Of a stretch of 64,000 bases of DNA, positions 1 through 64,000 are shown piece by piece (positions within the stretch are counted from its first letter, which is position 1; the number at the start of each line of letters is the position of its first letter). The stretch lies in NCBI GenBank assembly GCA_016193285.1, contig JACPSL010000029.1, positions 1 through 64,000 on the forward strand, in the 5' to 3' direction. Made by a program: the position numbers and the translations under genes. Under the pieces are notes generated by a model. It was not told the DNA's origin. It did no database searches and saw only the letters and a list, made by a program, of their open reading frames with translations. Origin of the DNA: Candidatus Melainabacteria bacterium (lineage in GTDB: Bacteria; Cyanobacteriota; Vampirovibrionia; 2-02-FULL-35-15).

Positions 1-141
1 CAAGAACATATGGCTAATCGTTATGTCAGATGTTATAAATCTATTTACACTAAACTTGAAATGAGAGTTGCTCACCTTGCTCATACATTCTCAAAGTGGA
101 TTAAGCTGCTTTTGAACTTAATTTTTCACAAGTCGTTCTAG
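1..141 (+). CDS. C-terminal fragment of an unidentified protein
   Basis: An open frame runs in from the left edge and ends at TAG 139-141, giving about 46 residues. The tail is basic and rich in His, Tyr and Lys and ends in a short hydrophobic stretch. The start lies outside the window. I do not recognise the family; a transposase C-terminus is possible because other IS remnants occur nearby, but no catalytic motif is visible. Confidence 0.35.
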   Translation, partial: QEHMANRYVRCYKSIYTKLEMRVAHLAHTFSKWIKLLLNLIFHKSF

Positions 142-195
142 CTTAATGTTGGTTAAGAAGCATATTATGTTCCTGTAGTTTTATCTAAGTTCTAG

Positions 196-257
196 AGTTT
201 TAAGTATACTTAAAACTTTTGTTATTAGAGTGGCATATTTTAAGTATGCTTAAAACT
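196..257. promoter_or_regulatory. Two phased near-identical palindromes (operator-like)
   Basis: Positions 196-217 form a perfect 22-bp palindrome (AGTTTTAAGTA and its complement). Positions 236-257 repeat it with three differences, exactly 40 bp further on, close to four helical turns. Paired palindromes at this spacing are typical of sites for a dimeric DNA-binding protein. They lie in the 269-bp non-coding stretch 142-410, which otherwise shows nothing I can name. That stretch is downstream of both flanking genes, so a regulated gene is not obvious. IS-end symmetry is the alternative reading. Confidence 0.45.
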
Positions 258-410
258 TTACTATGAAGGAATTGATCATTTGCATATAACTGATTTTCTT
301 CTAAAAAATTCCTTGTGATGTTCTGATGGTTATTTCGTTAAATAGATAACCTGATTTATGAGAGAATCTTTTTCCTTTTGATGGATATTTTCATCAAGAT
401 AAAGTTTCAT

Positions 411-716
411 TTAAACCCTTATTCTCTTAATCCATGGGAATTCTTTAGGAGATGAGAGAAGTGTTTCAAGATCTTCATTTTCTTTTATTTCTTCATTTAT
501 CTCATCCTTATATTTTGAATAATAGCTTAATGCTGAGTTTAGCTGGGATTGTGTTATAGGATAAGCTTCAAGAATCTTTCTTACATTCTTATTGTAGTTT
601 TTGTAAATCATAATAAGCTCCCACACATCAAGTCCTGTTCCACTAACTGAAGCCCTTCTTCCTGTAGGACTGTTTGTAAAGATTATTCCTGGAAAGTAAG
701 ACATTGATTCATTCAC
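411..716 (-). CDS. DUF433-type (VapB45/antitoxin-like) small protein
   Basis: A 101-aa protein matching the DUF433 pattern: G-R-R-A-S-V-S-G-T near residue 20, a hydrophobic helix with W-E-L, then YP-I-T-Q-x-Q and a YY-x-x-Y-K-D-E-I-N segment near residue 70. DUF433 proteins are small winged-helix-like proteins often acting as antitoxins or DNA-binding regulators. The GTG start overlaps the pyrD stop as GTGA, with a G-rich Shine-Dalgarno about 10 nt upstream, so it is translationally coupled to the end of the ribosomal-protein operon; an internal ATG at 704 is an alternative start. No toxin partner is visible downstream, where only the palindromes at 196-257 occur. Confidence 0.7.
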   Translation of the reverse strand: MNESMSYFPGIIFTNSPTGRRASVSGTGLDVWELIMIYKNYNKNVRKILEAYPITQSQLNSALSYYSKYKDEINEEIKENEDLETLLSSPKEFPWIKRIRV

Positions 717-1681
717 AATATATTAACCCCTTTTGCAAACGTTACCACTTTCTCTCTATGTGCAAGCCCTGTTAATTCACCTATAGAACTTAATTTATTC
801 TTTTCTAAGTAATCCTGAAGTCCTTTAATTATTTCAATACTTGTCATTGGATTTACAAAATTTGCTGTGCCAATTTGTATACAACTGGCACCACAAAGCA
901 AAAACTCAATAGCATCATCAGTAGTATGAATCCCTCCAATTCCAATTATGGGAGTGTTTGGAAATTTTTTGTATGTCTCCCAAATCATTCTAAGTGCAAT
1001 TGGCTTTACTCCTGGCCCGCTATAACCACCTACCACTCTTGGAAGTGTCGGTTTTTTTGTCCATTTGTTAATAGCAAGACCAAGTACTGTATTAATTAAT
1101 GATAGTCCATCAGAACCTGCATCAATACAAGCTTTTGCAATTTCTGTAATATCAGTGATATTTGGAGAAAGTTTTGCCCAGATAGGAATCTTTGTAATTT
1201 TTTTAATTTCACTTATAAGTAAAAAGGCCTTTTTTGAATCCTGACTAAAATCAAGACCACCTTCTACATTTGGACAAGAAAGATTTAATTCTATTGTAGA
1301 GACGTATGGCCATACGTCTCTACAATGTTGAATATGATCTATTACTTTAATATAGTCATCTAATGTTTCACCAACAACATTTAAAATTATTGTTGCATTT
1401 TGTTCTACTAAAAATGGCAAGTCATTTTTTAAGAAATGTTCAATTCCAGGATTTTGTAAACCAATAGAATTAAGCATGCCAAAGTTTCCAATCTCTACAA
1501 CTCTAGGTGTTGGGTTACCATCTCTTGGCTCTATGCTAAGACTTTTAGTAACTATTCCACCAAGTTCGTTTAAATTAAAATAAGGAAGAAACTCACGTGC
1601 TGCAACACCACATGTACCAGATGCAAGAAGGACAGGGTTTTTTAACTTAACAGGTCCTGCATTTATAATAAGATTTGCCAT
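713..1681 (-). CDS. pyrD: Dihydroorotate dehydrogenase, class 1B type
   Basis: 322 aa. It oxidises dihydroorotate to orotate in pyrimidine synthesis using FMN. Visible motifs: N-terminal strand with NPVLLASGTCG, GMLNSIGLQNPG, ELNLSCPNVEGG carrying the class 1B catalytic Cys, SGPGVKP, and the FMN-phosphate loop IGIGGI followed by GASCIQIGTA. The protein is about 10-15 residues longer than usual because residues about 117-130 are encoded by a 34-bp palindrome that splits the helix before the catalytic strand. The gene starts at the rplQ stop (1-bp overlap), so it is the downstream end of the rpoA operon. Class 1B enzymes normally pair with PyrK; none is in this window. Confidence 0.93.
   Translation of the reverse strand: MANLIINAGPVKLKNPVLLASGTCGVAAREFLPYFNLNELGGIVTKSLSIEPRDGNPTPRVVEIGNFGMLNSIGLQNPGIEHFLKNDLPFLVEQNATIILNVVGETLDDYIKVIDHIQHCRDVWPYVSTIELNLSCPNVEGGLDFSQDSKKAFLLISEIKKITKIPIWAKLSPNITDITEIAKACIDAGSDGLSLINTVLGLAINKWTKKPTLPRVVGGYSGPGVKPIALRMIWETYKKFPNTPIIGIGGIHTTDDAIEFLLCGASCIQIGTANFVNPMTSIEIIKGLQDYLEKNKLSSIGELTGLAHREKVVTFAKGVNIL
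1293..1326. repeat. 34-bp perfect palindrome of the GTAGAGACG family inside pyrD
   Basis: Perfect inverted repeat centred at 1309/1310, with arms ATTGTAGAGACGTATGG and its complement. It is translated in frame as part of PyrD, adding about a dozen residues. The same arm core, GTAGAGACG, recurs at 3993-4028. GTAGAGACG...CGTCTCTAC palindromes are abundant in cyanobacterial genomes, and in-frame palindromic insertions are known as Rickettsia palindromic elements. The family assignment is from recognition of the core only. Confidence 0.85.
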
Positions 1682-2034
1682 TAACTAACCAATTGTAAAA
1701 TTGCCGCAGGAGCAGCATCACCACGCCTTGGCAGTGTTTTAATTAATCTTGTGTATCCGCCTTTTTTAGTCTTAAAGTTACCAACAATCTCATTAAAAAG
1801 TTTTTTTACTACATCTTTTTCATACAAAAAAGCTGCTGCTTGACGTCTTGCATGCATATCTCCACGTTTTGCAAGAGAAATCAACCTTTCTATTTCACCT
1901 TGAACAGCTTTTGCTTTTCCAAGAGTAGTTTTTATCTCGCCTGTTTTAAAAAAAGAATTTGCAAGTGATCTTAACACTGCTTTTCTTTGATCAGCAGGCC
2001 TTGCTAATTTATTTCTTTTTCGTAAATGTCTCAT
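1681..2034 (-). CDS. rplQ: 50S ribosomal protein L17
   Basis: 117 aa, the standard bacterial L17 length. It opens with MRHLRKRNKLAR-x-x-DQRKA-LRSLA, the family signature, and has the usual middle KAK-x-VQGEIERLI-LAKRGD and the ending G-G-Y-T-R-L-I-K-T-L-P-R-R-GD-A-A-P. L17 is a large-subunit protein at the exit region. The gene follows rpoA by 26 bp, the conserved bacterial order, and its stop overlaps the pyrD start by one base. Confidence 0.97.
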   Translation of the reverse strand: MRHLRKRNKLARPADQRKAVLRSLANSFFKTGEIKTTLGKAKAVQGEIERLISLAKRGDMHARRQAAAFLYEKDVVKKLFNEIVGNFKTKKGGYTRLIKTLPRRGDAAPAAILQLVS

Positions 2035-2060
2035 TCTTCAGTTATGTCTATGTGTTCCTC

Positions 2061-3065
2061 TTATGTAGAAAATGCTTCACTTTCTGCACTACTTTCTTCA
2101 GGTAAGCCTGCTGGTATAGCTTCATCAGAAAGGTGTAAACCCATTGCATGTAATCTTTCTAAAACTTCATCTGCAGATTTTCTTCCGAAGTTTTTAATGT
2201 TCATTAGATCGTTATAAGACAAACTTAAGAGTTGACCAAGTGAGTTTATATTTGCTCTTTTTAAACAGTTATATGCTCTTACTGAAAGTTCAAGTTCTTC
2301 AATGCTTAGTTCTCTTCTTTGATCTATAACTTCTTCAACTTTTTGTGGTTCAACCTGCACTGGAATACTAATTAACTCACCTGAAAATTGTGCAATGGAA
2401 GCCATCTTTTCAATAAGTTTTGCAGCTGCTTGTCCAAGTGCTAAAGTTGGTTCAATACTTCCATTTGACCAGATTTCCATTATTACACGGTCAAAGTCAG
2501 CTCCTTCAGGCGTTCTTCCTGATTCAATTGAGTAAGTAACTTTTCTAATTGGCATAAATACAGAGTCTACTGGGATAAAGTCTATTGCTCTGTTTAGTGC
2601 TTTTTGTTTATCAGCTGGTACATAACCAACACCATTTTCAATGATAATTTCCATTTCAAGCTTGCCGTCTCCTGATAAGGTGGCAACTCCCCAGTCAGGG
2701 TTAATTATTTGTACGTCAGCTGGAAGTATAATATCTTTTGCATAAACTGCCTTTGGACCCTTGGCAGAAATTTTTAATGTTTGTGGTTGATCTGAGAATG
2801 ACTTAATAACAAGGCCCTTTAAGTTTAGTGTTATATCAATTACATCTTCAACAACTCCTGGCACGCTAGAAAATTCATGCGTAATTCCTTCAATCCTAAT
2901 TGCAGTTACAGCTGAACCTAGAGTACTTGACAATAGTACTCTTCTTAGAGAATTACCAATTGTTGTTCCAAATCCTCTGTCAAATGGTTCAATTAAAAAC
3001 TTCCCATATAATGAACCATCATTGTTTGTTTTATTTTCCAGACATTTTACTTCTATCTTGCTCAT
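2061..3065 (-). CDS. rpoA: DNA-directed RNA polymerase subunit alpha
   Basis: 334 aa. The N-terminal dimerisation/assembly domain shows FLIEPFDRGFGTTIGNSLRRVLLS and HEFSSVPGVVEDV; the C-terminal domain (from about residue 255) shows LSVRAYNCLKRANI, NIKNFGRKSADEVLERL and GL-x-L. The N-terminus (I-E-V-K-C-L-E-x-x-T, YGKF) resembles cyanobacterial alpha subunits. Start supported by AAAGGAG 7-8 nt before ATG 3065. A short acidic Ser/Glu tail ends the protein. The 61-bp gap to rpsK holds a 7-bp tandem repeat. Confidence 0.98.
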   Translation of the reverse strand: MSKIEVKCLENKTNNDGSLYGKFLIEPFDRGFGTTIGNSLRRVLLSSTLGSAVTAIRIEGITHEFSSVPGVVEDVIDITLNLKGLVIKSFSDQPQTLKISAKGPKAVYAKDIILPADVQIINPDWGVATLSGDGKLEMEIIIENGVGYVPADKQKALNRAIDFIPVDSVFMPIRKVTYSIESGRTPEGADFDRVIMEIWSNGSIEPTLALGQAAAKLIEKMASIAQFSGELISIPVQVEPQKVEEVIDQRRELSIEELELSVRAYNCLKRANINSLGQLLSLSYNDLMNIKNFGRKSADEVLERLHAMGLHLSDEAIPAGLPEESSAESEAFST

Positions 3066-3093
3066 TGTTTACTCCTTTTGAATTCCTTAATTA

Positions 3094-3117
3094 ATTCTCA
3101 ATTCTCAATTCTCAATT
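3094..3117. repeat. Tandem heptanucleotide repeat ATTCTCA, 3.4 copies
   Basis: Three perfect copies of ATTCTCA (3094-3114) plus a partial one lie between rpsK and rpoA, just upstream of the rpoA ribosome binding site. The same unit recurs four times at 6121-6148. Seven-bp tandem arrays are reminiscent of the STRR repeats of filamentous cyanobacteria. Confidence 0.9.
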
Positions 3118-3126
3118 AATTCCAGA

Positions 3127-3501
3127 TTATACTCTTCTCCTTTTTGGTGCCCTGCAACCATTATGTGGTATTGGAGTTACATCTCGTAAAAGTGTTACTC
3201 TTAAGCCTGCTGATTGAAGTGCTCTAATTGCTGTTTCTCTTCCTGCGCCAGGTCCACTTACTTCAACTTCTACTTGTCTCATTCCATTGTCAATAATTTT
3301 TCTTGCAACAGATATTGCTGCTTGTTGAGCTGCAAACGGCGTACCTTTTTTTGCACCTTTAAAACCACAAGCTCCTGCACTTGACCATGCTAAGGTACTA
3401 CCCTGTAAATCAGTTGCAGTAACAATGGTGTTGTTAAAAGTAGACTGAATATGGATCCTTCCACTTGATACACTTTTCTTTTCCTTCTTTTTTGGTTTCA
3501 T
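3127..3501 (-). CDS. rpsK: 30S ribosomal protein S11
   Basis: 124 aa, typical S11 length. Family signatures are clear: [69 protein letters not shown] at the end. S11 forms the small-subunit platform. The start ATG overlaps the rpsM stop by one base (TAATG), and the gene sits in the conserved rpsM-rpsK-rpoA order. Confidence 0.98.
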
Positions 3502-3887
3502 TATTTTGGATTAGGTGTTTGTTTCTTTCCTGCTACAGTCATTCTCTTTCTGCCTCTTCTAGTTCTAGCATTAGTTCTTGTTCTTTGGCCTCTAACTGGT
3601 AAACCCTTTCTATGTCTCATCCCTCTGTAACAATTTATTTCAATTAGCCTTTTTACATTAAGCCCTTCAATCCTTCTTAAATCACCTTCAACTTGGTAAT
3701 TTTTTTCAATTTCTTCTCTCAATTTATTTATTTCAGCATCAGATAAATCTTTCATCCTTTTATTCTTATCTATTCCAGTTTTTTCTAAAATCTTATTGCT
3801 TAAAGATCTACCTATACCATAGAGATAGGTAAGTGAAATTTCTGCTCTTTTATTTTGTGGTAAATCAACTCCTGCAAATCGTGCCAT
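3501..3887 (-). CDS. rpsM: 30S ribosomal protein S13
   Basis: 128 aa. Signatures: [21 protein letters not shown] at the helix-two-turn-helix, [41 protein letters not shown] near the C-terminus. S13 contacts the 50S subunit and P-site tRNA. Upstream lies a 133-bp gap to rpmJ containing a 36-bp palindrome. Confidence 0.98.
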
Positions 3888-3992
3888 AGTAATTTTTCTT
3901 TTAAATATTCTAATTTATAAATAAATGACAGAGTAAGAATTTTATCTTCTTTAAGCAATTACGACAAGTAGGTAGACAAAAGCAATTGCACG

Positions 3993-4028
3993 AAGCGTAG
4001 AGACGCAATTAATTGCGTCTCTACGCTT
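3993..4028. repeat. 36-bp perfect palindrome of the GTAGAGACG family at the rpmJ stop
   Basis: Perfect inverted repeat centred at 4010/4011, arms AAGCGTAGAGACGCAATT and complement. Its right arm overlaps the end of rpmJ and supplies the TAG stop at 4021-4023. Outer flanks ACAAAAGC (3976-3983) and GCTTTTGT (4029-4036) extend the symmetry with a 9-nt bulge. In RNA it would form a very stable hairpin between rpmJ and rpsM. It shares its core with 1293-1326. Confidence 0.9.
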
Positions 4029-4134
4029 GCTTTTGTTTATGCTTTGGATTTTCACAAATAACTCTTACACGCCCTTTACGCTTAATAATTTTACACTTTG
4101 CACAAATTTTTTTTACCGATGCCCTATGCTTCAT
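4021..4134 (-). CDS. rpmJ: 50S ribosomal protein L36
   Basis: 37 aa, normal L36 length: starts [11 protein letters not shown]-x-x-C, then [17 protein letters not shown]-x-Q. The Zn ligands Cys11, Cys14, Cys27 and His32 are all present. The gene lies between infA and rpsM as in most bacteria. Its last codons and TAG stop run into the GTAGAGACG palindrome, so the element landed exactly at the 3' end without harming the protein. Confidence 0.95.
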
Positions 4135-4148
4135 AGGTAACTCCTCAT

Positions 4149-4373
4149 TTATCTTGTATCCTGAACCCTGTAAGTTATTCTTCCTCTCTTTAAGTCATAT
4201 GGAGTAAGTTCAACTCTTACTTTATCACCAGGCAGTATTTTTATGAAGTTCTTTCTTATCTTGCCTGAGATATGAGCTAATACTAAATGACCATTTGCAA
4301 GCTCTACTCTAAACATTGCATTTGGCAATGACTCTTTAATTACACCTTCAAATTCAATTGCATCTTTAGGCAT
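4149..4373 (-). CDS. infA: Translation initiation factor IF-1
   Basis: 74 aa, an S1/OB-fold protein of the usual IF-1 size. Visible signature: E-G-V-I[17 protein letters not shown], then [23 protein letters not shown]-1 binds the ribosomal A site during initiation. It lies 7 bp after map and 14 bp before rpmJ, in the conserved infA-rpmJ order. Confidence 0.97.
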
Positions 4374-4380
4374 ATGATAA

Positions 4381-5169
4381 TTATAGCGTACTAGTTGTTA
4401 TAAAAGGTCCTTCTTCTGTAATAAGAACTGTGTGTTCAAAATGTGCAGATAACTTATGATCCACAGTAACAATTGTCCAGTTATCTTTTAGTCTACGGAC
4501 ATCGTCAGACCCTAGATTAAACATTGGTTCAATACATAAAAGCATACCTACTTTTATTTCAGTATCTTGATTACTTGCAAAATATTCAGGCCAGTTTGGT
4601 ATGAATGGCTCACTGTGATATTCAAATCCAATTCCATGCCCACCAAACATTCTAACTATTCCATACTTCTCACTAGTGGCAACCTTGTTTACTGCAGTTG
4701 AGATGTCCTTAATTGTTTTTCCAGCTCTACAAACTTCTATTCCTTTATACAGTGAAGCTTCTGTATCAGCTAAAAGTTTTAAAGCATTGTTACTTACTGG
4801 ATTTACAGGAATAGTTTTAGCAGTATCCCCAACATAGTTCCATTCCTTGTTGTTAAACTTTTCTTTTACAGTAACTCCTATGTCCAAACTTATAACGTCA
4901 CCTTCTTTCAAAATCTTTTCTTTACTTGGGATACCATGGACTACTTCATGATTTACAGATGTACATAAAGAAGCAGGAAAACCAAGATAACCTTTAAAGG
5001 TAGGTATTGCTCCATTAGATCTAATCCACTCTTCAACAATTTGATCAATTTCCCAAGTGCTCATCCCAGCTTTTATGGAGCAGCATGCTAAGTCAAGAGC
5101 TTCACATGCTAACTTGCCAGCTTTTTTAATGAGTTCATATTGATCTTTATCATAAATTGTTATTGGCAT
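4381..5169 (-). CDS. map: Methionine aminopeptidase, type I
   Basis: 262 aa. It removes the initiator Met from nascent proteins with a dimetal centre. Ligand motifs are all visible: [11 protein letters not shown] with the active-site His, SLDIGVTV (first Asp), VGDTAKT (second Asp), [13 protein letters not shown] (His), LCIEPM (Glu) and a final [10 protein letters not shown] (Glu). The ATG at 5169 lies 20 bp inside the end of adk, implying coupled translation. The order adk-map-infA is widely conserved. Confidence 0.96.
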
Positions 5170-5815
5170 TTAATGCTTTCAATATTTCATTATAAACATC
5201 ATTTGGATCTTTTGCACCATCTACATCAAGCAACTTCTCTTGATCTTTATAGTATTTTTCTAGTGGTGCAGTTTTGTTGTAATATTCACTTAGTCTTTCC
5301 TGTACAGATTCTTTTGTATCATCTTTTCTTTGATACAAAGGTGAATTACATAGGTCACATTTGTTTTCTATTTTTGGTTTTTTTGAAATTACGTTATAAA
5401 TCTCTCCACAGGTTTTGTTAGAACACAGCCTTCTTGAGCTTAAACGTTTTATTAAAATTTCTTCTGGTGCTTGTAAATTTATTACAAAAGTAAGTTCAAG
5501 ACTTAATTCATTAAGCAATTGATTTAATGCATTTGCTTGTGCTATTGTTCGTGGATAACCATCTAAAATAAATCCATTAAATGCTCTAACTTTTTCCCTT
5601 ATGAGGTCAATGACTAATTGATCTGGAACTAATTTTCCTGCTTCAACAAATTCCTTTGCTTTTATTCCAAGTTCTGTTTGATTTTTAATTGCTTCACGGA
5701 TTAAACTTCCTGTATCAATATGAGGAAGATTTAACCCTTGAGATATTTTTTTTGCTTGAGTGCCTTTCCCGGCTCCTGGGGCTCCAAGAAAGACTATATT
5801 TATGCTCTTTTTCAT
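5150..5815 (-). CDS. adk: Adenylate kinase with Cys4 zinc-type LID
   Basis: 221 aa. It interconverts ATP+AMP and 2 ADP. P-loop GAPGAGKGT at residues 11-19, AMP site DTGSLIR, GFILDGYPR at 81-89. The LID carries Cys131, Cys136, Cys153 and Cys156, a zinc-binding long-form LID, though the first pair is spaced C-x4-C rather than the usual C-x2-C. It is the first gene of the leftward operon; secY, normally just upstream, is absent, and a divergent phosphate-binding gene begins 200 bp away. Confidence 0.96.
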   Translation of the reverse strand: MKKSINIVFLGAPGAGKGTQAKKISQGLNLPHIDTGSLIREAIKNQTELGIKAKEFVEAGKLVPDQLVIDLIREKVRAFNGFILDGYPRTIAQANALNQLLNELSLELTFVINLQAPEEILIKRLSSRRLCSNKTCGEIYNVISKKPKIENKCDLCNSPLYQRKDDTKESVQERLSEYYNKTAPLEKYYKDQEKLLDVDGAKDPNDVYNEILKALNANNNL

Positions 5816-5988
5816 AAGTGTTTTGACAGAGATACATCTTATTTGATTTCTAATTAGAAGTCTAGTTTAATGTTAGTAATCGTAGTTTTGAAAATTGAAA
5901 AAGAGTTTTAAATGTTATAAAGCTGGCTGGGCTTACCTAAAGACTCCTCAGATCTTGAAGTTCGTGTTGCATAAAGAAGTTCATTTAA

Positions 5989-6014
5989 AGCTTTTAGCTA
6001 AAAGCTATTATAAT
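5989..6014 (+). promoter_or_regulatory. Palindrome plus TATAAT -10 box, predicted leaderless promoter
   Basis: A perfect 18-bp palindrome, AGCTTTTAG and its complement (5989-6006), is followed directly by TATAAT (6009-6014), itself inside the palindromic octamer ATTATAAT. Transcription should begin 6-7 nt further on, at or next to the in-frame ATG 6022, leaving no leader for a Shine-Dalgarno. The ATG at 6013 overlaps the -10 box and is unlikely to be used. I see no convincing -35; the palindrome occupies the spacer and could be an operator. Confidence 0.5.
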
Positions 6015-6021
6015 GGAACTG

Positions 6022-6954
6022 ATGAGAGACCAGAGACTAGAGACCAAAGACCATAGACCAAAGACCAGAGACCAGAAAAGAGTCTACAGTCTATGGTCTA
6101 TAATCTTTTGTCTCCTTTTAATTCTCAATTCTCAATTCTCAATTCTCAATTCTAAGTCCTATGCCCGTGCTCCTCGCCTTGTAATAGTTGGCTCTACAAC
6201 AATGCTTCCCTTATCAGAACACTTAGCTACAAAATACAGAAAAGATGTTGGTGCTGAAGTCTTAGTTCAAGGGGGAGGTTCAAGTGCTGGACCAATTGCA
6301 GTCTTAAATAATATTGCTCAGATTGCAGCAAGTTCAAGAAAGTTTACACAAGAAGAAGCAAATAATTTAAAAGTATTTGTAGTTGCACATGATGTTCTTG
6401 CAATTGTTATTCACCCTTCAAACCCAGTTAATAATATTTCAATGGAGCAACTGCGTGATATCTTATCAGGCAAAATTAAAAACTGGAAAGATCTTGGTGC
6501 TCCATTTGATAAGCCCATTCAATTAATCAATGATTCATCAGGCAACGGTACACGTGCAGCAATTGAAGAGCTTGTAATGGAGAAATCAAAAGAAAAAGGA
6601 ATAAAAGGTACTCCCATCACATTAAAGTCAATTGTTTCAAATTCAAGTTCAGAAATGAAAGCTAACATTGCAATTTTTAAATATTCACTTGGCTATCTGC
6701 CTTTTAGTTATCTTGATACTACTGTTAAAACATTATCTATAGATAATGTTCCACCAACTTATGCAGCTGCATACAAGAAAAAATATCCTCTTTTTAGGGA
6801 TCTTTACTATGCAATTAAAAAAGATTCTACTGACTTAGAGTTAGCATATATTTACTATGTGTTAAGCGAGGAAGGGCAGGATATAGTAGTTCAAGAAGGT
6901 TTTTTGCCAGTTAAATTGATAACATCAGTAGAAGAGTTAAATAAATTAGATTAG
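6022..6954 (+). CDS. PstS-like periplasmic phosphate-binding protein
   Basis: About 310 aa. The mature part starts with RLVIVGSTTM-P-L and contains V-QGGGSSAG-P-I, a hinge with V-H-P-S-N-P-V, DILSGKIKNWKDLG, DSSGNGTRAAI-E and N-S-S-E-M, all typical of PstS/PBP-like_2 proteins that bind phosphate for the Pst ABC importer. No pstCAB follows. The signal peptide is odd: the charged n-region (R-P-K-T-R-D-Q-K) and the hydrophobic core (Y-S-L-W-S-I-I-F) are encoded by 7-bp tandem repeats, and the region before the cleavage site by ATTCTCA repeats. Start 6022 is preferred over 6013 because 6013 overlaps the -10 box. Confidence 0.85.
   Translation: MRDQRLETKDHRPKTRDQKRVYSLWSIIFCLLLILNSQFSILNSKSYARAPRLVIVGSTTMLPLSEHLATKYRKDVGAEVLVQGGGSSAGPIAVLNNIAQIAASSRKFTQEEANNLKVFVVAHDVLAIVIHPSNPVNNISMEQLRDILSGKIKNWKDLGAPFDKPIQLINDSSGNGTRAAIEELVMEKSKEKGIKGTPITLKSIVSNSSSEMKANIAIFKYSLGYLPFSYLDTTVKTLSIDNVPPTYAAAYKKKYPLFRDLYYAIKKDSTDLELAYIYYVLSEEGQDIVVQEGFLPVKLITSVEELNKLD
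6026..6153. repeat. Three adjacent heptamer arrays encoding a signal peptide
   Basis: Seven copies of nAGACCA (6026-6074), then about five inverted copies of the GGTCTAT type (6081-6115), then four perfect copies plus a partial of ATTCTCA (6121-6153). The first two arrays are mutually complementary and would fold into a long imperfect hairpin at the 5' end of the mRNA. All lie within the coding sequence of the PstS-like protein. The GACCA/GGTC pair recurs at 8145-8220. Confidence 0.9.
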
Positions 6955-6995
6955 AATTAAAAAAACAAGCAGGTTAATTAGTAAAGGAAAAGATA

Positions 6996-8141
6996 ATGAA
7001 AAAATATTTTGCAAGCTGTTTAATTTTCTTGATTTTATTTCTCCCAACAGGTTGTCTTAAACAAGATGTAATTGAAGATGTTTATAAAGTTGCAGTAGTT
7101 GCACCACTTACTGGTACTGATCCAGCTCTTGGAGAGTCAGTAATTAATGGAGCTGAGCTAGCAGTAAAGGAGGCTAACGAAGAAGGTGGAATTGAAAGGA
7201 AGAAATTAGTTTTAATAAAAGAAGATGATGGTGGCTTAGTAGGTGAAGGAGCTTTTTTTGCTTATCGTTTGACAAGAACTGATATGGTTCTTGGAGTAAT
7301 TGGCCATCTTGACTCAGATATTTCTATTCCTGCTTCTGAATTTTATGCTCGTGCAATGATTCCACAAATAACTCCAGGTAGTACAAGCCCATATTTTACA
7401 GAGAGAAAAGCAGTAAATGGATATGTGTTCAGAACTATAGGGAGAGATGATACACAGGGTAAAATTCTTGCAGATTATATTATTAAAAATGGTTTTAAGA
7501 GAGTTGCAATATTACACAATGGCAGGGAATATGGTCGTAGTTTGGCGGGAGAATTAGCAAAGTCTTTAAAAGTAAATTCAAAGCCAGTCTTAAGACCTGA
7601 AATTGTTTTTTATAATAAAATTGAACGTGGGAAGAAAGATTATGGTGCACTTTTATCTCAAATTTCATTTGTAAAACCAGATATAGTTTTTCTTGCAGGA
7701 GAGTATAACGATGCAGGATATTTGGTAAAAGATTTTTCTAAGTATGGTTTAACAAGTACAAAGTTTATTGGTGGCGATGGTGTTTATCACAATGAGTTTA
7801 TTCAAATTGGTGGAAAAAGGACAGAAGGTGCAGTTGTAATATCAGCTCCACCCATTGTAAATAAAGAGTTTGTTACAAAATATAAAAAACATTTTCAACA
7901 TGAACCAACTGGCTATTCAGCAAACACTTATGATGCTACAAATATTTTAATAAGTGCAATTAGAAAAGTAAAGGAAAAAAGTCCAGAAAAAATTGCAATG
8001 GAAGTTGCAAAAACAAATCATTTTAATGGTGTAACAGGAGTAATTACATTTGACAAAAATGGTGATTTAACTACAAAAGGATTTGTTTTAAATAAGGTAG
8101 TAAATGGAAAGTTTGAGGTGATTGAAAATGGAAACACGTAG
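6996..8141 (+). CDS. LivK-like ABC substrate-binding lipoprotein
   Basis: 381 aa. Signal peptide with lipobox L-P-T-G-C, so Cys20 is the lipidated residue. The mature domain is a type I periplasmic-binding fold (Peripla_BP_6, branched-chain amino acid/amide binding): V-A-V-V-A-P-L-T-G, G-A-E-L-A-V-K-E-A-N, E-D-D-G-G, SDISIPASE, ITPGSTSP, FRTIGRDD, and Y-S-A-N-T-Y-D-A-T near the C-terminus. AAAGGA lies about 9 nt before the ATG. It follows the PstS-like gene by 41 bp and overlaps its paralogue. No permease or ATPase gene is present. Confidence 0.88.
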   Translation: MKKYFASCLIFLILFLPTGCLKQDVIEDVYKVAVVAPLTGTDPALGESVINGAELAVKEANEEGGIERKKLVLIKEDDGGLVGEGAFFAYRLTRTDMVLGVIGHLDSDISIPASEFYARAMIPQITPGSTSPYFTERKAVNGYVFRTIGRDDTQGKILADYIIKNGFKRVAILHNGREYGRSLAGELAKSLKVNSKPVLRPEIVFYNKIERGKKDYGALLSQISFVKPDIVFLAGEYNDAGYLVKDFSKYGLTSTKFIGGDGVYHNEFIQIGGKRTEGAVVISAPPIVNKEFVTKYKKHFQHEPTGYSANTYDATNILISAIRKVKEKSPEKIAMEVAKTNHFNGVTGVITFDKNGDLTTKGFVLNKVVNGKFEVIENGNT

Positions 8142-9315
8142 AACAAGACCACAGACTATAGACTATAGACAAGGGGCCATAAAAAGGTCTATGGTCTATG
8201 GTCTATGGTCTATAGTCTTTCTCCTAGTGGGTTGCAGCAAATCACCAACTGTTAGTCAGTCATTAAGCAAAAATGATGACACTTACAAAATAGCAGTTGC
8301 AGCCCCTCAATTTGGTCCATATAAAGCATTAGGTTTGTCTATAGTTCATGGCGCAGAACTTGCCGTTGACTTAATTAATCAAAGTGACGGCATTGGTGGT
8401 AAGAAAATTGAGTTAGTTAATGTTGATGATGGAGGATTAGCTGGTGAAGCTACTCTAAGAGCAAGAAGTTTAGTTGATCAAATGGTCTTAGGTGTAATTG
8501 GACATTTAAATTCAGACATATCAATTCCAGCTTCTGAGGTTTATTCAAAAGCAATGATCCCTGAAATTTCTCCTGCTTCAACAAGCCCTCTTTTTACTGA
8601 AAGAAAACCAGTAAGAGGATATGTTTTTAGAACAATTGGCAGAGATGACAAGCAAGGCAAGGTGTCAGCAAGTTTTGTACTTGAAAAAGGTTATAAAAAA
8701 ATTGCTGTTCTGTATAACAATAGAAGTTATGGACAAAGTCTTGCATCTGAGTTTGTAAAAGAAATAAACTCAAATCCTAAGGATGCAGAAATTGTTTTTT
8801 ATGAAACTTATAAAGTTGATACAAAAAATTATGCGAAAGAAATTAATTCTATAAAAAGTAAATCTCCAAATCTTGTATTTTTTGTAGGTGAATATGGTGA
8901 TGCAGCTAAGTTTCTTAAGCAAATGAAAAACTTAGGACTTAGTGTAGCTTTTCTTGGCAGTGAAGGAGTATTTGATCAAGAGTTTATAGAAGCTGCAAAA
9001 AATGCAAGTGAGGGAGCTTTAGTTATTTCTCTTAAGCCAGTTATAGACAAAGACTTTCTAGAAAGTTACAAGAAGAAATTCAACAAAGAACTTGGTGCTT
9101 ATTCTGCAAACTCTTTTGACGCAACAAATATCTTAGTCTCAGCAATAAAAAAAGTAAAAGAAAAGAACCCAGAAAAAATTGCAAGTGTAATTAAAGAAAC
9201 AAAAGATTATCCAGGCTTAAGCGGCAAAATTTCATTTGATGCAAATGGTGATTTATTAAATCCTGCATTTTCTATATACCAAGTAAAAAATGGAATGTTT
9301 ATGGCTATTAAATAA
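8128..9315 (+). CDS. LivK-like ABC substrate-binding lipoprotein, tandem paralogue
   Basis: 395 aa, the same fold as the preceding gene and clearly its duplicate (shared SDISIPASE, STSP-F-TERK, G-Y-V-F-R-T-I-G-R-D-D, Y-S-A-N-S-F-D-A-T). Lipobox L-L-V-G-C with Cys36. The ATG at 8128 is preferred over the in-frame TTG at 8122 because GAGGTG at 8115-8120 is correctly spaced only for 8128. The gene overlaps its neighbour by 14 bp. Residues 7-30, the n- and h-regions of the signal, derive from a 7-bp repeat array, unlike the signal of its paralogue. Confidence 0.87.
   Translation: METRRTRPQTIDYRQGAIKRSMVYGLWSIVFLLVGCSKSPTVSQSLSKNDDTYKIAVAAPQFGPYKALGLSIVHGAELAVDLINQSDGIGGKKIELVNVDDGGLAGEATLRARSLVDQMVLGVIGHLNSDISIPASEVYSKAMIPEISPASTSPLFTERKPVRGYVFRTIGRDDKQGKVSASFVLEKGYKKIAVLYNNRSYGQSLASEFVKEINSNPKDAEIVFYETYKVDTKNYAKEINSIKSKSPNLVFFVGEYGDAAKFLKQMKNLGLSVAFLGSEGVFDQEFIEAAKNASEGALVISLKPVIDKDFLESYKKKFNKELGAYSANSFDATNILVSAIKKVKEKNPEKIASVIKETKDYPGLSGKISFDANGDLLNPAFSIYQVKNGMFMAIK
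8145..8220. repeat. Complementary heptamer arrays encoding a lipoprotein signal peptide
   Basis: Left array: four degenerate nAGACNA copies (8145-8172). Right array: four perfect tandem copies of GGTCTAT (8186-8213) plus AGTCTTT. The two are complementary across a 13-nt spacer, giving a potential hairpin. The right array is read as S-M-V-Y-G-L-W-S-I-V-F, the hydrophobic core of the signal peptide. Same family as 6026-6115. Confidence 0.92.
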
Positions 9316-9534
9316 TATTTTCTAGCCCGTAAACTAAATGATCTAATCCCATAACTTTTTTAATGGCCATTAATGCAAGTTTGAAACTTTACAATAGGGT
9401 AAAGTAGTGATTTTGTGAAAATAGGGCAAAATAAAGTGGTTTAAGTTCTAAAAAGTGAAAAAACCGGTAGGCCCACGAATTGTTGTATCTTGCATAAAGA
9501 GTACATCTTGTAGATTATTAAAGCATATTTGCTG

Positions 9535-9887
9535 ATGCACATCAAGATAAAAAAACGAACGAATAAGAATGGAACTGTAGTTGAATATGTTCAACTGATC
9601 GAATCATATGTTAGTAAAGAAGGTAAACGCAAACATAGAGTGTGTTTTTCTGTAGGTAGAAAAGATGATCCTAAACTCCAAGAGAAAATTGAGAAGGCTA
9701 CTTTTAAACTTGCAAAACTTGGAAATATTACAAGCTTAGTAAACCTAAATGAAGAACTTGCTCATGTATGGTCAAAGAGTGTAGGTCCATGTTTAGTTTT
9801 TAGAAAACTATGGCATGATTTGGATTTTAACGTAATTTTTGAAGGTGAATATCATGAAGAAATTTTTATGATGGTGGTAAGTAGATA
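9535..9887 (+). pseudogene. IS1634-type transposase, N-terminal fragment cut by an IS200-like insertion
   Basis: About 118 residues from ATG 9535 (in-frame TTG at 9529 also possible): MHIKIKKRTNKNG, Y-V-Q-L-I-E-S-Y, R-V-C-F-S-V-G-R-K-D-D-P-K-L, W-x-x-L-D-F-N-V-I-F-E-G, matching the N-terminal domain of IS1634-family transposases. The frame enters the left hairpin of the inserted element and stops at TAA 9898. After the element, 10409-10470 contains T-D-R-R-E-S-G-R-F-type codons that could be a remnant of the same gene, but most of the DDE domain is missing. Confidence 0.65.
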
Positions 9888-10343
9888 CCCACGTCCGTAA
9901 GGACGTGGCACTTTGAACAGTTTCAGCTGATATTCTCCTTTATCAATTTCTTCCTGATTCTCTACATATTTCCTTATTTCTTCCTCATCCATTCCCACTG
10001 TCGACGAAAAAAATCCGGGCGACCAAAATACTCCTTCTTCCCAATATACTCTCCGTATACTTCTTACTTCTCTCCTGATTTTTCTCCCGCTATTCTGTTT
10101 CATCTTTCCTATAATTTCTGATACTGCATATCTCGGTGGTATTTCTACAATCAAATGCACATGATCTGGTTGCATATTCATTTGTACAACATGAACATCC
10201 GGATGATAATTGCTTACTTCTTTTATATATTTCTCAGCTAATACTTTGACTTCATCTACAAGAACTTTTTTCCTATACTTCGGTATCCACACCACAGGAT
10301 ATTGGTACCTATATGCTCCATGTGAACTTAGTTTTATTTCCAC
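9852..10343 (-). CDS. tnpA: IS200/IS605-family Y1 transposase TnpA
   Basis: 163 aa from a GTG start. HUH-type single-strand endonuclease: metal-binding His61-Val-His63 in QPDHVHLIVEIPP, catalytic Tyr126 in IRKYVENQ, plus IPKYRKKVL near the N-terminus. It cuts and rejoins the element's ends as single strands. The last 20 or so residues are encoded by the right-end hairpin and flanking DNA, because the frame reads out of the element; the natural stop may have been altered or lies in the target DNA. Confidence 0.9.
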   Translation of the reverse strand: MEIKLSSHGAYRYQYPVVWIPKYRKKVLVDEVKVLAEKYIKEVSNYHPDVHVVQMNMQPDHVHLIVEIPPRYAVSEIIGKMKQNSGRKIRREVRSIRRVYWEEGVFWSPGFFSSTVGMDEEEIRKYVENQEEIDKGEYQLKLFKVPRPYGRGYLLTTIIKISS

Positions 10344-10408
10344 TCATATATTTTACAATTTTACGTCTTTGGGCAGCATTCCCCCACGTCCTCACGGACG
10401 TGGTCCTC
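9885..10408 (-). mobile_element. Small IS200/IS605-type element with terminal hairpins
   Basis: About 520 bp bounded by two near-identical hairpins with stem CCACGTCC/GGACGTGG and 4-nt loops: 9889-9908 (loop GTAA) and 10384-10403 (loop TCAC). It carries a single Y1 transposase on the minus strand and no TnpB. Subterminal palindromes without terminal inverted repeats are the hallmark of this single-strand-transposing family. Exact ends are estimated from hairpin positions. It sits inside an IS1634-like transposase gene. Confidence 0.85.
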
Positions 10409-10470
10409 TGCTGTCACTGATAGAAGAGAATCAGGTCGTTTTGCTCAATCAGTCTTCAAACTTGCGATAA

Positions 10471-12807
10471 TCACATATACATAAGTTTAATTCCTGTATT
10501 GCTCTCTGTTTGTTTAAGAATATCTTCTTTCATTGCATCTACAAAAGGTTTATAGTTTTTAAATGCAGGATCCATTTTAATCTGCCTTTTTAGAAATGAA
10601 GTGGCTTCTTTTTCAGACTTAAACAAACAAATTACTTTCTCTCTTCTTGAATCAACGACAGGAATCAAATCATCGCTTAAATAATTAAAAAATGTCCAGT
10701 ATGTTTTCCTTGAGTTTGTTTTTATATACTTTTCAAGATTATTAAATTCATAAAGCCCAAGCTGAGCTCCAATGGAATTTGTAACTCTTAAAACTTCTTT
10801 TAAAAATCCTCCTTGTATAAGAGAATTTAAAGCATCTGAATTTATTACAGATGCTGTAGACCCTTCTAAAAGCAACCATCTAATACTTAATTCCTTAATT
10901 AAATAAGGATCAAGTGTTTTAAGCAATGTAATATAGGTAATCTTTCTAGGCAAACTTGAACCCCTAATTGCTGAATAACAAGGTATCCCCACAAAATCAA
11001 AAGGAAGAGGATAAGATGAGAGTCCATAGTCATTTACTTTTGAGTTAGCAGTCAAATAGTCTGATATTTTTTTATCTGAATCATCTAAAATAACATTTTT
11101 TTTAATTAAAGTAATAGCACTATTTAAGTTCTCTACAAAAGCTGACAGGTTTCTATTTTGTATAAGTTCACTAATTTGAGAATTCATTAGAGATATATAT
11201 GCATAGTTTAAATATATAGAAGGAGAAAAGATACCACTTAAAACAAGCTTCAAAATACAAGGTAAGATTACCACCACTAGAGTAAAGTTAATCACACTTC
11301 TAAAATACAAAGTAGAAAGTTTGTCTTTTAACATAAATAACCAAAAAGAAAACAAAAGACTTAAAATTTCAAATCCTGGATGAAACAATCTCAAAACATC
11401 TGGTGGAGATGTTTTCATGTAAAGCACAAAAGGACTTATAAAAGAAATAAATAAAAAGCTGATTATAAAATATAAGAACTTAAATTTGTTTCTTAGTAGC
11501 CAAAGAATAACAAACAACAAAAAAATAAATTGCAACCCAAATTCACTAAGAAAATCCCATGAAAGCAAATTAATATTTCTATGTTCATTAAGATTACCAA
11601 ATCTTCCAAAAGTCTCTACAGATAAAAAACTAGGATTTATTGAAAGTTCTAAAAAACCTGGAATAAAAGTATAGCCTTGGTTTAAAATTCTATATGCAAT
11701 TCCATTTAAAACAATTATTGAGGTAAAAATTATAAGACAACTAAAGTGCTTAGCAAAAATGTTTTTCTTATTTACACCTTTATTCAAGAGTAGATAAAAG
11801 AAAAAAGAAGGTACTAATGCTAAAAGAAAAATATACAAAATCCATTCAGCAGTATGAAATAACGCTAGTGACACAATAAAAATTAAGATTAAATATCTTT
11901 TTAAAAATCTATTTTCATCAAGAAACACGAGAAATAAAAATAAGAGCAATAAAAAATACGGCAGTCCAATAGCCATAGAAGCAAATAAAACACCGCCACT
12001 TCCTACGTCATTAATCATGCTCCCATGTAATCCAAGTGAACAAAGAGCTTGAAACAAGCTCCAGTTTTGATCCACAGGAAAAAGCTTTAGTAAAAATCTA
12101 ACTAAAGCATCAAGCCAAAGCAAATTTCCTGAAAAATAAAAAAACAACGCTCCAAAAAGCGAGCATAAAAAATTATTCTTTCTTAATTCTAAAGAAGTAT
12201 GCTCTAAATGACTTAGAAAGAAATTTGATATTGCAAAAGACGATAAAAAGACCACTAGTGAAGATACAAGGACAATTAATCTAAAAGAGTCAACAACACT
12301 AATTTTTGTCAACTTAACAATAGCCGCGCTTAATAAATCAAACCCATAGTGATAAGGAATAAATAAAGATGGCCAATTAGAAACACCTTGAGGAAATTTA
12401 TCTGAGTTTACAAAATAACTTGCAATAGATATATGAAACTTAAAATCCAAAACAACCCACTTTTCAGAAATTAAGTACGTAAAAAAGAAAATAAACAATA
12501 AAATTGAAAATAAAATTGAAAGTTGAATTCTATTAAATGGATTTTCAAATCTGAAAAATACTTTTTGAGATCGCAAAATAAGAAAGATTGAACTTAAAAA
12601 TAGCCACAATATTGCAACAACACTACCTTTAAATATTCCTAAAAAATAAGCTAGTCCATAAAGTAATACTAAAAAAGAAGAAAGCCCAAACACAAAAGAA
12701 AATGGTATTAAATAAACAATTGACCTAATATTTAACAGTGACTTAAGAACACTTAGACCAAAAAGAGCTATTATTAAAAAGAATGCCACAATTAACAGAA
12801 TAAGCAT
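10471..12807 (-). CDS. Large multi-pass membrane protein, GT-C-like, with C-terminal soluble domain (paralogue A1)
   Basis: About 778 aa with many hydrophobic segments over residues 1-530, then a soluble region. After the third or fourth helix comes an F-K-F-H-I-S-I-A-S loop and Y-H-Y-G-F-D-L-L, the place where GT-C glycosyltransferases keep their acidic/His first-loop motif. Two paralogues follow divergently. The last 80 residues (W-T-F-F-N, LF-S-E-K-E-A-x-x-F-L) match the C-terminal domain of the paralogues. ATG 12807 is preferred over TTG 12813: TATAAT at 12816-12821 ends 8 nt before it, predicting a leaderless mRNA. Function inferred as sugar transfer at the membrane; no experimentally known family recognised. 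Confidence 0.6.
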   Translation of the reverse strand: MLILLIVAFFLIIALFGLSVLKSLLNIRSIVYLIPFSFVFGLSSFLVLLYGLAYFLGIFKGSVVAILWLFLSSIFLILRSQKVFFRFENPFNRIQLSILFSILLFIFFFTYLISEKWVVLDFKFHISIASYFVNSDKFPQGVSNWPSLFIPYHYGFDLLSAAIVKLTKISVVDSFRLIVLVSSLVVFLSSFAISNFFLSHLEHTSLELRKNNFLCSLFGALFFYFSGNLLWLDALVRFLLKLFPVDQNWSLFQALCSLGLHGSMINDVGSGGVLFASMAIGLPYFLLLLFLFLVFLDENRFLKRYLILIFIVSLALFHTAEWILYIFLLALVPSFFFYLLLNKGVNKKNIFAKHFSCLIIFTSIIVLNGIAYRILNQGYTFIPGFLELSINPSFLSVETFGRFGNLNEHRNINLLSWDFLSEFGLQFIFLLFVILWLLRNKFKFLYFIISFLFISFISPFVLYMKTSPPDVLRLFHPGFEILSLLFSFWLFMLKDKLSTLYFRSVINFTLVVVILPCILKLVLSGIFSPSIYLNYAYISLMNSQISELIQNRNLSAFVENLNSAITLIKKNVILDDSDKKISDYLTANSKVNDYGLSSYPLPFDFVGIPCYSAIRGSSLPRKITYITLLKTLDPYLIKELSIRWLLLEGSTASVINSDALNSLIQGGFLKEVLRVTNSIGAQLGLYEFNNLEKYIKTNSRKTYWTFFNYLSDDLIPVVDSRREKVICLFKSEKEATSFLKRQIKMDPAFKNYKPFVDAMKEDILKQTESNTGIKLMYM

Positions 12808-12812
12808 AAACA

Positions 12813-15119
12813 ATGATTATATCAGTGTGTTTAGTAGTAGTCTTTTTTCTTATTTGTACTCTATTTGGTTTTTTATTCTTAAATAAAATCACAAATATTA
12901 AATCGCTCTTATTTTTAATTCCATTTTCAGTAATTGTTGGATTTTCCTTCTTCGTATTTATTTGTCACTTATCGTCTTTTATTATTGGACCCAGGAATTC
13001 ACCTTTCTTAGCATTAACACTCTTACTTATCTCAACAGTTATAATTCATATCATTAACCCAAGATCAAAGCTATTTGATCTAGCGTTTTCTGGAAATAAA
13101 TTTGCTTTTTTGGTTTTTGTCTCTGCAGGAATATCAGCAGGCACTCTTTTTTCAGCATACAAATTTGGAGTATTCGATGACAGCTGGCACATTCCACTAG
13201 CAGAAAGTATTTTTCAAAACAATATATATCCTCCAAGAGATTTTCTTAGACCAGATTATCCACTTGCTTATCATTTCGGAGGTGATTTGTTGGCAGGTTC
13301 TATAAAAAAAACTTGCAAACTTAATATCTATAACTCGTTCGAACTTATAGCTGGAATATTTAGCGGTGTTACTTTCTTGAGCTTATTTACTTTAAGCTTT
13401 GGTATTGTAAAAAATTACAATGTTGCACTTCTAACATCGTTCTGTAGCTTCTTTGGTGGCAGTTTAACTTGGCTATATGAAACTATAAAATATATCCTAA
13501 CTAATCACAAAGAATCATTTCTGCAATATTTTCTAAACAGAGCAATTCATGGAACAATTATAGATGCTCCTTCTTTATTAAGCTTTTCCTCAAGTGCTAG
13601 TATTGGAATCCCGGTTTTAATTTTGTGTTTTTATCTCTATATAAAACTATATGAACCTGCTAACTTAAAAAGAGAGGCTACTTTAATAAGCACTATAGTT
13701 ATCTTGCTATTTTCGCTAAGTCTTTTTGCCGGTTGGCTTAGCTTAACTTTTTTAATTTCATCATTTGCTTTCTGGATTATATTCATTATGACTAGTCAAG
13801 ACCCTTCATTCAATATTTCTAAAAAAGTAATCGTAACCTTAGTTGCATTTTTTATCCTTAATACATTCTTTGGAAATCAAATGTATTCACATGAGCATTT
13901 TCTAGGCAGAGCAAATATATTCAACATGACATTCAAAAGTATCCCATTTACTATAACCGCCTGGGATTTAAATTCTAAGGATAATTTTACTCACGTAATC
14001 TCAGTTCTTAATTTCAAGTTTATTTCTGCCTTTGGAGTTAGTTTACTTTTAATACCTCTTATATGCATTTACTTAAGAATACACAAAGATGAGCTATCTA
14101 AATTGCTTATTATCGCTTCTGCTCTAACAATGCCTCTCCCACTCTTACTTGAATTTAAATTAAATCCTGTAGACTTTAACAGATTGTTTGTATTTGGAAA
14201 TATAATGCTGGTTTTAATTGGAACAATTGCTCTATGTAAAATCATAAATATTCATAAAAATAAAATTTTAATTTTGATGTATGCAGGATTTATGTGTTTA
14301 TCATCTATTCTAGGACTTATTCTTGGAACTCTATATTCTCCCAAACTATATTTAGATACACAATTTACCCAAAATGCTTTAAAAAAATTATCAAGTTCAA
14401 ATTCGTTAACAGATTTCATAAAAAAATCAATTAGCGTAAATAAAGATGCCCTTAAAGTAAAATACTACTTTATAAACAAGTATAAAAAAGAAACTGACTT
14501 TTTTAAGCAAAACGGGGATTCAGGTGATGTAGCCATAAGCAGCATACCTGGCATCTCTATATATTCTGGTGTTTACACCCTTATACCATCAATGATGTAC
14601 GGACTTAAAGGCCAAATATATTCTAGCTTTGACAATATCTACTCAACAATTATTTCTACACTTGATCCACATTTATTACATGAATTAAACGTAAAATGGA
14701 TAGGATTTGATGAACTTTCAAAAAGCAAACTCTCTAAAGAAACATTTGACCTTTTAAGTAACAATAAGATTTTTATGCCTGTATATAAAAATAAAATAAG
14801 ACCTGAAGAAAACACAGAACTGTTTTATGAAATATATCATGTCGAAGATCTACAACCATATATAGAAGCTACCTCGAGAAAAACAGGATGGATTTTGGTA
14901 AACAAAGATGGTTCTCCTATTGAAATAATTAAAAATATTGACCCCAATATAAGTCTGTTTTCTACAGAAAAAAAAGCCTTAGCATATCTAAAGGAAATTC
15001 ACCAAAAATATCCTAAAACTAATAATGAGCTAATTACTGCACAACCTATAGTTATAAGTATTACTGAGCAACAACTAAAAGAAAATATGCTTTCAATAAA
15101 CCTTGAAATGAAAAGTTAA
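12813..15119 (+). CDS. Large multi-pass membrane protein, GT-C-like, with C-terminal soluble domain (paralogue A2)
   Basis: 768 aa, same architecture as the genes on both sides: about a dozen hydrophobic helices, first large loop with F-D-D-S-W-H-I-P-L-A and Y-H-F-G-G-D-L-L, conserved I-H-G-T-I-I-D-A-P, then a soluble region with T-L-D-P-H-L-L-H-E-L-N-V-K-W. Residues about 687-765 (G-W-I-L-V-N-K-D-G-S-P-I, LFSTEKKA, Y-P-K-x-x-x-x-L) resemble a Tic22-like domain. The ATG lies only 5 bp from the start codon of the divergent paralogue. Likely a polyprenyl-linked sugar transferase, by fold resemblance only. Confidence 0.6.
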   Translation: MIISVCLVVVFFLICTLFGFLFLNKITNIKSLLFLIPFSVIVGFSFFVFICHLSSFIIGPRNSPFLALTLLLISTVIIHIINPRSKLFDLAFSGNKFAFLVFVSAGISAGTLFSAYKFGVFDDSWHIPLAESIFQNNIYPPRDFLRPDYPLAYHFGGDLLAGSIKKTCKLNIYNSFELIAGIFSGVTFLSLFTLSFGIVKNYNVALLTSFCSFFGGSLTWLYETIKYILTNHKESFLQYFLNRAIHGTIIDAPSLLSFSSSASIGIPVLILCFYLYIKLYEPANLKREATLISTIVILLFSLSLFAGWLSLTFLISSFAFWIIFIMTSQDPSFNISKKVIVTLVAFFILNTFFGNQMYSHEHFLGRANIFNMTFKSIPFTITAWDLNSKDNFTHVISVLNFKFISAFGVSLLLIPLICIYLRIHKDELSKLLIIASALTMPLPLLLEFKLNPVDFNRLFVFGNIMLVLIGTIALCKIINIHKNKILILMYAGFMCLSSILGLILGTLYSPKLYLDTQFTQNALKKLSSSNSLTDFIKKSISVNKDALKVKYYFINKYKKETDFFKQNGDSGDVAISSIPGISIYSGVYTLIPSMMYGLKGQIYSSFDNIYSTIISTLDPHLLHELNVKWIGFDELSKSKLSKETFDLLSNNKIFMPVYKNKIRPEENTELFYEIYHVEDLQPYIEATSRKTGWILVNKDGSPIEIIKNIDPNISLFSTEKKALAYLKEIHQKYPKTNNELITAQPIVISITEQQLKENMLSINLEMKS
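12816..12821 (-). promoter_or_regulatory. -10 box TATAAT inside the divergent gene, leaderless geometry
   Basis: On the minus strand TATAAT ends 8 nt before ATG 12807, and it lies inside the first codons of the plus-strand gene starting at 12813. With only 5 bp between the two start codons there is no room for conventional leaders or Shine-Dalgarno sites. No -35 is evident. Confidence 0.4.
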
Positions 15120-15120
15120 A

Positions 15121-17433
15121 ATGATTTCATTAATTAAATTTCTTCTGTTTTTATTTCCTATTGTAAGTTTTGGCTTTATTTTACTAAACAGAATTCTTAG
15201 GATTAACTCATTACTTCTATTAATCCCGTTTTCAATATCTGCTGGGATTTCTATGTATATTTTCACTCTCCATTTATTATCTTATTTCACAAGCCCTAGA
15301 GAAGGTTCAATTGTTTCTTTATTACTTATGCTTCTTTCTTCGATTGCATTACTTTTTACACAAAAGAATAAGCCTGAATTAGGAATCAAATCAAAAGAGT
15401 TTCTAACTTTACTTATAATTGCATTAACTATTTCAATACTTTCATTTTTAGCCATCTACAGATTTGGAACATTTGATAAAGAATTTCATATATCACTAGC
15501 AACCTCAATTTTCCATAACAATGTCTATCCGCTAAGAGATATTTACAGACCTGATTACATACTTCTCTATCATTACGGAGGTGACCTCTTTAATGGAGCA
15601 ATTAACTACATTTGTAAAATAAATATTTTCAGGTGTTATGAATTCACTTCTTCTATATTAAGTGCCACAACCTTTTTAAGTTTATTTTCTTTAGCTTGGT
15701 TATTATTAAAAGACTTCAAGTCTTCTCTTTTTTGTAGTTTTTGTACTTACTTTGGAGGAGGGCTCTTGTGGCTAGACTCCATAGCCCGATACCTATTAAA
15801 GCTGTTGCCTGACTTCGCTAAAGACTGGAGCCTGTTTGAAACATTTTTTAATATTGGGATTCATGGTGGTATTATAGATGCTCCATCACTTACTACTTTT
15901 TTATCAACCTTTGGGTTTGGGAATCCAATCCTTATATTGTCACTTGTGATTTTTTTTAGGATTTATGAACTTAAATCAACAAGAGAAATAATAAGCCATT
16001 TTATATTTTTAATTGTGTTTTTACTAGCTCTTTTTTTAACAGCAGAATGGCTCTGTGTAACCTTTTGTAGTGGAATACTTTGTTTCTCATTAATCAGATT
16101 AATAAAAAAAGATAAGAAAATCGTTTTGTTATCCTTTATACTACTTTTAATGTCTTGGATTCTAATAAAAACATTGGGAAATCCATTATTCCTTCAAGAT
16201 GAAATTCAAAGACTTGGGCGAGCTAATATCTTTGATGTTAGTTTTAAAAGTCAACCATTTTCTATACTAAGCTGGGGAAGATTATCGACTCAATTAATGA
16301 ACTATCAACAAGTTAATTTTTTCTCATGGGAATTTATTTCTGAATTTGGACTTAGTTTCATCCTTCTCCCACTTGCTTTAATCTACTTATTTAAAACTAA
16401 GAATAAATTTGCTATTTTACTCTTCTCATGTGCTACTACTACTATGCCATTACCTTTAGTACTTGACTTTAAAGCTAACCCGATAGATTTAAATAGACTG
16501 TTTTGTTTTGGTAATTCAATAATAATATTATTAATTTGCTGTTGCATTGTAACAGTATTTCAACACTTAATAAAGAACGAGCTGTTTATTCTTACATATT
16601 CAACAGCATTTTGCCTTTCACCACTTGCAGGATTATTTAGTGCAACAATTTTTACTCCTTTTGTATACTCTGATAAAATTTTTACACAAGAACTTTTTAG
16701 CAATCTAGAAACAGTTAATTCTGTAGATGAACTAAGAGAATTATTCAAGCAACTTAATACTCATGTACTTAATTATAAGTACAAGCCATTTAATGAATAC
16801 AAAGAAGAGCTTAGCTTTTTAAAGTCAAATAGCAAACCACTTGATGTAGCAATATCCAGTTTTACAGATCTGCCAATTTACAGTGGGATATACTCTCTAA
16901 TCCCAGCAGGAAAATGGCTTTATAAGGACATCGTATATTCATCTTATGACAGTATTTATTTAACAGTTATTACTACTCTAGATCCACACTTACTTCATGA
17001 ATTAAATATCAAGTGGCTAGTCTTAAGCACAAATTCAAAAAATGCCCTCTCTTTAGAAACAAAAGAACTCTTAAATAATTCTCAAATATTTAATCTTGTA
17101 TTTATTGGAAGAGAAAAATCTTCAGGCCAAAAATATGAAATATATCATACCAATGATTTAACAAAATATACCAATGAAGTTAAAAGAAAAACAGCTTGGA
17201 TATTAGTTAACAAATATGGCCAACCAATAGAAATTAGCGAACAAATTAGAACTTACCTCTCTTTATTTCCAAGTTCTAAAGATGCACTATTTGAATTAAA
17301 AGCACTACGTAAAATAAAACCAGAACTAAAAAAACAATTAATAACCGCTCAAGCAATAATAATACAAAATCTTGAAGATCAAATTAAGCAAAGTAATTTA
17401 AATATTGTCTTAAACAAAAAATTTGACTCATAG
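15121..17433 (+). CDS. Large multi-pass membrane protein, GT-C-like, with C-terminal soluble domain (paralogue A3)
   Basis: 770 aa, tandem copy of the preceding gene (1 bp between stop and ATG). F-D-K-E-F-H-I-S-L-A and L-L-Y-H-Y-G-G-D-L-F in the first periplasmic loop, I-H-G-G-I-I-D-A-P, T-L-D-P-H-L-L-H-E-L-N-I-K-W before the C-terminal domain. Residues about 687-770 (A-W-I-L-V-N-K-Y-G-Q-P-I, LFPSSKDA, KPELKKQ, a closing helix) give the clearest Tic22-like pattern of the trio. It ends in a 6-bp convergent overlap with an acyltransferase gene. Confidence 0.6.
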   Translation: MISLIKFLLFLFPIVSFGFILLNRILRINSLLLLIPFSISAGISMYIFTLHLLSYFTSPREGSIVSLLLMLLSSIALLFTQKNKPELGIKSKEFLTLLIIALTISILSFLAIYRFGTFDKEFHISLATSIFHNNVYPLRDIYRPDYILLYHYGGDLFNGAINYICKINIFRCYEFTSSILSATTFLSLFSLAWLLLKDFKSSLFCSFCTYFGGGLLWLDSIARYLLKLLPDFAKDWSLFETFFNIGIHGGIIDAPSLTTFLSTFGFGNPILILSLVIFFRIYELKSTREIISHFIFLIVFLLALFLTAEWLCVTFCSGILCFSLIRLIKKDKKIVLLSFILLLMSWILIKTLGNPLFLQDEIQRLGRANIFDVSFKSQPFSILSWGRLSTQLMNYQQVNFFSWEFISEFGLSFILLPLALIYLFKTKNKFAILLFSCATTTMPLPLVLDFKANPIDLNRLFCFGNSIIILLICCCIVTVFQHLIKNELFILTYSTAFCLSPLAGLFSATIFTPFVYSDKIFTQELFSNLETVNSVDELRELFKQLNTHVLNYKYKPFNEYKEELSFLKSNSKPLDVAISSFTDLPIYSGIYSLIPAGKWLYKDIVYSSYDSIYLTVITTLDPHLLHELNIKWLVLSTNSKNALSLETKELLNNSQIFNLVFIGREKSSGQKYEIYHTNDLTKYTNEVKRKTAWILVNKYGQPIEISEQIRTYLSLFPSSKDALFELKALRKIKPELKKQLITAQAIIIQNLEDQIKQSNLNIVLNKKFDS

Positions 17434-18033
17434 TACACTAAGTTTTACTTTTTCTGTAGCATTCAAAATTTCTGATTTGCTATCACGTGTAGCTATAACT
17501 CTTGCAGGAACCCCTACAACTATTGTATTTTCAGGCACATCTTTAGTTACAACACTTCCAGCACCAATAACTGCACCTTGATTAATTGTTACATTGCCTA
17601 AAATAACAACATTACATCCTATAAAAACATTATCTTTTACTATAATTGGTTTTTTAATTAAGCCTTGATATCTAATTGGTTTTGATAAATCACTAAAATC
17701 ATGATCATGAGAGTAAAACATACTGTTTGCACCAACAAGTACCATATCACCGATTGTTACTCCTCCATAGCCATTTAAATAAACATATTCACTAATTACA
17801 CTTTTTCCTACAGAAATATTTTCAGGAAAGTGAAATGTAATCCCTTCCCTTATCCAAAAAGTACTTAACTTTTTTAAAAAGAATTTCAAGAAGATAAATC
17901 TAAGAATATCCCCAATTGGTGTTGGAAGATATTTAAACAAGCCATATAAAGTTAAAAACAGATACCTTTTTAACAAGCTAGTTATACTTCCATTAAACAC
18001 ATTTTTAAAATCAGTTAAAAAATCTTTTATCAT
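17428..18033 (-). CDS. Hexapeptide-repeat acyltransferase (WbbJ/LacA type)
   Basis: 201 aa. After an N-terminal hydrophobic stretch, the left-handed beta helix begins near residue 75 with repeated I/V-G-x-x-V units; S-H-D-H-D-F holds the catalytic His of the O-acetyltransferase family, and V-I-G-A-G-S-V-V-T-K-D-V-P-x-N with V-G-V-P-A-R-V-I closes the domain. It likely O-acetylates a sugar from acetyl-CoA. It is transcribed alone, convergent with the GT-C gene (6-bp overlap) and divergent from the radical SAM gene. Confidence 0.85.
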   Translation of the reverse strand: MIKDFLTDFKNVFNGSITSLLKRYLFLTLYGLFKYLPTPIGDILRFIFLKFFLKKLSTFWIREGITFHFPENISVGKSVISEYVYLNGYGGVTIGDMVLVGANSMFYSHDHDFSDLSKPIRYQGLIKKPIIVKDNVFIGCNVVILGNVTINQGAVIGAGSVVTKDVPENTIVVGVPARVIATRDSKSEILNATEKVKLSVL

Positions 18034-18078
18034 ATTTACATTTCCAAGTATTGATCATTGTACACTTTTGCAATAATA

Positions 18079-18084
18079 TAGAAT
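18079..18084 (+). promoter_or_regulatory. -10 box TAGAAT 7 nt before a GTG start
   Basis: TAGAAT ends 7 nt upstream of GTG 18092, so a transcript starting at the usual distance would begin at the start codon. TTGTAC at 18058-18063 could be a -35, but its 15-bp spacer is short. No Shine-Dalgarno is possible in this arrangement. Confidence 0.4.
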
Positions 18085-18091
18085 ATTATTC

Positions 18092-19183
18092 GTGATTACA
18101 TACTTAAAAAATTTAAAAGAAAAAGTTAATAGGCAGGTTGGCTCAGATGTATTTAAGAGAGTAGTTCAATACCAAGGAGCAAAAGGGCTTGTTAATCTTG
18201 TTAATGTATCTGTTAATGCCATACAAGAAAGACATCCTCCAAGATTAAATTATCTGCCTCCATGTTTATTTGTAGAGATTACAAACAGATGTAATCTTGC
18301 ATGTCCTACTTGTCTATTAGGAACTGAGCAAGCTTATAACGGCTATAACAAATCAGATATAGCTTTTGAACAATTTAAAAATATTATTGATCAAATTCCT
18401 TCACTTGTTTATGTGACTTTGCAAGGTGTAGGCGAACCTCTCTTAAATAAAGACATAGTTAAAATGATTGCTTATTGTAGTCAAAGAGGTATATCAACAT
18501 ACATAAACACAAATGGCACAGTACTTACTGAAACAAAATCAAAAGAACTAATAGAAGCACGATTATCAAATCTGTCTATTTCAGTAAACAGCTTTGATGA
18601 AAAAGTTTTTGCTGAAACACGTTCAGGTGCTTCAATTAAAAAAATATCTGAAAATATTAAAAAGTTTATTCAAATAAAGCAAGTTAAAAACACAAAAAAA
18701 CCAATTGTTTCATTTAGAGCAATTTTAATGAAAGAAACTGAACCTTATATGGAAGATCTTATTTACAAATCAGATGAGCTTGGTGTTGATGTCCTCTATA
18801 TACAACTTTTTATGAGTATCATTGCAGATAAAAATCTAATGGAATCATCTTTAAGTCCTTCTGAAATAGAAGAATTTTCAAAAAAGCTTGAGACATGGAA
18901 GAAAAAAGTAAAGTTACAAATTATCACTGAAAGTTTTGGAAAGTCATCAAATAATCTTGGTCAGTGTAATCTGCCATGGTTTAGCCCAAATGTTACTGCA
19001 GAAGGTTTTGTAACACCATGTTGTACTATAAGTAATCCAAACATTATAAATATGGGAAATATTTTTAATACACCTTTTGAACAAATATGGAACTCTGAAA
19101 AGTTTGTTAATTTTAGAGCTAATTTTTATGATAAACAACCAAAGGAATGTGTAGGATGCCATAATTACAAAGTTAAGAAATAG
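18092..19183 (+). CDS. Radical SAM/SPASM domain protein
   Basis: 363 aa. Cluster-binding Cys67, Cys71 and Cys74 (C-N-L-A-C-P-T-C) after a beta strand; G-V-G-E-P-L is the GGE-type SAM motif. The C-terminal SPASM region shows C-N-L-P-W, G-F-V-T-P-C-C, M-G-N-I-F, I-W-N-S and E-C-V-G-C, ligands for auxiliary Fe-S clusters. Such proteins occur in many glycan loci with unknown substrates; SPASM enzymes otherwise modify peptides. It heads an operon with a YbhN-like protein 8 bp downstream. No precursor peptide is visible next to it. Confidence 0.88.
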   Translation: MITYLKNLKEKVNRQVGSDVFKRVVQYQGAKGLVNLVNVSVNAIQERHPPRLNYLPPCLFVEITNRCNLACPTCLLGTEQAYNGYNKSDIAFEQFKNIIDQIPSLVYVTLQGVGEPLLNKDIVKMIAYCSQRGISTYINTNGTVLTETKSKELIEARLSNLSISVNSFDEKVFAETRSGASIKKISENIKKFIQIKQVKNTKKPIVSFRAILMKETEPYMEDLIYKSDELGVDVLYIQLFMSIIADKNLMESSLSPSEIEEFSKKLETWKKKVKLQIITESFGKSSNNLGQCNLPWFSPNVTAEGFVTPCCTISNPNIINMGNIFNTPFEQIWNSEKFVNFRANFYDKQPKECVGCHNYKVKK

Positions 19184-19191
19184 CAAGCTCA

Positions 19192-20166
19192 ATGAGAAAA
19201 AACATTTTTCTATATGTAAAACTAATCTTACTTATTGTAATTTTTGCGTGGATTTTCAAGGTAGTAAATGTAAATGAAACTATTAAAGTTTTACAAAAAA
19301 CTAATTTATTCTTTTTCTTACTTGCATTTATAATAAACAATCTATCAAGCATTTTTCTTACAATCAAATGGCACAGGCTAGCAAGCCCGCTTGAAATAAA
19401 AAGTGATTTTACAGAACTTTTAAAGCTAAATTATATTTCAATCTTTTACAGCACTTTTATACCAGGACAAGCTTCAGGAGAATTAATCAAAGGAATTAAA
19501 CTAAGTAAAAAAGAAAAAGCTGTTCAAAAAGTCTGGATACCAATATTCATTGACAAAATAACAAATCTCTTTATGGTTTTTGTCATAGGATTTATTGCAA
19601 CTTTATCTGATAAAACTTTTAGACAAAACACGGGATTAATTCTTGTAATTTCTTTATTAACTATCCTACTCTTTTTTACAACAATTATTTTATTTAGTGA
19701 AAACACAGAAAAAATTGTTTCCATACTTAAGGATTTTATTCTAAGGAGCTTAAGAACTTTTAATTTAAACACAAAATCAATAGAGGAATTCTCTATTACT
19801 TACTTTAAAGAATATAAAAAGCATGACTTATTAATGTTAGAGACTTTCTTTTGGAGTTTACTAATCAAGGCACCTCATATTTTTGCATTTTATTTTTTAT
19901 CTTTAAGTTTAAACATTGACTTAAATTTAATACAAAATGCCTGGCTATTTGCAACTGTTTCACTTGCAACAATACTACCCATAAGCTTTGCAGGACTTGG
20001 AGTAAGAGAAGGAATAGTAGTTGCAATTCTCTCAAAAATTGGAATATCAAGCTCAAGTGCTTTAAGTTTATCCTTGCTTATTTTTTTATTAGGTATACTA
20101 GCAGCATTAATTGGTGGAATAATTGAGTTATTATCAGATTTTAAACAAAAAACAATAAATGAATAA
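19192..20166 (+). CDS. YbhN/LPG-synthase-TM family flippase-like membrane protein
   Basis: 324 aa with about eight hydrophobic helices. Motifs: N-x-L-S-x-x-F-L-T-I-K-W, F-I-P-G-Q-A-S-G-E, S-L-A-T-I-L-P-I-S-F-A-G-L-G-V-R-E-G, typical of the UPF0104/lysylphosphatidylglycerol synthase TM region (AglD/YbhN) family. These proteins are thought to move or use lipid-linked molecules in envelope synthesis. It sits between a radical SAM protein and a TPR-bearing GT-C protein, overlapping the latter by 8 bp. Confidence 0.85.
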   Translation: MRKNIFLYVKLILLIVIFAWIFKVVNVNETIKVLQKTNLFFFLLAFIINNLSSIFLTIKWHRLASPLEIKSDFTELLKLNYISIFYSTFIPGQASGELIKGIKLSKKEKAVQKVWIPIFIDKITNLFMVFVIGFIATLSDKTFRQNTGLILVISLLTILLFFTTIILFSENTEKIVSILKDFILRSLRTFNLNTKSIEEFSITYFKEYKKHDLLMLETFFWSLLIKAPHIFAFYFLSLSLNIDLNLIQNAWLFATVSLATILPISFAGLGVREGIVVAILSKIGISSSSALSLSLLIFLLGILAALIGGIIELLSDFKQKTINE

Positions 20167-22207
20167 ATATATAAAAGAATATTATTTTTTAATTGTTCCA
20201 ATCTTAATTACACTAATAGTATATTTGGTTTCTCTCTCTTATCCGCTTAGAAATTTTGATGAGGATGTTTTAATTAAAAATTTCTATGTACCAAAAACTT
20301 TAGGGGAATATATTGAAAAGCTTTTTTTAATTCATTTTGGCGGTGCTACAGAAGCACATGGTTTTACTTTTTCTAGTGTTAAAAATATCCATGTAAGCAT
20401 TTTAGGAATACCACTTTTTTATTTAATTAGTTATTTATTTCATGGGAAAGCTTTTCTTTTTCATTTGTGGGATTTATTCTTACACTGCCTTGCAGTATAC
20501 TTTTTTACTTGTTTATGTTATAAAATTACTTCAAATAAAAAAATTGCTTTATTTTCAGCACTTGCATGGACATTACATCCAACAAACGTTGAGCCAGTTA
20601 TATGGGCTACTAATTGGGCTCAATTACTTGGCGGGGCACTTTATTTTTACACATTAAATAAAATTGTTTCAACTCCAACAACAATATTTATTTTGTTTAT
20701 TACAACAGCTCAAATATTTTTTACTGAACATACAATAACTATTCCACTAGCAATTTTAATAACAGCACTTTATTTTACTAAAGATAAAATTACATCTCTT
20801 AAAATAAGTCTTCCTTCATTTGTTGTTGTCTTGTATTGGATTTTACGAAATTTATTAATTGCAAAAAGTCATGCTGAAAACTTAAACACAAACATTATTT
20901 TTCTTTCTCCTCAGATTTTTCTTCATGAGTTAAAAATTATTTTCTTTCCAAAAAACTTAAGCATTGATCAGATTGATTTCTTAAATCTTAATGGAAGCCT
21001 CACTGGCATAGCTATTTTTATTTCAGTATTGATTTTAAGTTTGTTATTAAAAAACAAATTTAAAAATCTTTCATACGGATTAATTCTTTACATAATAACT
21101 CTTTTACCTTTTATACAAATCATTCCTCTTTATTCACTTGTAGCAGAAAGATATAACTATTTTGGATCTGCATTTTTACTTTTTGGAATTGTATCTTTTA
21201 TCTTTCAGCACAAGTTTAAAAAGGGCAAACACATTGGTTTGCCCTTACTGATTTCTTTGTGTTTGGTCCTGGGGGTAAGGTCATATACAAGGATTCTTGA
21301 ATGGAAAGATAGTTCTTCTTTATTTCTAAGTACAATTAACACAAGCAAATCACTCTTTAAAAAAGGAATCTGGACTTATAACTTAGCAATTAGTCAGGAA
21401 GATAAAAATAAAAAAGAAGATTTATTAAACTTGTCTTCAAATCTCTTGGAATTATTTATACAAAATACACCTTTAGAAAAAAACATTAATCCATTTCTTT
21501 TAAAATATGAATTAGATAATAAATCTTTATTTGCAAAAGCAGCTTTAAGAATAGCTACAAATAGCGAAATCTTAAACGAGAAGGATAAACAATTAGAATA
21601 TTTACTTAAAGCACTAGCTTTTTCAAGGCCAAACTCACAAATTCAAGCAGCTATCTTTAAAGATCTTGGGACATATTACTTTCAAAAAAATAATTTTAAC
21701 AAAGCAATTGAGTTTTATAACAGAAGTAATTCTATTTCTGAAAACTCTACAATTAATTATGCAATTGCTCTTTGTTACTTAAAGTTAAATGATTTTAATA
21801 ACTATGAGAAATATTTAAAGAAAGCAGTTTCTGAAATTTCTCCATCAAACGTAGCTCCTTTTAGAACTTACGCACAATTTCTCGAACTAAATAAACATGA
21901 CTACAAAAATGCTATCAAGTATTATAAAATTGCAACTTTACTTGAAAACAAAGTTGAATCTTATATCTTATTAGCAACTCTTTATCTAAAACAAAATCAA
22001 ATAAATAATGCCTATAAGATAGTTAAAAGAGGATTACATAGCTTCTCGGATGATCCAACCCTTACTTATCTTGACGGTGCAATTAACTTAAACAAAGGCA
22101 ATAAGCAAACTGGAATTAAAAAATTAAAAAAAGCAATTGAGCATAAAGATTGTCCAGAAGATATTAGAACTGAGGCTAGTAATATACTTGAAAATATTAA
22201 AAAATAA
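20159..22207 (+). CDS. TMTC-like membrane protein: GT-C-type N-terminal half with C-terminal TPRs (paralogue C1)
   Basis: 682 aa. Hydrophobic helices fill residues 1-400, with F-D-E-D in the first loop and W-T-L-H-P-T-N-V-E-P-V-I-W in helix 3-4, the H-P-x-N-x-E motif of TMTC-like O-mannosyltransferases. From about residue 470 there are tetratricopeptide repeats (Y-F-Q-K-N-N-F-N-K-A-I-E, Y-K-N-A-I-K-Y-Y-K-I-A, and more). Eukaryotic TMTC proteins transfer mannose to proteins in the ER lumen; by analogy this one would act in the periplasm. A 10-bp-stem hairpin lies at the boundary of the two halves. Confidence 0.72.
   Translation: MNKYIKEYYFLIVPILITLIVYLVSLSYPLRNFDEDVLIKNFYVPKTLGEYIEKLFLIHFGGATEAHGFTFSSVKNIHVSILGIPLFYLISYLFHGKAFLFHLWDLFLHCLAVYFFTCLCYKITSNKKIALFSALAWTLHPTNVEPVIWATNWAQLLGGALYFYTLNKIVSTPTTIFILFITTAQIFFTEHTITIPLAILITALYFTKDKITSLKISLPSFVVVLYWILRNLLIAKSHAENLNTNIIFLSPQIFLHELKIIFFPKNLSIDQIDFLNLNGSLTGIAIFISVLILSLLLKNKFKNLSYGLILYIITLLPFIQIIPLYSLVAERYNYFGSAFLLFGIVSFIFQHKFKKGKHIGLPLLISLCLVLGVRSYTRILEWKDSSSLFLSTINTSKSLFKKGIWTYNLAISQEDKNKKEDLLNLSSNLLELFIQNTPLEKNINPFLLKYELDNKSLFAKAALRIATNSEILNEKDKQLEYLLKALAFSRPNSQIQAAIFKDLGTYYFQKNNFNKAIEFYNRSNSISENSTINYAIALCYLKLNDFNNYEKYLKKAVSEISPSNVAPFRTYAQFLELNKHDYKNAIKYYKIATLLENKVESYILLATLYLKQNQINNAYKIVKRGLHSFSDDPTLTYLDGAINLNKGNKQTGIKKLKKAIEHKDCPEDIRTEASNILENIKK
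21221..21246 (+). other. Perfect 10-bp stem-loop within coding sequence
   Basis: AAGGGCAAAC, loop ACATTG, then GTTTGCCCTT. It lies in the paralogue C1 gene between the membrane half and the TPR half and is GC-rich for this genome. No T-run follows, so it is not a classical terminator. Confidence 0.6.
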
Positions 22208-22231
22208 AGTTTTATAGTCTCTGGTTGATTA

Positions 22232-22281
22232 AAAATTAACCTTGATGTGGTATAAAATAGATTGAGATTAAGGTTAATTTT
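22232..22281 (+). promoter_or_regulatory. hicBA promoter with 12-bp inverted repeat operator
   Basis: AAAATTAACCTT (22232-22243) and its exact complement (22270-22281) flank a -10-like TATAAA/TAAAAT at 22251-22258, and the right arm abuts the hicB start codon. The distance between arms suits a dimeric repressor that blocks the promoter; HicB antitoxins commonly autoregulate this way. Confidence 0.6.
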
Positions 22282-22488
22282 ATGAAACTTAAAATTGTTT
22301 TAGAAAAAAGCGATGAAGGTGGTTTTACTGCTTATGTACCGTCATTACCTGGATGTGTTAGTGAAGGTAATTCAGAAGAAGATGCTGTTAAAAACATTCA
22401 AGAAGCAATTGAATTGTATCTTGAGCCGGTAGATGATGATTGGATTTTTGATAAAAACAAAAATATAGTAAGAGAAATCTCCTTGTGA
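22282..22488 (+). CDS. hicB: HicB-family antitoxin
   Basis: 68 aa: I-V-L-E-K-S-D-E-G-G-F-T-A-Y-V-P-S-L-P-G-C-V-S-E-G-x-S-E-E-D-A is the HicB partial RNase H-like fold signature, followed by a helix and a short tail. It lacks the long C-terminal DNA-binding extension of some HicBs. It would neutralise the HicA toxin by direct binding. The stop overlaps the hicA GTG (GTGA). HicB-first order is common outside Proteobacteria. Confidence 0.88.
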   Translation: MKLKIVLEKSDEGGFTAYVPSLPGCVSEGNSEEDAVKNIQEAIELYLEPVDDDWIFDKNKNIVREISL

Positions 22489-22712
22489 AGAAAGTTCCAA
22501 GTTTAAATTTCTTTAAAGTAATTAGAGCACTTCAAAGAGCAGGATGGATTGTAGTTCGCCAAAAAGGAAGTCATATCAGGTTACATAAACATACTGCTAG
22601 CGAGATTTTAAAACTAACAGTACCTGCTCACAATCCAATTAAAAGATCAACACTTTCACATATTTTGAAGCAAGCAGGTATCAGCCTTGAAGAGTTTGAG
22701 AAATATTTGTAG
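22485..22712 (+). CDS. hicA: HicA-family mRNA interferase toxin
   Basis: 75 aa double-stranded-RNA-binding-like fold: V-I-R-A-L-Q-R-A-G-W-x-V-V-R-Q-K-G-S-H-I-R-L-H with catalytic His30, then T-V-P-A-H-N-P-I-K-R-S-T-L-S-H-I-L-K-Q-A-G-I-S-x-E-E-F. HicA cleaves mRNA when freed from HicB. All key residues are present, so it looks active. Translationally coupled to hicB. Confidence 0.9.
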   Translation: MKKVPSLNFFKVIRALQRAGWIVVRQKGSHIRLHKHTASEILKLTVPAHNPIKRSTLSHILKQAGISLEEFEKYL

Positions 22713-22763
22713 TCTTAAGCTATTCCCATATCGTCAGGATTTCCCTAATGCTAATATAAAAGC

Positions 22764-23588
22764 ATGGTTCTAATTAAAGAAAAAGAAGATATAAAAATAG
22801 AAATAAAAAGAGAGAGAGAAAATGCTATTAGGCAAGATAGCAAGATAAGCTTATCCATATTTAACTACTGCTTCTTGGTTTATTTTTATCTCTTAAAAGA
22901 AATTAAAAAAAATGCTCATTTTGCAAAAGGAGTATTGCTTGATGTTGGCTGTGGAGCATCACCTTTTAAAGATTATTTCATAAAATATGTGGATAAATAT
23001 TTAAAACATGAACATCCCGAAGCAGCTAAAGAAAATATTAAATATGATTATTTGTCTGAGTTACCTAAAATCAATGCACCAGATAATTCAATTGATACAA
23101 TTATTTCATGGTCGGTACTTGAACATGTCTCTGAACCATTTGAGACGATTAAAGAATTCAATAGAATCTTAAAAGCTAATGGAATATTTATAATTTCAGT
23201 CCCACAATATTGGCACCTTCATGAAGAACCACATGACTACTTAAGATTCACAAAACACATTTTAAATGAAAAAATTACTAGATTAGGATTTGAAATTGTT
23301 TATATGAAAGAAGAAGGAAGGTCCTTTGCAGTTGTTGGTCAGGCATTTTGCAATGCAATGATTTTACTTTTTGATCTTAATCATGTAAAAAACATTTTTA
23401 ATTTCTTAGGTGGCAAAAAATCAGAAAACATTACAAAAAGCATATTGTATACAATTTACAAATCACCTTTAATTTTGCTATCAATTATCCTTATTCCTGT
23501 TATTAACATTGTGTTCCTAATCCTGGACAAACTCCTAGGAAGTCCTAGAGATACAATTGGGTATTTCGTTATAGCTAAGAAAAGATAA
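22764..23588 (+). CDS. SAM-dependent methyltransferase with C-terminal hydrophobic region
   Basis: 274 aa class I (Methyltransf_11-like). Motif I L-L-D-V-G-C-G-A-S-P near residue 58, acidic/central strand D-T-I-I-S-W-S-V-L-E-H-V, and I-L-K-A-N-G-x-F-I-I-S-V-P. H-E-E-P-H-D-Y-x-R-F-T is common in glycan-locus methyltransferases. A hydrophobic hairpin near 225-255 suggests membrane association. TAATAT ends 6 nt before the ATG, another near-leaderless start. Followed by rmlA-like and rmlB. Confidence 0.82.
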   Translation: MVLIKEKEDIKIEIKRERENAIRQDSKISLSIFNYCFLVYFYLLKEIKKNAHFAKGVLLDVGCGASPFKDYFIKYVDKYLKHEHPEAAKENIKYDYLSELPKINAPDNSIDTIISWSVLEHVSEPFETIKEFNRILKANGIFIISVPQYWHLHEEPHDYLRFTKHILNEKITRLGFEIVYMKEEGRSFAVVGQAFCNAMILLFDLNHVKNIFNFLGGKKSENITKSILYTIYKSPLILLSIILIPVINIVFLILDKLLGSPRDTIGYFVIAKKR

Positions 23589-23606
23589 GATATAATCTAA
23601 GCACTT

Positions 23607-24692
23607 ATGAAAGCAGTGATATTAAGCGGTGGCTCTGGACAAAGACTTGCACCACTTACAAACACAATAACTAAACAACTTTTACCTGTTGCAAACAAAC
23701 CAACCTTGTTTCACATCTTAGATTTAATTAAAGAGGAAACCCCGATTAAATCTGTTTGTGTAGTAGTAAGTGAAGAATTTGGTCACCAGGTTAAAGAGAC
23801 AATTCTTAATTCAGAATACAATAAAGATTTTAATTTTGATTTTGTTTTCCAGGATAAACCGTTAGGACTTGCTCATGCAGTTCAAATTACAAATATGCAT
23901 ATAAAGAATGAGCCTTTTCTTATGTTTTTAGGAGATATTTTAATTGACAAAGATGAATTAAAAAATGCATATAACCAATTTATAAAAAACAATCCTGAAA
24001 GTTTAGTTTTATTAAAAGAAGTAGAAGATCCAAGACCTTATGGTATTGCAGAAGTAAATAATGGTAAAGTTACAAAATTAATTGAAAAACCACAAAACCC
24101 AAAATCAAATCTTTGTTTATCAGGAATTTATTTCTTTAAATCTTCAATCTTTTATGCAATTGCAAACATAAAACCAAGCTATAGAGATGAGCTTGAAATT
24201 ACTGATGCTGTTGACTTTCAAATTAGTCAAGATAAAGTTATTGAATATTACATAATTAAAAGCTGGTGGTTTGATGTTGGTACCCCAGAAAACTTACTTA
24301 AAGGGAATCAAGCTCTTTTAAACAAAATCCAAAATACCATAAAATCAAAACTAAATAATTCTGTAAAAATAAAAGGAAATGTATCTATAGAAGAAAACGT
24401 CACTATTGAAGATTCTGAAATTACAGGTCCTGTTATGATTGCAAAGAATTCCACTATTAAAGGATGTAAGATAGACTCTAATGTAAGTCTTGGTAAGAAC
24501 GTTTATCTAACACATGTACAAATAGAAAACTCAATAATTAGAGAAAATACAAAAATTACAAATCCTTCTGGTATTATTTCAAATAGTGTTTGTGGAAAGA
24601 ATGTTGAAATGATTTTTAACTCGAAAATCGAAAATCGAAAATCGAAAATCAAGTTCATTATAGGAGACGATACAAAATGCATATCATTGTAA
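23607..24692 (+). CDS. rmlA: Glucose-1-phosphate thymidylyltransferase, long form with beta-helix tail
   Basis: 361 aa. Nucleotidyltransferase signature at the N-terminus: M-K-A-V-I-L-S-G-G-S-G-Q-R-L-x-P-L-T, then K-Q-L-L-P-V-A-N-K-P, D-K-P-L-G-L-A-H-A, L-G-D-I-L, L-I-E-K-P and W-F-D-V-G-T-P. After about residue 245 a left-handed beta helix follows (V-K-I-K-G-N-V-S-I, V-T-I-E-D-S-E-I), as in long-form RmlA/sugar-1-P nucleotidyltransferases. It would make dTDP-glucose for the adjacent RmlB. The C-terminal residues S-K-I-E-N-R-K-S-K-I are encoded by a 7-bp repeat array. TATAAT ends 10 nt before the ATG. Confidence 0.85.
   Translation: MKAVILSGGSGQRLAPLTNTITKQLLPVANKPTLFHILDLIKEETPIKSVCVVVSEEFGHQVKETILNSEYNKDFNFDFVFQDKPLGLAHAVQITNMHIKNEPFLMFLGDILIDKDELKNAYNQFIKNNPESLVLLKEVEDPRPYGIAEVNNGKVTKLIEKPQNPKSNLCLSGIYFFKSSIFYAIANIKPSYRDELEITDAVDFQISQDKVIEYYIIKSWWFDVGTPENLLKGNQALLNKIQNTIKSKLNNSVKIKGNVSIEENVTIEDSEITGPVMIAKNSTIKGCKIDSNVSLGKNVYLTHVQIENSIIRENTKITNPSGIISNSVCGKNVEMIFNSKIENRKSKIKFIIGDDTKCISL
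24621..24650. repeat. Tandem heptanucleotide repeat TCGAAAA, 4.3 copies, in coding sequence
   Basis: Four perfect copies (24621-24648) plus two bases, near the 3' end of the rmlA-like gene. Because 7 is not a multiple of 3, three units encode a 7-residue period (S-K-I-E-N-R-K). It is the third heptamer motif in this window, after ATTCTCA and GGTCTAT. Confidence 0.93.
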
Positions 24693-25663
24693 CTGGTGGA
24701 CTAGGTTTTATAGGTTCTAATTTCATTAGACATTTATTGTCTGAAAGTAAGGATGTATTTATTACAAATATTGATGCCCAGACTTATGCAGGAAGATTGG
24801 ATAACTTAAAAGATATTGAAGGTAAAAAAAACTATCAGTATTTTAAAGGAAATATTCAGGATTATGACTTCATTGAAAATACATTTAAGACCTATAAGCC
24901 AGATTGTATAATTAATTTTGCTGCAGAAACGCATGTAGATAGAAGTATAGAAAAATCCCAGCCTTTTATTGAAACTAATATAGTTGGCACACATGTGTTG
25001 TTAGAAGTTTCTCTCAAACAAAAATTAAAAAAATATATTCAAATAAGTACTGATGAGGTTTATGGTTCAGTCATGCCACCTGACAAGTTTACTGAAAGCA
25101 GTCCTATAAAACCAAATAGTCCTTATTCAGCAAGCAAAGCAGCAGCAGATCACTTGGTAAGAGCATATAACAAAACCTATGGTTTAAATACAACGATCAT
25201 CAGATGTTCAAATAATTTTGGACCATACCAATTTCCCGAAAAAGTAATTCCATATTTTATTTCATTAGCTCTTGAAAATAAAAAAGTCCCTGTTTATGGT
25301 GATGGCTTAAATGTAAGAGACTGGATTTATGTACTAGACTTTTGCAAAGCAATTTCATTAGTCTTAGAAAAAGATAAACCAGGAGAAATTTATAATGTTG
25401 GCGGAGACTATGAGTTAACTAATTTAGATTTAACAAAGACACTTCTTAAAAGACTTGGTAAAGGAGAAAATTTAATTAGTTTTGTAGAAGACAGGTTAGG
25501 TCATGATCGTAGGTATGCAATGGACTCAAGTAAAATAAAAAAAGAACTTAGTTGGGAAAAGAAATATAGCTTTGAAGAAGCACTGGATAAAACAATAAAC
25601 TGGTATAAGAATAATAAAGAATGGATTGAGAGAAGAACTAAACAATACAGTGCAGTCAAGTAA
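24677..25663 (+). CDS. rmlB: dTDP-glucose 4,6-dehydratase
   Basis: 328 aa extended SDR. NAD site T-G-G-L-G-F-I-G-S near residue 6; Thr125-Asp126-Glu127 of the dehydratase active site; Tyr150-x3-Lys154 (Y-S-A-S-K); N-N-F-G-P-Y-Q-F-P-E-K and G-x-N-V-R-D-W-I-Y-V are RmlB-specific. It converts dTDP-glucose to the 4-keto-6-deoxy sugar. No rmlC or rmlD is in the window, so the product may feed another deoxy-sugar. TAGGAGA lies before the ATG. Overlaps rmlA by 16 bp and the next gene by about 38 bp. Confidence 0.93.
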   Translation: MHIIVTGGLGFIGSNFIRHLLSESKDVFITNIDAQTYAGRLDNLKDIEGKKNYQYFKGNIQDYDFIENTFKTYKPDCIINFAAETHVDRSIEKSQPFIETNIVGTHVLLEVSLKQKLKKYIQISTDEVYGSVMPPDKFTESSPIKPNSPYSASKAAADHLVRAYNKTYGLNTTIIRCSNNFGPYQFPEKVIPYFISLALENKKVPVYGDGLNVRDWIYVLDFCKAISLVLEKDKPGEIYNVGGDYELTNLDLTKTLLKRLGKGENLISFVEDRLGHDRRYAMDSSKIKKELSWEKKYSFEEALDKTINWYKNNKEWIERRTKQYSAVK

Positions 25664-26852
25664 TAAAAAACTAAATATATTAATGGTCAATTACGAATTC
25701 CCACCAATAGGCGGTGGTGGCGGCACAACGACAAGATTTCTAGCAAAATATATAGCTAAGCTTGGAGTTAATGTAGATGTCTTAACTGCAAAGCCATTAC
25801 TTCAAGACATCTACAATCACCCGGATGGCTTTAAGCTTCATTATGTTGGACCAGTAAAAAAGAAATTAACAACTACTCATATTCCAGAGTTAGCAAGGTT
25901 TATGTTAACTACTATTTATTATGCCAAATCAATAATAAAAACAACCATGCCAGATCTTATACATTGTTTTTTTGCAATTCCATCTGGTGCTTTTGGATTA
26001 CATTGTAAAAAGAAATTTAATATTCCATATATAACATCAGTCTTAGGTGCTGATGTCCCAGGATTTAATATTGGTGACTGGAGACTTAATGTTTATCATG
26101 AGTTTACAAAAGGGCTTTCAAAACCAGTCTGGGAAAATTCTAATTTTGTAGTTGCAAATAGTCCTGCCTTAAAAAGTATTTGTAAAAAGTTTTCTCCAAA
26201 CCAGGAGATCAAAGTAATAACAAATGGTGTTGACGAGGAGATTTTTTATCCTAAACAATTCAATTCCACTAACCCTAATAATAATGTAAATCTTCTTTAT
26301 GTAAGTCGGTTGACCTTTCAAAAAGGCATCTGGACTTTAATTAAAGCCTGTGGCATTCTTAAAAAAAGAGGAGTTACAAACTACAAACTTACAGTTATTG
26401 GTGAGGGTCATCTAAAAGATGAAATGTTTTCACTGATTGACAAATATAAAATAAGCGATAAGGTAAATGTCTTAGGCTGGAAAAGGTTTGAAGAATTACC
26501 TGATATTTATAGAAGTGCTGATATTTTTATTTTGCCATCAGTTATGGAGGGTATGGCAAGTGTTACACTACAAGCTATAGCATGCGGCTTGCCAATAATA
26601 GTTTCAAGAGTAAAAGGAAATGAAGAAGTACTTGAAGAAGGATACAATGGCTTAAGTGCTGAGTATAACAATGCTCTTGATTTTGCTAGTGCAATTGAAA
26701 AATTAATTAAGCAGCCTGAATTAAGACAGAAAATGTCTAAAAACAGTATTCAAAAATCAAAACAATTTTTATGGGAAACTATTGCTAAACAATATTTAGA
26801 ACTTTATGAGAAAAGTGTTTATAGTAAAACTTTAGAGGAAGTTATTGTTTAA
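25626..26852 (+). CDS. Glycosyltransferase family 4
   Basis: About 400 aa. N-terminal domain: I-L-M-V-N-Y-E-F-P-P-I-G-G-G-G-G, D-V-L-T-A, H-C-F-F-A-I-P-S-G; C-terminal donor domain: L-L-Y-V-S-R-L-T-x-Q-K-G, V-I-G-E-G, L-G-W-K, I-F-I-L-P-S-V-M-E-G-M-A (E-x7-E-like motif). A retaining GT-B enzyme using a nucleotide sugar, probably cytoplasmic in glycan assembly. Start uncertain: TTG 25626 (38-bp overlap with rmlB) or GTG 25650; ATG 25683 would truncate the first strand. Confidence 0.87.
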   Translation: MREELNNTVQSSNKKLNILMVNYEFPPIGGGGGTTTRFLAKYIAKLGVNVDVLTAKPLLQDIYNHPDGFKLHYVGPVKKKLTTTHIPELARFMLTTIYYAKSIIKTTMPDLIHCFFAIPSGAFGLHCKKKFNIPYITSVLGADVPGFNIGDWRLNVYHEFTKGLSKPVWENSNFVVANSPALKSICKKFSPNQEIKVITNGVDEEIFYPKQFNSTNPNNNVNLLYVSRLTFQKGIWTLIKACGILKKRGVTNYKLTVIGEGHLKDEMFSLIDKYKISDKVNVLGWKRFEELPDIYRSADIFILPSVMEGMASVTLQAIACGLPIIVSRVKGNEEVLEEGYNGLSAEYNNALDFASAIEKLIKQPELRQKMSKNSIQKSKQFLWETIAKQYLELYEKSVYSKTLEEVIV

Positions 26853-26883
26853 TTTTTTTAATCGTTAAAACAATAGGCATGTA

Positions 26884-27993
26884 ATGAAAAGAGATTATAT
26901 TAATTTATTAAGATGTATAAAATGCAGAGGACCGCTTAATTTATCCGAGGATCATCATTATAAAATAAGGCATAACAAGATAGAATTGGGAGTATTGTCT
27001 TGTTCGCAATGCGGCTCCCTTTATCCCATAATGAATGGCATTGGCGTATTTTTCCCAAATAAACTTTTAAGATATTATCTTAATGAAAAAGAAAAAGAAA
27101 CATGTTGTCAACTAGGTTTAAAATATGAATTTTTAAAGAACGAACTTAATAAAATAGAGAGAAAGCAATTGGACGTGGCAAAAAACTGGAGTTATGAATG
27201 GAATGAAGTATACAATTATTCGAAAGAGGATCTTGATAAGGATGATTTTTTTGGAGAAAATTCATTTTTTAAATTTATTCCCATTACGCCAGCAGATTTT
27301 AGTGATAAAGTTGTTGTAATCTGGTGTGGCGGCAAGGGTAGGGAGTCCTATCACATATCTAAATATAAACCTCGATTAATCGTTGTTAATGAAATCGGTG
27401 ATGAGATTTACGGTATAAATGCAATACTTCCAGAAAATGCCGAACCCTTATTAATTCGCTGCGATATGACAAATAATCCTCTTATGGATGGCTTTGCTGA
27501 TTATTCTATATGTGACCATGCGCTGCAACATGTGTCAGATCACCGATTGGGTTTTAAGAAGATTTTAGATGCTCTTAAGCCGGGTGGAATTATAGCAATT
27601 AATGTATATAGTTATGAAAATAATTTTTTGATGACCCATATCATTGAACCTTTGAAATTTATTTTTCATAGATTCCCTCTTAAAATACAGCAAAATATTG
27701 CTAGATTGCCAGCAGTCATTATCTTCGTTTTGATACGTTTTATTTATATCCCTGCTAAGAAGATATTCCCTAAGCAAGTTTGCGAGAAATTACCCTTGTT
27801 CGAGCATATGATGTTTTGGTCGAAGAGTTCATTTAAGTTTTTTTGTATGACTTGCTTTGACTTAATCCATGCTCCCATATCACATCATTTTAGAAAGTTT
27901 GAGATTCAAGAAATGGCCAAGTCAAACAAAGTTATTATATCGGAACTGACAAACACACATAGTACAACATGGACATTGATAGGCAAGAAATGA
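26884..27993 (+). CDS. Zn-ribbon plus methyltransferase-like protein with altered SAM motif
   Basis: 369 aa. N-terminal Trm112-like zinc ribbon: L-R-C-I-K-C near residue 10 and C-S-Q-C-G-S-L-Y-P-I near 39. A methyltransferase-like domain follows, but motif I reads V-V-V-I-W-C-G-G-K-G instead of the usual acidic D/E-x-G-x-G; later D-H-A-L-Q-H-V and L-K-P-G-G are normal. A long hydrophobic/basic C-terminal region resembles that of the gene at 29059, a clear paralogue. Codon use (ccg, gcg, cgc) looks less AT-biased than its neighbours, hinting at recent acquisition. Confidence 0.7.
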   Translation: MKRDYINLLRCIKCRGPLNLSEDHHYKIRHNKIELGVLSCSQCGSLYPIMNGIGVFFPNKLLRYYLNEKEKETCCQLGLKYEFLKNELNKIERKQLDVAKNWSYEWNEVYNYSKEDLDKDDFFGENSFFKFIPITPADFSDKVVVIWCGGKGRESYHISKYKPRLIVVNEIGDEIYGINAILPENAEPLLIRCDMTNNPLMDGFADYSICDHALQHVSDHRLGFKKILDALKPGGIIAINVYSYENNFLMTHIIEPLKFIFHRFPLKIQQNIARLPAVIIFVLIRFIYIPAKKIFPKQVCEKLPLFEHMMFWSKSSFKFFCMTCFDLIHAPISHHFRKFEIQEMAKSNKVIISELTNTHSTTWTLIGKK

Positions 27994-28129
27994 AATATAG
28001 AGGAAAATCAGCTTAGGTTTGTAAACTAAAGTTTTTTGTAGGCCGAAGAATCATCTGTTTGCCATCTACTTGGGTCGAAAATGAGGTTTATTCAAAACTT
28101 TGTCAAACTTGCGTTAAATAAAGAAACGG

Positions 28130-29026
28130 CTACTGTTTGATCTTTTTAATTGTAAGCACAATAGGCGTATACATCTCAAACTTATTTAATACATTTGCAA
28201 TTACTGATGCAATTTTTAATTTCTGCATCAAATTAACAATTGGCCTTATTTTTTGTAGTGATGCCCAGTCTGAGTAATTTCCTGTTTCTAAGCGCTTTTT
28301 AAATACATCCTTTCCCCATCCTAAAACTTCAATTTGATCTTTAAATGACTTGATTATATTTCTTAGATAAAAAGGGCTTATTAATTGAAGGGTATCAATA
28401 TAGGCTGGATTTTTGCCAAGAAGTTTGGCATATAATTTCCCAAAAGTTTTATTTGTTATACAAGGCCAAAAAATTGCATAGTGCCCTTCCCAAAAAGAAA
28501 AATAATTAGGAATTACAAACTGCAAATAACCTCCTGGTTTTAAAACTCTAATCGACTCGGATAAAACTTTTTTTGGATCCTGTACATGCTCTAAAACATT
28601 TGTAGAATAAATTAAATCAAAACTATCACTTGGAAAAGGAAGAGCTTCTGCAAGTCCACGTACAACAATATCCTTAGGCAAGTTATATTCACTTAAAAGG
28701 CTAGACGAGATTTCATTAAACGGGGAAAACTCATCCTCTGAAGGCTCAATTCCATAAGATTCAATCTCATATTTAGTTCTTGCAGTAATTAAGAAAGTAC
28801 CAACACCAGCACCAATTTCTAATAACTTTTTTCCTTTAAAATCATATTTTTCTTTTTTGTTAATAACAGTTTTAAACAATTCAAGTTGTTCAACAGCTCT
28901 GTCAATTGATAAAAACTCAGAAGCAATAGCTTGTGTATTCAAGTCAAGAAGTTTGCTAGTAGTTTCATTTAAAGCACTTGCAAGTTTTTCAACAATTTGT
29001 GAATCCTTTGAAATTAGTGTAAGCAT
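28130..29026 (-). CDS. SAM-dependent methyltransferase
   Basis: 298 aa, class I. L-L-E-I-G-A-G-V-G-T-F motif I, E-A-L-P-F-P-x-x-S-F-D-L-I-Y-S-T-N-V-L-E-H-V, and R-V-L-K-P-G-G-Y-L. The sequence F-V-I-P-N-Y-F-S-F-W-E-G-H-Y places it with sugar/lipid methyltransferases of glycan loci. It is a single-gene unit, divergent from the methyltransferase at 29059 with 32 bp between start codons, where opposing AT-rich -10-like boxes overlap. Confidence 0.83.
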   Translation of the reverse strand: MLTLISKDSQIVEKLASALNETTSKLLDLNTQAIASEFLSIDRAVEQLELFKTVINKKEKYDFKGKKLLEIGAGVGTFLITARTKYEIESYGIEPSEDEFSPFNEISSSLLSEYNLPKDIVVRGLAEALPFPSDSFDLIYSTNVLEHVQDPKKVLSESIRVLKPGGYLQFVIPNYFSFWEGHYAIFWPCITNKTFGKLYAKLLGKNPAYIDTLQLISPFYLRNIIKSFKDQIEVLGWGKDVFKKRLETGNYSDWASLQKIRPIVNLMQKLKIASVIANVLNKFEMYTPIVLTIKKIKQ

Positions 29027-29058
29027 TATTTACCAGAATATTATATGATTATTCACAC

Positions 29059-30102
29059 ATGAAAGAAAGAGTCATTCAATATCTTAGCTGTCCTGCTTGT
29101 AAAGCAGATATTGAGCTATTAAAAAGCAATTCTTGTGATTCAACAGGACACATTATTGAAGGCAAGTTACAGTGTACTTCCTGTAAAGCAATCTATCCAA
29201 TTATAAAAGGAGTCCCTTGTTTTAGTTTAAGTTTAAAAGATAAGACTGTAGATCAAAACAGAAAAAACTTTGGAGATGAGTGGAATTATTTTACAAATAC
29301 TATTGATGAAGGTCTTGCTAAGAATGAGCTAGATAGTTATTTTCATCCTTTTGTTGATTACAAAGACTTAGACAGTAAGACTATTTTAGATGCTGGTTGC
29401 GGTGGCGGTAGACTTTGTTATATAGTTTCAAAAAAAACAAAAGCAAAAGAAATAATAGGAGTTGATTTATCAAGTGCTGTATTTACTGCTTTTAAAAACA
29501 CAAAACATTTAGACAACGCAACAATCATTCAAGCTGATATAAACAAACTACCTTTTAAAAAAAGTTTTACTTTTGATTTTATATATTCAGTTGGAGTCTT
29601 GCACCATTTACCAAATCCAAAACATGGTTTTACTTCTCTTACTAAAAATTTAAGAGAAAATGGAGAACTGTTAGTGTGGGTATATGGCAAAGAAGGTAAT
29701 TTTCTTTATATAACTTTTGCAGATCCTTTAAGAAAATATATAACTTCTAAGCTGCCTTTTAAAGTTAATTTACTGCTTTCTTTCCTAATATCAGTAATTG
29801 TTTGGTTAATAATTCGGTTAATATATTTCCCTGTAAATAAAGTTTTGGGACTCAATAACACAAATAAAATTCTTCCTATGAATGAATACTTTGATTATTT
29901 TAGAAAAAGAGGGTTTAAGGATTTTTGGAGAACAGTTTTTGACAAAATGGTACCAACCATTTCTTACTATATTTCAAAAGATGAATTTGAAGATTGGTTT
30001 AAAACAAATAGCTTACAATTTAAGACATACTTTAGAAATGGTCATAGTTGGACTGGGATTGGATTAAAAAGAGATTCAATGGTTAGTTTAAAAGTTAATT
30101 AG
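29059..30102 (+). CDS. Zn-ribbon (Trm112-like) plus SAM-dependent methyltransferase
   Basis: 347 aa. N-terminal zinc ribbon L-S-C-P-A-C near residue 10 and C-T-S-C-K-A-I-Y-P-I near 50; then a class I methyltransferase with I-L-D-A-G-C-G-G-G-R motif I, D-F-I-Y-S-V-G-V-L-H-H-L and R-E-N-G-E-L-L-V-W-V-Y-G. The C-terminal third is basic and hydrophobic. Same architecture as 26884-27993 but with an intact SAM motif. Convergent 8-bp overlap with the GT-C gene at 30095. Confidence 0.84.
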   Translation: MKERVIQYLSCPACKADIELLKSNSCDSTGHIIEGKLQCTSCKAIYPIIKGVPCFSLSLKDKTVDQNRKNFGDEWNYFTNTIDEGLAKNELDSYFHPFVDYKDLDSKTILDAGCGGGRLCYIVSKKTKAKEIIGVDLSSAVFTAFKNTKHLDNATIIQADINKLPFKKSFTFDFIYSVGVLHHLPNPKHGFTSLTKNLRENGELLVWVYGKEGNFLYITFADPLRKYITSKLPFKVNLLLSFLISVIVWLIIRLIYFPVNKVLGLNNTNKILPMNEYFDYFRKRGFKDFWRTVFDKMVPTISYYISKDEFEDWFKTNSLQFKTYFRNGHSWTGIGLKRDSMVSLKVN

Positions 30103-31771
30103 TTAGAGCTCTATTAAACTTATAAACAACGACACGGGCTTTTTCACTATATCCATAAAGATTATATTTCCCATCCAATATAGGTTCACCTTTAATTATT
30201 TTTTCTTTATTATTTTGTAAGATCCAATCTGTCGGTCTTAAAAATAAAAATTCAATGGGCTCAGGTAATATCTTATTAACCTGGAGAAGCTGTGCATCTG
30301 TAGCATCTTTAAATATTTGTCTGGTTGGATATGAAACAAATGTAGTATGAGTTCCATCATTATAGTAAATAAATTTGGGTCTTGCACCTCCAATAAACGT
30401 CTCAATAAGTTTTGCCTTTTCTCTAGCCGGCACATGATAGTAATCTTCATTATATAAATAATGAATCAGGGTTGATAAGAAAAGTGGCACATAAAGAAAA
30501 ACTATAAACAATAATAAAATAGCTTGAGAATCAATTGGATGAGAATTATAAAATGGTTTTATATATTCTAAATTTGTCTTAAATATTAACCACAAACAAC
30601 ATAAATACACTGGCAAATAGTAAGTGTTATAACGCCAGATATTACTATGATAAGACTTAAATAAAACAATAAAAATTAAGTTGAAACTTACAATCATTAC
30701 TAATACAAAACCAACAAAAACTTTACTAACTGGTGAAAATTTACCCCAAGATACAAATGAAAGTATAATCATCAAAAAAAGCAAAAAGTAATATATTCCA
30801 TCAAAAACGAAATATCCAGTTGTGTTTAGTATTTCTCCAGTATATGGGAAAAAATTTGTTGGGTAAATAAAATATGGACCTACAATTTGCTGAAAAAAAT
30901 AAATTATATTCTTTAAAAAGTTATTAGGAAAATCATTAAAATATCCACCTAAGAAATCTGCATATTGTTGGGAAATTTCTTGCTCAGGAGAAAAATTCAT
31001 CATTGGTGCTACTGGTAAAAAAATATATTTCTGGAGAATGAAATAAAGTAAAGCAAATGTACCATAAGCAAGTAAAATAAAAACAGGCAGTGAGATTTTA
31101 GTAGCTAGTTCTTTTCCAGTAATTTTAGAATTATAAGCAAGAAAAATAAAAACAAGTCCTCCAAAAAATACTCCTATAAAAAGACTTTTATACAACCACA
31201 AAACTAAAAACAGCAAGGCAAACTTCAAAACAGTAAAATAAGTAAACCTACCAAATGCATAATCTCTTAAAACTAAATAAACAAAAAATAAAATTAAAAA
31301 ACACCCGAATTGTTCCATCATCCCTGTATCACAATTTTTTAAAATGCCAGGGCAAAACAAATAAGACATTGAGACTAGAAAAGAAAGTTTGTGATTATTT
31401 TCTGAAAGCAAAAGAAAAGTAAAATAAATCAATATACAGACTCCAAGTGCTGCAAACCAAGTAGAAAAATAAGCAACTTGCTGAGAGACTCCAAACAATT
31501 TAAAAAAAACAGCTATGTAAGCTGCATGAATAGGATAGTTAATTAGGTTTGTAGGATATCCATATTTTAATAAACCCATTATTGTATATGCTCTTGAACC
31601 AAAATCAAAATCCTGTGCTATTCCCCTAGCAACTGACATATAAGCAATTTCATCCCATCCAAGTTTCTGTTCAAATGCAAATTGAAAAACCAAATATGCC
31701 GCTAGCCAGATAAAAGCTATAAGACAAGTATAACCAATTTTATTCTTCATCTCAGAATTTATTTTCATCAT
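30095..31771 (-). CDS. GT-C membrane glycosyltransferase (PMT/ArnT-like), paralogue B1
   Basis: 558 aa with 10-12 hydrophobic helices and a soluble C-terminal tail. The first periplasmic loop holds G-W-D-E (Asp40-Glu41), the catalytic acidic pair position of GT-C enzymes that use polyprenyl-phosphate sugars. P-I-H-A-A-Y-I-A-V-F-F-K-L-F-G follows. Third of three tandem paralogues, with ATG overlapping the previous stop by 1 bp. The GT2 at the head of this operon is the likely maker of its lipid-linked sugar donor. Acceptor unknown. Confidence 0.8.
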   Translation of the reverse strand: MMKINSEMKNKIGYTCLIAFIWLAAYLVFQFAFEQKLGWDEIAYMSVARGIAQDFDFGSRAYTIMGLLKYGYPTNLINYPIHAAYIAVFFKLFGVSQQVAYFSTWFAALGVCILIYFTFLLLSENNHKLSFLVSMSYLFCPGILKNCDTGMMEQFGCFLILFFVYLVLRDYAFGRFTYFTVLKFALLFLVLWLYKSLFIGVFFGGLVFIFLAYNSKITGKELATKISLPVFILLAYGTFALLYFILQKYIFLPVAPMMNFSPEQEISQQYADFLGGYFNDFPNNFLKNIIYFFQQIVGPYFIYPTNFFPYTGEILNTTGYFVFDGIYYFLLFLMIILSFVSWGKFSPVSKVFVGFVLVMIVSFNLIFIVLFKSYHSNIWRYNTYYLPVYLCCLWLIFKTNLEYIKPFYNSHPIDSQAILLLFIVFLYVPLFLSTLIHYLYNEDYYHVPAREKAKLIETFIGGARPKFIYYNDGTHTTFVSYPTRQIFKDATDAQLLQVNKILPEPIEFLFLRPTDWILQNNKEKIIKGEPILDGKYNLYGYSEKARVVVYKFNRALTN

Positions 31772-33420
31772 TAATTATTCCTATTATACTTATAAGCAAT
31801 GACTTGTGTATCTTGGTCAGCACCATAAAAAGTATATAGGCCACCAATTATTGGTTGTGAAGTTAGAATTTTTCTCCGGTTTTCTGTAAACAATAAATTC
31901 TGCGGCTGTATAAAAAGATACTCAATTGGTTTAGGTAACAGTTTATTTAATCTTTTTATTTTTTCATTATTTGCTTCCATAACTATAATCCTAGTAGGAA
32001 AATAATCCCAGGATGTATGTGTACCATTATTAAAATATACAAACATTGGACTTGATTCACCAACAAATTTTCGTATAACTTTAGAGTAAACATGTGCAGT
32101 ATTAGAATAAAAATCCTTTCTCCATTCCTCAGCTCTAATATCTGCATAATAAAACGGAATATAAACAAAAACAATTAGTGGTAATAAAGCTGTTAAAAAT
32201 TGTTTTTTATATTTTACTAAATAGTCTTCAATCAAAACAACGAAAGAAATCAGCAATAATGTAAGATAAAGCAGATTATATCTACAATACAAATTTAAAC
32301 CGCTTGTTGCCATAATAATAAAAATCGCATTAAAAGATACTATAGAAATCAAAGAAAATAAAATAAATATTTTTTTTATTAAATCAATCTTCCTCCAACG
32401 GAAAATTAAAACAAAACCTGTATAAAAGAAAAAAAGAGAGAACATCCCAAACTCAATCCATGTAGGAGAGATTGCAGAAAATGCTTCACCACTAGGGTAA
32501 AAATTAAGCCTTAGCATAGGGAAATAATGCTTAATTACTGTAGTATAAAAACTATGTAAGTTTGATATAGCAATATTTACAGGATCTCTAAAAAAACCAC
32601 CTGCAAAATCCGAATAAATACCTTCATCAATTTGCTTTTTATGAAAACTCATCATTGGAGCAAGTGGTAAAAAGATACATTTAGTAAAAATAAAATAAAG
32701 CAATCCGCTTAAGAAAATATATGTAACAAGAGATAAAGAAAAAGGAATACTCTTCTTTATCTTCCAAGTAGCAAGTTTAAAAGTATAAGCTAGATAAATG
32801 AGTAATAAAAAACCAAATGTAATTCCGATAAAAAGGCTTTTAAATAAAAAAAGCAAAATTGTTGCAAAAGCTAAAAACATAGGATTAACTTTTTTTTCTT
32901 TAAGGTCTTTAAAAATAAAATAAACAAGTACCGATATTAAAGCAACACTAGGAATTTCCATCATTGCTGAATCACAATATTCTGTAATCCGGGGTAAAAA
33001 TAAAAAAGAGATTCCTACAAGAGATGATAGAAATCTTTTATCTGTAAGCACAAATATCGTTTTATATATAAATATGCATGCAATAAGTCCACAAAGCCAT
33101 GTTGAAAAATAAGCAACTTTAAGTGAAGTCCCAAAAAGTTTAAAAAAAACTGCTAAATACGTAGAATAAACAGGATAGTGGTGAGTATGTTGAGGGAATG
33201 GGTGTTTAAGCAATCCTTCTACACTATTAAATCTACTGCTAAAGTCAAAATTGGCTGCTATACCTTTTGCTGTAGCTAAATAACTAACCTCATCCCATCC
33301 TAACTTTTGATCAAAACCAAATTGACATACTACATACGTAACGAACCAAATGAAAACTATAAGTCCGATATAAACTAAAGAGTTGGTTCTATTATTAGGG
33401 CAGGTTTTTTCTTTTGTCAT
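31771..33420 (-). CDS. GT-C membrane glycosyltransferase (PMT/ArnT-like), paralogue B2
   Basis: 549 aa. G-W-D-E at Asp43-Glu44 in L-G-W-D-E-V-S-Y-L, then F-P-Q-H-T-H-H-Y-P-V-Y and A-V-F-F-K-L-F-G-T-S. Many hydrophobic helices, and a C-terminal tail P-K-P-I-E-Y-L-F-I-Q-P shared by all three copies. It lies 3 bp after B3 and overlaps B1 by 1 bp. Closest to B3 by eye. Confidence 0.8.
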   Translation of the reverse strand: MTKEKTCPNNRTNSLVYIGLIVFIWFVTYVVCQFGFDQKLGWDEVSYLATAKGIAANFDFSSRFNSVEGLLKHPFPQHTHHYPVYSTYLAVFFKLFGTSLKVAYFSTWLCGLIACIFIYKTIFVLTDKRFLSSLVGISFLFLPRITEYCDSAMMEIPSVALISVLVYFIFKDLKEKKVNPMFLAFATILLFLFKSLFIGITFGFLLLIYLAYTFKLATWKIKKSIPFSLSLVTYIFLSGLLYFIFTKCIFLPLAPMMSFHKKQIDEGIYSDFAGGFFRDPVNIAISNLHSFYTTVIKHYFPMLRLNFYPSGEAFSAISPTWIEFGMFSLFFFYTGFVLIFRWRKIDLIKKIFILFSLISIVSFNAIFIIMATSGLNLYCRYNLLYLTLLLISFVVLIEDYLVKYKKQFLTALLPLIVFVYIPFYYADIRAEEWRKDFYSNTAHVYSKVIRKFVGESSPMFVYFNNGTHTSWDYFPTRIIVMEANNEKIKRLNKLLPKPIEYLFIQPQNLLFTENRRKILTSQPIIGGLYTFYGADQDTQVIAYKYNRNN

Positions 33421-33423
33421 AAA

Positions 33424-35058
33424 TTAACTTACTAATCTATAAATCACTGTTTTAGTCTCCTCGTCAAAAGCATATAAATAATATTTGTTATCTATTATTG
33501 GTTTCCCTTGTAAAATTAAGTCTTTATTTTCCATGAATAATTTATGTTCTGGTTTAATAAATAAATATTCAATTGGCCTAGGTACTCTTAAATTTATTTT
33601 TCTTACCTCATCACTAGAAATATCCATAACAATTACTCTTGTTGGAAATGAATCCCAAGCAGTATGCGTTCCAGCATGAATCTGGATAAACATTGGATTT
33701 GAATTACCAATGTATTTTTTAACAAGTTCTGAATTTTTATGAGCAATGTTATGATAAAGCGCTTTGTTCCACACAGCAACTTTAAGAGAAGCAATCCAAA
33801 AAGGGATATAAACAAATACAACAAAAAGTACAATTAGAAAAATACAACCTTTTTTATATTCTCTATAAAACGAAAGGAAACTACTCCTAATAGTCCAAAG
33901 AACGATTGCAATAGATATTAAAAGCAAAGGTAAATAAACCATGTTATATCTGCAACGAACACCTATTTGTGTATCTGCTATAAGATTAAAAATTAAATTA
34001 AAAAAGAAAATCGAACTTGTTGTATAAAGAATAAATATTTTATGTATAGGAAGTAATTTTTTCCAAAAAATAAATAAGAAAGAAACTAAACAAAAATAAA
34101 AGAAGAAGAAAAGACCAAATTCACACCAGCTAGGAGATGAATTATAAAAACCCTCTACATCAGATATCAAAACTACAGGAAAAGACGGAAAGTAATGTAA
34201 AACCACATTCCCATAAAAGCTTTTTATGTTTATAAGTAAGTTAGTTACTGGGTCATGGAAAAAACCTCCAAGAAAATCAGCATATACTCCTAAATCCTCC
34301 TGCCTTTTATTAAAGTTCATCATTGGAGCAAGAGGTAAGAAAACAAACTTGGTAAAAATAAAATACAAAAGATTAGTTAAACAAAAAAAAATTGAAATCG
34401 CTAGAGAGAAAGAGGATTTTGTTTTAATTTCAAGTTTACATAATTTACTATATGCAAGTATTATTAAAAAGAACAGTCCAAAAACAGCTCCTATAAATAA
34501 ACTCTTAAACAAGAACAACCATATTGCAGAAATAGAAATTAATAATGAGTTGACTTTGCCTTTTGCCAAATCCTTAAAAATGAAGTATGTAAAAATTGAT
34601 ATTAAAGCACAGCCCGGGATTTCCATCATTGCTGAATCACAATAATCAAGCACCCTTGGTAAAAATAAAAACAAGACGGAAGTACATAATGACAAGACAT
34701 AGTTATTTTCTGTTATTAGTAAAACTATCCGGTAAATAAAAATACACGTGATTAAAGCAGCAAGCCAGGTAGAGAAATAAGCCACTTGAATAGAAGTACC
34801 AAATAACTTAAAAAAAATTGCTAAATACACAGAGTAAACAGGATAATGATGGGTATGCTGCGGGAAACCATATTTAATCAATCCTAAAGGTGTATTAAAC
34901 CTACTGCTAAAATCAAAATTTTCTGCAATTCCCTTAGCTGTCGATAAATAACTAACTTCATCCCAACCAATTTCCTGATCCAAGACAATAGTACAAAAAA
35001 TATAAGCACCAAGCCATATTAAAAAAAGCAAAAGGGGATATTTAATTTTAGCTATCAT
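33424..35058 (-). CDS. GT-C membrane glycosyltransferase (PMT/ArnT-like), paralogue B3
   Basis: 544 aa. G-W-D-E at Asp33-Glu34; Q-H-T-H-H-Y-P-V-Y-S-V-Y-L-A and A-M-M-E-I-P-G. Same layout as B1 and B2: signal-anchor helix, periplasmic loop, about ten further helices, and a soluble tail (P-R-P-I-E-Y-L-F-I-K-P). Its ATG overlaps the stop of the GT2 gene by 4 bp (ATGA), so donor synthase and first transferase are translationally coupled. Confidence 0.8.
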   Translation of the reverse strand: MIAKIKYPLLLFLIWLGAYIFCTIVLDQEIGWDEVSYLSTAKGIAENFDFSSRFNTPLGLIKYGFPQHTHHYPVYSVYLAIFFKLFGTSIQVAYFSTWLAALITCIFIYRIVLLITENNYVLSLCTSVLFLFLPRVLDYCDSAMMEIPGCALISIFTYFIFKDLAKGKVNSLLISISAIWLFLFKSLFIGAVFGLFFLIILAYSKLCKLEIKTKSSFSLAISIFFCLTNLLYFIFTKFVFLPLAPMMNFNKRQEDLGVYADFLGGFFHDPVTNLLINIKSFYGNVVLHYFPSFPVVLISDVEGFYNSSPSWCEFGLFFFFYFCLVSFLFIFWKKLLPIHKIFILYTTSSIFFFNLIFNLIADTQIGVRCRYNMVYLPLLLISIAIVLWTIRSSFLSFYREYKKGCIFLIVLFVVFVYIPFWIASLKVAVWNKALYHNIAHKNSELVKKYIGNSNPMFIQIHAGTHTAWDSFPTRVIVMDISSDEVRKINLRVPRPIEYLFIKPEHKLFMENKDLILQGKPIIDNKYYLYAFDEETKTVIYRLVS

Positions 35059-35924
35059 CTAATATCCTTTTTCTTAAGTAAAAAAGCAATTAAGCCTAGC
35101 GAAAAAGTATACAGTGCAATTCCTTGTAAAATCATAAAACCTATTATCCCAAATGAACTGCTTAAAAGATTAGTAAAAATCGGGATAAGCAAAATGACAA
35201 AACCTAAAATACTAATCAGGGAAGAAATTAGTAAGAAAATTTTAATTGGGTTATACAAGGTAATTGTTTCAGAAAGGATTTGTGCCGATCTTAAAATATC
35301 TCTTAGATACTTTACTTTAGATTTGCCAATTCTAGGTCTATATTCAACGGGGAAATAAAAAACAGATAACCCCTCTAAAATAAAGATCAAAGTAGTAGAA
35401 AGAGAAAAAGAAAATCCCGCAGAAGTATTAGGTAAGTATTTTAGAATTACATCTCGTCTAAAAACTCTAAGTCCTGAATTTACATCTAAAATTTTTTCAC
35501 CTGCAACAAATTGAGCTAATTGCTTAAAAAAGAATCTAGAGAGCTTTTTTAAAAATGGATCAAATGTTTTTAAATTCTGTCTTTTACCAATAACTAAGTC
35601 ATAGCCTTCTTCAAGCTTTTTAACCATTAGTAAAATTGATTCAATTGGATAAGTACCATCAGCATCAGTTATTACAATAATTTCTCCAGTTGCAGCTATA
35701 ATACCTTTTTTTAATGAGTATCCATAACCTTTGTTATAAGGATTTCTAACAAGTTTTATATCTTTTCTGTTTTTTAAAATCTCATAAGTACCATCAAAAG
35801 AACCATCATCTACAATTACTATTTCATGAAGTGCTTTCCCAAGCAAAAAGTTTATTTCATCTATTGTTTGCTCAATAGCCCCTCTTTCGTTAAAACATGG
35901 TATTACAAGTGAAATTTTTTCCAT
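35055..35924 (-). CDS. Polyprenyl-phosphate glycosyltransferase, GT2 (DPM1/GtrB-like)
   Basis: 289 aa. GT-A fold: S-L-V-I-P-C-F-N-E-R-G, V-I-V-D-D-G-S-x-D-G-T, I-T-D-A-D-G-T-Y-P (metal-binding D-x-D), V-N-S-G-L-R-V-F-R-R acceptor region, P-R-I-G-K-S-K. Two C-terminal hydrophobic helices anchor it. It should transfer a hexose from a nucleotide sugar to polyprenyl phosphate for use by the three downstream GT-C enzymes. ATG 35924 is preferred over the longer TTG 35942. Confidence 0.87.
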   Translation of the reverse strand: MEKISLVIPCFNERGAIEQTIDEINFLLGKALHEIVIVDDGSFDGTYEILKNRKDIKLVRNPYNKGYGYSLKKGIIAATGEIIVITDADGTYPIESILLMVKKLEEGYDLVIGKRQNLKTFDPFLKKLSRFFFKQLAQFVAGEKILDVNSGLRVFRRDVILKYLPNTSAGFSFSLSTTLIFILEGLSVFYFPVEYRPRIGKSKVKYLRDILRSAQILSETITLYNPIKIFLLISSLISILGFVILLIPIFTNLLSSSFGIIGFMILQGIALYTFSLGLIAFLLKKKDIR

Positions 35925-36053
35925 AACTCTTAAAAACCACAATAGACTTGTTGGGAAATTAAATGTGCAAGAAATAATTTTCTAACAGATTTAAGTTTTC
36001 AAGTTGTAATTATGTCATGCAGCCTTCCTGTAATCAATAGCAAAGAACTTTAG

Positions 36054-36857
36054 TTACTTAAGAAAGCTAATAACTTCTTTCTGAAATATCTCCGCAATAT
36101 CAGTAAAATTGTGATCAGTACTTACCTTGATTAATTTCTTATTCATTAACTTTAGCTTAAGTTTTTTGTAATAGTTCTCTATTTGTGGAGGAGGAACGTG
36201 TGTATCTTTTATACCTTCTATTAAAATAACTTCTGCATCGTTTTTTATCATTGATGTTTGATTTATAGGTGATGAATACTTAATAATATTCTGTTTACTG
36301 CTTTTATACTTATCAAAGTAACGATTCAAATATGACGAAATATTTTCCCTCTTAGTCTTTGCAAGAGTATACTCAAAATCTGTTACAGGAAAACATGCAA
36401 GTGCCCCCACTAATTTGTTTCTTAGCTCTTTGTCTGCATAATTCAATACATTTAAGACAATAGAACCACCAAATGATGCTCCTATTAAATATATTTTTCG
36501 TGTATTGAACTTGCTTGCAACTATTTTAATATTTTTAACAATATCGTTAATTTCTTCTGGACCTGCACCATAATTTTCATCGCTTATATGAAACGCAATA
36601 AAAATAAGATCTTTTCTATATACCTCTTTGTGTTCAACAATATCTAGTCCACCATAGATAAAAGGGGGAAGAATAAAACCCTCATGAGTACCCAAGCCGT
36701 GAAAGTAAAATACCAAATCTACAGGATTATTATTCCTTAAGATTTCATTACTTACATGAATAAGGGTATCAGTTGCTTTTGCATTTACTAATGAAATGGA
36801 AATTATATACAAAAAGATCAACAACAACATTTTAGATTTAATACAACTTGTTTGCAT
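36054..36857 (-). CDS. Secreted alpha/beta-hydrolase
   Basis: 267 aa from ATG 36857, which gives a clean signal peptide (basic start, then M-L-L-L-I-F-L-Y-I-I ending V-N-A). Hydrolase features: F-Y-F-H-G-L-G-T-H oxyanion strand, nucleophile elbow G-A-S-F-G-G with Ser128, Asp218 in G-I-K-D-T-H-V-P, His249 in T-D-H-N-F: a full triad. Substrate unknown; an ester or acyl group on a surface glycan is plausible. TATACT ends 6 nt before this ATG, so the mRNA may be leaderless. Paralogous to both halves of the protein at 52227. Confidence 0.72.
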   Translation of the reverse strand: MQTSCIKSKMLLLIFLYIISISLVNAKATDTLIHVSNEILRNNNPVDLVFYFHGLGTHEGFILPPFIYGGLDIVEHKEVYRKDLIFIAFHISDENYGAGPEEINDIVKNIKIVASKFNTRKIYLIGASFGGSIVLNVLNYADKELRNKLVGALACFPVTDFEYTLAKTKRENISSYLNRYFDKYKSSKQNIIKYSSPINQTSMIKNDAEVILIEGIKDTHVPPPQIENYYKKLKLKLMNKKLIKVSTDHNFTDIAEIFQKEVISFLK

Positions 36858-36863
36858 AAGTAC

Positions 36864-36912
36864 AGTATAGCTTTCAGTTGGACTATGCTGATCGTGCATG
36901 ACATGCTAAAAT
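36864..36912. promoter_or_regulatory. Divergent -10 boxes between hydrolase and oxidoreductase genes
   Basis: Minus strand: TATACT at 36864-36869, ending 6 nt before ATG 36857. Plus strand: TAAAAT at 36907-36912, ending 10 nt before ATG 36923. Neither gene has space for a normal leader. No -35 boxes are clear. Confidence 0.38.
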
Positions 36913-36922
36913 CTTTATATTT

Positions 36923-37996
36923 ATGACAGCTAAACACCATAAAATAAAAGTTGCACTAATTGGTCTTGGTTATTGGGGTCCAAAACTATTAAATGCTCTA
37001 ATACAAAATTCATCTGTCAGTGTCAAGTATATTTGTGATTTAAAAAAAGAAAAAGTTCAGACCTATTTAAATATTTATCCAAATCTAAAAGGTGCAGAAA
37101 ATATAGATGAAATTATTAATGATAAAGAAGTAGATGCAGTAGCAATAGCAACTCCTACTTCTACTCATCACCAGTTAGCTAAATGTTCTTTAGAAGGAGG
37201 AAAACATGTACTGATTGAAAAACCAATAACTGAAAACTCAAAGCAAGCACTAGAATTATGTCTTTTAGCTGAATCAAAAAAACTTATATTAATGGTGGAT
37301 CATATTTATCTTTTTAACGGTGCAACTTTAAAAATAAAAGAACTAATCAATGAGGGTACACTTGGAAATCTTTATTACTTGGATGCTGTAAGGGTAAATC
37401 TTGGGTTATTTCAACATGACTCAAATGTAATCTGGGATCTTGGCCCGCATGATATATCAATAATTGACTTTTTAGTTGATAAATCACCAAAATCAGTTAT
37501 TGCAGTAGGTACAAGCCATGTTCAACCATACAAAAATGGTAAGCAGTTTGAAGAAGTAGCTTACATTACTCTTCTCTATGACAACAATTTTGTTGCACAT
37601 CTTCATTTGAACTGGCTATCTCCTGTAAAAGTAAGAAAAATCTTAATTAGCGGTGATAAAAAAATGGTTATTTGGAATGACCTTCTACCTGATGAAAAAG
37701 TAAAAGTCTATGATCATGGCTTAGAAATAATTGAGGAACAACAAAAATATGAAGCACTTGTAAATTACAGGTTAGGAGATATATTAACTCCAGCAATTGA
37801 TAGACAGGAGCCATTAAAAAAATTAGTCTCGAGTTTTGTAAAATCTATAATCAATGGAGAATGTAAGGTTAGTAATGGTTATTCTGGTTATAGAGTTATA
37901 AGCATCATTGAAGCCTGCCAAAAGTCAATTGATTGTGGTTTTAGGGAGGTAAAGCTGGATGAAGTTCAAAAGGATCCTGCACTTATCAATAGATGA
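36923..37996 (+). CDS. Gfo/Idh/MocA-family oxidoreductase (WbpB-like)
   Basis: 357 aa. N-terminal Rossmann fold V-A-L-I-G-L-G-Y-W-G-P; A-V-A-I-A-T-P-T-S-T-H; Lys100-Pro101 of the family E-K-P motif; D-L-G-P-H-D-I-S-I in the C-terminal domain with the catalytic His/Asp. With the aminotransferase, 6-dehydrogenase and N-acetyltransferase nearby it fits the 3-dehydrogenase step of UDP-diacetamido-glucuronate synthesis; this role is inferred from context. Overlaps the sulfatase-like gene by 38 bp. Confidence 0.85.
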   Translation: MTAKHHKIKVALIGLGYWGPKLLNALIQNSSVSVKYICDLKKEKVQTYLNIYPNLKGAENIDEIINDKEVDAVAIATPTSTHHQLAKCSLEGGKHVLIEKPITENSKQALELCLLAESKKLILMVDHIYLFNGATLKIKELINEGTLGNLYYLDAVRVNLGLFQHDSNVIWDLGPHDISIIDFLVDKSPKSVIAVGTSHVQPYKNGKQFEEVAYITLLYDNNFVAHLHLNWLSPVKVRKILISGDKKMVIWNDLLPDEKVKVYDHGLEIIEEQQKYEALVNYRLGDILTPAIDRQEPLKKLVSSFVKSIINGECKVSNGYSGYRVISIIEACQKSIDCGFREVKLDEVQKDPALINR

Positions 37997-39473
37997 TTTA
38001 CGATTTGATAGCTTAAGTATCTCACCAAATAAAAGTTATTTGACTAAGTATGGACTTGACAGTATTCAAGATACTCCTAACATGGATTATTTTGTTAAAG
38101 GTGGCATGCTTTTTACAGCTGCTTATACATCTGCTCCTTTTACTCCACCATCACATGCAAGCATGTTAACAGGCACTTACCAGAACCAACATAGCATAAG
38201 ACCATTTCTTGGCACTACACTGAGTCAAAAAGTAAAAACCTTATTTGAAATTTTAAATCTTCAAGACTTTTATACAATTGCTGCAATAGATTTTAAAGAT
38301 ATTTTTGAACTAAATGAAATACTTAGAGGTTCTAAAAAAATAATTACTCGAAACGATGATGATGTCATTAAGTTACTAATAGAAAAAAAAGATGAAAGTA
38401 CTTACTTGTTTATGCATATAGGTGATATTCACCCACCTTATGGAGAATCTTTTTTTCCACCCGATGAAAATTATAATGAGGTTTTTTGCAAAGATTATGA
38501 AGAGCTTGCAAGGTGCCTAAACATTAGCCTTGAGCCATTTAGAGCAGGCAATAATAAAATTATAAGAGAGAATTTAATTGCTCTTAGCAATAAAGTCAGA
38601 ATACACTGTGAAGAAAATATGATTTCTGACATCATACAGTTCCCCAGATATTTAAATGGGATTAATAAATTTGACAAAGGAAGATTTAACAAACTAGTTC
38701 AAAATTTAAAAGCCAACAATTTAATTGACTTAAATACGTTAATAGTTATCACTTCAGACCATGGCCAGGCAATCATTCCACAGCACAAAATGGCTCTTTC
38801 AAGAACCCATAAACCAATTATGAAATTTGATCATGGCGAAACTGTTATAGAAGAAATTATTAGAGTTCCTCTTATTTTCTACTCACCTTCAATAAGTCCA
38901 AAAGAGCATTTTACAAATGACATTGTCAGTATTGTAGATATCACTCCTACAATTTTAGATTTTTTAAACATCAGTCAAGAAAATTATTTTGATGGTATTT
39001 CCTTAAAATCTACTATTTTAAAAAATGAAAGACAAAAAACAAGAACAATATATGCAGAAGCATGGTTCCATAATAGAAGAGAGCTAAGTAATTACTTAAA
39101 AAGAGCTTCCGAATCTGGACACATGCCACAAGACAAGTACAATACTTTCTTGTTTCAGCAGACAGTTTTAAAAGATAATTTTAAACTTGTAAGAACAAAT
39201 CAAACGGAAGATAGTTATGAAGTTAAAGATGAACTATTTAACATAACACAAGATCCTTTTGAATCATTTGATCTTCTTAGAGCTATTAAGCTACCAAAAT
39301 ACTTAAGACCATGGGAAACTATTAAATACTCTTATGAGGAACTTAAAAACGAATTATACAAATATAGCGTTACACAAGAACAAGAAATTGACTCTCATAA
39401 CGTTTATAAAACAAAAGAAGAAATAAAATTAATTGAAGAAAGACTAGCTGCTCTTGGCTATATTGAACAATAG
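37959..39473 (+). CDS. Sulfatase/alkaline-phosphatase-fold enzyme with Thr at the nucleophile position
   Basis: 504 aa. Metal-binding S-I-D-D near residue 12 and T-S-D-H-G-Q later; T-P-N-M-D-x-F and P-S-H-A-S-M-L-T-G identify the fold. Where sulfatases have C-x-P-S-R (Cys to formylglycine), this protein reads Thr62-P-P-S-His66, so it is unlikely to be a formylglycine sulfatase; phosphoethanolamine/phosphoglycerol transferases use Thr. No membrane helices, so probably cytoplasmic. Good Shine-Dalgarno GGAGGT about 8 nt before ATG. Confidence 0.78.
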   Translation: MKFKRILHLSIDDLRFDSLSISPNKSYLTKYGLDSIQDTPNMDYFVKGGMLFTAAYTSAPFTPPSHASMLTGTYQNQHSIRPFLGTTLSQKVKTLFEILNLQDFYTIAAIDFKDIFELNEILRGSKKIITRNDDDVIKLLIEKKDESTYLFMHIGDIHPPYGESFFPPDENYNEVFCKDYEELARCLNISLEPFRAGNNKIIRENLIALSNKVRIHCEENMISDIIQFPRYLNGINKFDKGRFNKLVQNLKANNLIDLNTLIVITSDHGQAIIPQHKMALSRTHKPIMKFDHGETVIEEIIRVPLIFYSPSISPKEHFTNDIVSIVDITPTILDFLNISQENYFDGISLKSTILKNERQKTRTIYAEAWFHNRRELSNYLKRASESGHMPQDKYNTFLFQQTVLKDNFKLVRTNQTEDSYEVKDELFNITQDPFESFDLLRAIKLPKYLRPWETIKYSYEELKNELYKYSVTQEQEIDSHNVYKTKEEIKLIEERLAALGYIEQ

Positions 39474-39481
39474 ATCACACC

Positions 39482-40612
39482 ATGAAAATAATCACAATAG
39501 AAATTCCAATTTCAAAACCATACTTTTCAAACAATGAGATACTGGCACTTGCTGAACCTATTAAATCGGGACAAGTAACTCAAGGAAAAGAAATTGAAAA
39601 ATTTGAAAAAGAATTACAATCTGTTTGTAGTTGTACTTTTGCAGTTGCAGTAAACTCTGGAACTAGTGCACTACAGCTAAGTTTACTTTCACATAATATT
39701 GGAGCTGAAGATGAAGTAATTTGTCCATCGTATAGTTTTATTGCTACAGCAAATTCAATTAAAACTACCGGTGCAACACCTGTTTTTACTGATGTAGACA
39801 TGCATACTTACAATATGACTACAGAGTTAACAGAGTCACTCATTACAAAAAAAACTAAAGCAATAATGCTAGTACACCAATTCGGAAGTCCACTAGACTT
39901 GGATGGATTTAAAAACTTAGCAAAAAAATATAATTTGCTTTTAATTCAAGATGCTGCCTGTGCTATTGGTTCTTTGTATAAAAATCATCCGGTATGTACC
40001 TGGGGTGATACCTCATGCCTAAGTTTTCATCCACGCAAAATAATAACTACTGGCGAAGGTGGGGCAATTTTAACAAACGATACAAAAATAAATGAAAAAG
40101 TCAGAGAACTTAGATCACATGGAAGAAAAATAGACAGTGTTAAAGAAGAATACAATTCTTTTGGATTTAACTACAGAATGAGTGAATTAAATGCAGTCAT
40201 TGGAAACATGCAAATCAAAAAGCTTAATGAGATCCTAGAAAAAAGGACTAAAATTGCTAATAATTATCTAATTGAACTATCAAAATATAAAAATAAATTT
40301 GGGCTTCCAAAATATCTCCCGGACTCAAGACCCAATTATCAGACTTTTCAAATTAGAATCCTAGAAGGAAAGCTAAAAAGAGAGCACCTAATGAAATTTC
40401 TTAAAGATCATGGGATTGATACAAGAAGTGGAATCCCTCCGATACATAAACAAAATTGCTACTCTAATCTCTCTGAGTATAGCAATACTAAGTTGTCAAA
40501 CACTGAACTTCTGTATGAGCAGGGATTATGTCTACCGATTTTCCCTTCCCTAGAAGAAAATGAACAAGAGTATATATTAGACAAACTTATTAAAGGTATT
40601 GAACAGATATGA
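39482..40612 (+). CDS. DegT/DnrJ/EryC1/StrS sugar aminotransferase (WbpE-like)
   Basis: 376 aa PLP enzyme. S-G-T-S-A-L near residue 60 binds cofactor phosphate, Asp157 in I-Q-D-A-A contacts the pyridine N, and Lys186 in S-F-H-P-R-K is the Schiff-base lysine, followed by T-T-G-E-G-G. It aminates a keto sugar nucleotide. In this operon the natural substrate is a UDP-3-keto-GlcNAcA, as for WbpE. Stop overlaps the next start as ATGA. Confidence 0.9.
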   Translation: MKIITIEIPISKPYFSNNEILALAEPIKSGQVTQGKEIEKFEKELQSVCSCTFAVAVNSGTSALQLSLLSHNIGAEDEVICPSYSFIATANSIKTTGATPVFTDVDMHTYNMTTELTESLITKKTKAIMLVHQFGSPLDLDGFKNLAKKYNLLLIQDAACAIGSLYKNHPVCTWGDTSCLSFHPRKIITTGEGGAILTNDTKINEKVRELRSHGRKIDSVKEEYNSFGFNYRMSELNAVIGNMQIKKLNEILEKRTKIANNYLIELSKYKNKFGLPKYLPDSRPNYQTFQIRILEGKLKREHLMKFLKDHGIDTRSGIPPIHKQNCYSNLSEYSNTKLSNTELLYEQGLCLPIFPSLEENEQEYILDKLIKGIEQI

Positions 40613-41586
40613 AGATATCTATAATAACACCTATATATAATGAGGGAGAAAACATAGAGGCTTTCTATGAAAGAATTCAAGATGTCTTTAAGCAGTTACA
40701 AAAAGAAACCAATAGAGAATTTACAAAAGAGATTGTCTTTATAGATGATGGTAGTACTGATAGTTCATTTGACAAAATAAAAAATTTGTCGAAAGAAAAT
40801 CTGGATATTAGAGGGATTTCGTTAAGCAGAAACTATGGCAGTCATACTGCTATTTGTGCTGGTCTTTTAAAAGCTACTGGTGATGCTGCAGTAATTATTG
40901 CTTGTGATCTCCAAGATCCACCAGAGTTAATTATTGACTTTGTTAAAAAATGGCTTAAGGGTTCACAAATTGTCTGGGGAAAAAGAACAAAATACGAAAC
41001 AAGTTTTTTAAGAAGTTGCATAAATAAAGTCTTTTATACACTGGTTAAGAAATATGCTATTAAAACCTATCCGACTATGGGCACTGGATCTTTTTGCTTA
41101 ATCGACAGAAAAATAATTGATAATTTAAACAAGCATCCAGAGCATAATAGAATTACATTTGGTTTAATTGCATATCAGGGTTTTAAACAAGAATACATTG
41201 AATATGAAAGATTAAAAAGACAAAGAGGTAATTCTGGCTGGACCACAAGCAAGCTTATAAAAGCAGGACTTGATACTTTTCTTTCATTTTCTTATTTCCC
41301 TGTAAGATTTATGAGTTTAGTAGGGATAATTACATTTGTACTTAGTATATTAGGAGTATTGTACACACTATGGTGCTGGTTAGTTGTGGGAGTAAAAGTA
41401 CCAGGATGGACAACAATAATAATTTTATTGTTCATATTTCATGGTATTCAATTCTTAATGCTTGGGATACTTGGTGAATACATCTGGAGGGTATCTGACG
41501 AAGTAAAGAATAGGCCTTTGTTTTTTATACAAGAGGAAACAACAAATACAAGTCATTATGTTAGAGACAAAGTACAGACTTTCTAA
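40609..41586 (+). CDS. GT2 polyprenyl-phosphate glycosyltransferase (ArnC/GtrB-like)
   Basis: 325 aa. I-I-T-P-I-Y-N-E-G-E-N, F-I-D-D-G-S-T-D, S-L-S-R-N-Y-G-S-H-T-A, A-C-D-L-Q-D-P-P-E-L (D-x-D), V-W-G-K-R, then two C-terminal transmembrane helices (near 230-305). Typical of enzymes loading a sugar onto undecaprenyl phosphate at the inner leaflet. The C-terminal codons overlap the deacetylase gene by 28 bp. Confidence 0.9.
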   Translation: MKISIITPIYNEGENIEAFYERIQDVFKQLQKETNREFTKEIVFIDDGSTDSSFDKIKNLSKENLDIRGISLSRNYGSHTAICAGLLKATGDAAVIIACDLQDPPELIIDFVKKWLKGSQIVWGKRTKYETSFLRSCINKVFYTLVKKYAIKTYPTMGTGSFCLIDRKIIDNLNKHPEHNRITFGLIAYQGFKQEYIEYERLKRQRGNSGWTTSKLIKAGLDTFLSFSYFPVRFMSLVGIITFVLSILGVLYTLWCWLVVGVKVPGWTTIIILLFIFHGIQFLMLGILGEYIWRVSDEVKNRPLFFIQEETTNTSHYVRDKVQTF

Positions 41587-42562
41587 AGAAGATGAAAATT
41601 TAATTCTTTCATCACTTGAAGGTAATTATAATAAGCTTAAGTTTATTAAAGGTTTTAACTATCAAACCTTTTTACCACCTAATCTAAGAAGTATTATAAG
41701 AAGACTTCTTGGTATCACTAACTTCAAACAAAAAAGATTGATTAATGATTTTGAATTAACTAATTCAATTGACTATAAATCAATCTATAAGCCAGACAAC
41801 ATCTGGCCTTCAGGTAAAACATGTGCTTTTATTTCAACTCACGACATCGATTCAAAATTTGGACAAGAGTTTTTAAAAAACTTTACCCTGATTGAAAAGA
41901 AACTAGGAGTAACATCAACCAACTTTTGGGTTACACACCTATATGAATTAAATCATCCGTTTTTAAAGGAATTACAAAAAGAAGGATTTGAGATTGCACT
42001 TCATGATTATAATCACGATGGAAGACTTACTATGCTTTCAAAAGATGAGATAAGAAAGAGACTTGAGTTATCAAAAGATTTTATAAATAAATATTCTGTG
42101 AAAGGCATTAGATCTCCAGGATTCTTAAGATCAAAAAACTTTTATCACACAATTAAAGAGTATTTCTCTTACGATATGAGCGTTATAGACTTTAGTTATT
42201 TATTCCCATTTTCTGGAGATGGTTGCAGAACCTCATTACCATTTTATTTAGATAATTTGCTAATAATGCCGACTTCACTACTTCGGGATGGAGAAGCTAT
42301 TGCAATAAGATTAAAACCAAAAGAAATTTTAAGTTTCTGGATTAATAAATACAACTGGTTAAAATCAAAGAGTTGCTTAATTGTTCTTCTAACTCACCCA
42401 GATCAAGGGTTTTCAGGAAATAAGGAAATGCTATCAGTATATAAAGAATTTTTGGAACACATAACAAGTGATAACACTTGTTGGATTACAACTGCAGCTA
42501 ATGTAAGTAATCATTTAAAAGAAAAAAAAGAGAAGCTCATACAACTTACACTAGGAGAATAA
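41558..42562 (+). CDS. NodB-like polysaccharide deacetylase (CE4)
   Basis: 334 aa. Catalytic pair in T-H-D-I-D (Asp96/Asp98), metal-binding His149 and His153 in H-D-Y-N-H-D, R-S-P-G-F-L, and a late L-T-H-P-D motif: the CE4 set in order. No signal peptide, so likely cytoplasmic, acting on a lipid-linked or nucleotide-linked N-acetyl sugar. Tightly coupled to the GT2 upstream and the epimerase downstream. Confidence 0.75.
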   Translation: MLETKYRLSKEDENLILSSLEGNYNKLKFIKGFNYQTFLPPNLRSIIRRLLGITNFKQKRLINDFELTNSIDYKSIYKPDNIWPSGKTCAFISTHDIDSKFGQEFLKNFTLIEKKLGVTSTNFWVTHLYELNHPFLKELQKEGFEIALHDYNHDGRLTMLSKDEIRKRLELSKDFINKYSVKGIRSPGFLRSKNFYHTIKEYFSYDMSVIDFSYLFPFSGDGCRTSLPFYLDNLLIMPTSLLRDGEAIAIRLKPKEILSFWINKYNWLKSKSCLIVLLTHPDQGFSGNKEMLSVYKEFLEHITSDNTCWITTAANVSNHLKEKKEKLIQLTLGE

Positions 42563-42563
42563 T

Positions 42564-43541
42564 TTGAAAAAGCAAATTAAAAATATTTTTATAACAGGTG
42601 GTGCAGGTTTTATTGGTTCTCATTTGGTGGAAGAATTAATTAAAAATAATTTTAAAGTCACAGTGTTTGATAATCTCCATAGAAACTCCATCAAATACAC
42701 TGATATTTTAAAAAGCAATCTAGTAACTTTTATAAAAGGTAATATTCTTAATAAGGAGCTGGTTGAAAAGAGGATGAAAGGACATGATCTGATTATCCAT
42801 GCTGCTGCAATTGCAGGTGTAAGTAATTATCACAAGTTTCCTTACTTAACATTTAAAACAAATTTAATTGGAACCTACAATATTTTAGAAGCAATGGTAA
42901 AAAACAAAACTAATAAACTTATAGACTTCTCTACAAGTGAGGTTTTTGGCCCTAATGCTAAAGATGTAAGCGAAGATTCGTATTTTAATATTGGACCACC
43001 AAAACACAGGCGATGGAGTTATGCAGGAAGTAAAATTGGTGGGGAATTTCTTATTTCCACATATGCAGAAGAATACAAGTGGTCAGGAACCATAATCAGA
43101 CCTTTTAACATTTATGGCCCAAAACAAACAGGTGAAGGAGCCATAAGTAGTTTTTGTAAGAATATAGTATCTAACAAAAAATTAATACTTGAAGGGGACG
43201 GGAAAGCAATAAGAAGCTGGTGTTACATAGATGATTTTATTAGTGCAATAATGTTAGTAATAAAAAACATGCCTAGCACAGTAGAAACTTTTAATATTGG
43301 CAATCCTAAAGAAACCCTTTCAAACATTGAACTTGCTAGACTAGTCCTACAAGTATCCTTTAATGGAAAAAAGTTAAATGAAAAAGAAAATATAAAATTT
43401 GAGCTGATGAAATATCCAGAAATAAAGGAAAGATCACCTAATATACACAAGTTTCAAAAATTGTATAATTGGAGTCCTAAAGTCTCTTTGAGAGAGGGTT
43501 TACAAAAAACATTAATGTGGTTTAAACAAAATGCAATTTAA
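42564..43541 (+). CDS. NAD-dependent sugar-nucleotide epimerase/dehydratase (extended SDR)
   Basis: 325 aa. T-G-G-A-G-F-I-G-S at residue 11, F-D-N-L at 35, Ser123-Thr124-Ser125-Glu126, catalytic Tyr153-x3-Lys157 (Y-A-G-S-K), R-P-F-N-I-Y-G-P and R-S-W-C-Y-I-D-D. Belongs with UDP-glucose/GlcNAc epimerases and decarboxylases; substrate not deducible. TTG start with a good AGGAG 7 nt upstream. Overlaps the next gene by 11 bp. Confidence 0.87.
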   Translation: MKKQIKNIFITGGAGFIGSHLVEELIKNNFKVTVFDNLHRNSIKYTDILKSNLVTFIKGNILNKELVEKRMKGHDLIIHAAAIAGVSNYHKFPYLTFKTNLIGTYNILEAMVKNKTNKLIDFSTSEVFGPNAKDVSEDSYFNIGPPKHRRWSYAGSKIGGEFLISTYAEEYKWSGTIIRPFNIYGPKQTGEGAISSFCKNIVSNKKLILEGDGKAIRSWCYIDDFISAIMLVIKNMPSTVETFNIGNPKETLSNIELARLVLQVSFNGKKLNEKENIKFELMKYPEIKERSPNIHKFQKLYNWSPKVSLREGLQKTLMWFKQNAI

Positions 43542-44811
43542 AAAAATTAGTGTAATTGGATTTGGGAAAATAGGGCAAGCAGTAGCTGCAAACATACTAA
43601 GAAATAATTTACCTGTTGTTGTAATAGATACTAACACTAAACTTATTAATTCACTTTTAGAATTTAATTTTGAGTCGAATGAACCTGATGTAAAAGAAAT
43701 AATCACTAATGCTTTAAAAAGCAAAAAACTAATGGCTTCTTCAGATTTTAAAGAGATTCAAAACTCATCTCTAATGATTATTTGTATACCATTACTAATT
43801 GATATTGAAAAAAACATCAATGAAACCCCTTTCCTAAATTGCATAAAAGAAATTGCTCCATTTTTAACCAACAAAACAATAATCTCAGTTGAAACTACTA
43901 TACCAGTTGGATTTTCAAGGAATAAAATTTTACCCTTACTAGAAAAAGCTCATAAAAAACATGGGGTTGATTTTTATCTTATATACAGTCCGGAAAGAGT
44001 TAAAAGTGGAACTATGCTAAAACAGCTTCTACAAAATCCAAAAATTATAGGTGGAATTAATAACGAAGCTGCAAAAAATGGTATTGAGGCATATAGTTAT
44101 TTTTTCCCACAAGACTTACTAATACAAACAAGCTCTATTGAAACTAGTGAGATGATAAAGCTTGCCGGAATGGTTTATAGAGATATAAATATTGCTTTAT
44201 CAAATCAACTTGCACAATTTGCAAAAATAGCAGGCATAGATACTAAAGAAGTAATAGAACTTGCAAATACTGACGGCGAGGCTAATTTACTCTATCCTGG
44301 AATCGGTGTAGGCGGGCATTGTACACCTGTCTACCCTTATTTCCTTATTAATTCATTTGATAAAGTTGGGCTTGACTTTTCTCTTGCAAAAGAAAGCAGA
44401 AGAATAAATGACATAATGGCTAGTTATACCGTTGATTTAGTCGATGCTGAAATTAATGATAAAAAAGCACTTATACTTGGTCTAGGTTTTAGACCTGATG
44501 TAAAAGAAGATACTCTAAGCAGTACTTATTTGCTTGATAAAAAACTTAAAGAAAAAAATTATAAAGTTTTTTTACATGATCCACTTTTTTCACAAGAAGA
44601 ATTAAAAACCAGAAAGTTTAATCCGGTTGAAGACATTTATTTAGCTAAGACCCCTCTTGTATTTCTTGTAACCAACCATTCATGTTATAAAAATATAAAT
44701 TGGTACAAGTTAAAAGAAAGTGGCTGTAAAGTTTTCATTGATGGAAGAAATTCCTTTGATAAAAAGACTGTAGAATCAGCAGGAATTAAATATTTTGGGA
44801 TAGGAAGATAA
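43531..44811 (+). CDS. UDP-N-acetylhexosamine 6-dehydrogenase (WbpA/WecC family)
   Basis: 426 aa. Rossmann I-S-V-I-G-F-G-K-I-G, V-E-T-T-I-P-V-G-F-S, S-P-E-R-V-K-S-G, E-T-S-E-M-I-K-L-A-G, the catalytic Cys264 in G-V-G-G-H-C-T-P-V-Y-P, and a C-terminal G-L-G-F-R-P-D-V-K-E-D-T. A four-electron oxidation of C6 to a uronic acid. The H-C-x-P-V-Y-P form and the neighbouring WbpB/E/D-like genes favour UDP-GlcNAc as substrate. One bp from the convergent acetyltransferase. Confidence 0.9.
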   Translation: MQFKKISVIGFGKIGQAVAANILRNNLPVVVIDTNTKLINSLLEFNFESNEPDVKEIITNALKSKKLMASSDFKEIQNSSLMIICIPLLIDIEKNINETPFLNCIKEIAPFLTNKTIISVETTIPVGFSRNKILPLLEKAHKKHGVDFYLIYSPERVKSGTMLKQLLQNPKIIGGINNEAAKNGIEAYSYFFPQDLLIQTSSIETSEMIKLAGMVYRDINIALSNQLAQFAKIAGIDTKEVIELANTDGEANLLYPGIGVGGHCTPVYPYFLINSFDKVGLDFSLAKESRRINDIMASYTVDLVDAEINDKKALILGLGFRPDVKEDTLSSTYLLDKKLKEKNYKVFLHDPLFSQEELKTRKFNPVEDIYLAKTPLVFLVTNHSCYKNINWYKLKESGCKVFIDGRNSFDKKTVESAGIKYFGIGR

Positions 44812-44812
44812 A

Positions 44813-45403
44813 TTAGGATTTTAGTTTAACTCCTTTTTCTAACTTCAAATATTTTCTATGACATTTTTTACAAACAAAATATTTAGGTTCTTCTTTTAAA
44901 CTATAAGAACAAACACAAATATAAGAAACAACTGTAGCTGGAGAACCAACTACTAGCGCAAAATCAGGAACATTTTCTGTTACCACTGCACCAGCTCCAA
45001 TCATAGAATATCTTCCAATAGTTAATCCTGGTAAAATCGTACAGTTTGCTCCAAGAGTTGCTCCTTTTTTTATTTTAGTTTTAATTGCTTTAAAATTTGG
45101 CTTAATTTTTTTTACCCTCGGTCTTAAATCATTAGTAAAAGCTACACTAGGACCAATAAACACATCATCTTCAATACTTACTCCATCCCATATAGATACA
45201 CCGTTTTTAACGATTACATTATTCCCAATTTTTGAACCAGATTCCAAGAAAGCTCCGTGTCCAATATTGCAGTTAGATCCTACCTTTGCACCCTTCATAA
45301 TATGTACATATGCCCATATCCTTGAGCCTTTTCCTACATAATTTGACTCAACCTGTGCTGTCTTATGAGCAAAATAGTTTTTTTTGCTTTTATCCTCTTT
45401 CAT
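44813..45403 (-). CDS. Hexapeptide N-acetyltransferase (WbpD-like) with C-terminal Cys cluster
   Basis: 196 aa from ATG 45403. Left-handed beta helix: V-G-K-G-S-R-I-W-A-Y, I-G-H-G-A-F-L, F-I-G-P-S-V-A-F-T-N-D, L-G-A-N-C-T-I, G-A-G-A-V-V-T-E-N-V-P, V-G-S-P-A. Good match to UDP-2-acetamido-3-amino-glucuronate N-acetyltransferases. The tail has C-V-C and C-K-K-C, a possible zinc ribbon also seen in some WbpD relatives. An upstream in-frame start would overlap the divergent gene by 98 bp and is rejected: TATAAT ends 7 nt before 45403. Confidence 0.87.
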   Translation of the reverse strand: MKEDKSKKNYFAHKTAQVESNYVGKGSRIWAYVHIMKGAKVGSNCNIGHGAFLESGSKIGNNVIVKNGVSIWDGVSIEDDVFIGPSVAFTNDLRPRVKKIKPNFKAIKTKIKKGATLGANCTILPGLTIGRYSMIGAGAVVTENVPDFALVVGSPATVVSYICVCSYSLKEEPKYFVCKKCHRKYLKLEKGVKLKS

Positions 45404-45410
45404 ACTTTCT

Positions 45411-45418
45411 ATTATAAT
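45411..45418. promoter_or_regulatory. Palindromic ATTATAAT serving as -10 box in both directions
   Basis: ATTATAAT is its own complement, so it offers TATAAT on both strands. It lies in the 25-bp gap between ATG 45403 (minus) and ATG 45429 (plus), ending 7 nt and 10 nt before these starts. It is the only promoter-like element available to both genes. Confidence 0.5.
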
Positions 45419-45428
45419 TGAAATACTT

Positions 45429-46478
45429 ATGGCAATAGCAAGCAATTTACTTATAGATAAGGGATTTACTGAACTCAACAAAGGCTTAGTACTTAATCCT
45501 ACCAGCGAAATATCAATAGTAATACCATCCTTTAATAGCTTAAAAACAATTACAAAGCTAATTAAATCAATTGAGGAGTCTATTAAAAAGCCATATGAAG
45601 TAATTATTGTAGATGATTGTTCTGTTGATGGCTCTATAAATATTGTTTTAAATAATTATCCATGGATTAAAACTATTAAATTAAATAAAAATTCTGGTCC
45701 GTCAAAAGCCAGAAATATAGGTGTAGAAGTAGCTAACAAAGAGATAATATTATTTCTAGACTCTGATGTAATCCTTACACCAGTTGCAATTGAGGCTGTA
45801 GAAAAAAGACATAAAAATTATCCAGACATTGCAGGCTTACAAGGGCATTATCATTGGGAAGCAGCTAACCCAGGATCATTCCCTAGCTATAAAGCACTTA
45901 TAAATCATTTCTGGTATAGAGGCTCTAATGAAAGCACTGAGGTAAATTTTCTTGTTACTTATGCATGTACAATTAAAAAGCAAATCTTACTTGAAGCAGG
46001 TGGATTCAGTGAATTATATAAAGGTGCTGATGTAGAAGATTATGAACTTGGTTATAGAATAGCAAAAAAATATAAACTTCTTCATGAACCAATGCTTGAA
46101 GTTTATCACCACTTTCCTGGTTTTATAAAAAATACTAGAAATTACATTGATAGAGGAATGAAATGGTTTCCATTATTTGTAAAAAATAAAAAGTTTGACA
46201 CTAGTGGAGCTACTTCTAGCAATGAAGCCATATCAAGACTTTTAGGAATCCTAAGTTTTGCAAGTTTAATACCAGCTTTAATTAACAAGAATCTATTATC
46301 AATATTTTTAATTACTACTATTTTATATCTGCTTGTAAATTTAAAGTTTTTTATTTTTTGTTTTCAAAAAAAAGGGATTAAATATTTTCTACTAGGCATC
46401 TTTTTTCACTATGTTAGTTCAATAGTTATTTGTTTAACTATGTTTTTCTCAGTAATTAAATATATTCTTAAAAGATAA
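45429..46478 (+). CDS. GT2 glycosyltransferase with C-terminal membrane helices
   Basis: 350 aa. S-I-V-I-P-S-F-N-S, V-I-I-V-D-D-C-S-V-D, K-N-S-G-P-S-K-A-R-N-I-G, F-L-D-S-D-V (D-x-D), A-G-G-F-S-E, D-V-E-D-Y-E-L-G-Y-R (catalytic base region), then at least two hydrophobic segments near the C-terminus. This layout fits a polymerising or side-chain transferase rather than a DPM-type enzyme. ATG 45429 is preferred over an upstream start overlapping the divergent gene. Confidence 0.87.
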   Translation: MAIASNLLIDKGFTELNKGLVLNPTSEISIVIPSFNSLKTITKLIKSIEESIKKPYEVIIVDDCSVDGSINIVLNNYPWIKTIKLNKNSGPSKARNIGVEVANKEIILFLDSDVILTPVAIEAVEKRHKNYPDIAGLQGHYHWEAANPGSFPSYKALINHFWYRGSNESTEVNFLVTYACTIKKQILLEAGGFSELYKGADVEDYELGYRIAKKYKLLHEPMLEVYHHFPGFIKNTRNYIDRGMKWFPLFVKNKKFDTSGATSSNEAISRLLGILSFASLIPALINKNLLSIFLITTILYLLVNLKFFIFCFQKKGIKYFLLGIFFHYVSSIVICLTMFFSVIKYILKR

Positions 46479-46484
46479 AAATTA

Positions 46485-47600
46485 ATGAGCACTCTTAATA
46501 AAATTCCAAAGTTTACTACAAAGCTAGCTAATGCTTTATTAAATCCATATACACCAAACTATATTATTTTTTATGTTACAGCTGTATGCAATGCCAGATG
46601 CAGAATGTGTTTTTACTGGGAGCCAATAGAAACACATGATAAATCAAAAGAATTGTCATTTGATCAAATAGAAAAACTATCTAGGAGTTTTAAAAACTTA
46701 ATCCAGGTAACTTTAACAGGTGGTGAACCATTTTTAAGAGACGAACTACCAGAGATTGTTCGTGCTTATTATAAGAATTCAGGCGCAATGTTTTTTGCAA
46801 TTCCAACAAATGGATATCTACCTGATAAGCAAATCCCTATGGTAAAAGAGGTTTTAAAAAATGCTCCGGAAGCCAGAGTTGAGATTGCTATTTCCATAGA
46901 TGGGACCGAAGAAATGCATGATCACATTAGAAAAGTACCAGGAGGATATAAAAAATTAAAGCAAACTTATAGTGAACTAATAAAGTTAAAAAAAGAATTC
47001 CCAAATCTAATCGTTACTTCATGTTCTACACTTTCTTCCTTAAATGTTAATAACATGAAAGACAACATTAAAGATTTAATGACTAATTGGAATTTTGATA
47101 AATCAACTATCCTTTTATGCAGAGGAAATCCTAAAGAACCTGATGCTAGAGAAGTACCCATAGATACTTACATAGAAATGACTGAATATATAAAAAGCTT
47201 TCCTCAAAGGATAAAAAACTATGAGTTTGCAAATGTGTTTAAGAGCATGAGCAAAGTAATGATGACAACTCTTGCAAAAACTATAAAAGAAGATAAAGAG
47301 ATTTATCCTTGTCTTGCTGGCAAAAAATTATTAATTGTTTATCAAAATGGGGACGTGTATCCTTGCGAGATAATAGACATAATACATGCAGGAGCTATAG
47401 GAGATAATTTCTGCTTAGGAAATATCAAAGATTATGATCTGGATATAAGCAAGCTTTTAAACAATGAAAAAACACAAAAGGTATTAAATTTTATAAAAGG
47501 AGTAAACTGTCACTGCTCATTTGAATGTGCGCTCTTTGCAAGTATGATTTTTAATCCAAAGACCTATCCAAAGATCATAAAAGAATCACTTATATATTAG
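46485..47600 (+). CDS. Radical SAM/SPASM domain protein
   Basis: 371 aa. Cys35, Cys39 and Cys42 (C-N-A-R-C-R-M-C) bind the SAM cluster; L-T-G-G-E-P-F is the SAM motif; P-T-N-G-Y and S-I-D-G-T follow. C-terminal Cys residues in Y-P-C-E-I and C-H-C-S-F-E-C suggest an auxiliary cluster. Substrate unknown. It follows a GT2 gene by 6 bp and meets the GT-C gene at 47597 tail to tail with a 4-bp overlap. Confidence 0.88.
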   Translation: MSTLNKIPKFTTKLANALLNPYTPNYIIFYVTAVCNARCRMCFYWEPIETHDKSKELSFDQIEKLSRSFKNLIQVTLTGGEPFLRDELPEIVRAYYKNSGAMFFAIPTNGYLPDKQIPMVKEVLKNAPEARVEIAISIDGTEEMHDHIRKVPGGYKKLKQTYSELIKLKKEFPNLIVTSCSTLSSLNVNNMKDNIKDLMTNWNFDKSTILLCRGNPKEPDAREVPIDTYIEMTEYIKSFPQRIKNYEFANVFKSMSKVMMTTLAKTIKEDKEIYPCLAGKKLLIVYQNGDVYPCEIIDIIHAGAIGDNFCLGNIKDYDLDISKLLNNEKTQKVLNFIKGVNCHCSFECALFASMIFNPKTYPKIIKESLIY

Positions 47601-49291
47601 TTCCTCTCAAACACATCATATACATCAGGCTCTTTTAAGCCATAACAGATATAACTAACAGAATCTTTCAAATGATAATTCTTACTTATAAAATCATTTA
47701 ACACTACAAAGAATGGCTTTAATAATCTTACTTGCCACAGTCCTAGATGTGCAACTCTTGGAATAATAAGTATCTTAGGTGGTGTTTCATATAGTTGTTT
47801 AGTAAGTATAGGGATTGTAGTATTTAAAAATTTTTCATAATGAAGCCAGTCAGAAGTTATAGCAGACGTACAAGGCCTTTTTACATAAATATAAATAGGA
47901 GGGCCAAATGATTGATGTCCCTGTGCAAAAGCAAAAATATAAAATGAGTCATTTTTATTTGGAAGATAGTTATTTATTCTATCTGCCATCTGCAATACTG
48001 GAGACCTTTTATTTTTATTTGGGTCATAAGATAAGACAGGATCCTGAAATGATTGCGGCTGGTTAAAAAAACTTAGACTCAAGTGTTCTTTTGCCATACC
48101 AGTGTAAGCAGGATAAAGTTGAGAAAATCTGCAAATAAAAAATAATATTAAAAATACAGCTAATAAATATCTACTGAGAGGCAGATTTAAAAAACCAAAT
48201 TTTATAGTCAAATACTGAAACCCAGTCACCAAAAGGATTGCAATAGAAGGCCAAACTAAAACATAATAATAAGAAGCATAATTGCCACTTACAATAACAG
48301 AGCAAATATTTCCTATACCCCAAGCACTTATAAGTACCAAAAATACCTTGGCATGTCTATTAAATATTTTTTCACCAATAAAAAATTGGCTCAATAAACC
48401 CCATATTAAAAACAAAAAAGAAATAAAAAATAAAATGAAATTACTTATTGAATCCGTATGCCTAAACATAAATTTTAGTATTCTTATCAGTAAACTACAT
48501 CCTCGCCTCCCTTCAATTGAGTAATTCCCAAACAAGAAATAGCTATCGAAAAAAGAATTAAAGTTACCATTGTAGTTATAAATTCCAATAGAAAAAACTA
48601 AAAAGAAGACAATGATTCCAAATATATAAGAACAAACAGTTAATCGATTGACTCTAAATACATCTTTTGCAAATAAAAACAAGTAACCAACCCACAAAAA
48701 TGTAGCCAATACAATCACTAAACCACTTGCTTTAAACATAGCTGATGAAAAAGACACAAATGATGCAATAACGGAAAGTAAAACATTGAATTTTCTCCTT
48801 TCTGGTTTTTCAAAAGCAGCCAGAAGACAAAAAATCGAGGATAAAGAAAACAAATTACAAAGATATTCAGCTTCAAACGACAATGAAGATTCTAGTTCTA
48901 GTTGTGATCCCCAAAGACCATTTGAGCTTAATTGCAAAAGGACCCAAAGAAATACTCCAATTGCTGAAACAAGAGGATTTAACGACAGTTTCTTTAAGAT
49001 AAAATAAATTAAATTACTAGTTAGAAAAATTACAACTGTATGAAAAAAATGCAGTGCAACTAAAGCATTCGTATTAAATCCAAACAGTTTTACAAGAACT
49101 GCATAAATTAAAATAAAAAATGGACCCCGAACAGACAAAATGTCAGTATATAAATGCCTGCCTTCTAAAAGCTTTTGGCCATATACAAAATAAAATCCCT
49201 CATTGCCGCTACTACAAACTACTGACAAATCAAAAGGTAATTTCACTAAAACATAAAATAACAATGCAACAACTAATACAAATCGTCCCAT
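47597..49291 (-). CDS. GT-C-type multi-pass membrane glycosyltransferase
   Basis: 564 aa with about ten hydrophobic helices. First periplasmic loop S-G-N-E-G-F-Y-F, then L-L-E-G-R-H-L-Y-T-D-I-L and R-G-P-F-F-I-L-I-Y, a pattern common in ArnT/PMT-like proteins of unknown specificity, where Glu replaces the D-E pair. Distinct from the three paralogous groups in this island. In a two-gene minus-strand unit with the methyltransferase upstream (19-bp gap). Confidence 0.72.
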   Translation of the reverse strand: MGRFVLVVALLFYVLVKLPFDLSVVCSSGNEGFYFVYGQKLLEGRHLYTDILSVRGPFFILIYAVLVKLFGFNTNALVALHFFHTVVIFLTSNLIYFILKKLSLNPLVSAIGVFLWVLLQLSSNGLWGSQLELESSLSFEAEYLCNLFSLSSIFCLLAAFEKPERRKFNVLLSVIASFVSFSSAMFKASGLVIVLATFLWVGYLFLFAKDVFRVNRLTVCSYIFGIIVFFLVFSIGIYNYNGNFNSFFDSYFLFGNYSIEGRRGCSLLIRILKFMFRHTDSISNFILFFISFLFLIWGLLSQFFIGEKIFNRHAKVFLVLISAWGIGNICSVIVSGNYASYYYVLVWPSIAILLVTGFQYLTIKFGFLNLPLSRYLLAVFLILFFICRFSQLYPAYTGMAKEHLSLSFFNQPQSFQDPVLSYDPNKNKRSPVLQMADRINNYLPNKNDSFYIFAFAQGHQSFGPPIYIYVKRPCTSAITSDWLHYEKFLNTTIPILTKQLYETPPKILIIPRVAHLGLWQVRLLKPFFVVLNDFISKNYHLKDSVSYICYGLKEPDVYDVFERN

Positions 49292-49310
49292 GTAAATAAT
49301 TAAATCCTAA

Positions 49311-50102
49311 TTAACCCTTCTTATGAATCGATAATATAGATAACCCAAAAGGATAGTTAATTATATCTGACAAAGCTACCTCTAAATACATTAGGCCTGA
49401 AAGAATAAAATTTAAAATTGGTAATTCATTATTTAAGTCTGATTTAGGCTGTTTGCATAAAAACTTAGATAACAGCCTTAAAATAAAAATTAAGGGGAAA
49501 AGCAGTGTATTGTAAAAACTAATCTTTGTAACTCTTAAGCCTGATTTCTTTGAAGCGTTCAATATATAAGCCTTATCATATCTTCTAAAAGACCCGGCAG
49601 CTATGTCATGAGGACTAAATAAAAAATTATAAGCAGGCAACAAAGAAAAAAAGTATCCGCCTGGTTTTAAAACTCTTCTAACTTCTCTCCATGCTTTCAA
49701 ATCAGAGCCTGGAATATTACAAAAAACTTGAACAGAAAAAACAAAATCAAAAGAATTATCACTATATGGAAGATCTTCTGCCGACCCGACTTGTAAGTTT
49801 TTTAAGTTTCTCTTTTTAGAATATTGAATTGCGAGTTCCGAAATATCAATACCATGAACTTTGCCATAATGCTCTAACAGTTTTAAAGTCGCACCTGATC
49901 CACACCCTACATCTAAAATACAGATAGTATCACCAACTTTGTTATTCCCATAGTCTCTTAAAATTTTTTCAAAATTATTTTTTAAAATAGTTCTTACCCC
50001 TCTATAAAACCAGTGTGTATCTTCAAGAAAAAATCTATTAGATATTATTTGCTCAGGCTTATAAGCTGCTACTAAATGTTCTGATTTAACCAGTGGCCTC
50101 AT
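49311..50102 (-). CDS. SAM-dependent methyltransferase
   Basis: 263 aa from ATG 50102 (a TTG one codon upstream is less likely). D-V-G-C-G-S-G-A-T-L-K motif I near residue 70, H-G-I-D-I-S, D-L-P-Y-S-D-N-S-F-D-F-V-F-S-V-Q-V, V-L-K-P-G-G-Y-F. An amphipathic C-terminal region follows. Shared unit with the GT-C gene 47597. Confidence 0.83.
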   Translation of the reverse strand: MRPLVKSEHLVAAYKPEQIISNRFFLEDTHWFYRGVRTILKNNFEKILRDYGNNKVGDTICILDVGCGSGATLKLLEHYGKVHGIDISELAIQYSKKRNLKNLQVGSAEDLPYSDNSFDFVFSVQVFCNIPGSDLKAWREVRRVLKPGGYFFSLLPAYNFLFSPHDIAAGSFRRYDKAYILNASKKSGLRVTKISFYNTLLFPLIFILRLLSKFLCKQPKSDLNNELPILNFILSGLMYLEVALSDIINYPFGLSILSIHKKG

Positions 50103-50155
50103 CAAGTAAATTAAAACACAAACGCTATAATATTAAGAAACAATCTATATTAACA

Positions 50156-52234
50156 ATGCTAAATAACAAAATTACATCAAAAATAACTGCTTTTAATCTC
50201 TACTTATGGGTTCCTGCATTTATAGCAATTTGCTTATATTACCCAATTTTATTTAACGCTCTTGCCGTAACTGCCAATATTGATCCTTCGCAGCCATATT
50301 CAAGAAATTTTATCCTGCTCTTAAAAAGTCTTTTTTATAAGTTTCCAGAGCAAATATTTGCCCCTTTTTATTATTTTCAATCATGCCTCATAAATAATAT
50401 TTTTGGCATTCAAAATGCTAATTTAGTCTTTCATTTATACAGCATAATATTGTTATGTATCTCAGGCATAGTAATAACTTTAATACTACAAGAGATCACT
50501 AAAAACAATTTACTATCCGTTGGAATAAGTTTAATCTGGATATGTCATCCACTAAACATAAAAACAATAGCATTCATAGAAAATGCTCCCGGAGTATTAG
50601 CAAGCACTACTTTTGGATTATTATTTATTTACTATTCACTTAGATTTTACAGACGAAATCAAAAGAGGGATTTAGTAATTGGTTCTTTATTTTTTTTTCT
50701 ATCTTTGGGATCACATGAGCAGTTATTTCTGTTACCAATTATCCTTTTCTTTGTCATTATTTTATTTCCAAAAGAACAACCCATAAGTAAAAATAAATTA
50801 TATTTTCTTTTTTCAATTACATCACTAGTTGTAATTCTTTACTATTTATGGAAATATCTATCATGTGGAAATAGTATTTGGGAAAATTCAGAAACTTTTA
50901 TCCGATGGTCAAATATTGGTCATCTAAAAGACATATTATTTAGACTTCTATGGCTTCTTCCACAACTTTTAGTACACTATATAAAACTTTTTTTCTTTCC
51001 AAACTTTAATACTGAAAGTCAAATAGCTTTTTACAAAGTTGGAGACAATGTATTTAGCTTATATCCAATACTTTGTCAAATTATTTGTTTGGTTTTAATT
51101 ATTGGAAGTTGCCTTTTAATAAAGAAACTTCCCTTATTTACTTTAGGAATATTTTGGTTCTTTATTACATTCTTTCCTGTGCTGCAGGTAATACCACTTG
51201 CTCATATTGTAGATAGCACCTATATCTATATGCCAGGCTTAGGACTAGTAATTGCATCATTTAGCTTATTTATTTTTTTAAATAAAAAATTGTTGATGAT
51301 TCTTAGTATCACATTGTGTCTAATATTATTTGGGAGAACAAGTTCCTATATTAATATCTTTAAATCTCCAGTTTCATATCTAACAGCAGAAGTAAAGTAT
51401 GCGCCAAAAATCTGTAAGCCTTTCTTTCTTATAAAGCTTATTTTAACTGCAGATAATCTAAGACAAAATGATATGTTACCAGCTTGGGTTAACTATACTG
51501 CAATTAAAAGTTCTGTTGAAAACTGGCTAAAAGAAAATATTGACAAAAAAGTAACACTAGCTGCAAGATTTGGACCAATACAAGATCTGGTTTACTACGA
51601 TACTTTAAATGTTATTAGTAGCTATTTACTTGAAAATAAGAGATACTCAGAACTTAATAAAATTAGAGCTAAGGCTAGTTTAATCAAAAACAACTATATA
51701 GGATTTTTTCTGGACTCTGTTGTTCTAGTAAACAATAATTACATTACAGAAGCCTGGCTACAGCTAAAAGAAGCAATCAAATTAAACCCAGGGTTTAGAT
51801 CTTTATACGAAGCAATTTTTGTAAAGACTGCATATGGTACACAAAATTTTCATGAAGCTGAAATACTTTTACAAAATTACTTAAAATTAAAGTCTGAATA
51901 CGCACATCCATATTTATGCACAGGATTATTTTATAGTTATAATACACTTGCTAAAGATGCAGCAGATTCTTTTTTAAAACAAGCAATCCATATCAATAAA
52001 AAGTCATGCATAGATGATATCTCTTTATTTCTACAAGCAATAGATTTTTTTAAAGAAAAAAATGATGTTGCTGCTATAAAAGATACTTGTAAAATAATCG
52101 CTAAAATAGATCCTTATAATCCTCTGTCATATTTTGAATTAGCTAAGATCTATTACGATAATGGGAATTATAAGCTTGCATTAACTCTTATGAAAGAGGC
52201 TATAAAAGTAGCTCCAGGACTTTTAGATGATTAA
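50156..52234 (+). CDS. TMTC-like membrane protein with C-terminal TPRs (paralogue C2)
   Basis: 692 aa from ATG 50156; an upstream GTG at 50093 would overlap the divergent gene and is not favoured. About twelve helices, with W-I-C-H-P-L-N-I-K-T in place of the H-P-x-N-x-E motif, and the subgroup signature L-L-P-Q-L-L-V-H-Y-I-K-L-F-F-F-P followed by E-S-Q near the middle. TPR-like helices occupy the last 200 residues (Y-F-E-L-A-K-I-Y-Y-D-N-G-N-Y-K-L-A). TATAAT lies at 50126-50131. Overlaps the hydrolase gene by 8 bp. Confidence 0.7.
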   Translation: MLNNKITSKITAFNLYLWVPAFIAICLYYPILFNALAVTANIDPSQPYSRNFILLLKSLFYKFPEQIFAPFYYFQSCLINNIFGIQNANLVFHLYSIILLCISGIVITLILQEITKNNLLSVGISLIWICHPLNIKTIAFIENAPGVLASTTFGLLFIYYSLRFYRRNQKRDLVIGSLFFFLSLGSHEQLFLLPIILFFVIILFPKEQPISKNKLYFLFSITSLVVILYYLWKYLSCGNSIWENSETFIRWSNIGHLKDILFRLLWLLPQLLVHYIKLFFFPNFNTESQIAFYKVGDNVFSLYPILCQIICLVLIIGSCLLIKKLPLFTLGIFWFFITFFPVLQVIPLAHIVDSTYIYMPGLGLVIASFSLFIFLNKKLLMILSITLCLILFGRTSSYINIFKSPVSYLTAEVKYAPKICKPFFLIKLILTADNLRQNDMLPAWVNYTAIKSSVENWLKENIDKKVTLAARFGPIQDLVYYDTLNVISSYLLENKRYSELNKIRAKASLIKNNYIGFFLDSVVLVNNNYITEAWLQLKEAIKLNPGFRSLYEAIFVKTAYGTQNFHEAEILLQNYLKLKSEYAHPYLCTGLFYSYNTLAKDAADSFLKQAIHINKKSCIDDISLFLQAIDFFKEKNDVAAIKDTCKIIAKIDPYNPLSYFELAKIYYDNGNYKLALTLMKEAIKVAPGLLDD

Positions 52235-53693
52235 AAAAGTAATAAGTAACAAGGCTTACATGATACTCAGCATTATCATAATGTTTTTTTTTAACGCTGC
52301 AAAATCAGGAGCAGTTCCTAATGAAAACAATATCTTATTATACGCAAGCTTTAAAAATTATAATCAAAATAAAGAAGTTGATCTTGTTCTTTTCTTGCCT
52401 GGATACGGGAATAGCAGCAAATCACTTTTATCCAAATTTTCACAAGGAGGTCTTGAACTTTCTCATGAGTCACAGACAGCTAAATATTATCTAGAAAATA
52501 AATACAGAGATGATGTGATATTTGTTTCATTTGATTCAGGTACAAAAGAAAATTATAAAAGTCCTGAACACATATCTAAAATAATTGACAATATAAACAA
52601 GTTAAACAAGCTTTATCAAATTAAAAACATAATTTTACTTGCCAAGTCTAGTGGTGCATCGCTTACTTTAAATATTGTAGCTAAAGCTAGTAATGAAATC
52701 AAAAGTAAAATAAAAGATATAGTGTTTATTTCACCACTAATTAATTCTACAGAAACAAATTTGATTCCACCAAAAACAAAAATCAAAATAATAACCCAGG
52801 TTAAAAAAAATAAACAAATAGGGGAATTTTATATAGAAGCAAAGAAGAAACACAAAAACATTCAGTTGTTAAAAGCAAGTGATAATATTGAAGCTACTAA
52901 TTTATATAAAAAAGAGATAAGTAAAATACTCAAACCAACTAAGGTAAAAACTACCAGCTCAAATAGAATATTAATTTATACAGATTTAGAAAATTTAAGT
53001 ATAGAAAACAAGAGCGATCTTGTTTTATTTTTCCCCGGCTGGGGACTAAGCAGTGTTTACTTGCTAACAAAATATCTAGGCGGCGGTCTTGAACTTCTAC
53101 CTGAAGATGGACACTTTTCAAACACCTACAGAAAAAACATAATATTTGCTTCTATAGATACAAACCCAAAAACCCATTTTGGTTCACCAAAAGTTACACA
53201 AAGTGTTTTAGAAAATATAATGCAACTTTTAAAGATTCATAATATTAAAAACATCTATTTGGTGGGGGGTTCGGCTGGCTCATCACTAGCATTAAATATT
53301 GCAAGCTTGGCACAGGAAGAAATTAAAAATAAAATTACAGGTGTTTTAGTTTACTTGCCAATTACTGATTATGTGTACACCTTAAAGAATACTAAGAATA
53401 CTAAGCTCAGAGATGGACTTTACAAGCATTTTATATATGAGGATCCTGATGGTTCACTTCCAAAAAAATCTTCCCCGATAACCTATATTAAATCCTTACC
53501 TGACAAAGCTAAAATTGTTTTAATTGCAAACTCAGAAGATATAACTGCTCCACCAGAACAAGTTGAAGAATATTATAAATGGGGAAGAGTATTTGGGAAA
53601 AATATAATTTTATATAAGGTTCCCGGAAACCATGAAACTAGAACTTTTGCCCATATTTTAAAAAAAGAATTGGAAGGGCTAAGGATCAAATGA
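52227..53693 (+). CDS. Secreted tandem alpha/beta-hydrolase, first domain degenerate
   Basis: 488 aa: signal peptide (residues 1-28), hydrolase domain 1 (about 35-235) and domain 2 (about 247-488). Domain 2 has a full triad: Ser349 in G-G-S-A-G, Asp438 in S-E-D-I-T-A-P-P, His469 in G-N-H-E-T. Domain 1 keeps a Ser141 elbow (A-K-S-S-G) but has no Asp/His equivalents and is shortened. Both are related to the single-domain protein at 36054. Co-transcribed with a TPR-bearing GT-C protein, so probably a periplasmic glycan-modifying partner. Confidence 0.7.
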   Translation: MIKKVISNKAYMILSIIIMFFFNAAKSGAVPNENNILLYASFKNYNQNKEVDLVLFLPGYGNSSKSLLSKFSQGGLELSHESQTAKYYLENKYRDDVIFVSFDSGTKENYKSPEHISKIIDNINKLNKLYQIKNIILLAKSSGASLTLNIVAKASNEIKSKIKDIVFISPLINSTETNLIPPKTKIKIITQVKKNKQIGEFYIEAKKKHKNIQLLKASDNIEATNLYKKEISKILKPTKVKTTSSNRILIYTDLENLSIENKSDLVLFFPGWGLSSVYLLTKYLGGGLELLPEDGHFSNTYRKNIIFASIDTNPKTHFGSPKVTQSVLENIMQLLKIHNIKNIYLVGGSAGSSLALNIASLAQEEIKNKITGVLVYLPITDYVYTLKNTKNTKLRDGLYKHFIYEDPDGSLPKKSSPITYIKSLPDKAKIVLIANSEDITAPPEQVEEYYKWGRVFGKNIILYKVPGNHETRTFAHILKKELEGLRIK

Positions 53694-55631
53694 AATAACA
53701 ATACTAAAAGCCTTTGCAGCTAAGTCATACCTTTTCTTGGTTACCAAAAATCTACCAGCTTCAATATACATATTTTTATAGTTAATGCTTATTACTTTCT
53801 CAGGCAAAAGTGCTTGTTCATAATAATTTAAAGCTTCCAGATCCTTACTAAATGTTTTATAAAACACTCCTGCACAAAGATAAGGATAAGAACAATTGGA
53901 TTTTAGTAGTATGAAATTTTTTATTAGTTTTTCAGCCTCGTTAAATCGTCCAGCATTAAATGCGATTTCTGAAAAGTTAGAATCATAAAGTATGTAATGA
54001 ACAGAATTTAGATCTATTGCCCTATTAATTGAATACCAAGCTGGGCTCCACTCTTTAACATATCTTAAAAAATCTGCATGTTGTTGCCATCCAAGCCAAT
54101 TATCCTTTACTTTTAGCTCGTGTTTTATTAACTTATTTAATTCATCTTTTTTGCCTCTATGATGAAGATTTAAAGATAAAAGCTTATAAAGAATATAATT
54201 AGGAGCATATTGAATAGGACCAAATTTATGACTCAAATCAATCGGTTTATCTAAATACTTTTTGAGCCAAGCATCAACCTCATAATTAAAGTTTTCATAA
54301 TTAATATCACTTGGCAATTCTTTTAATTTGTTTTGCATTTCAGCATATGCAAGTGCATCAAACAAATGTAAGACTTTAGTCTCCTGAGGTGAGTGTTTAT
54401 ACAAAGAGATAAAATAAGAAAAAGTATCTTTGTTACTTTGCAAATAAATTATTGTTCTAAAGCTTAGCAAAGAAAAAATTAATAAAAGAATCACAAGTAA
54501 AATCTTTTGATTAAGCTTAGCAATAACTGCAAACAAAGAAATAAAAATACCAAGAATAGAAAAATAACAATAATATTGATCAACTATTACAAAAAGAGGA
54601 ATTATTTGGGCAATAAGAATCATTGAAAAAAGAAACCAAAAAACACCAATCGAAAATAGTGGGATTTTCTTAAACCAAAATATACAAACTAAAATTAATC
54701 CAAATACTAAAACCTGGCAAAACAAACTATAGAAACTAAACAAAGAATTTCCAATCTTAAACCACTCAGCCTGCACATCAGAAAGAAAATCAGGATAAAA
54801 AAACAGCTTCAAATAGTAAACCAATAATTGTGGGGCAAGCCAAAAAGCCCTAAATAAAGCATCTCTTAGAGTACCGAATTCACTCCATTTTGTAAGCTCA
54901 CAAGAAGTTTCAAAGACATTTCCAGCACAAGCATAATACCTCCATAAAAAATAAATAAAATAAATTTCACAAAGAGGCAGAATAATCCAAAATACATTTT
55001 CCTTTTTTATAAGAAATTTAAAACCATATAAAAATATACAAATGAGAAACAAAACAAATGGAAAAAAGAAAAACTGTTCACAAGATGTTATAGAAGCCAG
55101 GAAAAATAATAAACCAGAAATAAGAAACAGTATTTTTTGTATACAAAGCCGGCTATCAAGAGCTTTTAAGAAACAATAAATAAAAATTAAGCAAAAAGTA
55201 CCAGCAGCCACATGTCCCGGACCTACTCCAATCCTTGATATAGCTTCTACATTTAATGGATGAACAGTCCACAAAGATACAAGAGTAGCTGATAAAAGCT
55301 TATTCGAGAATAATTTAAAGCATACCGCAGTTGCAAATATACAAGAAATTAGATGAAGAAAAAGATTATATAAATGAAATCCAAATGGATAAGCATTTAC
55401 ACCAAATATTTTATTAATAATAAATGCCTGAAAATAATACACAGGAGTAAAGTGAAGACCAGGTACATTTTGATAAAAGCTCTTTAACATTAAATGAAAA
55501 TCTCTAGCAGGCGGAGAAATTACTGTATTATCGTCATTCCATGGTGTTCCAAAAAAGATGGTTTGAGAATATACAGCTAAGGTTATTACAACTGGAAGCC
55601 AATAAAAGAATTTTTGAGAAATCTTTTCCAT
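53679..55631 (-). CDS. TMTC-like membrane protein with C-terminal TPRs (paralogue C3)
   Basis: 650 aa. N-D-D-N in the first loop, W-T-V-H-P-L-N-V-E-A-I, L-F-R-A-F-W-L-A-P-Q-L-L-V-Y-Y then D-V-Q-A-E-W-F-K, all shared with C2 and C4. C-terminal TPRs include F-N-E-A-E-K-L-I and Y-D-L-A-A-K-A-F. The ATG immediately follows the C4 stop (TAAATG). The 3' end overlaps the hydrolase gene by 15 bp, tail to tail. Confidence 0.72.
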   Translation of the reverse strand: MEKISQKFFYWLPVVITLAVYSQTIFFGTPWNDDNTVISPPARDFHLMLKSFYQNVPGLHFTPVYYFQAFIINKIFGVNAYPFGFHLYNLFLHLISCIFATAVCFKLFSNKLLSATLVSLWTVHPLNVEAISRIGVGPGHVAAGTFCLIFIYCFLKALDSRLCIQKILFLISGLLFFLASITSCEQFFFFPFVLFLICIFLYGFKFLIKKENVFWIILPLCEIYFIYFLWRYYACAGNVFETSCELTKWSEFGTLRDALFRAFWLAPQLLVYYLKLFFYPDFLSDVQAEWFKIGNSLFSFYSLFCQVLVFGLILVCIFWFKKIPLFSIGVFWFLFSMILIAQIIPLFVIVDQYYCYFSILGIFISLFAVIAKLNQKILLVILLLIFSLLSFRTIIYLQSNKDTFSYFISLYKHSPQETKVLHLFDALAYAEMQNKLKELPSDINYENFNYEVDAWLKKYLDKPIDLSHKFGPIQYAPNYILYKLLSLNLHHRGKKDELNKLIKHELKVKDNWLGWQQHADFLRYVKEWSPAWYSINRAIDLNSVHYILYDSNFSEIAFNAGRFNEAEKLIKNFILLKSNCSYPYLCAGVFYKTFSKDLEALNYYEQALLPEKVISINYKNMYIEAGRFLVTKKRYDLAAKAFSIVISFDP

Positions 55632-57680
55632 TTAATTTTTAGTTTTATTTTGATAATTGTACTTCTTTTCAAGATTTCTAACAATTAATAACATTTTACG
55701 TGGCCTCTTATCAAAAGGATTAATGGAACTAATTATTTTAAAAGTTTCCCTTGCTAGATTAAACCTGTGACTTTTAATAAATAAGTCAGCTGCCACAAAA
55801 TATAAACCAGTATCATTAATGCTAACAATTTTATCTTTTGATATTCCTTTTTTAAAACAAGACAGAGCTTCTTTTGTTTTCCCAAACTCTTTATAAAATA
55901 ATCCTGCAAAAAGATACGGATGAGAAGATTTAGGTTTTATATTTATATAGTTTTTAACTATGTTCTCTGCTTCATTGAATTTGTTGGTTTTTTTTACAAT
56001 CTCTATAAAATCTATACTATAAGGAACTTTAAGCTGAGGATTTAAGTTTATTGCTTTAACTAATGAATGCCAAGCTTTTTCATAGTAACCAATCTCTAAG
56101 AGAAATTTTGAAAGTTGATAGAAACCAAACCAATTATTTTTTACTTTTAAAGACTGATCAATTAAGATATTCACATCTTTAAAAGCATTATTATAACAAA
56201 GATACCGTAAAAGACTTCTGTAGAAAGCATAGTTATAGCTAACTTGCATAGGTCCATATTTTAAAGAGAGATCCGGTTGCATATTTAAATACATACTAAG
56301 CCATGTATGAAATCCTTCTTGTATAGCTCTACTAGTTAACCAGTCAGGAAGTTCATTAATTCTATTTTCTTCTTTTGCTTGTACTAAGGCTAAAGCTATT
56401 TGCTGTACCTTAAGCCAGGGAGGTGCTTCTTTTGCAAGATATATAAGATGAGTTAGCTTATCTTTCACCGTAGAAATATATAACTCTGTTCTCCATAAAA
56501 GTAATCCAAATATTATCCCAAATATTGCTACTAATATCCAAGCTTTTACCTTGTTCAAATATTTTTCTAACACGCTATAAACCATAAGCATTATCCCTAT
56601 CACACTTACATAACAATAATGTTCATCTATCATTACATACAGAGGTACTACCTGGACCACTGGTATCATTGTGATAAAAAACCAAAAAACTCCAATTGAA
56701 TATAAGGGAACCTTTTTGTATAAAAATACTCCGCTGACTAGTATCGTAGTTATGATCACCTGACAGAAAATACTGTATAGGTTCAATACAGATCCGCCTA
56801 CCTTAAACCAGTCTGCTTGTGACTCAGCTAAAAAATCAGGAAAGAAAAATAATCTAAAATAATGAACAATTAACTGAGGAGCAAGCCAAAAAGCTCTAAA
56901 AAGAATATCTTTTAAAGATCCAACTTCTGTCCACTTTATTAATTCATCTGATGTTTCATATAATGTTCCTCCACATGCAAAATATCTCCAAACTAAATAT
57001 ATTGGATAAATTATTACTAAAGGGAGAATTAACTGGATTATATATTTTCTGTTCTGAAATATCTTTTTACCCTCAAGATAAAAACAAACCAACAATGCAA
57101 CAAACGGGAAGAAAATATATTGCTCATGTGTAGTCATAGAGAATAAAAAAAATAAAATACTAAAAATAATTAAGCCAACCTTTGCTGTTATATGCTTGAC
57201 CTCTTTAATCTTTAAGACACAAAACATAAAAGCCAGACAAAAAGTACCACTTGCAAGTTGTGCTGGTCCACAACCAAGTCTTGTTATTATTTCCACATTC
57301 AATGGATGTACTGTCCAGAGACTAATTGCAATTATTGAAACTATTTTGTTCCTGGTTATTTTATAAAAAATCACTGTGGCAAGAATACAAGAGATAGCAT
57401 GTAAAATAATAGAATATAAATGAAAACCAAGTGGAAATGCATTCTTGCCAAAAATAAAATTAATTAAATAGCACTGGAAAAAATATAGCGGACAAAAATG
57501 TAATCCTGGAACACTGCTATTGTCATAAAAATTTTTTAACATTAGACTAAAATCTTTCGAGATAGGACTGATAGTAAGCTGATCATCTCCCCAGGCACTT
57601 TCATACCAAATACTTTGAAAATATACTAATATCCCTATTAACCCTGGCACCCACACATAGCTTTTTAAAAATTTTGTCAC
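55632..57680 (-). CDS. TMTC-like membrane protein with C-terminal TPRs (paralogue C4)
   Basis: About 682 aa from GTG 57680; a TTG at 57722 would add 14 residues. GTG is favoured because a duplicated copy of the 5' end at 59228-59293 is homologous only as far as this codon, and C3 starts at the equivalent place. G-D-D in the first loop, W-T-V-H-P-L-N-V-E-I-I, L-A-P-Q-L-I-V-H-Y, ES-Q-A-D-W-F-K-V-G, and TPRs (F-N-E-A-E-N-I-V, F-N-L-A-R-E-T-F). Heads a two-gene unit with C3. Confidence 0.72.
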   Translation of the reverse strand: MTKFLKSYVWVPGLIGILVYFQSIWYESAWGDDQLTISPISKDFSLMLKNFYDNSSVPGLHFCPLYFFQCYLINFIFGKNAFPLGFHLYSIILHAISCILATVIFYKITRNKIVSIIAISLWTVHPLNVEIITRLGCGPAQLASGTFCLAFMFCVLKIKEVKHITAKVGLIIFSILFFLFSMTTHEQYIFFPFVALLVCFYLEGKKIFQNRKYIIQLILPLVIIYPIYLVWRYFACGGTLYETSDELIKWTEVGSLKDILFRAFWLAPQLIVHYFRLFFFPDFLAESQADWFKVGGSVLNLYSIFCQVIITTILVSGVFLYKKVPLYSIGVFWFFITMIPVVQVVPLYVMIDEHYCYVSVIGIMLMVYSVLEKYLNKVKAWILVAIFGIIFGLLLWRTELYISTVKDKLTHLIYLAKEAPPWLKVQQIALALVQAKEENRINELPDWLTSRAIQEGFHTWLSMYLNMQPDLSLKYGPMQVSYNYAFYRSLLRYLCYNNAFKDVNILIDQSLKVKNNWFGFYQLSKFLLEIGYYEKAWHSLVKAINLNPQLKVPYSIDFIEIVKKTNKFNEAENIVKNYINIKPKSSHPYLFAGLFYKEFGKTKEALSCFKKGISKDKIVSINDTGLYFVAADLFIKSHRFNLARETFKIISSINPFDKRPRKMLLIVRNLEKKYNYQNKTKN

Positions 57681-57741
57681 TAGTCTTCTTTCTTCAAAAC
57701 AAAGCCTAAATAAACGGAGCAAAAGTTGAACCTTCTATAAA

Positions 57742-57783
57742 AAATATGATATCATATTTCTATATATTACACTTTTATGTAAT
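57742..57783 (+). promoter_or_regulatory. Inverted repeats upstream of the AbiEi gene
   Basis: A perfect 18-bp palindrome (AAATATGAT and complement, 57742-57759) followed by ATTACA...TGTAAT (57766-57771 and 57778-57783), ending 8 nt before ATG 57792. AbiEi antitoxins repress their own promoter through inverted repeats, so these are candidate operators. Confidence 0.5.
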
Positions 57784-57791
57784 TTACAGAA

Positions 57792-58427
57792 ATGAACTTT
57801 AAAGAACTAAAAGAAAAATTTAAAGATTGTTTGATTATTGACAGCCAGTCAATTAATTTAATGCAGAACCCATCTTACTTCAGGAGACAAATCTCAGAAT
57901 GGAAAAAAAAAGAATGGCTGATAGACCTCAGAAAAGGAATGTACATTATTAATGACTTGTACTTTAAAGAAAAGATCTCATCTCTCTACATAGCAAATAA
58001 AATGTATACTCCATCATATATAAGTTTAGAGTATGCACTTTATGAATATGAAATAATACCTGAGACTGTAAAGGTTATAACTTCTATTACATCCAGAAAA
58101 ACAGCAAGATTTAAAAACAAATTTGGGCAGTTCAGCTATACCAAAATCAAAAATGAACTGTTCTCTGGATATAACCTTATTAGTCATCAAGGTCAAAATA
58201 TTCTCTACGCTGTTAGAGAAAAAGCTATATTAGATTTTATTTATATTAATCTCAGTTCATTTAAAGAGACAGGGGAAGATTTTCATCATTACAGATTTCA
58301 AAATCTAGAAAGTATTTCTTGGAAAAAGTTAGAAGGATATATGAAGAAATTTGAAAGCAGTAAATTAAAAAGGGTAATAAAACTGCTTAAGAGACATTAC
58401 AGCAAGGGGAAATATAGGAGTCTATAA
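57792..58427 (+). CDS. abiEi: AbiEi-type antitoxin of a type IV toxin-antitoxin system
   Basis: 211 aa. N-terminal winged helix (R-R-Q-I-S-E-W-K-K-K-E-W-L, L-R-K-G-M-Y-I-I) and the C-terminal antitoxin domain (Y-T-P-S-Y-I-S-L-E-Y-A-L, T-S-x-T-S-R-K-T-x-x-F, V-R-E-K-A-I-L-D-F-I-Y), the AbiEi layout. It should act as autorepressor and counter the nucleotidyltransferase toxin. The next ATG is 1 bp after its stop. Confidence 0.85.
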   Translation: MNFKELKEKFKDCLIIDSQSINLMQNPSYFRRQISEWKKKEWLIDLRKGMYIINDLYFKEKISSLYIANKMYTPSYISLEYALYEYEIIPETVKVITSITSRKTARFKNKFGQFSYTKIKNELFSGYNLISHQGQNILYAVREKAILDFIYINLSSFKETGEDFHHYRFQNLESISWKKLEGYMKKFESSKLKRVIKLLKRHYSKGKYRSL

Positions 58428-58428
58428 A

Positions 58429-59220
58429 ATGCTTGAGATAATAGAAAATAAAATCAAAAAAACCAAAAGCAGGGAAGAAAAGATAAATATCCTGAGAGAA
58501 TTCCTTCAAATACTAACTTTAAAGATTCTAAGAGACAAAAACACATTTTTAAATATTGCTTTTATTGGAGGAACCTGCTTAAGGATACTTTATGATTTGA
58601 AACGTTATTCAGAAGATCTGGATTTTTCATTGATTTCAAATAAAGGATATAATTTTCTGACCCTCCTGGAAAATTTAAAGAAGGAATTTAACTTATACAA
58701 CATACAAACAGATTTTAAATATACAACAGGAACAGTGAATAACTGTTTTATAAAATTTAAAGGTGTGCTTCAGGATTTTGACCTTCATCACCATAGGGAT
58801 GAAAAGCTCTCAATCAAACTTGAAATTGATACCAATCCACCAAGCGGAGCAAATCTTGAGGAAAAAATAGTTAATAATCAGTTTATCTTTAATTTAATAG
58901 TCTATGATTTACCTTCACTGATGGCAGGAAAGCTGCACGCTGTGATGTGCAGAAAATACACAAAGGGAAGAGATTTTTATGATCTGCTCTGGTATCTGAC
59001 AAAAAAGACAATTCCAAATATCAAACTTTTAAATAATTCAATCATTCAGACAGAAAAAGAAGACTGGGCAATTACAGAAGTCAATTGGAAGGAGATTCTT
59101 TCAGGAAAGCTTAAAAAGCTGAATTATAAAAAAATTCGAAATGATGCTTCTCCATTTCTACAAACAAAGGAAGAAGCAGACTTAATCACCTTCAGCAGCT
59201 TTGAAAGCTTAATTAAATAG
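58429..59220 (+). CDS. abiEii: AbiEii-type nucleotidyltransferase toxin
   Basis: 263 aa. F-I-G-G-T-C-L-R and Arg59-Y-S-E-Asp63-L-Asp65-F-S form the polymerase-beta-type nucleotidyltransferase site; K-L-E-I-D-x-N and M-A-G-K-L-H-A-V-x-x-R-x-x-x-K-G-R-D-F-Y-D-L follow. AbiEii toxins transfer nucleotides (tRNA is the known target of relatives) and abort phage infection. All motifs intact. The module is flanked by a 66-bp duplication of the C4 5' end. Confidence 0.9.
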   Translation: MLEIIENKIKKTKSREEKINILREFLQILTLKILRDKNTFLNIAFIGGTCLRILYDLKRYSEDLDFSLISNKGYNFLTLLENLKKEFNLYNIQTDFKYTTGTVNNCFIKFKGVLQDFDLHHHRDEKLSIKLEIDTNPPSGANLEEKIVNNQFIFNLIVYDLPSLMAGKLHAVMCRKYTKGRDFYDLLWYLTKKTIPNIKLLNNSIIQTEKEDWAITEVNWKEILSGKLKKLNYKKIRNDASPFLQTKEEADLITFSSFESLIK

Positions 59221-59227
59221 CACTGAA

Positions 59228-59293
59228 GAAAATATACTAATATCCCGATTAATCCTGGCACTCACACATAGCTTTTTAAAAATTTTGTCACTA
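59228..59293 (-). pseudogene. Duplicated 5' end of the C4 TPR/GT-C gene, with a nonsense codon
   Basis: 63 of 66 bases match 57617-57682 in the same orientation. Read on the minus strand it starts at the equivalent GTG and follows C4, but a TGG codon has become TGA after about eight residues. Similarity stops exactly at the start codon. The two copies bracket the AbiE module. The rest of the 220-bp gap 59221-59440 shows nothing recognisable. Confidence 0.75.
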
Positions 59294-59440
59294 TCTAATT
59301 TTACAAGACTGAACTAACAAATTGACTGGGAATCAATGGATTATATGAAAGTAAGCAATTTAGAGATCTTACTACCTCCATAGCTCTTGTAAAATTATAT
59401 CTACTGCAATATACAAGAAAGAACTAGATTTAGTAAAAAT

Positions 59441-60421
59441 ATGAAAACGACAAACAAAATTCTAAATTTCAATCTCAATTTGGAGAACACAAAATGTGCT
59501 TTATGTGATTCTGATAATTCAGTTACCATTGCTGAAGGAGAAGACTATGAGTACAAGAGTGTCTTAGGCACATTTAAATTTCAGGAATGCAAAAGCTGCG
59601 GACATCTATATTTGAATCCAAGACCAACTTTATCTAGTGCATCAGTTCTATATCCTTCAACCTACTATACTGTTTCAAATAATACTAAAAACTCTTGGAA
59701 AAATCATTTGGTTTCAAATGTGGCCAGAATTGTAATGCTCAATAGGATAAAAAGGTTTGTAGGACTAGTACCTAAAAATGGCTGTATACTGGAAATTGGT
59801 TTTGGTGATGGGATAGTTCTTGGATTAATTAAACAATTAAGGCAAGATATAACTGTAATAGGTGTTGACTTAGCAATAAGCAAGTCTACTTATTCATACC
59901 TAAGTAATTTAGGAATCCAACTTCGTGAATGTGCTTTCGAAAGTGCAGACTTATCTAGTGTAAGTGTTGATTTAATAATCATGACGCAGCTTATAGAACA
60001 TTTATGGGATTTAAAGAGTTGTATAAATAAAATTTCTTGTGTTCTTAAACCAAACGGCTACATAGTAATTGCTACACCAAATGCACAAGGATACGATAGA
60101 AAATTAAGCAAAAAAGGGGCATGGGGCGGTTACTATTGGCCAAGACACATGAACATTTTTACACCAGAATCACTAACAAAACTGTTTGAACAATATAATC
60201 TAAGGTTAGTAAATTTCTGCTCATTGGTTTTCCCAGTTGGGTGGATATACTCATTGAAGTATACTTTCGAGAGGCGGAATTGGAAGCAACTTGCATGCCT
60301 CACAAACCTTTCCAATCCCTTCTTGCTTGCTATCTTTACAATTATTGACTTATTCGCAATTTTGCTTAGAAAGCAAACATCTAACATGCAGCTCCTTTTC
60401 CAAAAATCTAGTATCAGCTAG
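59441..60421 (+). CDS. Zn-finger plus SAM-dependent methyltransferase (Methyltransf_23 type)
   Basis: 326 aa. N-terminal C-A-L-C near residue 19 and C-K-S-C-G-H-L-Y-L-N-P-R-P near 50, then I-L-E-I-G-F-G-D-G motif I (Phe in place of Cys), M-T-Q-L-I-E-H-L and L-K-P-N-G-Y-I-V-I-A-T-P-N. W-P-R-H-M-N-I-F is typical of sugar C- or O-methyltransferases in glycan loci. It precedes a radical SAM gene by 41 bp. C-terminal hydrophobic segment. Confidence 0.84.
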   Translation: MKTTNKILNFNLNLENTKCALCDSDNSVTIAEGEDYEYKSVLGTFKFQECKSCGHLYLNPRPTLSSASVLYPSTYYTVSNNTKNSWKNHLVSNVARIVMLNRIKRFVGLVPKNGCILEIGFGDGIVLGLIKQLRQDITVIGVDLAISKSTYSYLSNLGIQLRECAFESADLSSVSVDLIIMTQLIEHLWDLKSCINKISCVLKPNGYIVIATPNAQGYDRKLSKKGAWGGYYWPRHMNIFTPESLTKLFEQYNLRLVNFCSLVFPVGWIYSLKYTFERRNWKQLACLTNLSNPFLLAIFTIIDLFAILLRKQTSNMQLLFQKSSIS

Positions 60422-60462
60422 TAAATTCTTTCAACCTATTGTAGATTAATAAAAAGCTGGCT

Positions 60463-61536
60463 ATGTTAAAAGAAATCAAGCATTCAATTCAACATATACG
60501 ATTACTTCTTAAAAGACCAGCAGTTTTACCAAGAGTACTTTCTGGGTATTTTAAGGCATTAATTCTGCATAAAAATGTTCTGCGTGTTGTTGAATTTGTA
60601 GTAAATTATGAATGCCAATCCAAATGCATAATGTGTTTTGCAAGTAAAAATCGAAAAAATAATCAAAAACCTCTTAGCCCAGATGAAATAAAGAATGTTT
60701 GGAAACAAGCTGTAAAACTAGGCGCTGTTGCAGCAGTCATTGAAGGTGGAGAAGCAACCTTACGTAAGGATTTTTTTGAAATAATCAAGGCACTTGACTC
60801 AAAAAGAAATATTATAAACCTTATTACAAATTCAATCGGGCTTGATAAGAATAAACTTTTAGAAATGAGAAAGGCGGGATTATCTGTCATTTGCTTTAGT
60901 TTAGATGATATCGATGCAGAGAATAATGACAAGATACGAGGTTATAAAGGGCATTTTGATCAAGTAATGCGTTGTATAGACTGGGCAAAAGAAGCGGGAT
61001 TAATAGTAAGTATAGCTCCAATATTTTCTCACGGACAAGTCCAAAAAGTTAAAAAAATTATCCGACTAGCTCTTGAAAAAGAATGTCATGTCAGTGCATC
61101 TACTGCCGTTGTAAGTGGAAGATGGGCAAGACAAAAATATAATGTACTGGATAAAGATGAATGGAAAGAAATAAGACAAATCGTAAAAGAATATCCCCAA
61201 GTCCGTTTTGATTGGAATATAAATTACTCACTTCGATATGAATGTCCTGGTGGTAGAGAAAAAATATGCATCGGTATATATGGTGATGTATATGGATGTG
61301 CAACTAACCCTATATCTTTTGGGAATGTAAGAGAAAGCTCACTAGAAAATATCTGGAAGCAAATGCACAAATTTGAATATTTTAAAAAGAGAAGCTCGAC
61401 GTGTCTTGTTTCAGAAGATTTAAATTACATTCAAAAATTTATTGATCCTATTTCTGAAGTACCTTACCACCCTGTACACATAAATGAACACCCAAATCAA
61501 ACTGCTGCTACTATATCTTTAAACAACTCAAACTAG
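60463..61536 (+). CDS. Radical SAM protein with SPASM-like tail
   Basis: 357 aa. Cys51, Cys55 and Cys58 (C-Q-S-K-C-I-M-C), I-E-G-G-E-A-T SAM motif, L-I-T-N-S, S-L-D-D-I-D. The tail has C-P-G-G, C-I-G-I-Y-G-D-V-Y-G-C, F-G-N-V and I-W-K-Q, a reduced SPASM-like arrangement. Substrate unknown. Third radical SAM protein of the island; like the others it has no adjacent small peptide gene. Confidence 0.86.
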   Translation: MLKEIKHSIQHIRLLLKRPAVLPRVLSGYFKALILHKNVLRVVEFVVNYECQSKCIMCFASKNRKNNQKPLSPDEIKNVWKQAVKLGAVAAVIEGGEATLRKDFFEIIKALDSKRNIINLITNSIGLDKNKLLEMRKAGLSVICFSLDDIDAENNDKIRGYKGHFDQVMRCIDWAKEAGLIVSIAPIFSHGQVQKVKKIIRLALEKECHVSASTAVVSGRWARQKYNVLDKDEWKEIRQIVKEYPQVRFDWNINYSLRYECPGGREKICIGIYGDVYGCATNPISFGNVRESSLENIWKQMHKFEYFKKRSSTCLVSEDLNYIQKFIDPISEVPYHPVHINEHPNQTAATISLNNSN

Positions 61537-61542
61537 CTAAAG

Positions 61543-62343
61543 TTATTGTCTTGTACTCTTTTCTAGCTTTATAGTTAAAAACATACCAATATGTTTATTT
61601 AATGGAGATAAAATAATCTCAAGCCATTTTACAAAATCATAAGAAACAGATGGCAATAGTTGTCTAAAAGTTAACCCACCGCTTACAAGATAACGAAACG
61701 GTGTGTGAGGCACAAGTCTCTTAATTTTTAAGTCTGGGAATTTTTTTTCAAATTTGCTTCTATCGCGAAAAAAGATTATCCATGGTAGCGCTATATTTGC
61801 ATCTGTTAAACGTCCTCTCTTCTTTATTTCCCAGTTTGCATTTTTGTCAAGTGACTCGTGGTGGAACTTATAAACAAAATTTCCCCATAAAGAACAATAA
61901 GGTTCAATCATTACGATTCTCCCACCATTAATAAGACATCTTTGAGCTTCATTAAAAAAAAGAATTGGCTGGTCAATATGGTGCAAAGTGTCAAACAAAA
62001 AAAAAGCACTCACAGAATTATCTTCAAAAGGCACTTTTGTTGCAGGAAAAACCATGTCTATATCTTGTGCTTCAAAAACATCGCTGGTTATAACTTCAGG
62101 AATTACTTCCTTTAAAAAACCTGAGCCGCTGCCAATTTCAACAAGAAGTCCCTTTTTACAATTAGTCAGAGTTTTTTTAAATTCTCCATAAAAATCCAAG
62201 TATATTCTTTTTAGAAAAGGTTTTTCTTGAATAATAGTTTTATGTACACTTGCAGTAAGTGGATTATCTAAGTCTTTGATTTTTTTTAGCTCAGGTATTT
62301 TGAATAAATCTATAAAATTCATTTTCGTTTCATTTCTCAGCAT
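61543..62343 (-). CDS. SAM-dependent methyltransferase
   Basis: 266 aa, class I. L-L-V-E-I-G-S-G-S-G-F-L motif I near residue 65, F-F-L-F-D-T-L-H-H-I, I-N-G-G-R-I-V-M-I-E-P-Y. Starts at ATG 62343, overlapping the preceding gene by 14 bp; an in-frame ATG at 62322 is possible. Its C-terminus is hydrophobic and basic. Part of a three-gene leftward unit ending the window. Confidence 0.82.
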   Translation of the reverse strand: MLRNETKMNFIDLFKIPELKKIKDLDNPLTASVHKTIIQEKPFLKRIYLDFYGEFKKTLTNCKKGLLVEIGSGSGFLKEVIPEVITSDVFEAQDIDMVFPATKVPFEDNSVSAFFLFDTLHHIDQPILFFNEAQRCLINGGRIVMIEPYCSLWGNFVYKFHHESLDKNANWEIKKRGRLTDANIALPWIIFFRDRSKFEKKFPDLKIKRLVPHTPFRYLVSGGLTFRQLLPSVSYDFVKWLEIILSPLNKHIGMFLTIKLEKSTRQ

Positions 62344-63082
62344 ATATTATTAGTGATCCAGCTATTTCTTTTAAAAAAGTCTTTTCAAGGAATGATTCAA
62401 TTACTCTTACTAAACCAATAAATCTTATTGGAACTAAAGGATGCATAAAATCAAATGGTTCTGCACTAACATTTCTAAAGCCAAGAGATATTACTTTCTT
62501 TTTTATATTCCATCTCCAAAAAGCTGTTTCGTCTGGACTAGCTTGATACCACTTTCTTAGTGGTTTTATATTAAGGGAAAGCCATACCTGAGGATTTGCC
62601 ATATTAGGTTCAAAAAATAGAATTTTCCCACCAGGTTTTAAAACTCTTTTAATTTCCTTTAAAGCTAAGTCTAGATTCAAATGATGTAAAATAGAATTTC
62701 CAATAATAAAATCAAAAAGGTTGTCCTTAAATTGTAGATTACTTATACTTACTGATAAAAATGAAACATTAGGTTTATTCAAATACCTTTTTGCAAGGTT
62801 AATCTGAGCTTCAGATATATCAATAGCATAAAGTATAGTCTTTTCATTTATAATCTCTGATATTCCACTGGTAAAATCACCTGAACCACATCCACATTCG
62901 AGAATTATATTATCGGATTTTAAATTTAGTAAGTCTTGTACTAGTTCAACTCTTCGCTTTATCCTTACCTTAGCTGCTTCTGTTCTTCCTCCCCACCAGG
63001 TATAACCATGTTCATCTGCAAGTTTACTAAAGTGTTCAATCTCTCTTTCTTCTCTTAAGTTATTGAATCCAATTTTACTCAT
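62330..63082 (-). CDS. SAM-dependent methyltransferase
   Basis: 250 aa from ATG 63082 (a TTG four codons upstream is less likely). I-L-E-C-G-C-G-S-G-D-F motif I, A-I-D-I-S-E-A-Q-I, N-L-F-D-F-I-I-G-N-S-I-L-H-H-L, V-L-K-P-G-G-K-I-L-F-F-E-P. The N-terminal Y-T-W-W-G-G-R-T segment is an unusual aromatic cap. Coupled to the next methyltransferase by a 14-bp overlap. Confidence 0.83.
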   Translation of the reverse strand: MSKIGFNNLREEREIEHFSKLADEHGYTWWGGRTEAAKVRIKRRVELVQDLLNLKSDNIILECGCGSGDFTSGISEIINEKTILYAIDISEAQINLAKRYLNKPNVSFLSVSISNLQFKDNLFDFIIGNSILHHLNLDLALKEIKRVLKPGGKILFFEPNMANPQVWLSLNIKPLRKWYQASPDETAFWRWNIKKKVISLGFRNVSAEPFDFMHPLVPIRFIGLVRVIESFLEKTFLKEIAGSLIIYAEK

Positions 63083-63113
63083 TTTTTTATTCAATTTTTA
63101 TTCAATTCAAGAT

Positions 63114-64000
63114 TCAAACCATTTTTATTTTTCTAAAAGCAAATAAGCTCATCTGTAAAAGTAACAAACCATGTTTAAATCGTGAAATGTTTGTTTTGCC
63201 ATAAGTCCTTTCACTATATCTTACTGGGAAATCTATGATTTTTAAATGTAACCTATTAGCTCCAAAAATTAAATCAAAATCACCAAAAGGATCAAAATCA
63301 CCAAAGTAAGATCTAGTTCTTGCAATCATTTCATAATCTTTTCTCCATAAAACTTTTGTTCCACATAGTGTGTCTCTAATTTGGCATCCAAGCAGAAAAG
63401 AAAAAGCATAAGCAAAAAATTTATTTGCAATTATATTTAAAAATCTCATTGCATTTTCTTCCATTGGATATACCATTCTTGAACCATTAACAAACTCTGC
63501 CTTATTTTCTGTAAGTATTTCTATAAACCTCGGTAAGTCTTCTGGTGCAATAGTTATGTCTGCATCTAGAATTGCAAGAATGTCACCACTGGCTTTAGAA
63601 AAACCAAGCCTGACTGCATCACCTTTTCCTTTTCCTTTTTGTTTAACTAATCTTAGGGGTTTATCTGGGTTTTCCATAATTGCAGCTCTTATTTCATCCT
63701 CTGTGTTGTCAGTAGAATTACCCTCAATAAAAATATATTCACTCCACTCTCCTAAATCAGGCAGTCTTTTTACAAGATCTCTAATATGCCCTGCTTCATT
63801 CTTAGACGGGATAATAACAGAGCAAGAAAGAGATTTAGGTAATTCGCTTGTATACTTTTCTCCAAAAGGACGCAAAGTAAAACCAATAATCATACAAAGA
63901 TTTTCTAAAAATGGGAGATGCGCAATTAATTGGTTGATAATTTTAGAGACAAGTGGAATGTAAAATGGAAAAAGCAAATGGGAGCTACTATGTATCTCCT
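63114..64000 (-). CDS. GT2 glycosyltransferase, 5'-partial, possible C-terminal half of a methyltransferase-GT fusion
   Basis: At least 287 aa. S-V-I-I-P-S-K-N-E-A-G, F-I-E-G-N-S-T-D-N-T, G-K-G-K-G-D-A-V, I-L-D-A-D-I-T (D-x-D), F-V-N-G-S-R-M-V-Y-P-M-E, C-G-T-K-V-L-W-R, F-G-D-F-D-P-F-G-D-F-D-L-I-F-G-A: a distinctive GT2 subfamily that I know mostly as the C-terminal part of bifunctional SAM-methyltransferase/GT2 proteins. The frame stays open from TTG 63977 to the window edge, so the true start may lie outside. Confidence 0.85.
   Translation of the reverse strand, partial: EIHSSSHLLFPFYIPLVSKIINQLIAHLPFLENLCMIIGFTLRPFGEKYTSELPKSLSCSVIIPSKNEAGHIRDLVKRLPDLGEWSEYIFIEGNSTDNTEDEIRAAIMENPDKPLRLVKQKGKGKGDAVRLGFSKASGDILAILDADITIAPEDLPRFIEILTENKAEFVNGSRMVYPMEENAMRFLNIIANKFFAYAFSFLLGCQIRDTLCGTKVLWRKDYEMIARTRSYFGDFDPFGDFDLIFGANRLHLKIIDFPVRYSERTYGKTNISRFKHGLLLLQMSLFAFRKIKMV

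Follow-up and report, generated by a model that had tools for sequence, protein, structure and literature searches.

The opa genes of Neisseria carry coding repeats of CTCTT in their leader region, with which phase variation has been demonstrated (PMC3960869, PMC5354566). Rickettsia palindromic elements (RPE) are about 105-150 bp in length and belong to families of fixed sequence (PMC2229807, PMC10969869), and the RU-2/YPAL element of Yersinia, which is 168 bp long, lies in the signal peptide of YPO1552 (PMC2229807, PMC2759123). Heptanucleotide repeats such as TAACTGA are dispersed in Beggiatoaceae and Cyanobacteria (PMC4679880).

The locus analyzed here is the 5′ end of a pstS-like gene in the window, a stretch of 64,000 nucleotides from a Candidatus Melainabacteria bacterium, and the features of this stretch are collected in Table 1. 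The locus resembles opa in that a non-triplet, pyrimidine-rich tandem repeat lies in the signal-peptide coding region and a change in the number of units shifts the reading frame. However, the opa unit is 5 bp long, is confined to one strand without a hairpin, and does not make the charged n-region, whereas the units found here are dispersed throughout the genome and also occur within housekeeping genes. Like RPE, the element forms dispersed palindromic hairpins that lie between genes and, in many conserved protein genes, in frame. Unlike RPE, it is, as judged by architecture, a variable array of 7-bp units and not a conserved sequence of 105-150 bp; it encodes the same peptide in all frames and forms signal peptides. 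RU-2 is a single element found mainly in one gene of unknown function, whereas here several unrelated repeats are involved, in several genera, in genes for known binding proteins. The TAACTGA repeats are likewise scattered 7-bp tandem units that are mainly intergenic, but they contain a stop in one orientation and lie mostly upstream of genes, and the text consulted reports no role in signal peptides (PMC4679880). Opa, RPE and RU-2 each share one part with the hairpin signal peptide. A literature search, which did not extend to most subscription journals, found no paper that ties non-triplet hairpin repeats to signal peptides, nor any system that combines frame-independent units with a single hairpin as the source of both signal-peptide regions and with recurrent replacement at orthologous genes.

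Table 1. Coordinates of the features discussed in the text (positions in the window).
Feature	Position	Strand	Evidence
Intergenic AATTCTC array, between rpoA and a 124-aa ribosomal-protein-like ORF	3093..3117	+	TRF, ORF context
Conserved TATAAT (-10-like), in CTATTATAAT	6009..6014	+	Upstream of gene; overlaps the ORF caller's ATG 6013
Gene for PstS-like substrate-binding protein	6022..6954	+	PF12849, E 4.5e-38; probable start ATG 6022
AGACC heptad array, 7 units, left hairpin arm; codes for charged n-region RDQRLETKDHRPKTRDQK	6025..6076	+	TRF, unit list
GGTCTAT-type heptads, right hairpin arm; code for VYSLWSIIFCL, start of hydrophobic core	6081..6115	+	Direct reading, folding
AATTCTC heptad array; codes for ILNSQFSILNS between core and cleavage site	6120..6153	+	TRF 100%
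Non-repeat c-region and junction K-S-Y-A↓R, kept in kind among orthologues	6154..6168	+	Alignment of 11 orthologues
Second hairpin signal peptide METRRTRPQTIDYRQGAIKRSMVYGLWSIVFLLVGC (lipobox LVGC) of Peripla_BP_6 lipoprotein	8128..8235	+	TRF 8186-8218, GGTCTAT x4.7
Gene for Peripla_BP_6 lipoprotein	8128..9315	+	PF13458, E 8.4e-50

The original prediction held that 7-bp arrays encode the n-region, the hydrophobic core and the stretch before cleavage, and the arrays were confirmed by direct reading, the list of units, TRF and shuffling. The nAGAC[C/T] units begin at 6026, 6033, 6040, 6047, 6054, 6061 and 6068, and TRF returned a period of 7 with 7.4 copies for 6025-6076. These units are imperfect, as one of them reads AGACT and four different bases occupy the n position. 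Units of the opposite strand follow at 6081, 6088, 6095 and 6102; these four are clear, while the last of the five inverted GGTCTAT-type units that had been predicted is the degenerate TGTCTCC at 6109. The third array consists of four exact AATTCTC units at 6120, 6127, 6134 and 6141 (TRF, 4.9 copies, 100%), and this heptad was found at 18 places in the genome, compared with 0 for the reversed-pattern control. Period-7 self-match in the arrays was 21/21, which was reached by 0 of 200 dinucleotide shuffles, and chance is therefore excluded. The AGACC and GGTCT arrays pair as a hairpin of -32.4 kcal/mol (z -5.2), and 0 of 200 shuffles were equally stable. The genome is a draft of 39 contigs, so the array lengths may be misassembled. 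Three points are absent from the original prediction, namely the origin of the inverted arms in a single hairpin, the frame independence of the heptapeptide, and the recurrence of the arrangement at 8128-8235.

Since 7 is not divisible by 3, a heptad array encodes one and the same peptide in every frame, and units of 8 bp likewise give one peptide from all three frames. The AGACC strand, as AGAGACC, encodes the charged RDQRPET, whereas the complementary strand, as GGTCTAT, encodes the hydrophobic GLWSMVY. AATTCTC encodes ILNSQFS, and TCTTTGCT encodes SLLLCFFA, with SKEAKKQR on its complement. Judging from these translations, complementary strands tend to encode opposite hydropathy.

The ORF caller placed the start of the pstS-like gene at 6013. 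Because this ATG overlaps the conserved TATAAT, and because of the frame of the arrays, the next in-frame ATG, at 6022, is probably the start. The orthologues mostly start later, which counts against ATG 6022 and leaves the start codon uncertain. A scan of the frame of the gene found no ATG, GTG or TTG after 6022 and ahead of the mature domain, and the frame runs through all three arrays into the PBP_like_2 domain. Upstream, ATTATAAT is present in 11 of 11 orthologues, although the neighbouring upstream gene differs in this genome. The spacing from the TATAAT to ATG 6022 is just 7 nt, and the mRNA, if started at 6022, would be leaderless or nearly so. A palindromic CTATTATAATAG is also common to the orthologues (upstream of L050-L059), where it separates the pstS-like gene from a divergent gene with a RecN-like N-terminal sequence; it is possibly a two-way promoter. 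In terms of the product, the name of phosphate-binding protein that had been proposed stands only in part. The binding domain is PstS-like, but the score for TIGR02136 (NCBIfam) was 176.3 bits against the 206.6 needed for PstS, and two Peripla_BP_6 lipoproteins adjoin the gene. For these reasons "PstS-like" is the safer name.

The encoded N-terminus has features of the Sec (SPase I) type, with a net charge of +4, a best 12-residue Kyte-Doolittle value of 3.01 and an S-Y-A↓R junction. The n-region charge (+4) and core hydropathy (3.0) are in line with those of the orthologues; the 4 acidic residues that the n-region also holds count against it. It is plausible from these features that the arrays encode the signal peptide of the pstS-like binding protein, and the array-coded peptide presumably works in export. 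The orthologues in ten genomes of the same family are 68-77% identical and have in common the mature part and a small-x-Ala↓Lys/Arg junction; their signal peptides differ and are differently encoded, and the AGACC array is absent from all ten. The best match, G001, has an LWSVVFC core, TCTATGGTCTGTAGTATTTTGC, that is identical in 18 of 22 nt to the core from the GGTCTAT array, a level of identity that occurs in 5 of 1.2 million windows. Because of this similarity, the hydrophobic core may in part predate the arrays. In G005, CTCAATTCTCAATCC stands before the cleavage site, where this genome carries the AATTCTC array, and the n-regions of the G009 and G010 orthologues hold another repeat, GTCATTGCGAGG. 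With the exception of the homologous G001 core, orthologues that encode the same residues without repeats, which would speak against a repeat origin, were mostly not found, as the residues differ. From this comparison the promoter-like box, the mature domain and the cleavage site appear to be inherited, while the n-region and most of the remainder appear to be repeat DNA.

The repeat is not restricted to this gene. AGACYANAGACYA has 104 occurrences in this genome, compared with 21 for the reversed-pattern control, and 0-5 matches in each of 59 related genomes; among 386 genomes of the phylum, no other than this one contains the 19-base GGTCTAT pattern TATGGTCTATGGTCTATGG. The matches group into about 25 loci, with the single element at the overlapping contig ends L160 and L171 counted once, and many of them are hairpins whose A-rich centre, for example CTACAAGAAGGTC or ACAAAAAGGTC, recurs. 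This genome was read in targeted stretches and an 800-kb sample. The plan of the element, which is lineage-specific, is [nAGACCA]n - A-rich centre - [TGGTCTn]n. The intergenic units are mostly ATAGACC, which results in a stop in every frame, and the T that makes the stop (TAG) is present in 13 of 52 charged coding units versus 34 of 44 noncoding units. This avoidance is partly built in, as "coding" was defined by the open frame and the units within one array are not independent; the genes that flank the coding units are conserved independently of that definition. Genome-wide dispersal and the in-frame copies described below support the earlier proposal of a route from non-coding repeats to a signal peptide, as the element is dispersed, mostly of non-coding type, and has turned coding. 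The reversed control pattern, of the ATCAGANATCAGA type, occurs 70 times in the whole genome of G009, which may have a heptad family of its own. An IS200-like Y1 transposase gene (PF01797) is located at 9852-10343 of the window, near repeat-bearing genes.

Copies of the element are also read within conserved enzymes. AlaRS contains an in-frame charged copy, and 10 orthologues without the copy have a shorter variable loop. The in-frame copies in PurL and acetyl-CoA synthetase fall in gaps relative to solved homologues, and further copies were found in MutL, HemC, menaquinone decarboxylase, CDP-alcohol transferase, CobS and the PurC-PurS linker. The coding strand is the charged strand in the soluble enzymes and the hydrophobic strand in CobS, a membrane protein. 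In general, charged copies are located in loops, linkers and C-ends, and the hydrophobic strand is used in signal peptides and one membrane segment. The AGAGACC array of mutL lies in frame after the N-terminal domains, at about residues 362-370 (L161 2948-2974; own genome, C8); were mismatch repair impaired by it, growth of repeats could be favoured. Besides its AGACC array, the acetyl-CoA synthetase gene carries a second heptad, GCTGATT, that codes for KQSAISNQQS (L240 16720-16750), and a 526-aa ORF (L254 11435-11830) holds two long in-frame octad arrays, of up to 11.8 units, that code for NLETSKPQ repeats. All 11 genomes examined have PurC fused to PurS (L283-L292 and L170 7547-7580), with a different tandem or palindromic repeat in the linker of about 7 of the 11, as judged by eye. 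The repeat was rejected as the cause of the fusion, since every one of the 10 family members has the fusion and the linker alone has changed.

The second hairpin signal peptide of the window is made of the same AGACC and GGTCTAT units and folds at -44.9 kcal/mol (z -6.3); the signal peptide of the paralogue upstream of this gene, at 6996, is an ordinary one (z 0.1). The G007 orthologue of the 8128 lipoprotein draws its signal peptide from an unrelated octad hairpin, CAGAGAAR/CTTTGYYT (octad AGAGAARC), and that octad also supplies the signal peptide of another G007 gene and is inserted in frame in RuvX. A patatin-like protein of this genome has a signal peptide from a AAGGTTAC hairpin, and the octad TTCTTTGCTTCTTTG is rare outside the family. 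TRF detected 80 period-7/8 arrays per Mb in an 800-kb sample of this genome and 64 in a 390-kb sample of G007, compared with 32 per Mb in 80 unrelated loci; shuffled sequence gave few. Given the density in the unrelated loci, the idea that such arrays are unique to the family was rejected as an absolute. Hydrophobic arrays made up 7 of 14 N-terminal arrays versus 4 of 35 internal ones (Fisher p 0.007). When 1894 N-terminal and mid-gene segments from two genomes were ranked by folding z, the top three were all hairpin signal peptides, and pstS, added by hand for comparison, ranked fourth (948 N-terminal segments with pstS included, and 947 mid-gene segments).

We consider it quite likely that a dispersed, lineage-specific 7-bp hairpin at the 5′ end of the gene was taken over as the signal peptide of the pstS-like protein. 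The anatomy, the dispersal, the in-frame insertions and the recurrence in other genera can all be read from the sequence. In the proposed mechanism, a hairpin of 7-bp units at the 5′ end of the gene would be read through, with the AGACC arm giving a positively charged n-region and the complementary arm a hydrophobic core. Arms that are charged and then hydrophobic would suffice for a Sec signal peptide, whose requirements are loose, and a second heptad, AATTCTC, would lengthen the stretch up to the conserved, non-repeat cleavage site. This and other 7/8-bp repeats would be kept where the encoded composition is tolerated, and selection presumably sorted the repeat copies.

It is unlikely that ancestral signal-peptide DNA simply slipped into heptads in place, with no dispersed element arriving. 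The 18/22 identity of the G001 core and the presence of CTCAATTCTCAATCC before the G005 cleavage site point in this direction, and local expansion may hold in part for the AATTCTC array and for the core. However, the same units and similar hairpin centres occur at about 25 loci, and slippage alone leaves the complementary left arm unexplained. An mRNA element in the 5′ leader, with the arrays untranslated and the true start downstream or rare, is very unlikely. All orthologues have a signal peptide at this position, the gene's frame stays open through the array, there are zero in-frame ATG, GTG or TTG codons from 6022 to the mature domain, and the second hairpin-bearing gene, which has a good Shine-Dalgarno-like GAGGTG, likewise reads through its hairpin. 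These points weigh against the overlap of ATG 6013 with the conserved TATAAT at 6009-6014, the stability of the hairpin, and the copies between genes that could act on RNA, all of which are consistent with a leader element.

The non-triplet arrays between the start codon and the mature domain also suggest a phase-variable switch, in which slippage would turn the binding protein on and off, and the Opa leader-region repeats do switch in such a way (PMC3960869, PMC5354566). By calculation, the pstS-like gene behaves as opa would, in that its reading frame depends on how many units the non-triplet signal-peptide repeat contains. Gain or loss of 1 or 2 AGACC units removes every in-frame ATG, GTG or TTG, while a change of 3 units stays in frame. 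The earlier claim that export is what would be switched is not supported in that form, as the whole protein would be lost. Against a switch of either kind, the imperfect AGACC units lower slippage, and the orthologues are without such arrays. Charged arrays are also found inside genes such as AlaRS and PurL, which should not be switched off without harm, and non-triplet arrays alone therefore imply no switch. We regard phase variation as quite unlikely. For the 8128 gene, an ATG within the GGTCTAT array stays in frame (MVYGLWSIVFLLVGC) after many changes in unit number, among them all of the gains tested, and a product started there would be without the charged n-region.

Takeover of a dispersed hairpin is the reading that we prefer for the pstS-like gene. 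For the family, the chances seem to us evenly balanced that short-lived, lineage-specific 7/8-bp repeats continually serve as material for rebuilding signal peptides and interdomain linkers, with a single hairpin delivering a ready-made n-region and core. A single hairpin at the start of a gene would give both because its strands encode opposite hydropathy. The mature domain and the cleavage site are kept across at least 8 genera, while the signal peptide is rewritten, in some of them by unrelated repeats. For annotators, in-frame repeat peptides in the enzymes of such genomes need not be domains. The rule that non-triplet hairpins read as charged and then hydrophobic, whatever the frame, allows a prediction of the sites at which such elements can be kept. 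The origin of new signal peptides has usually been argued from random sequence, and here its steps are dated. Since sister genera have repeatedly built such tags from different repeats, repeat DNA may be a cheap source of new export signals.
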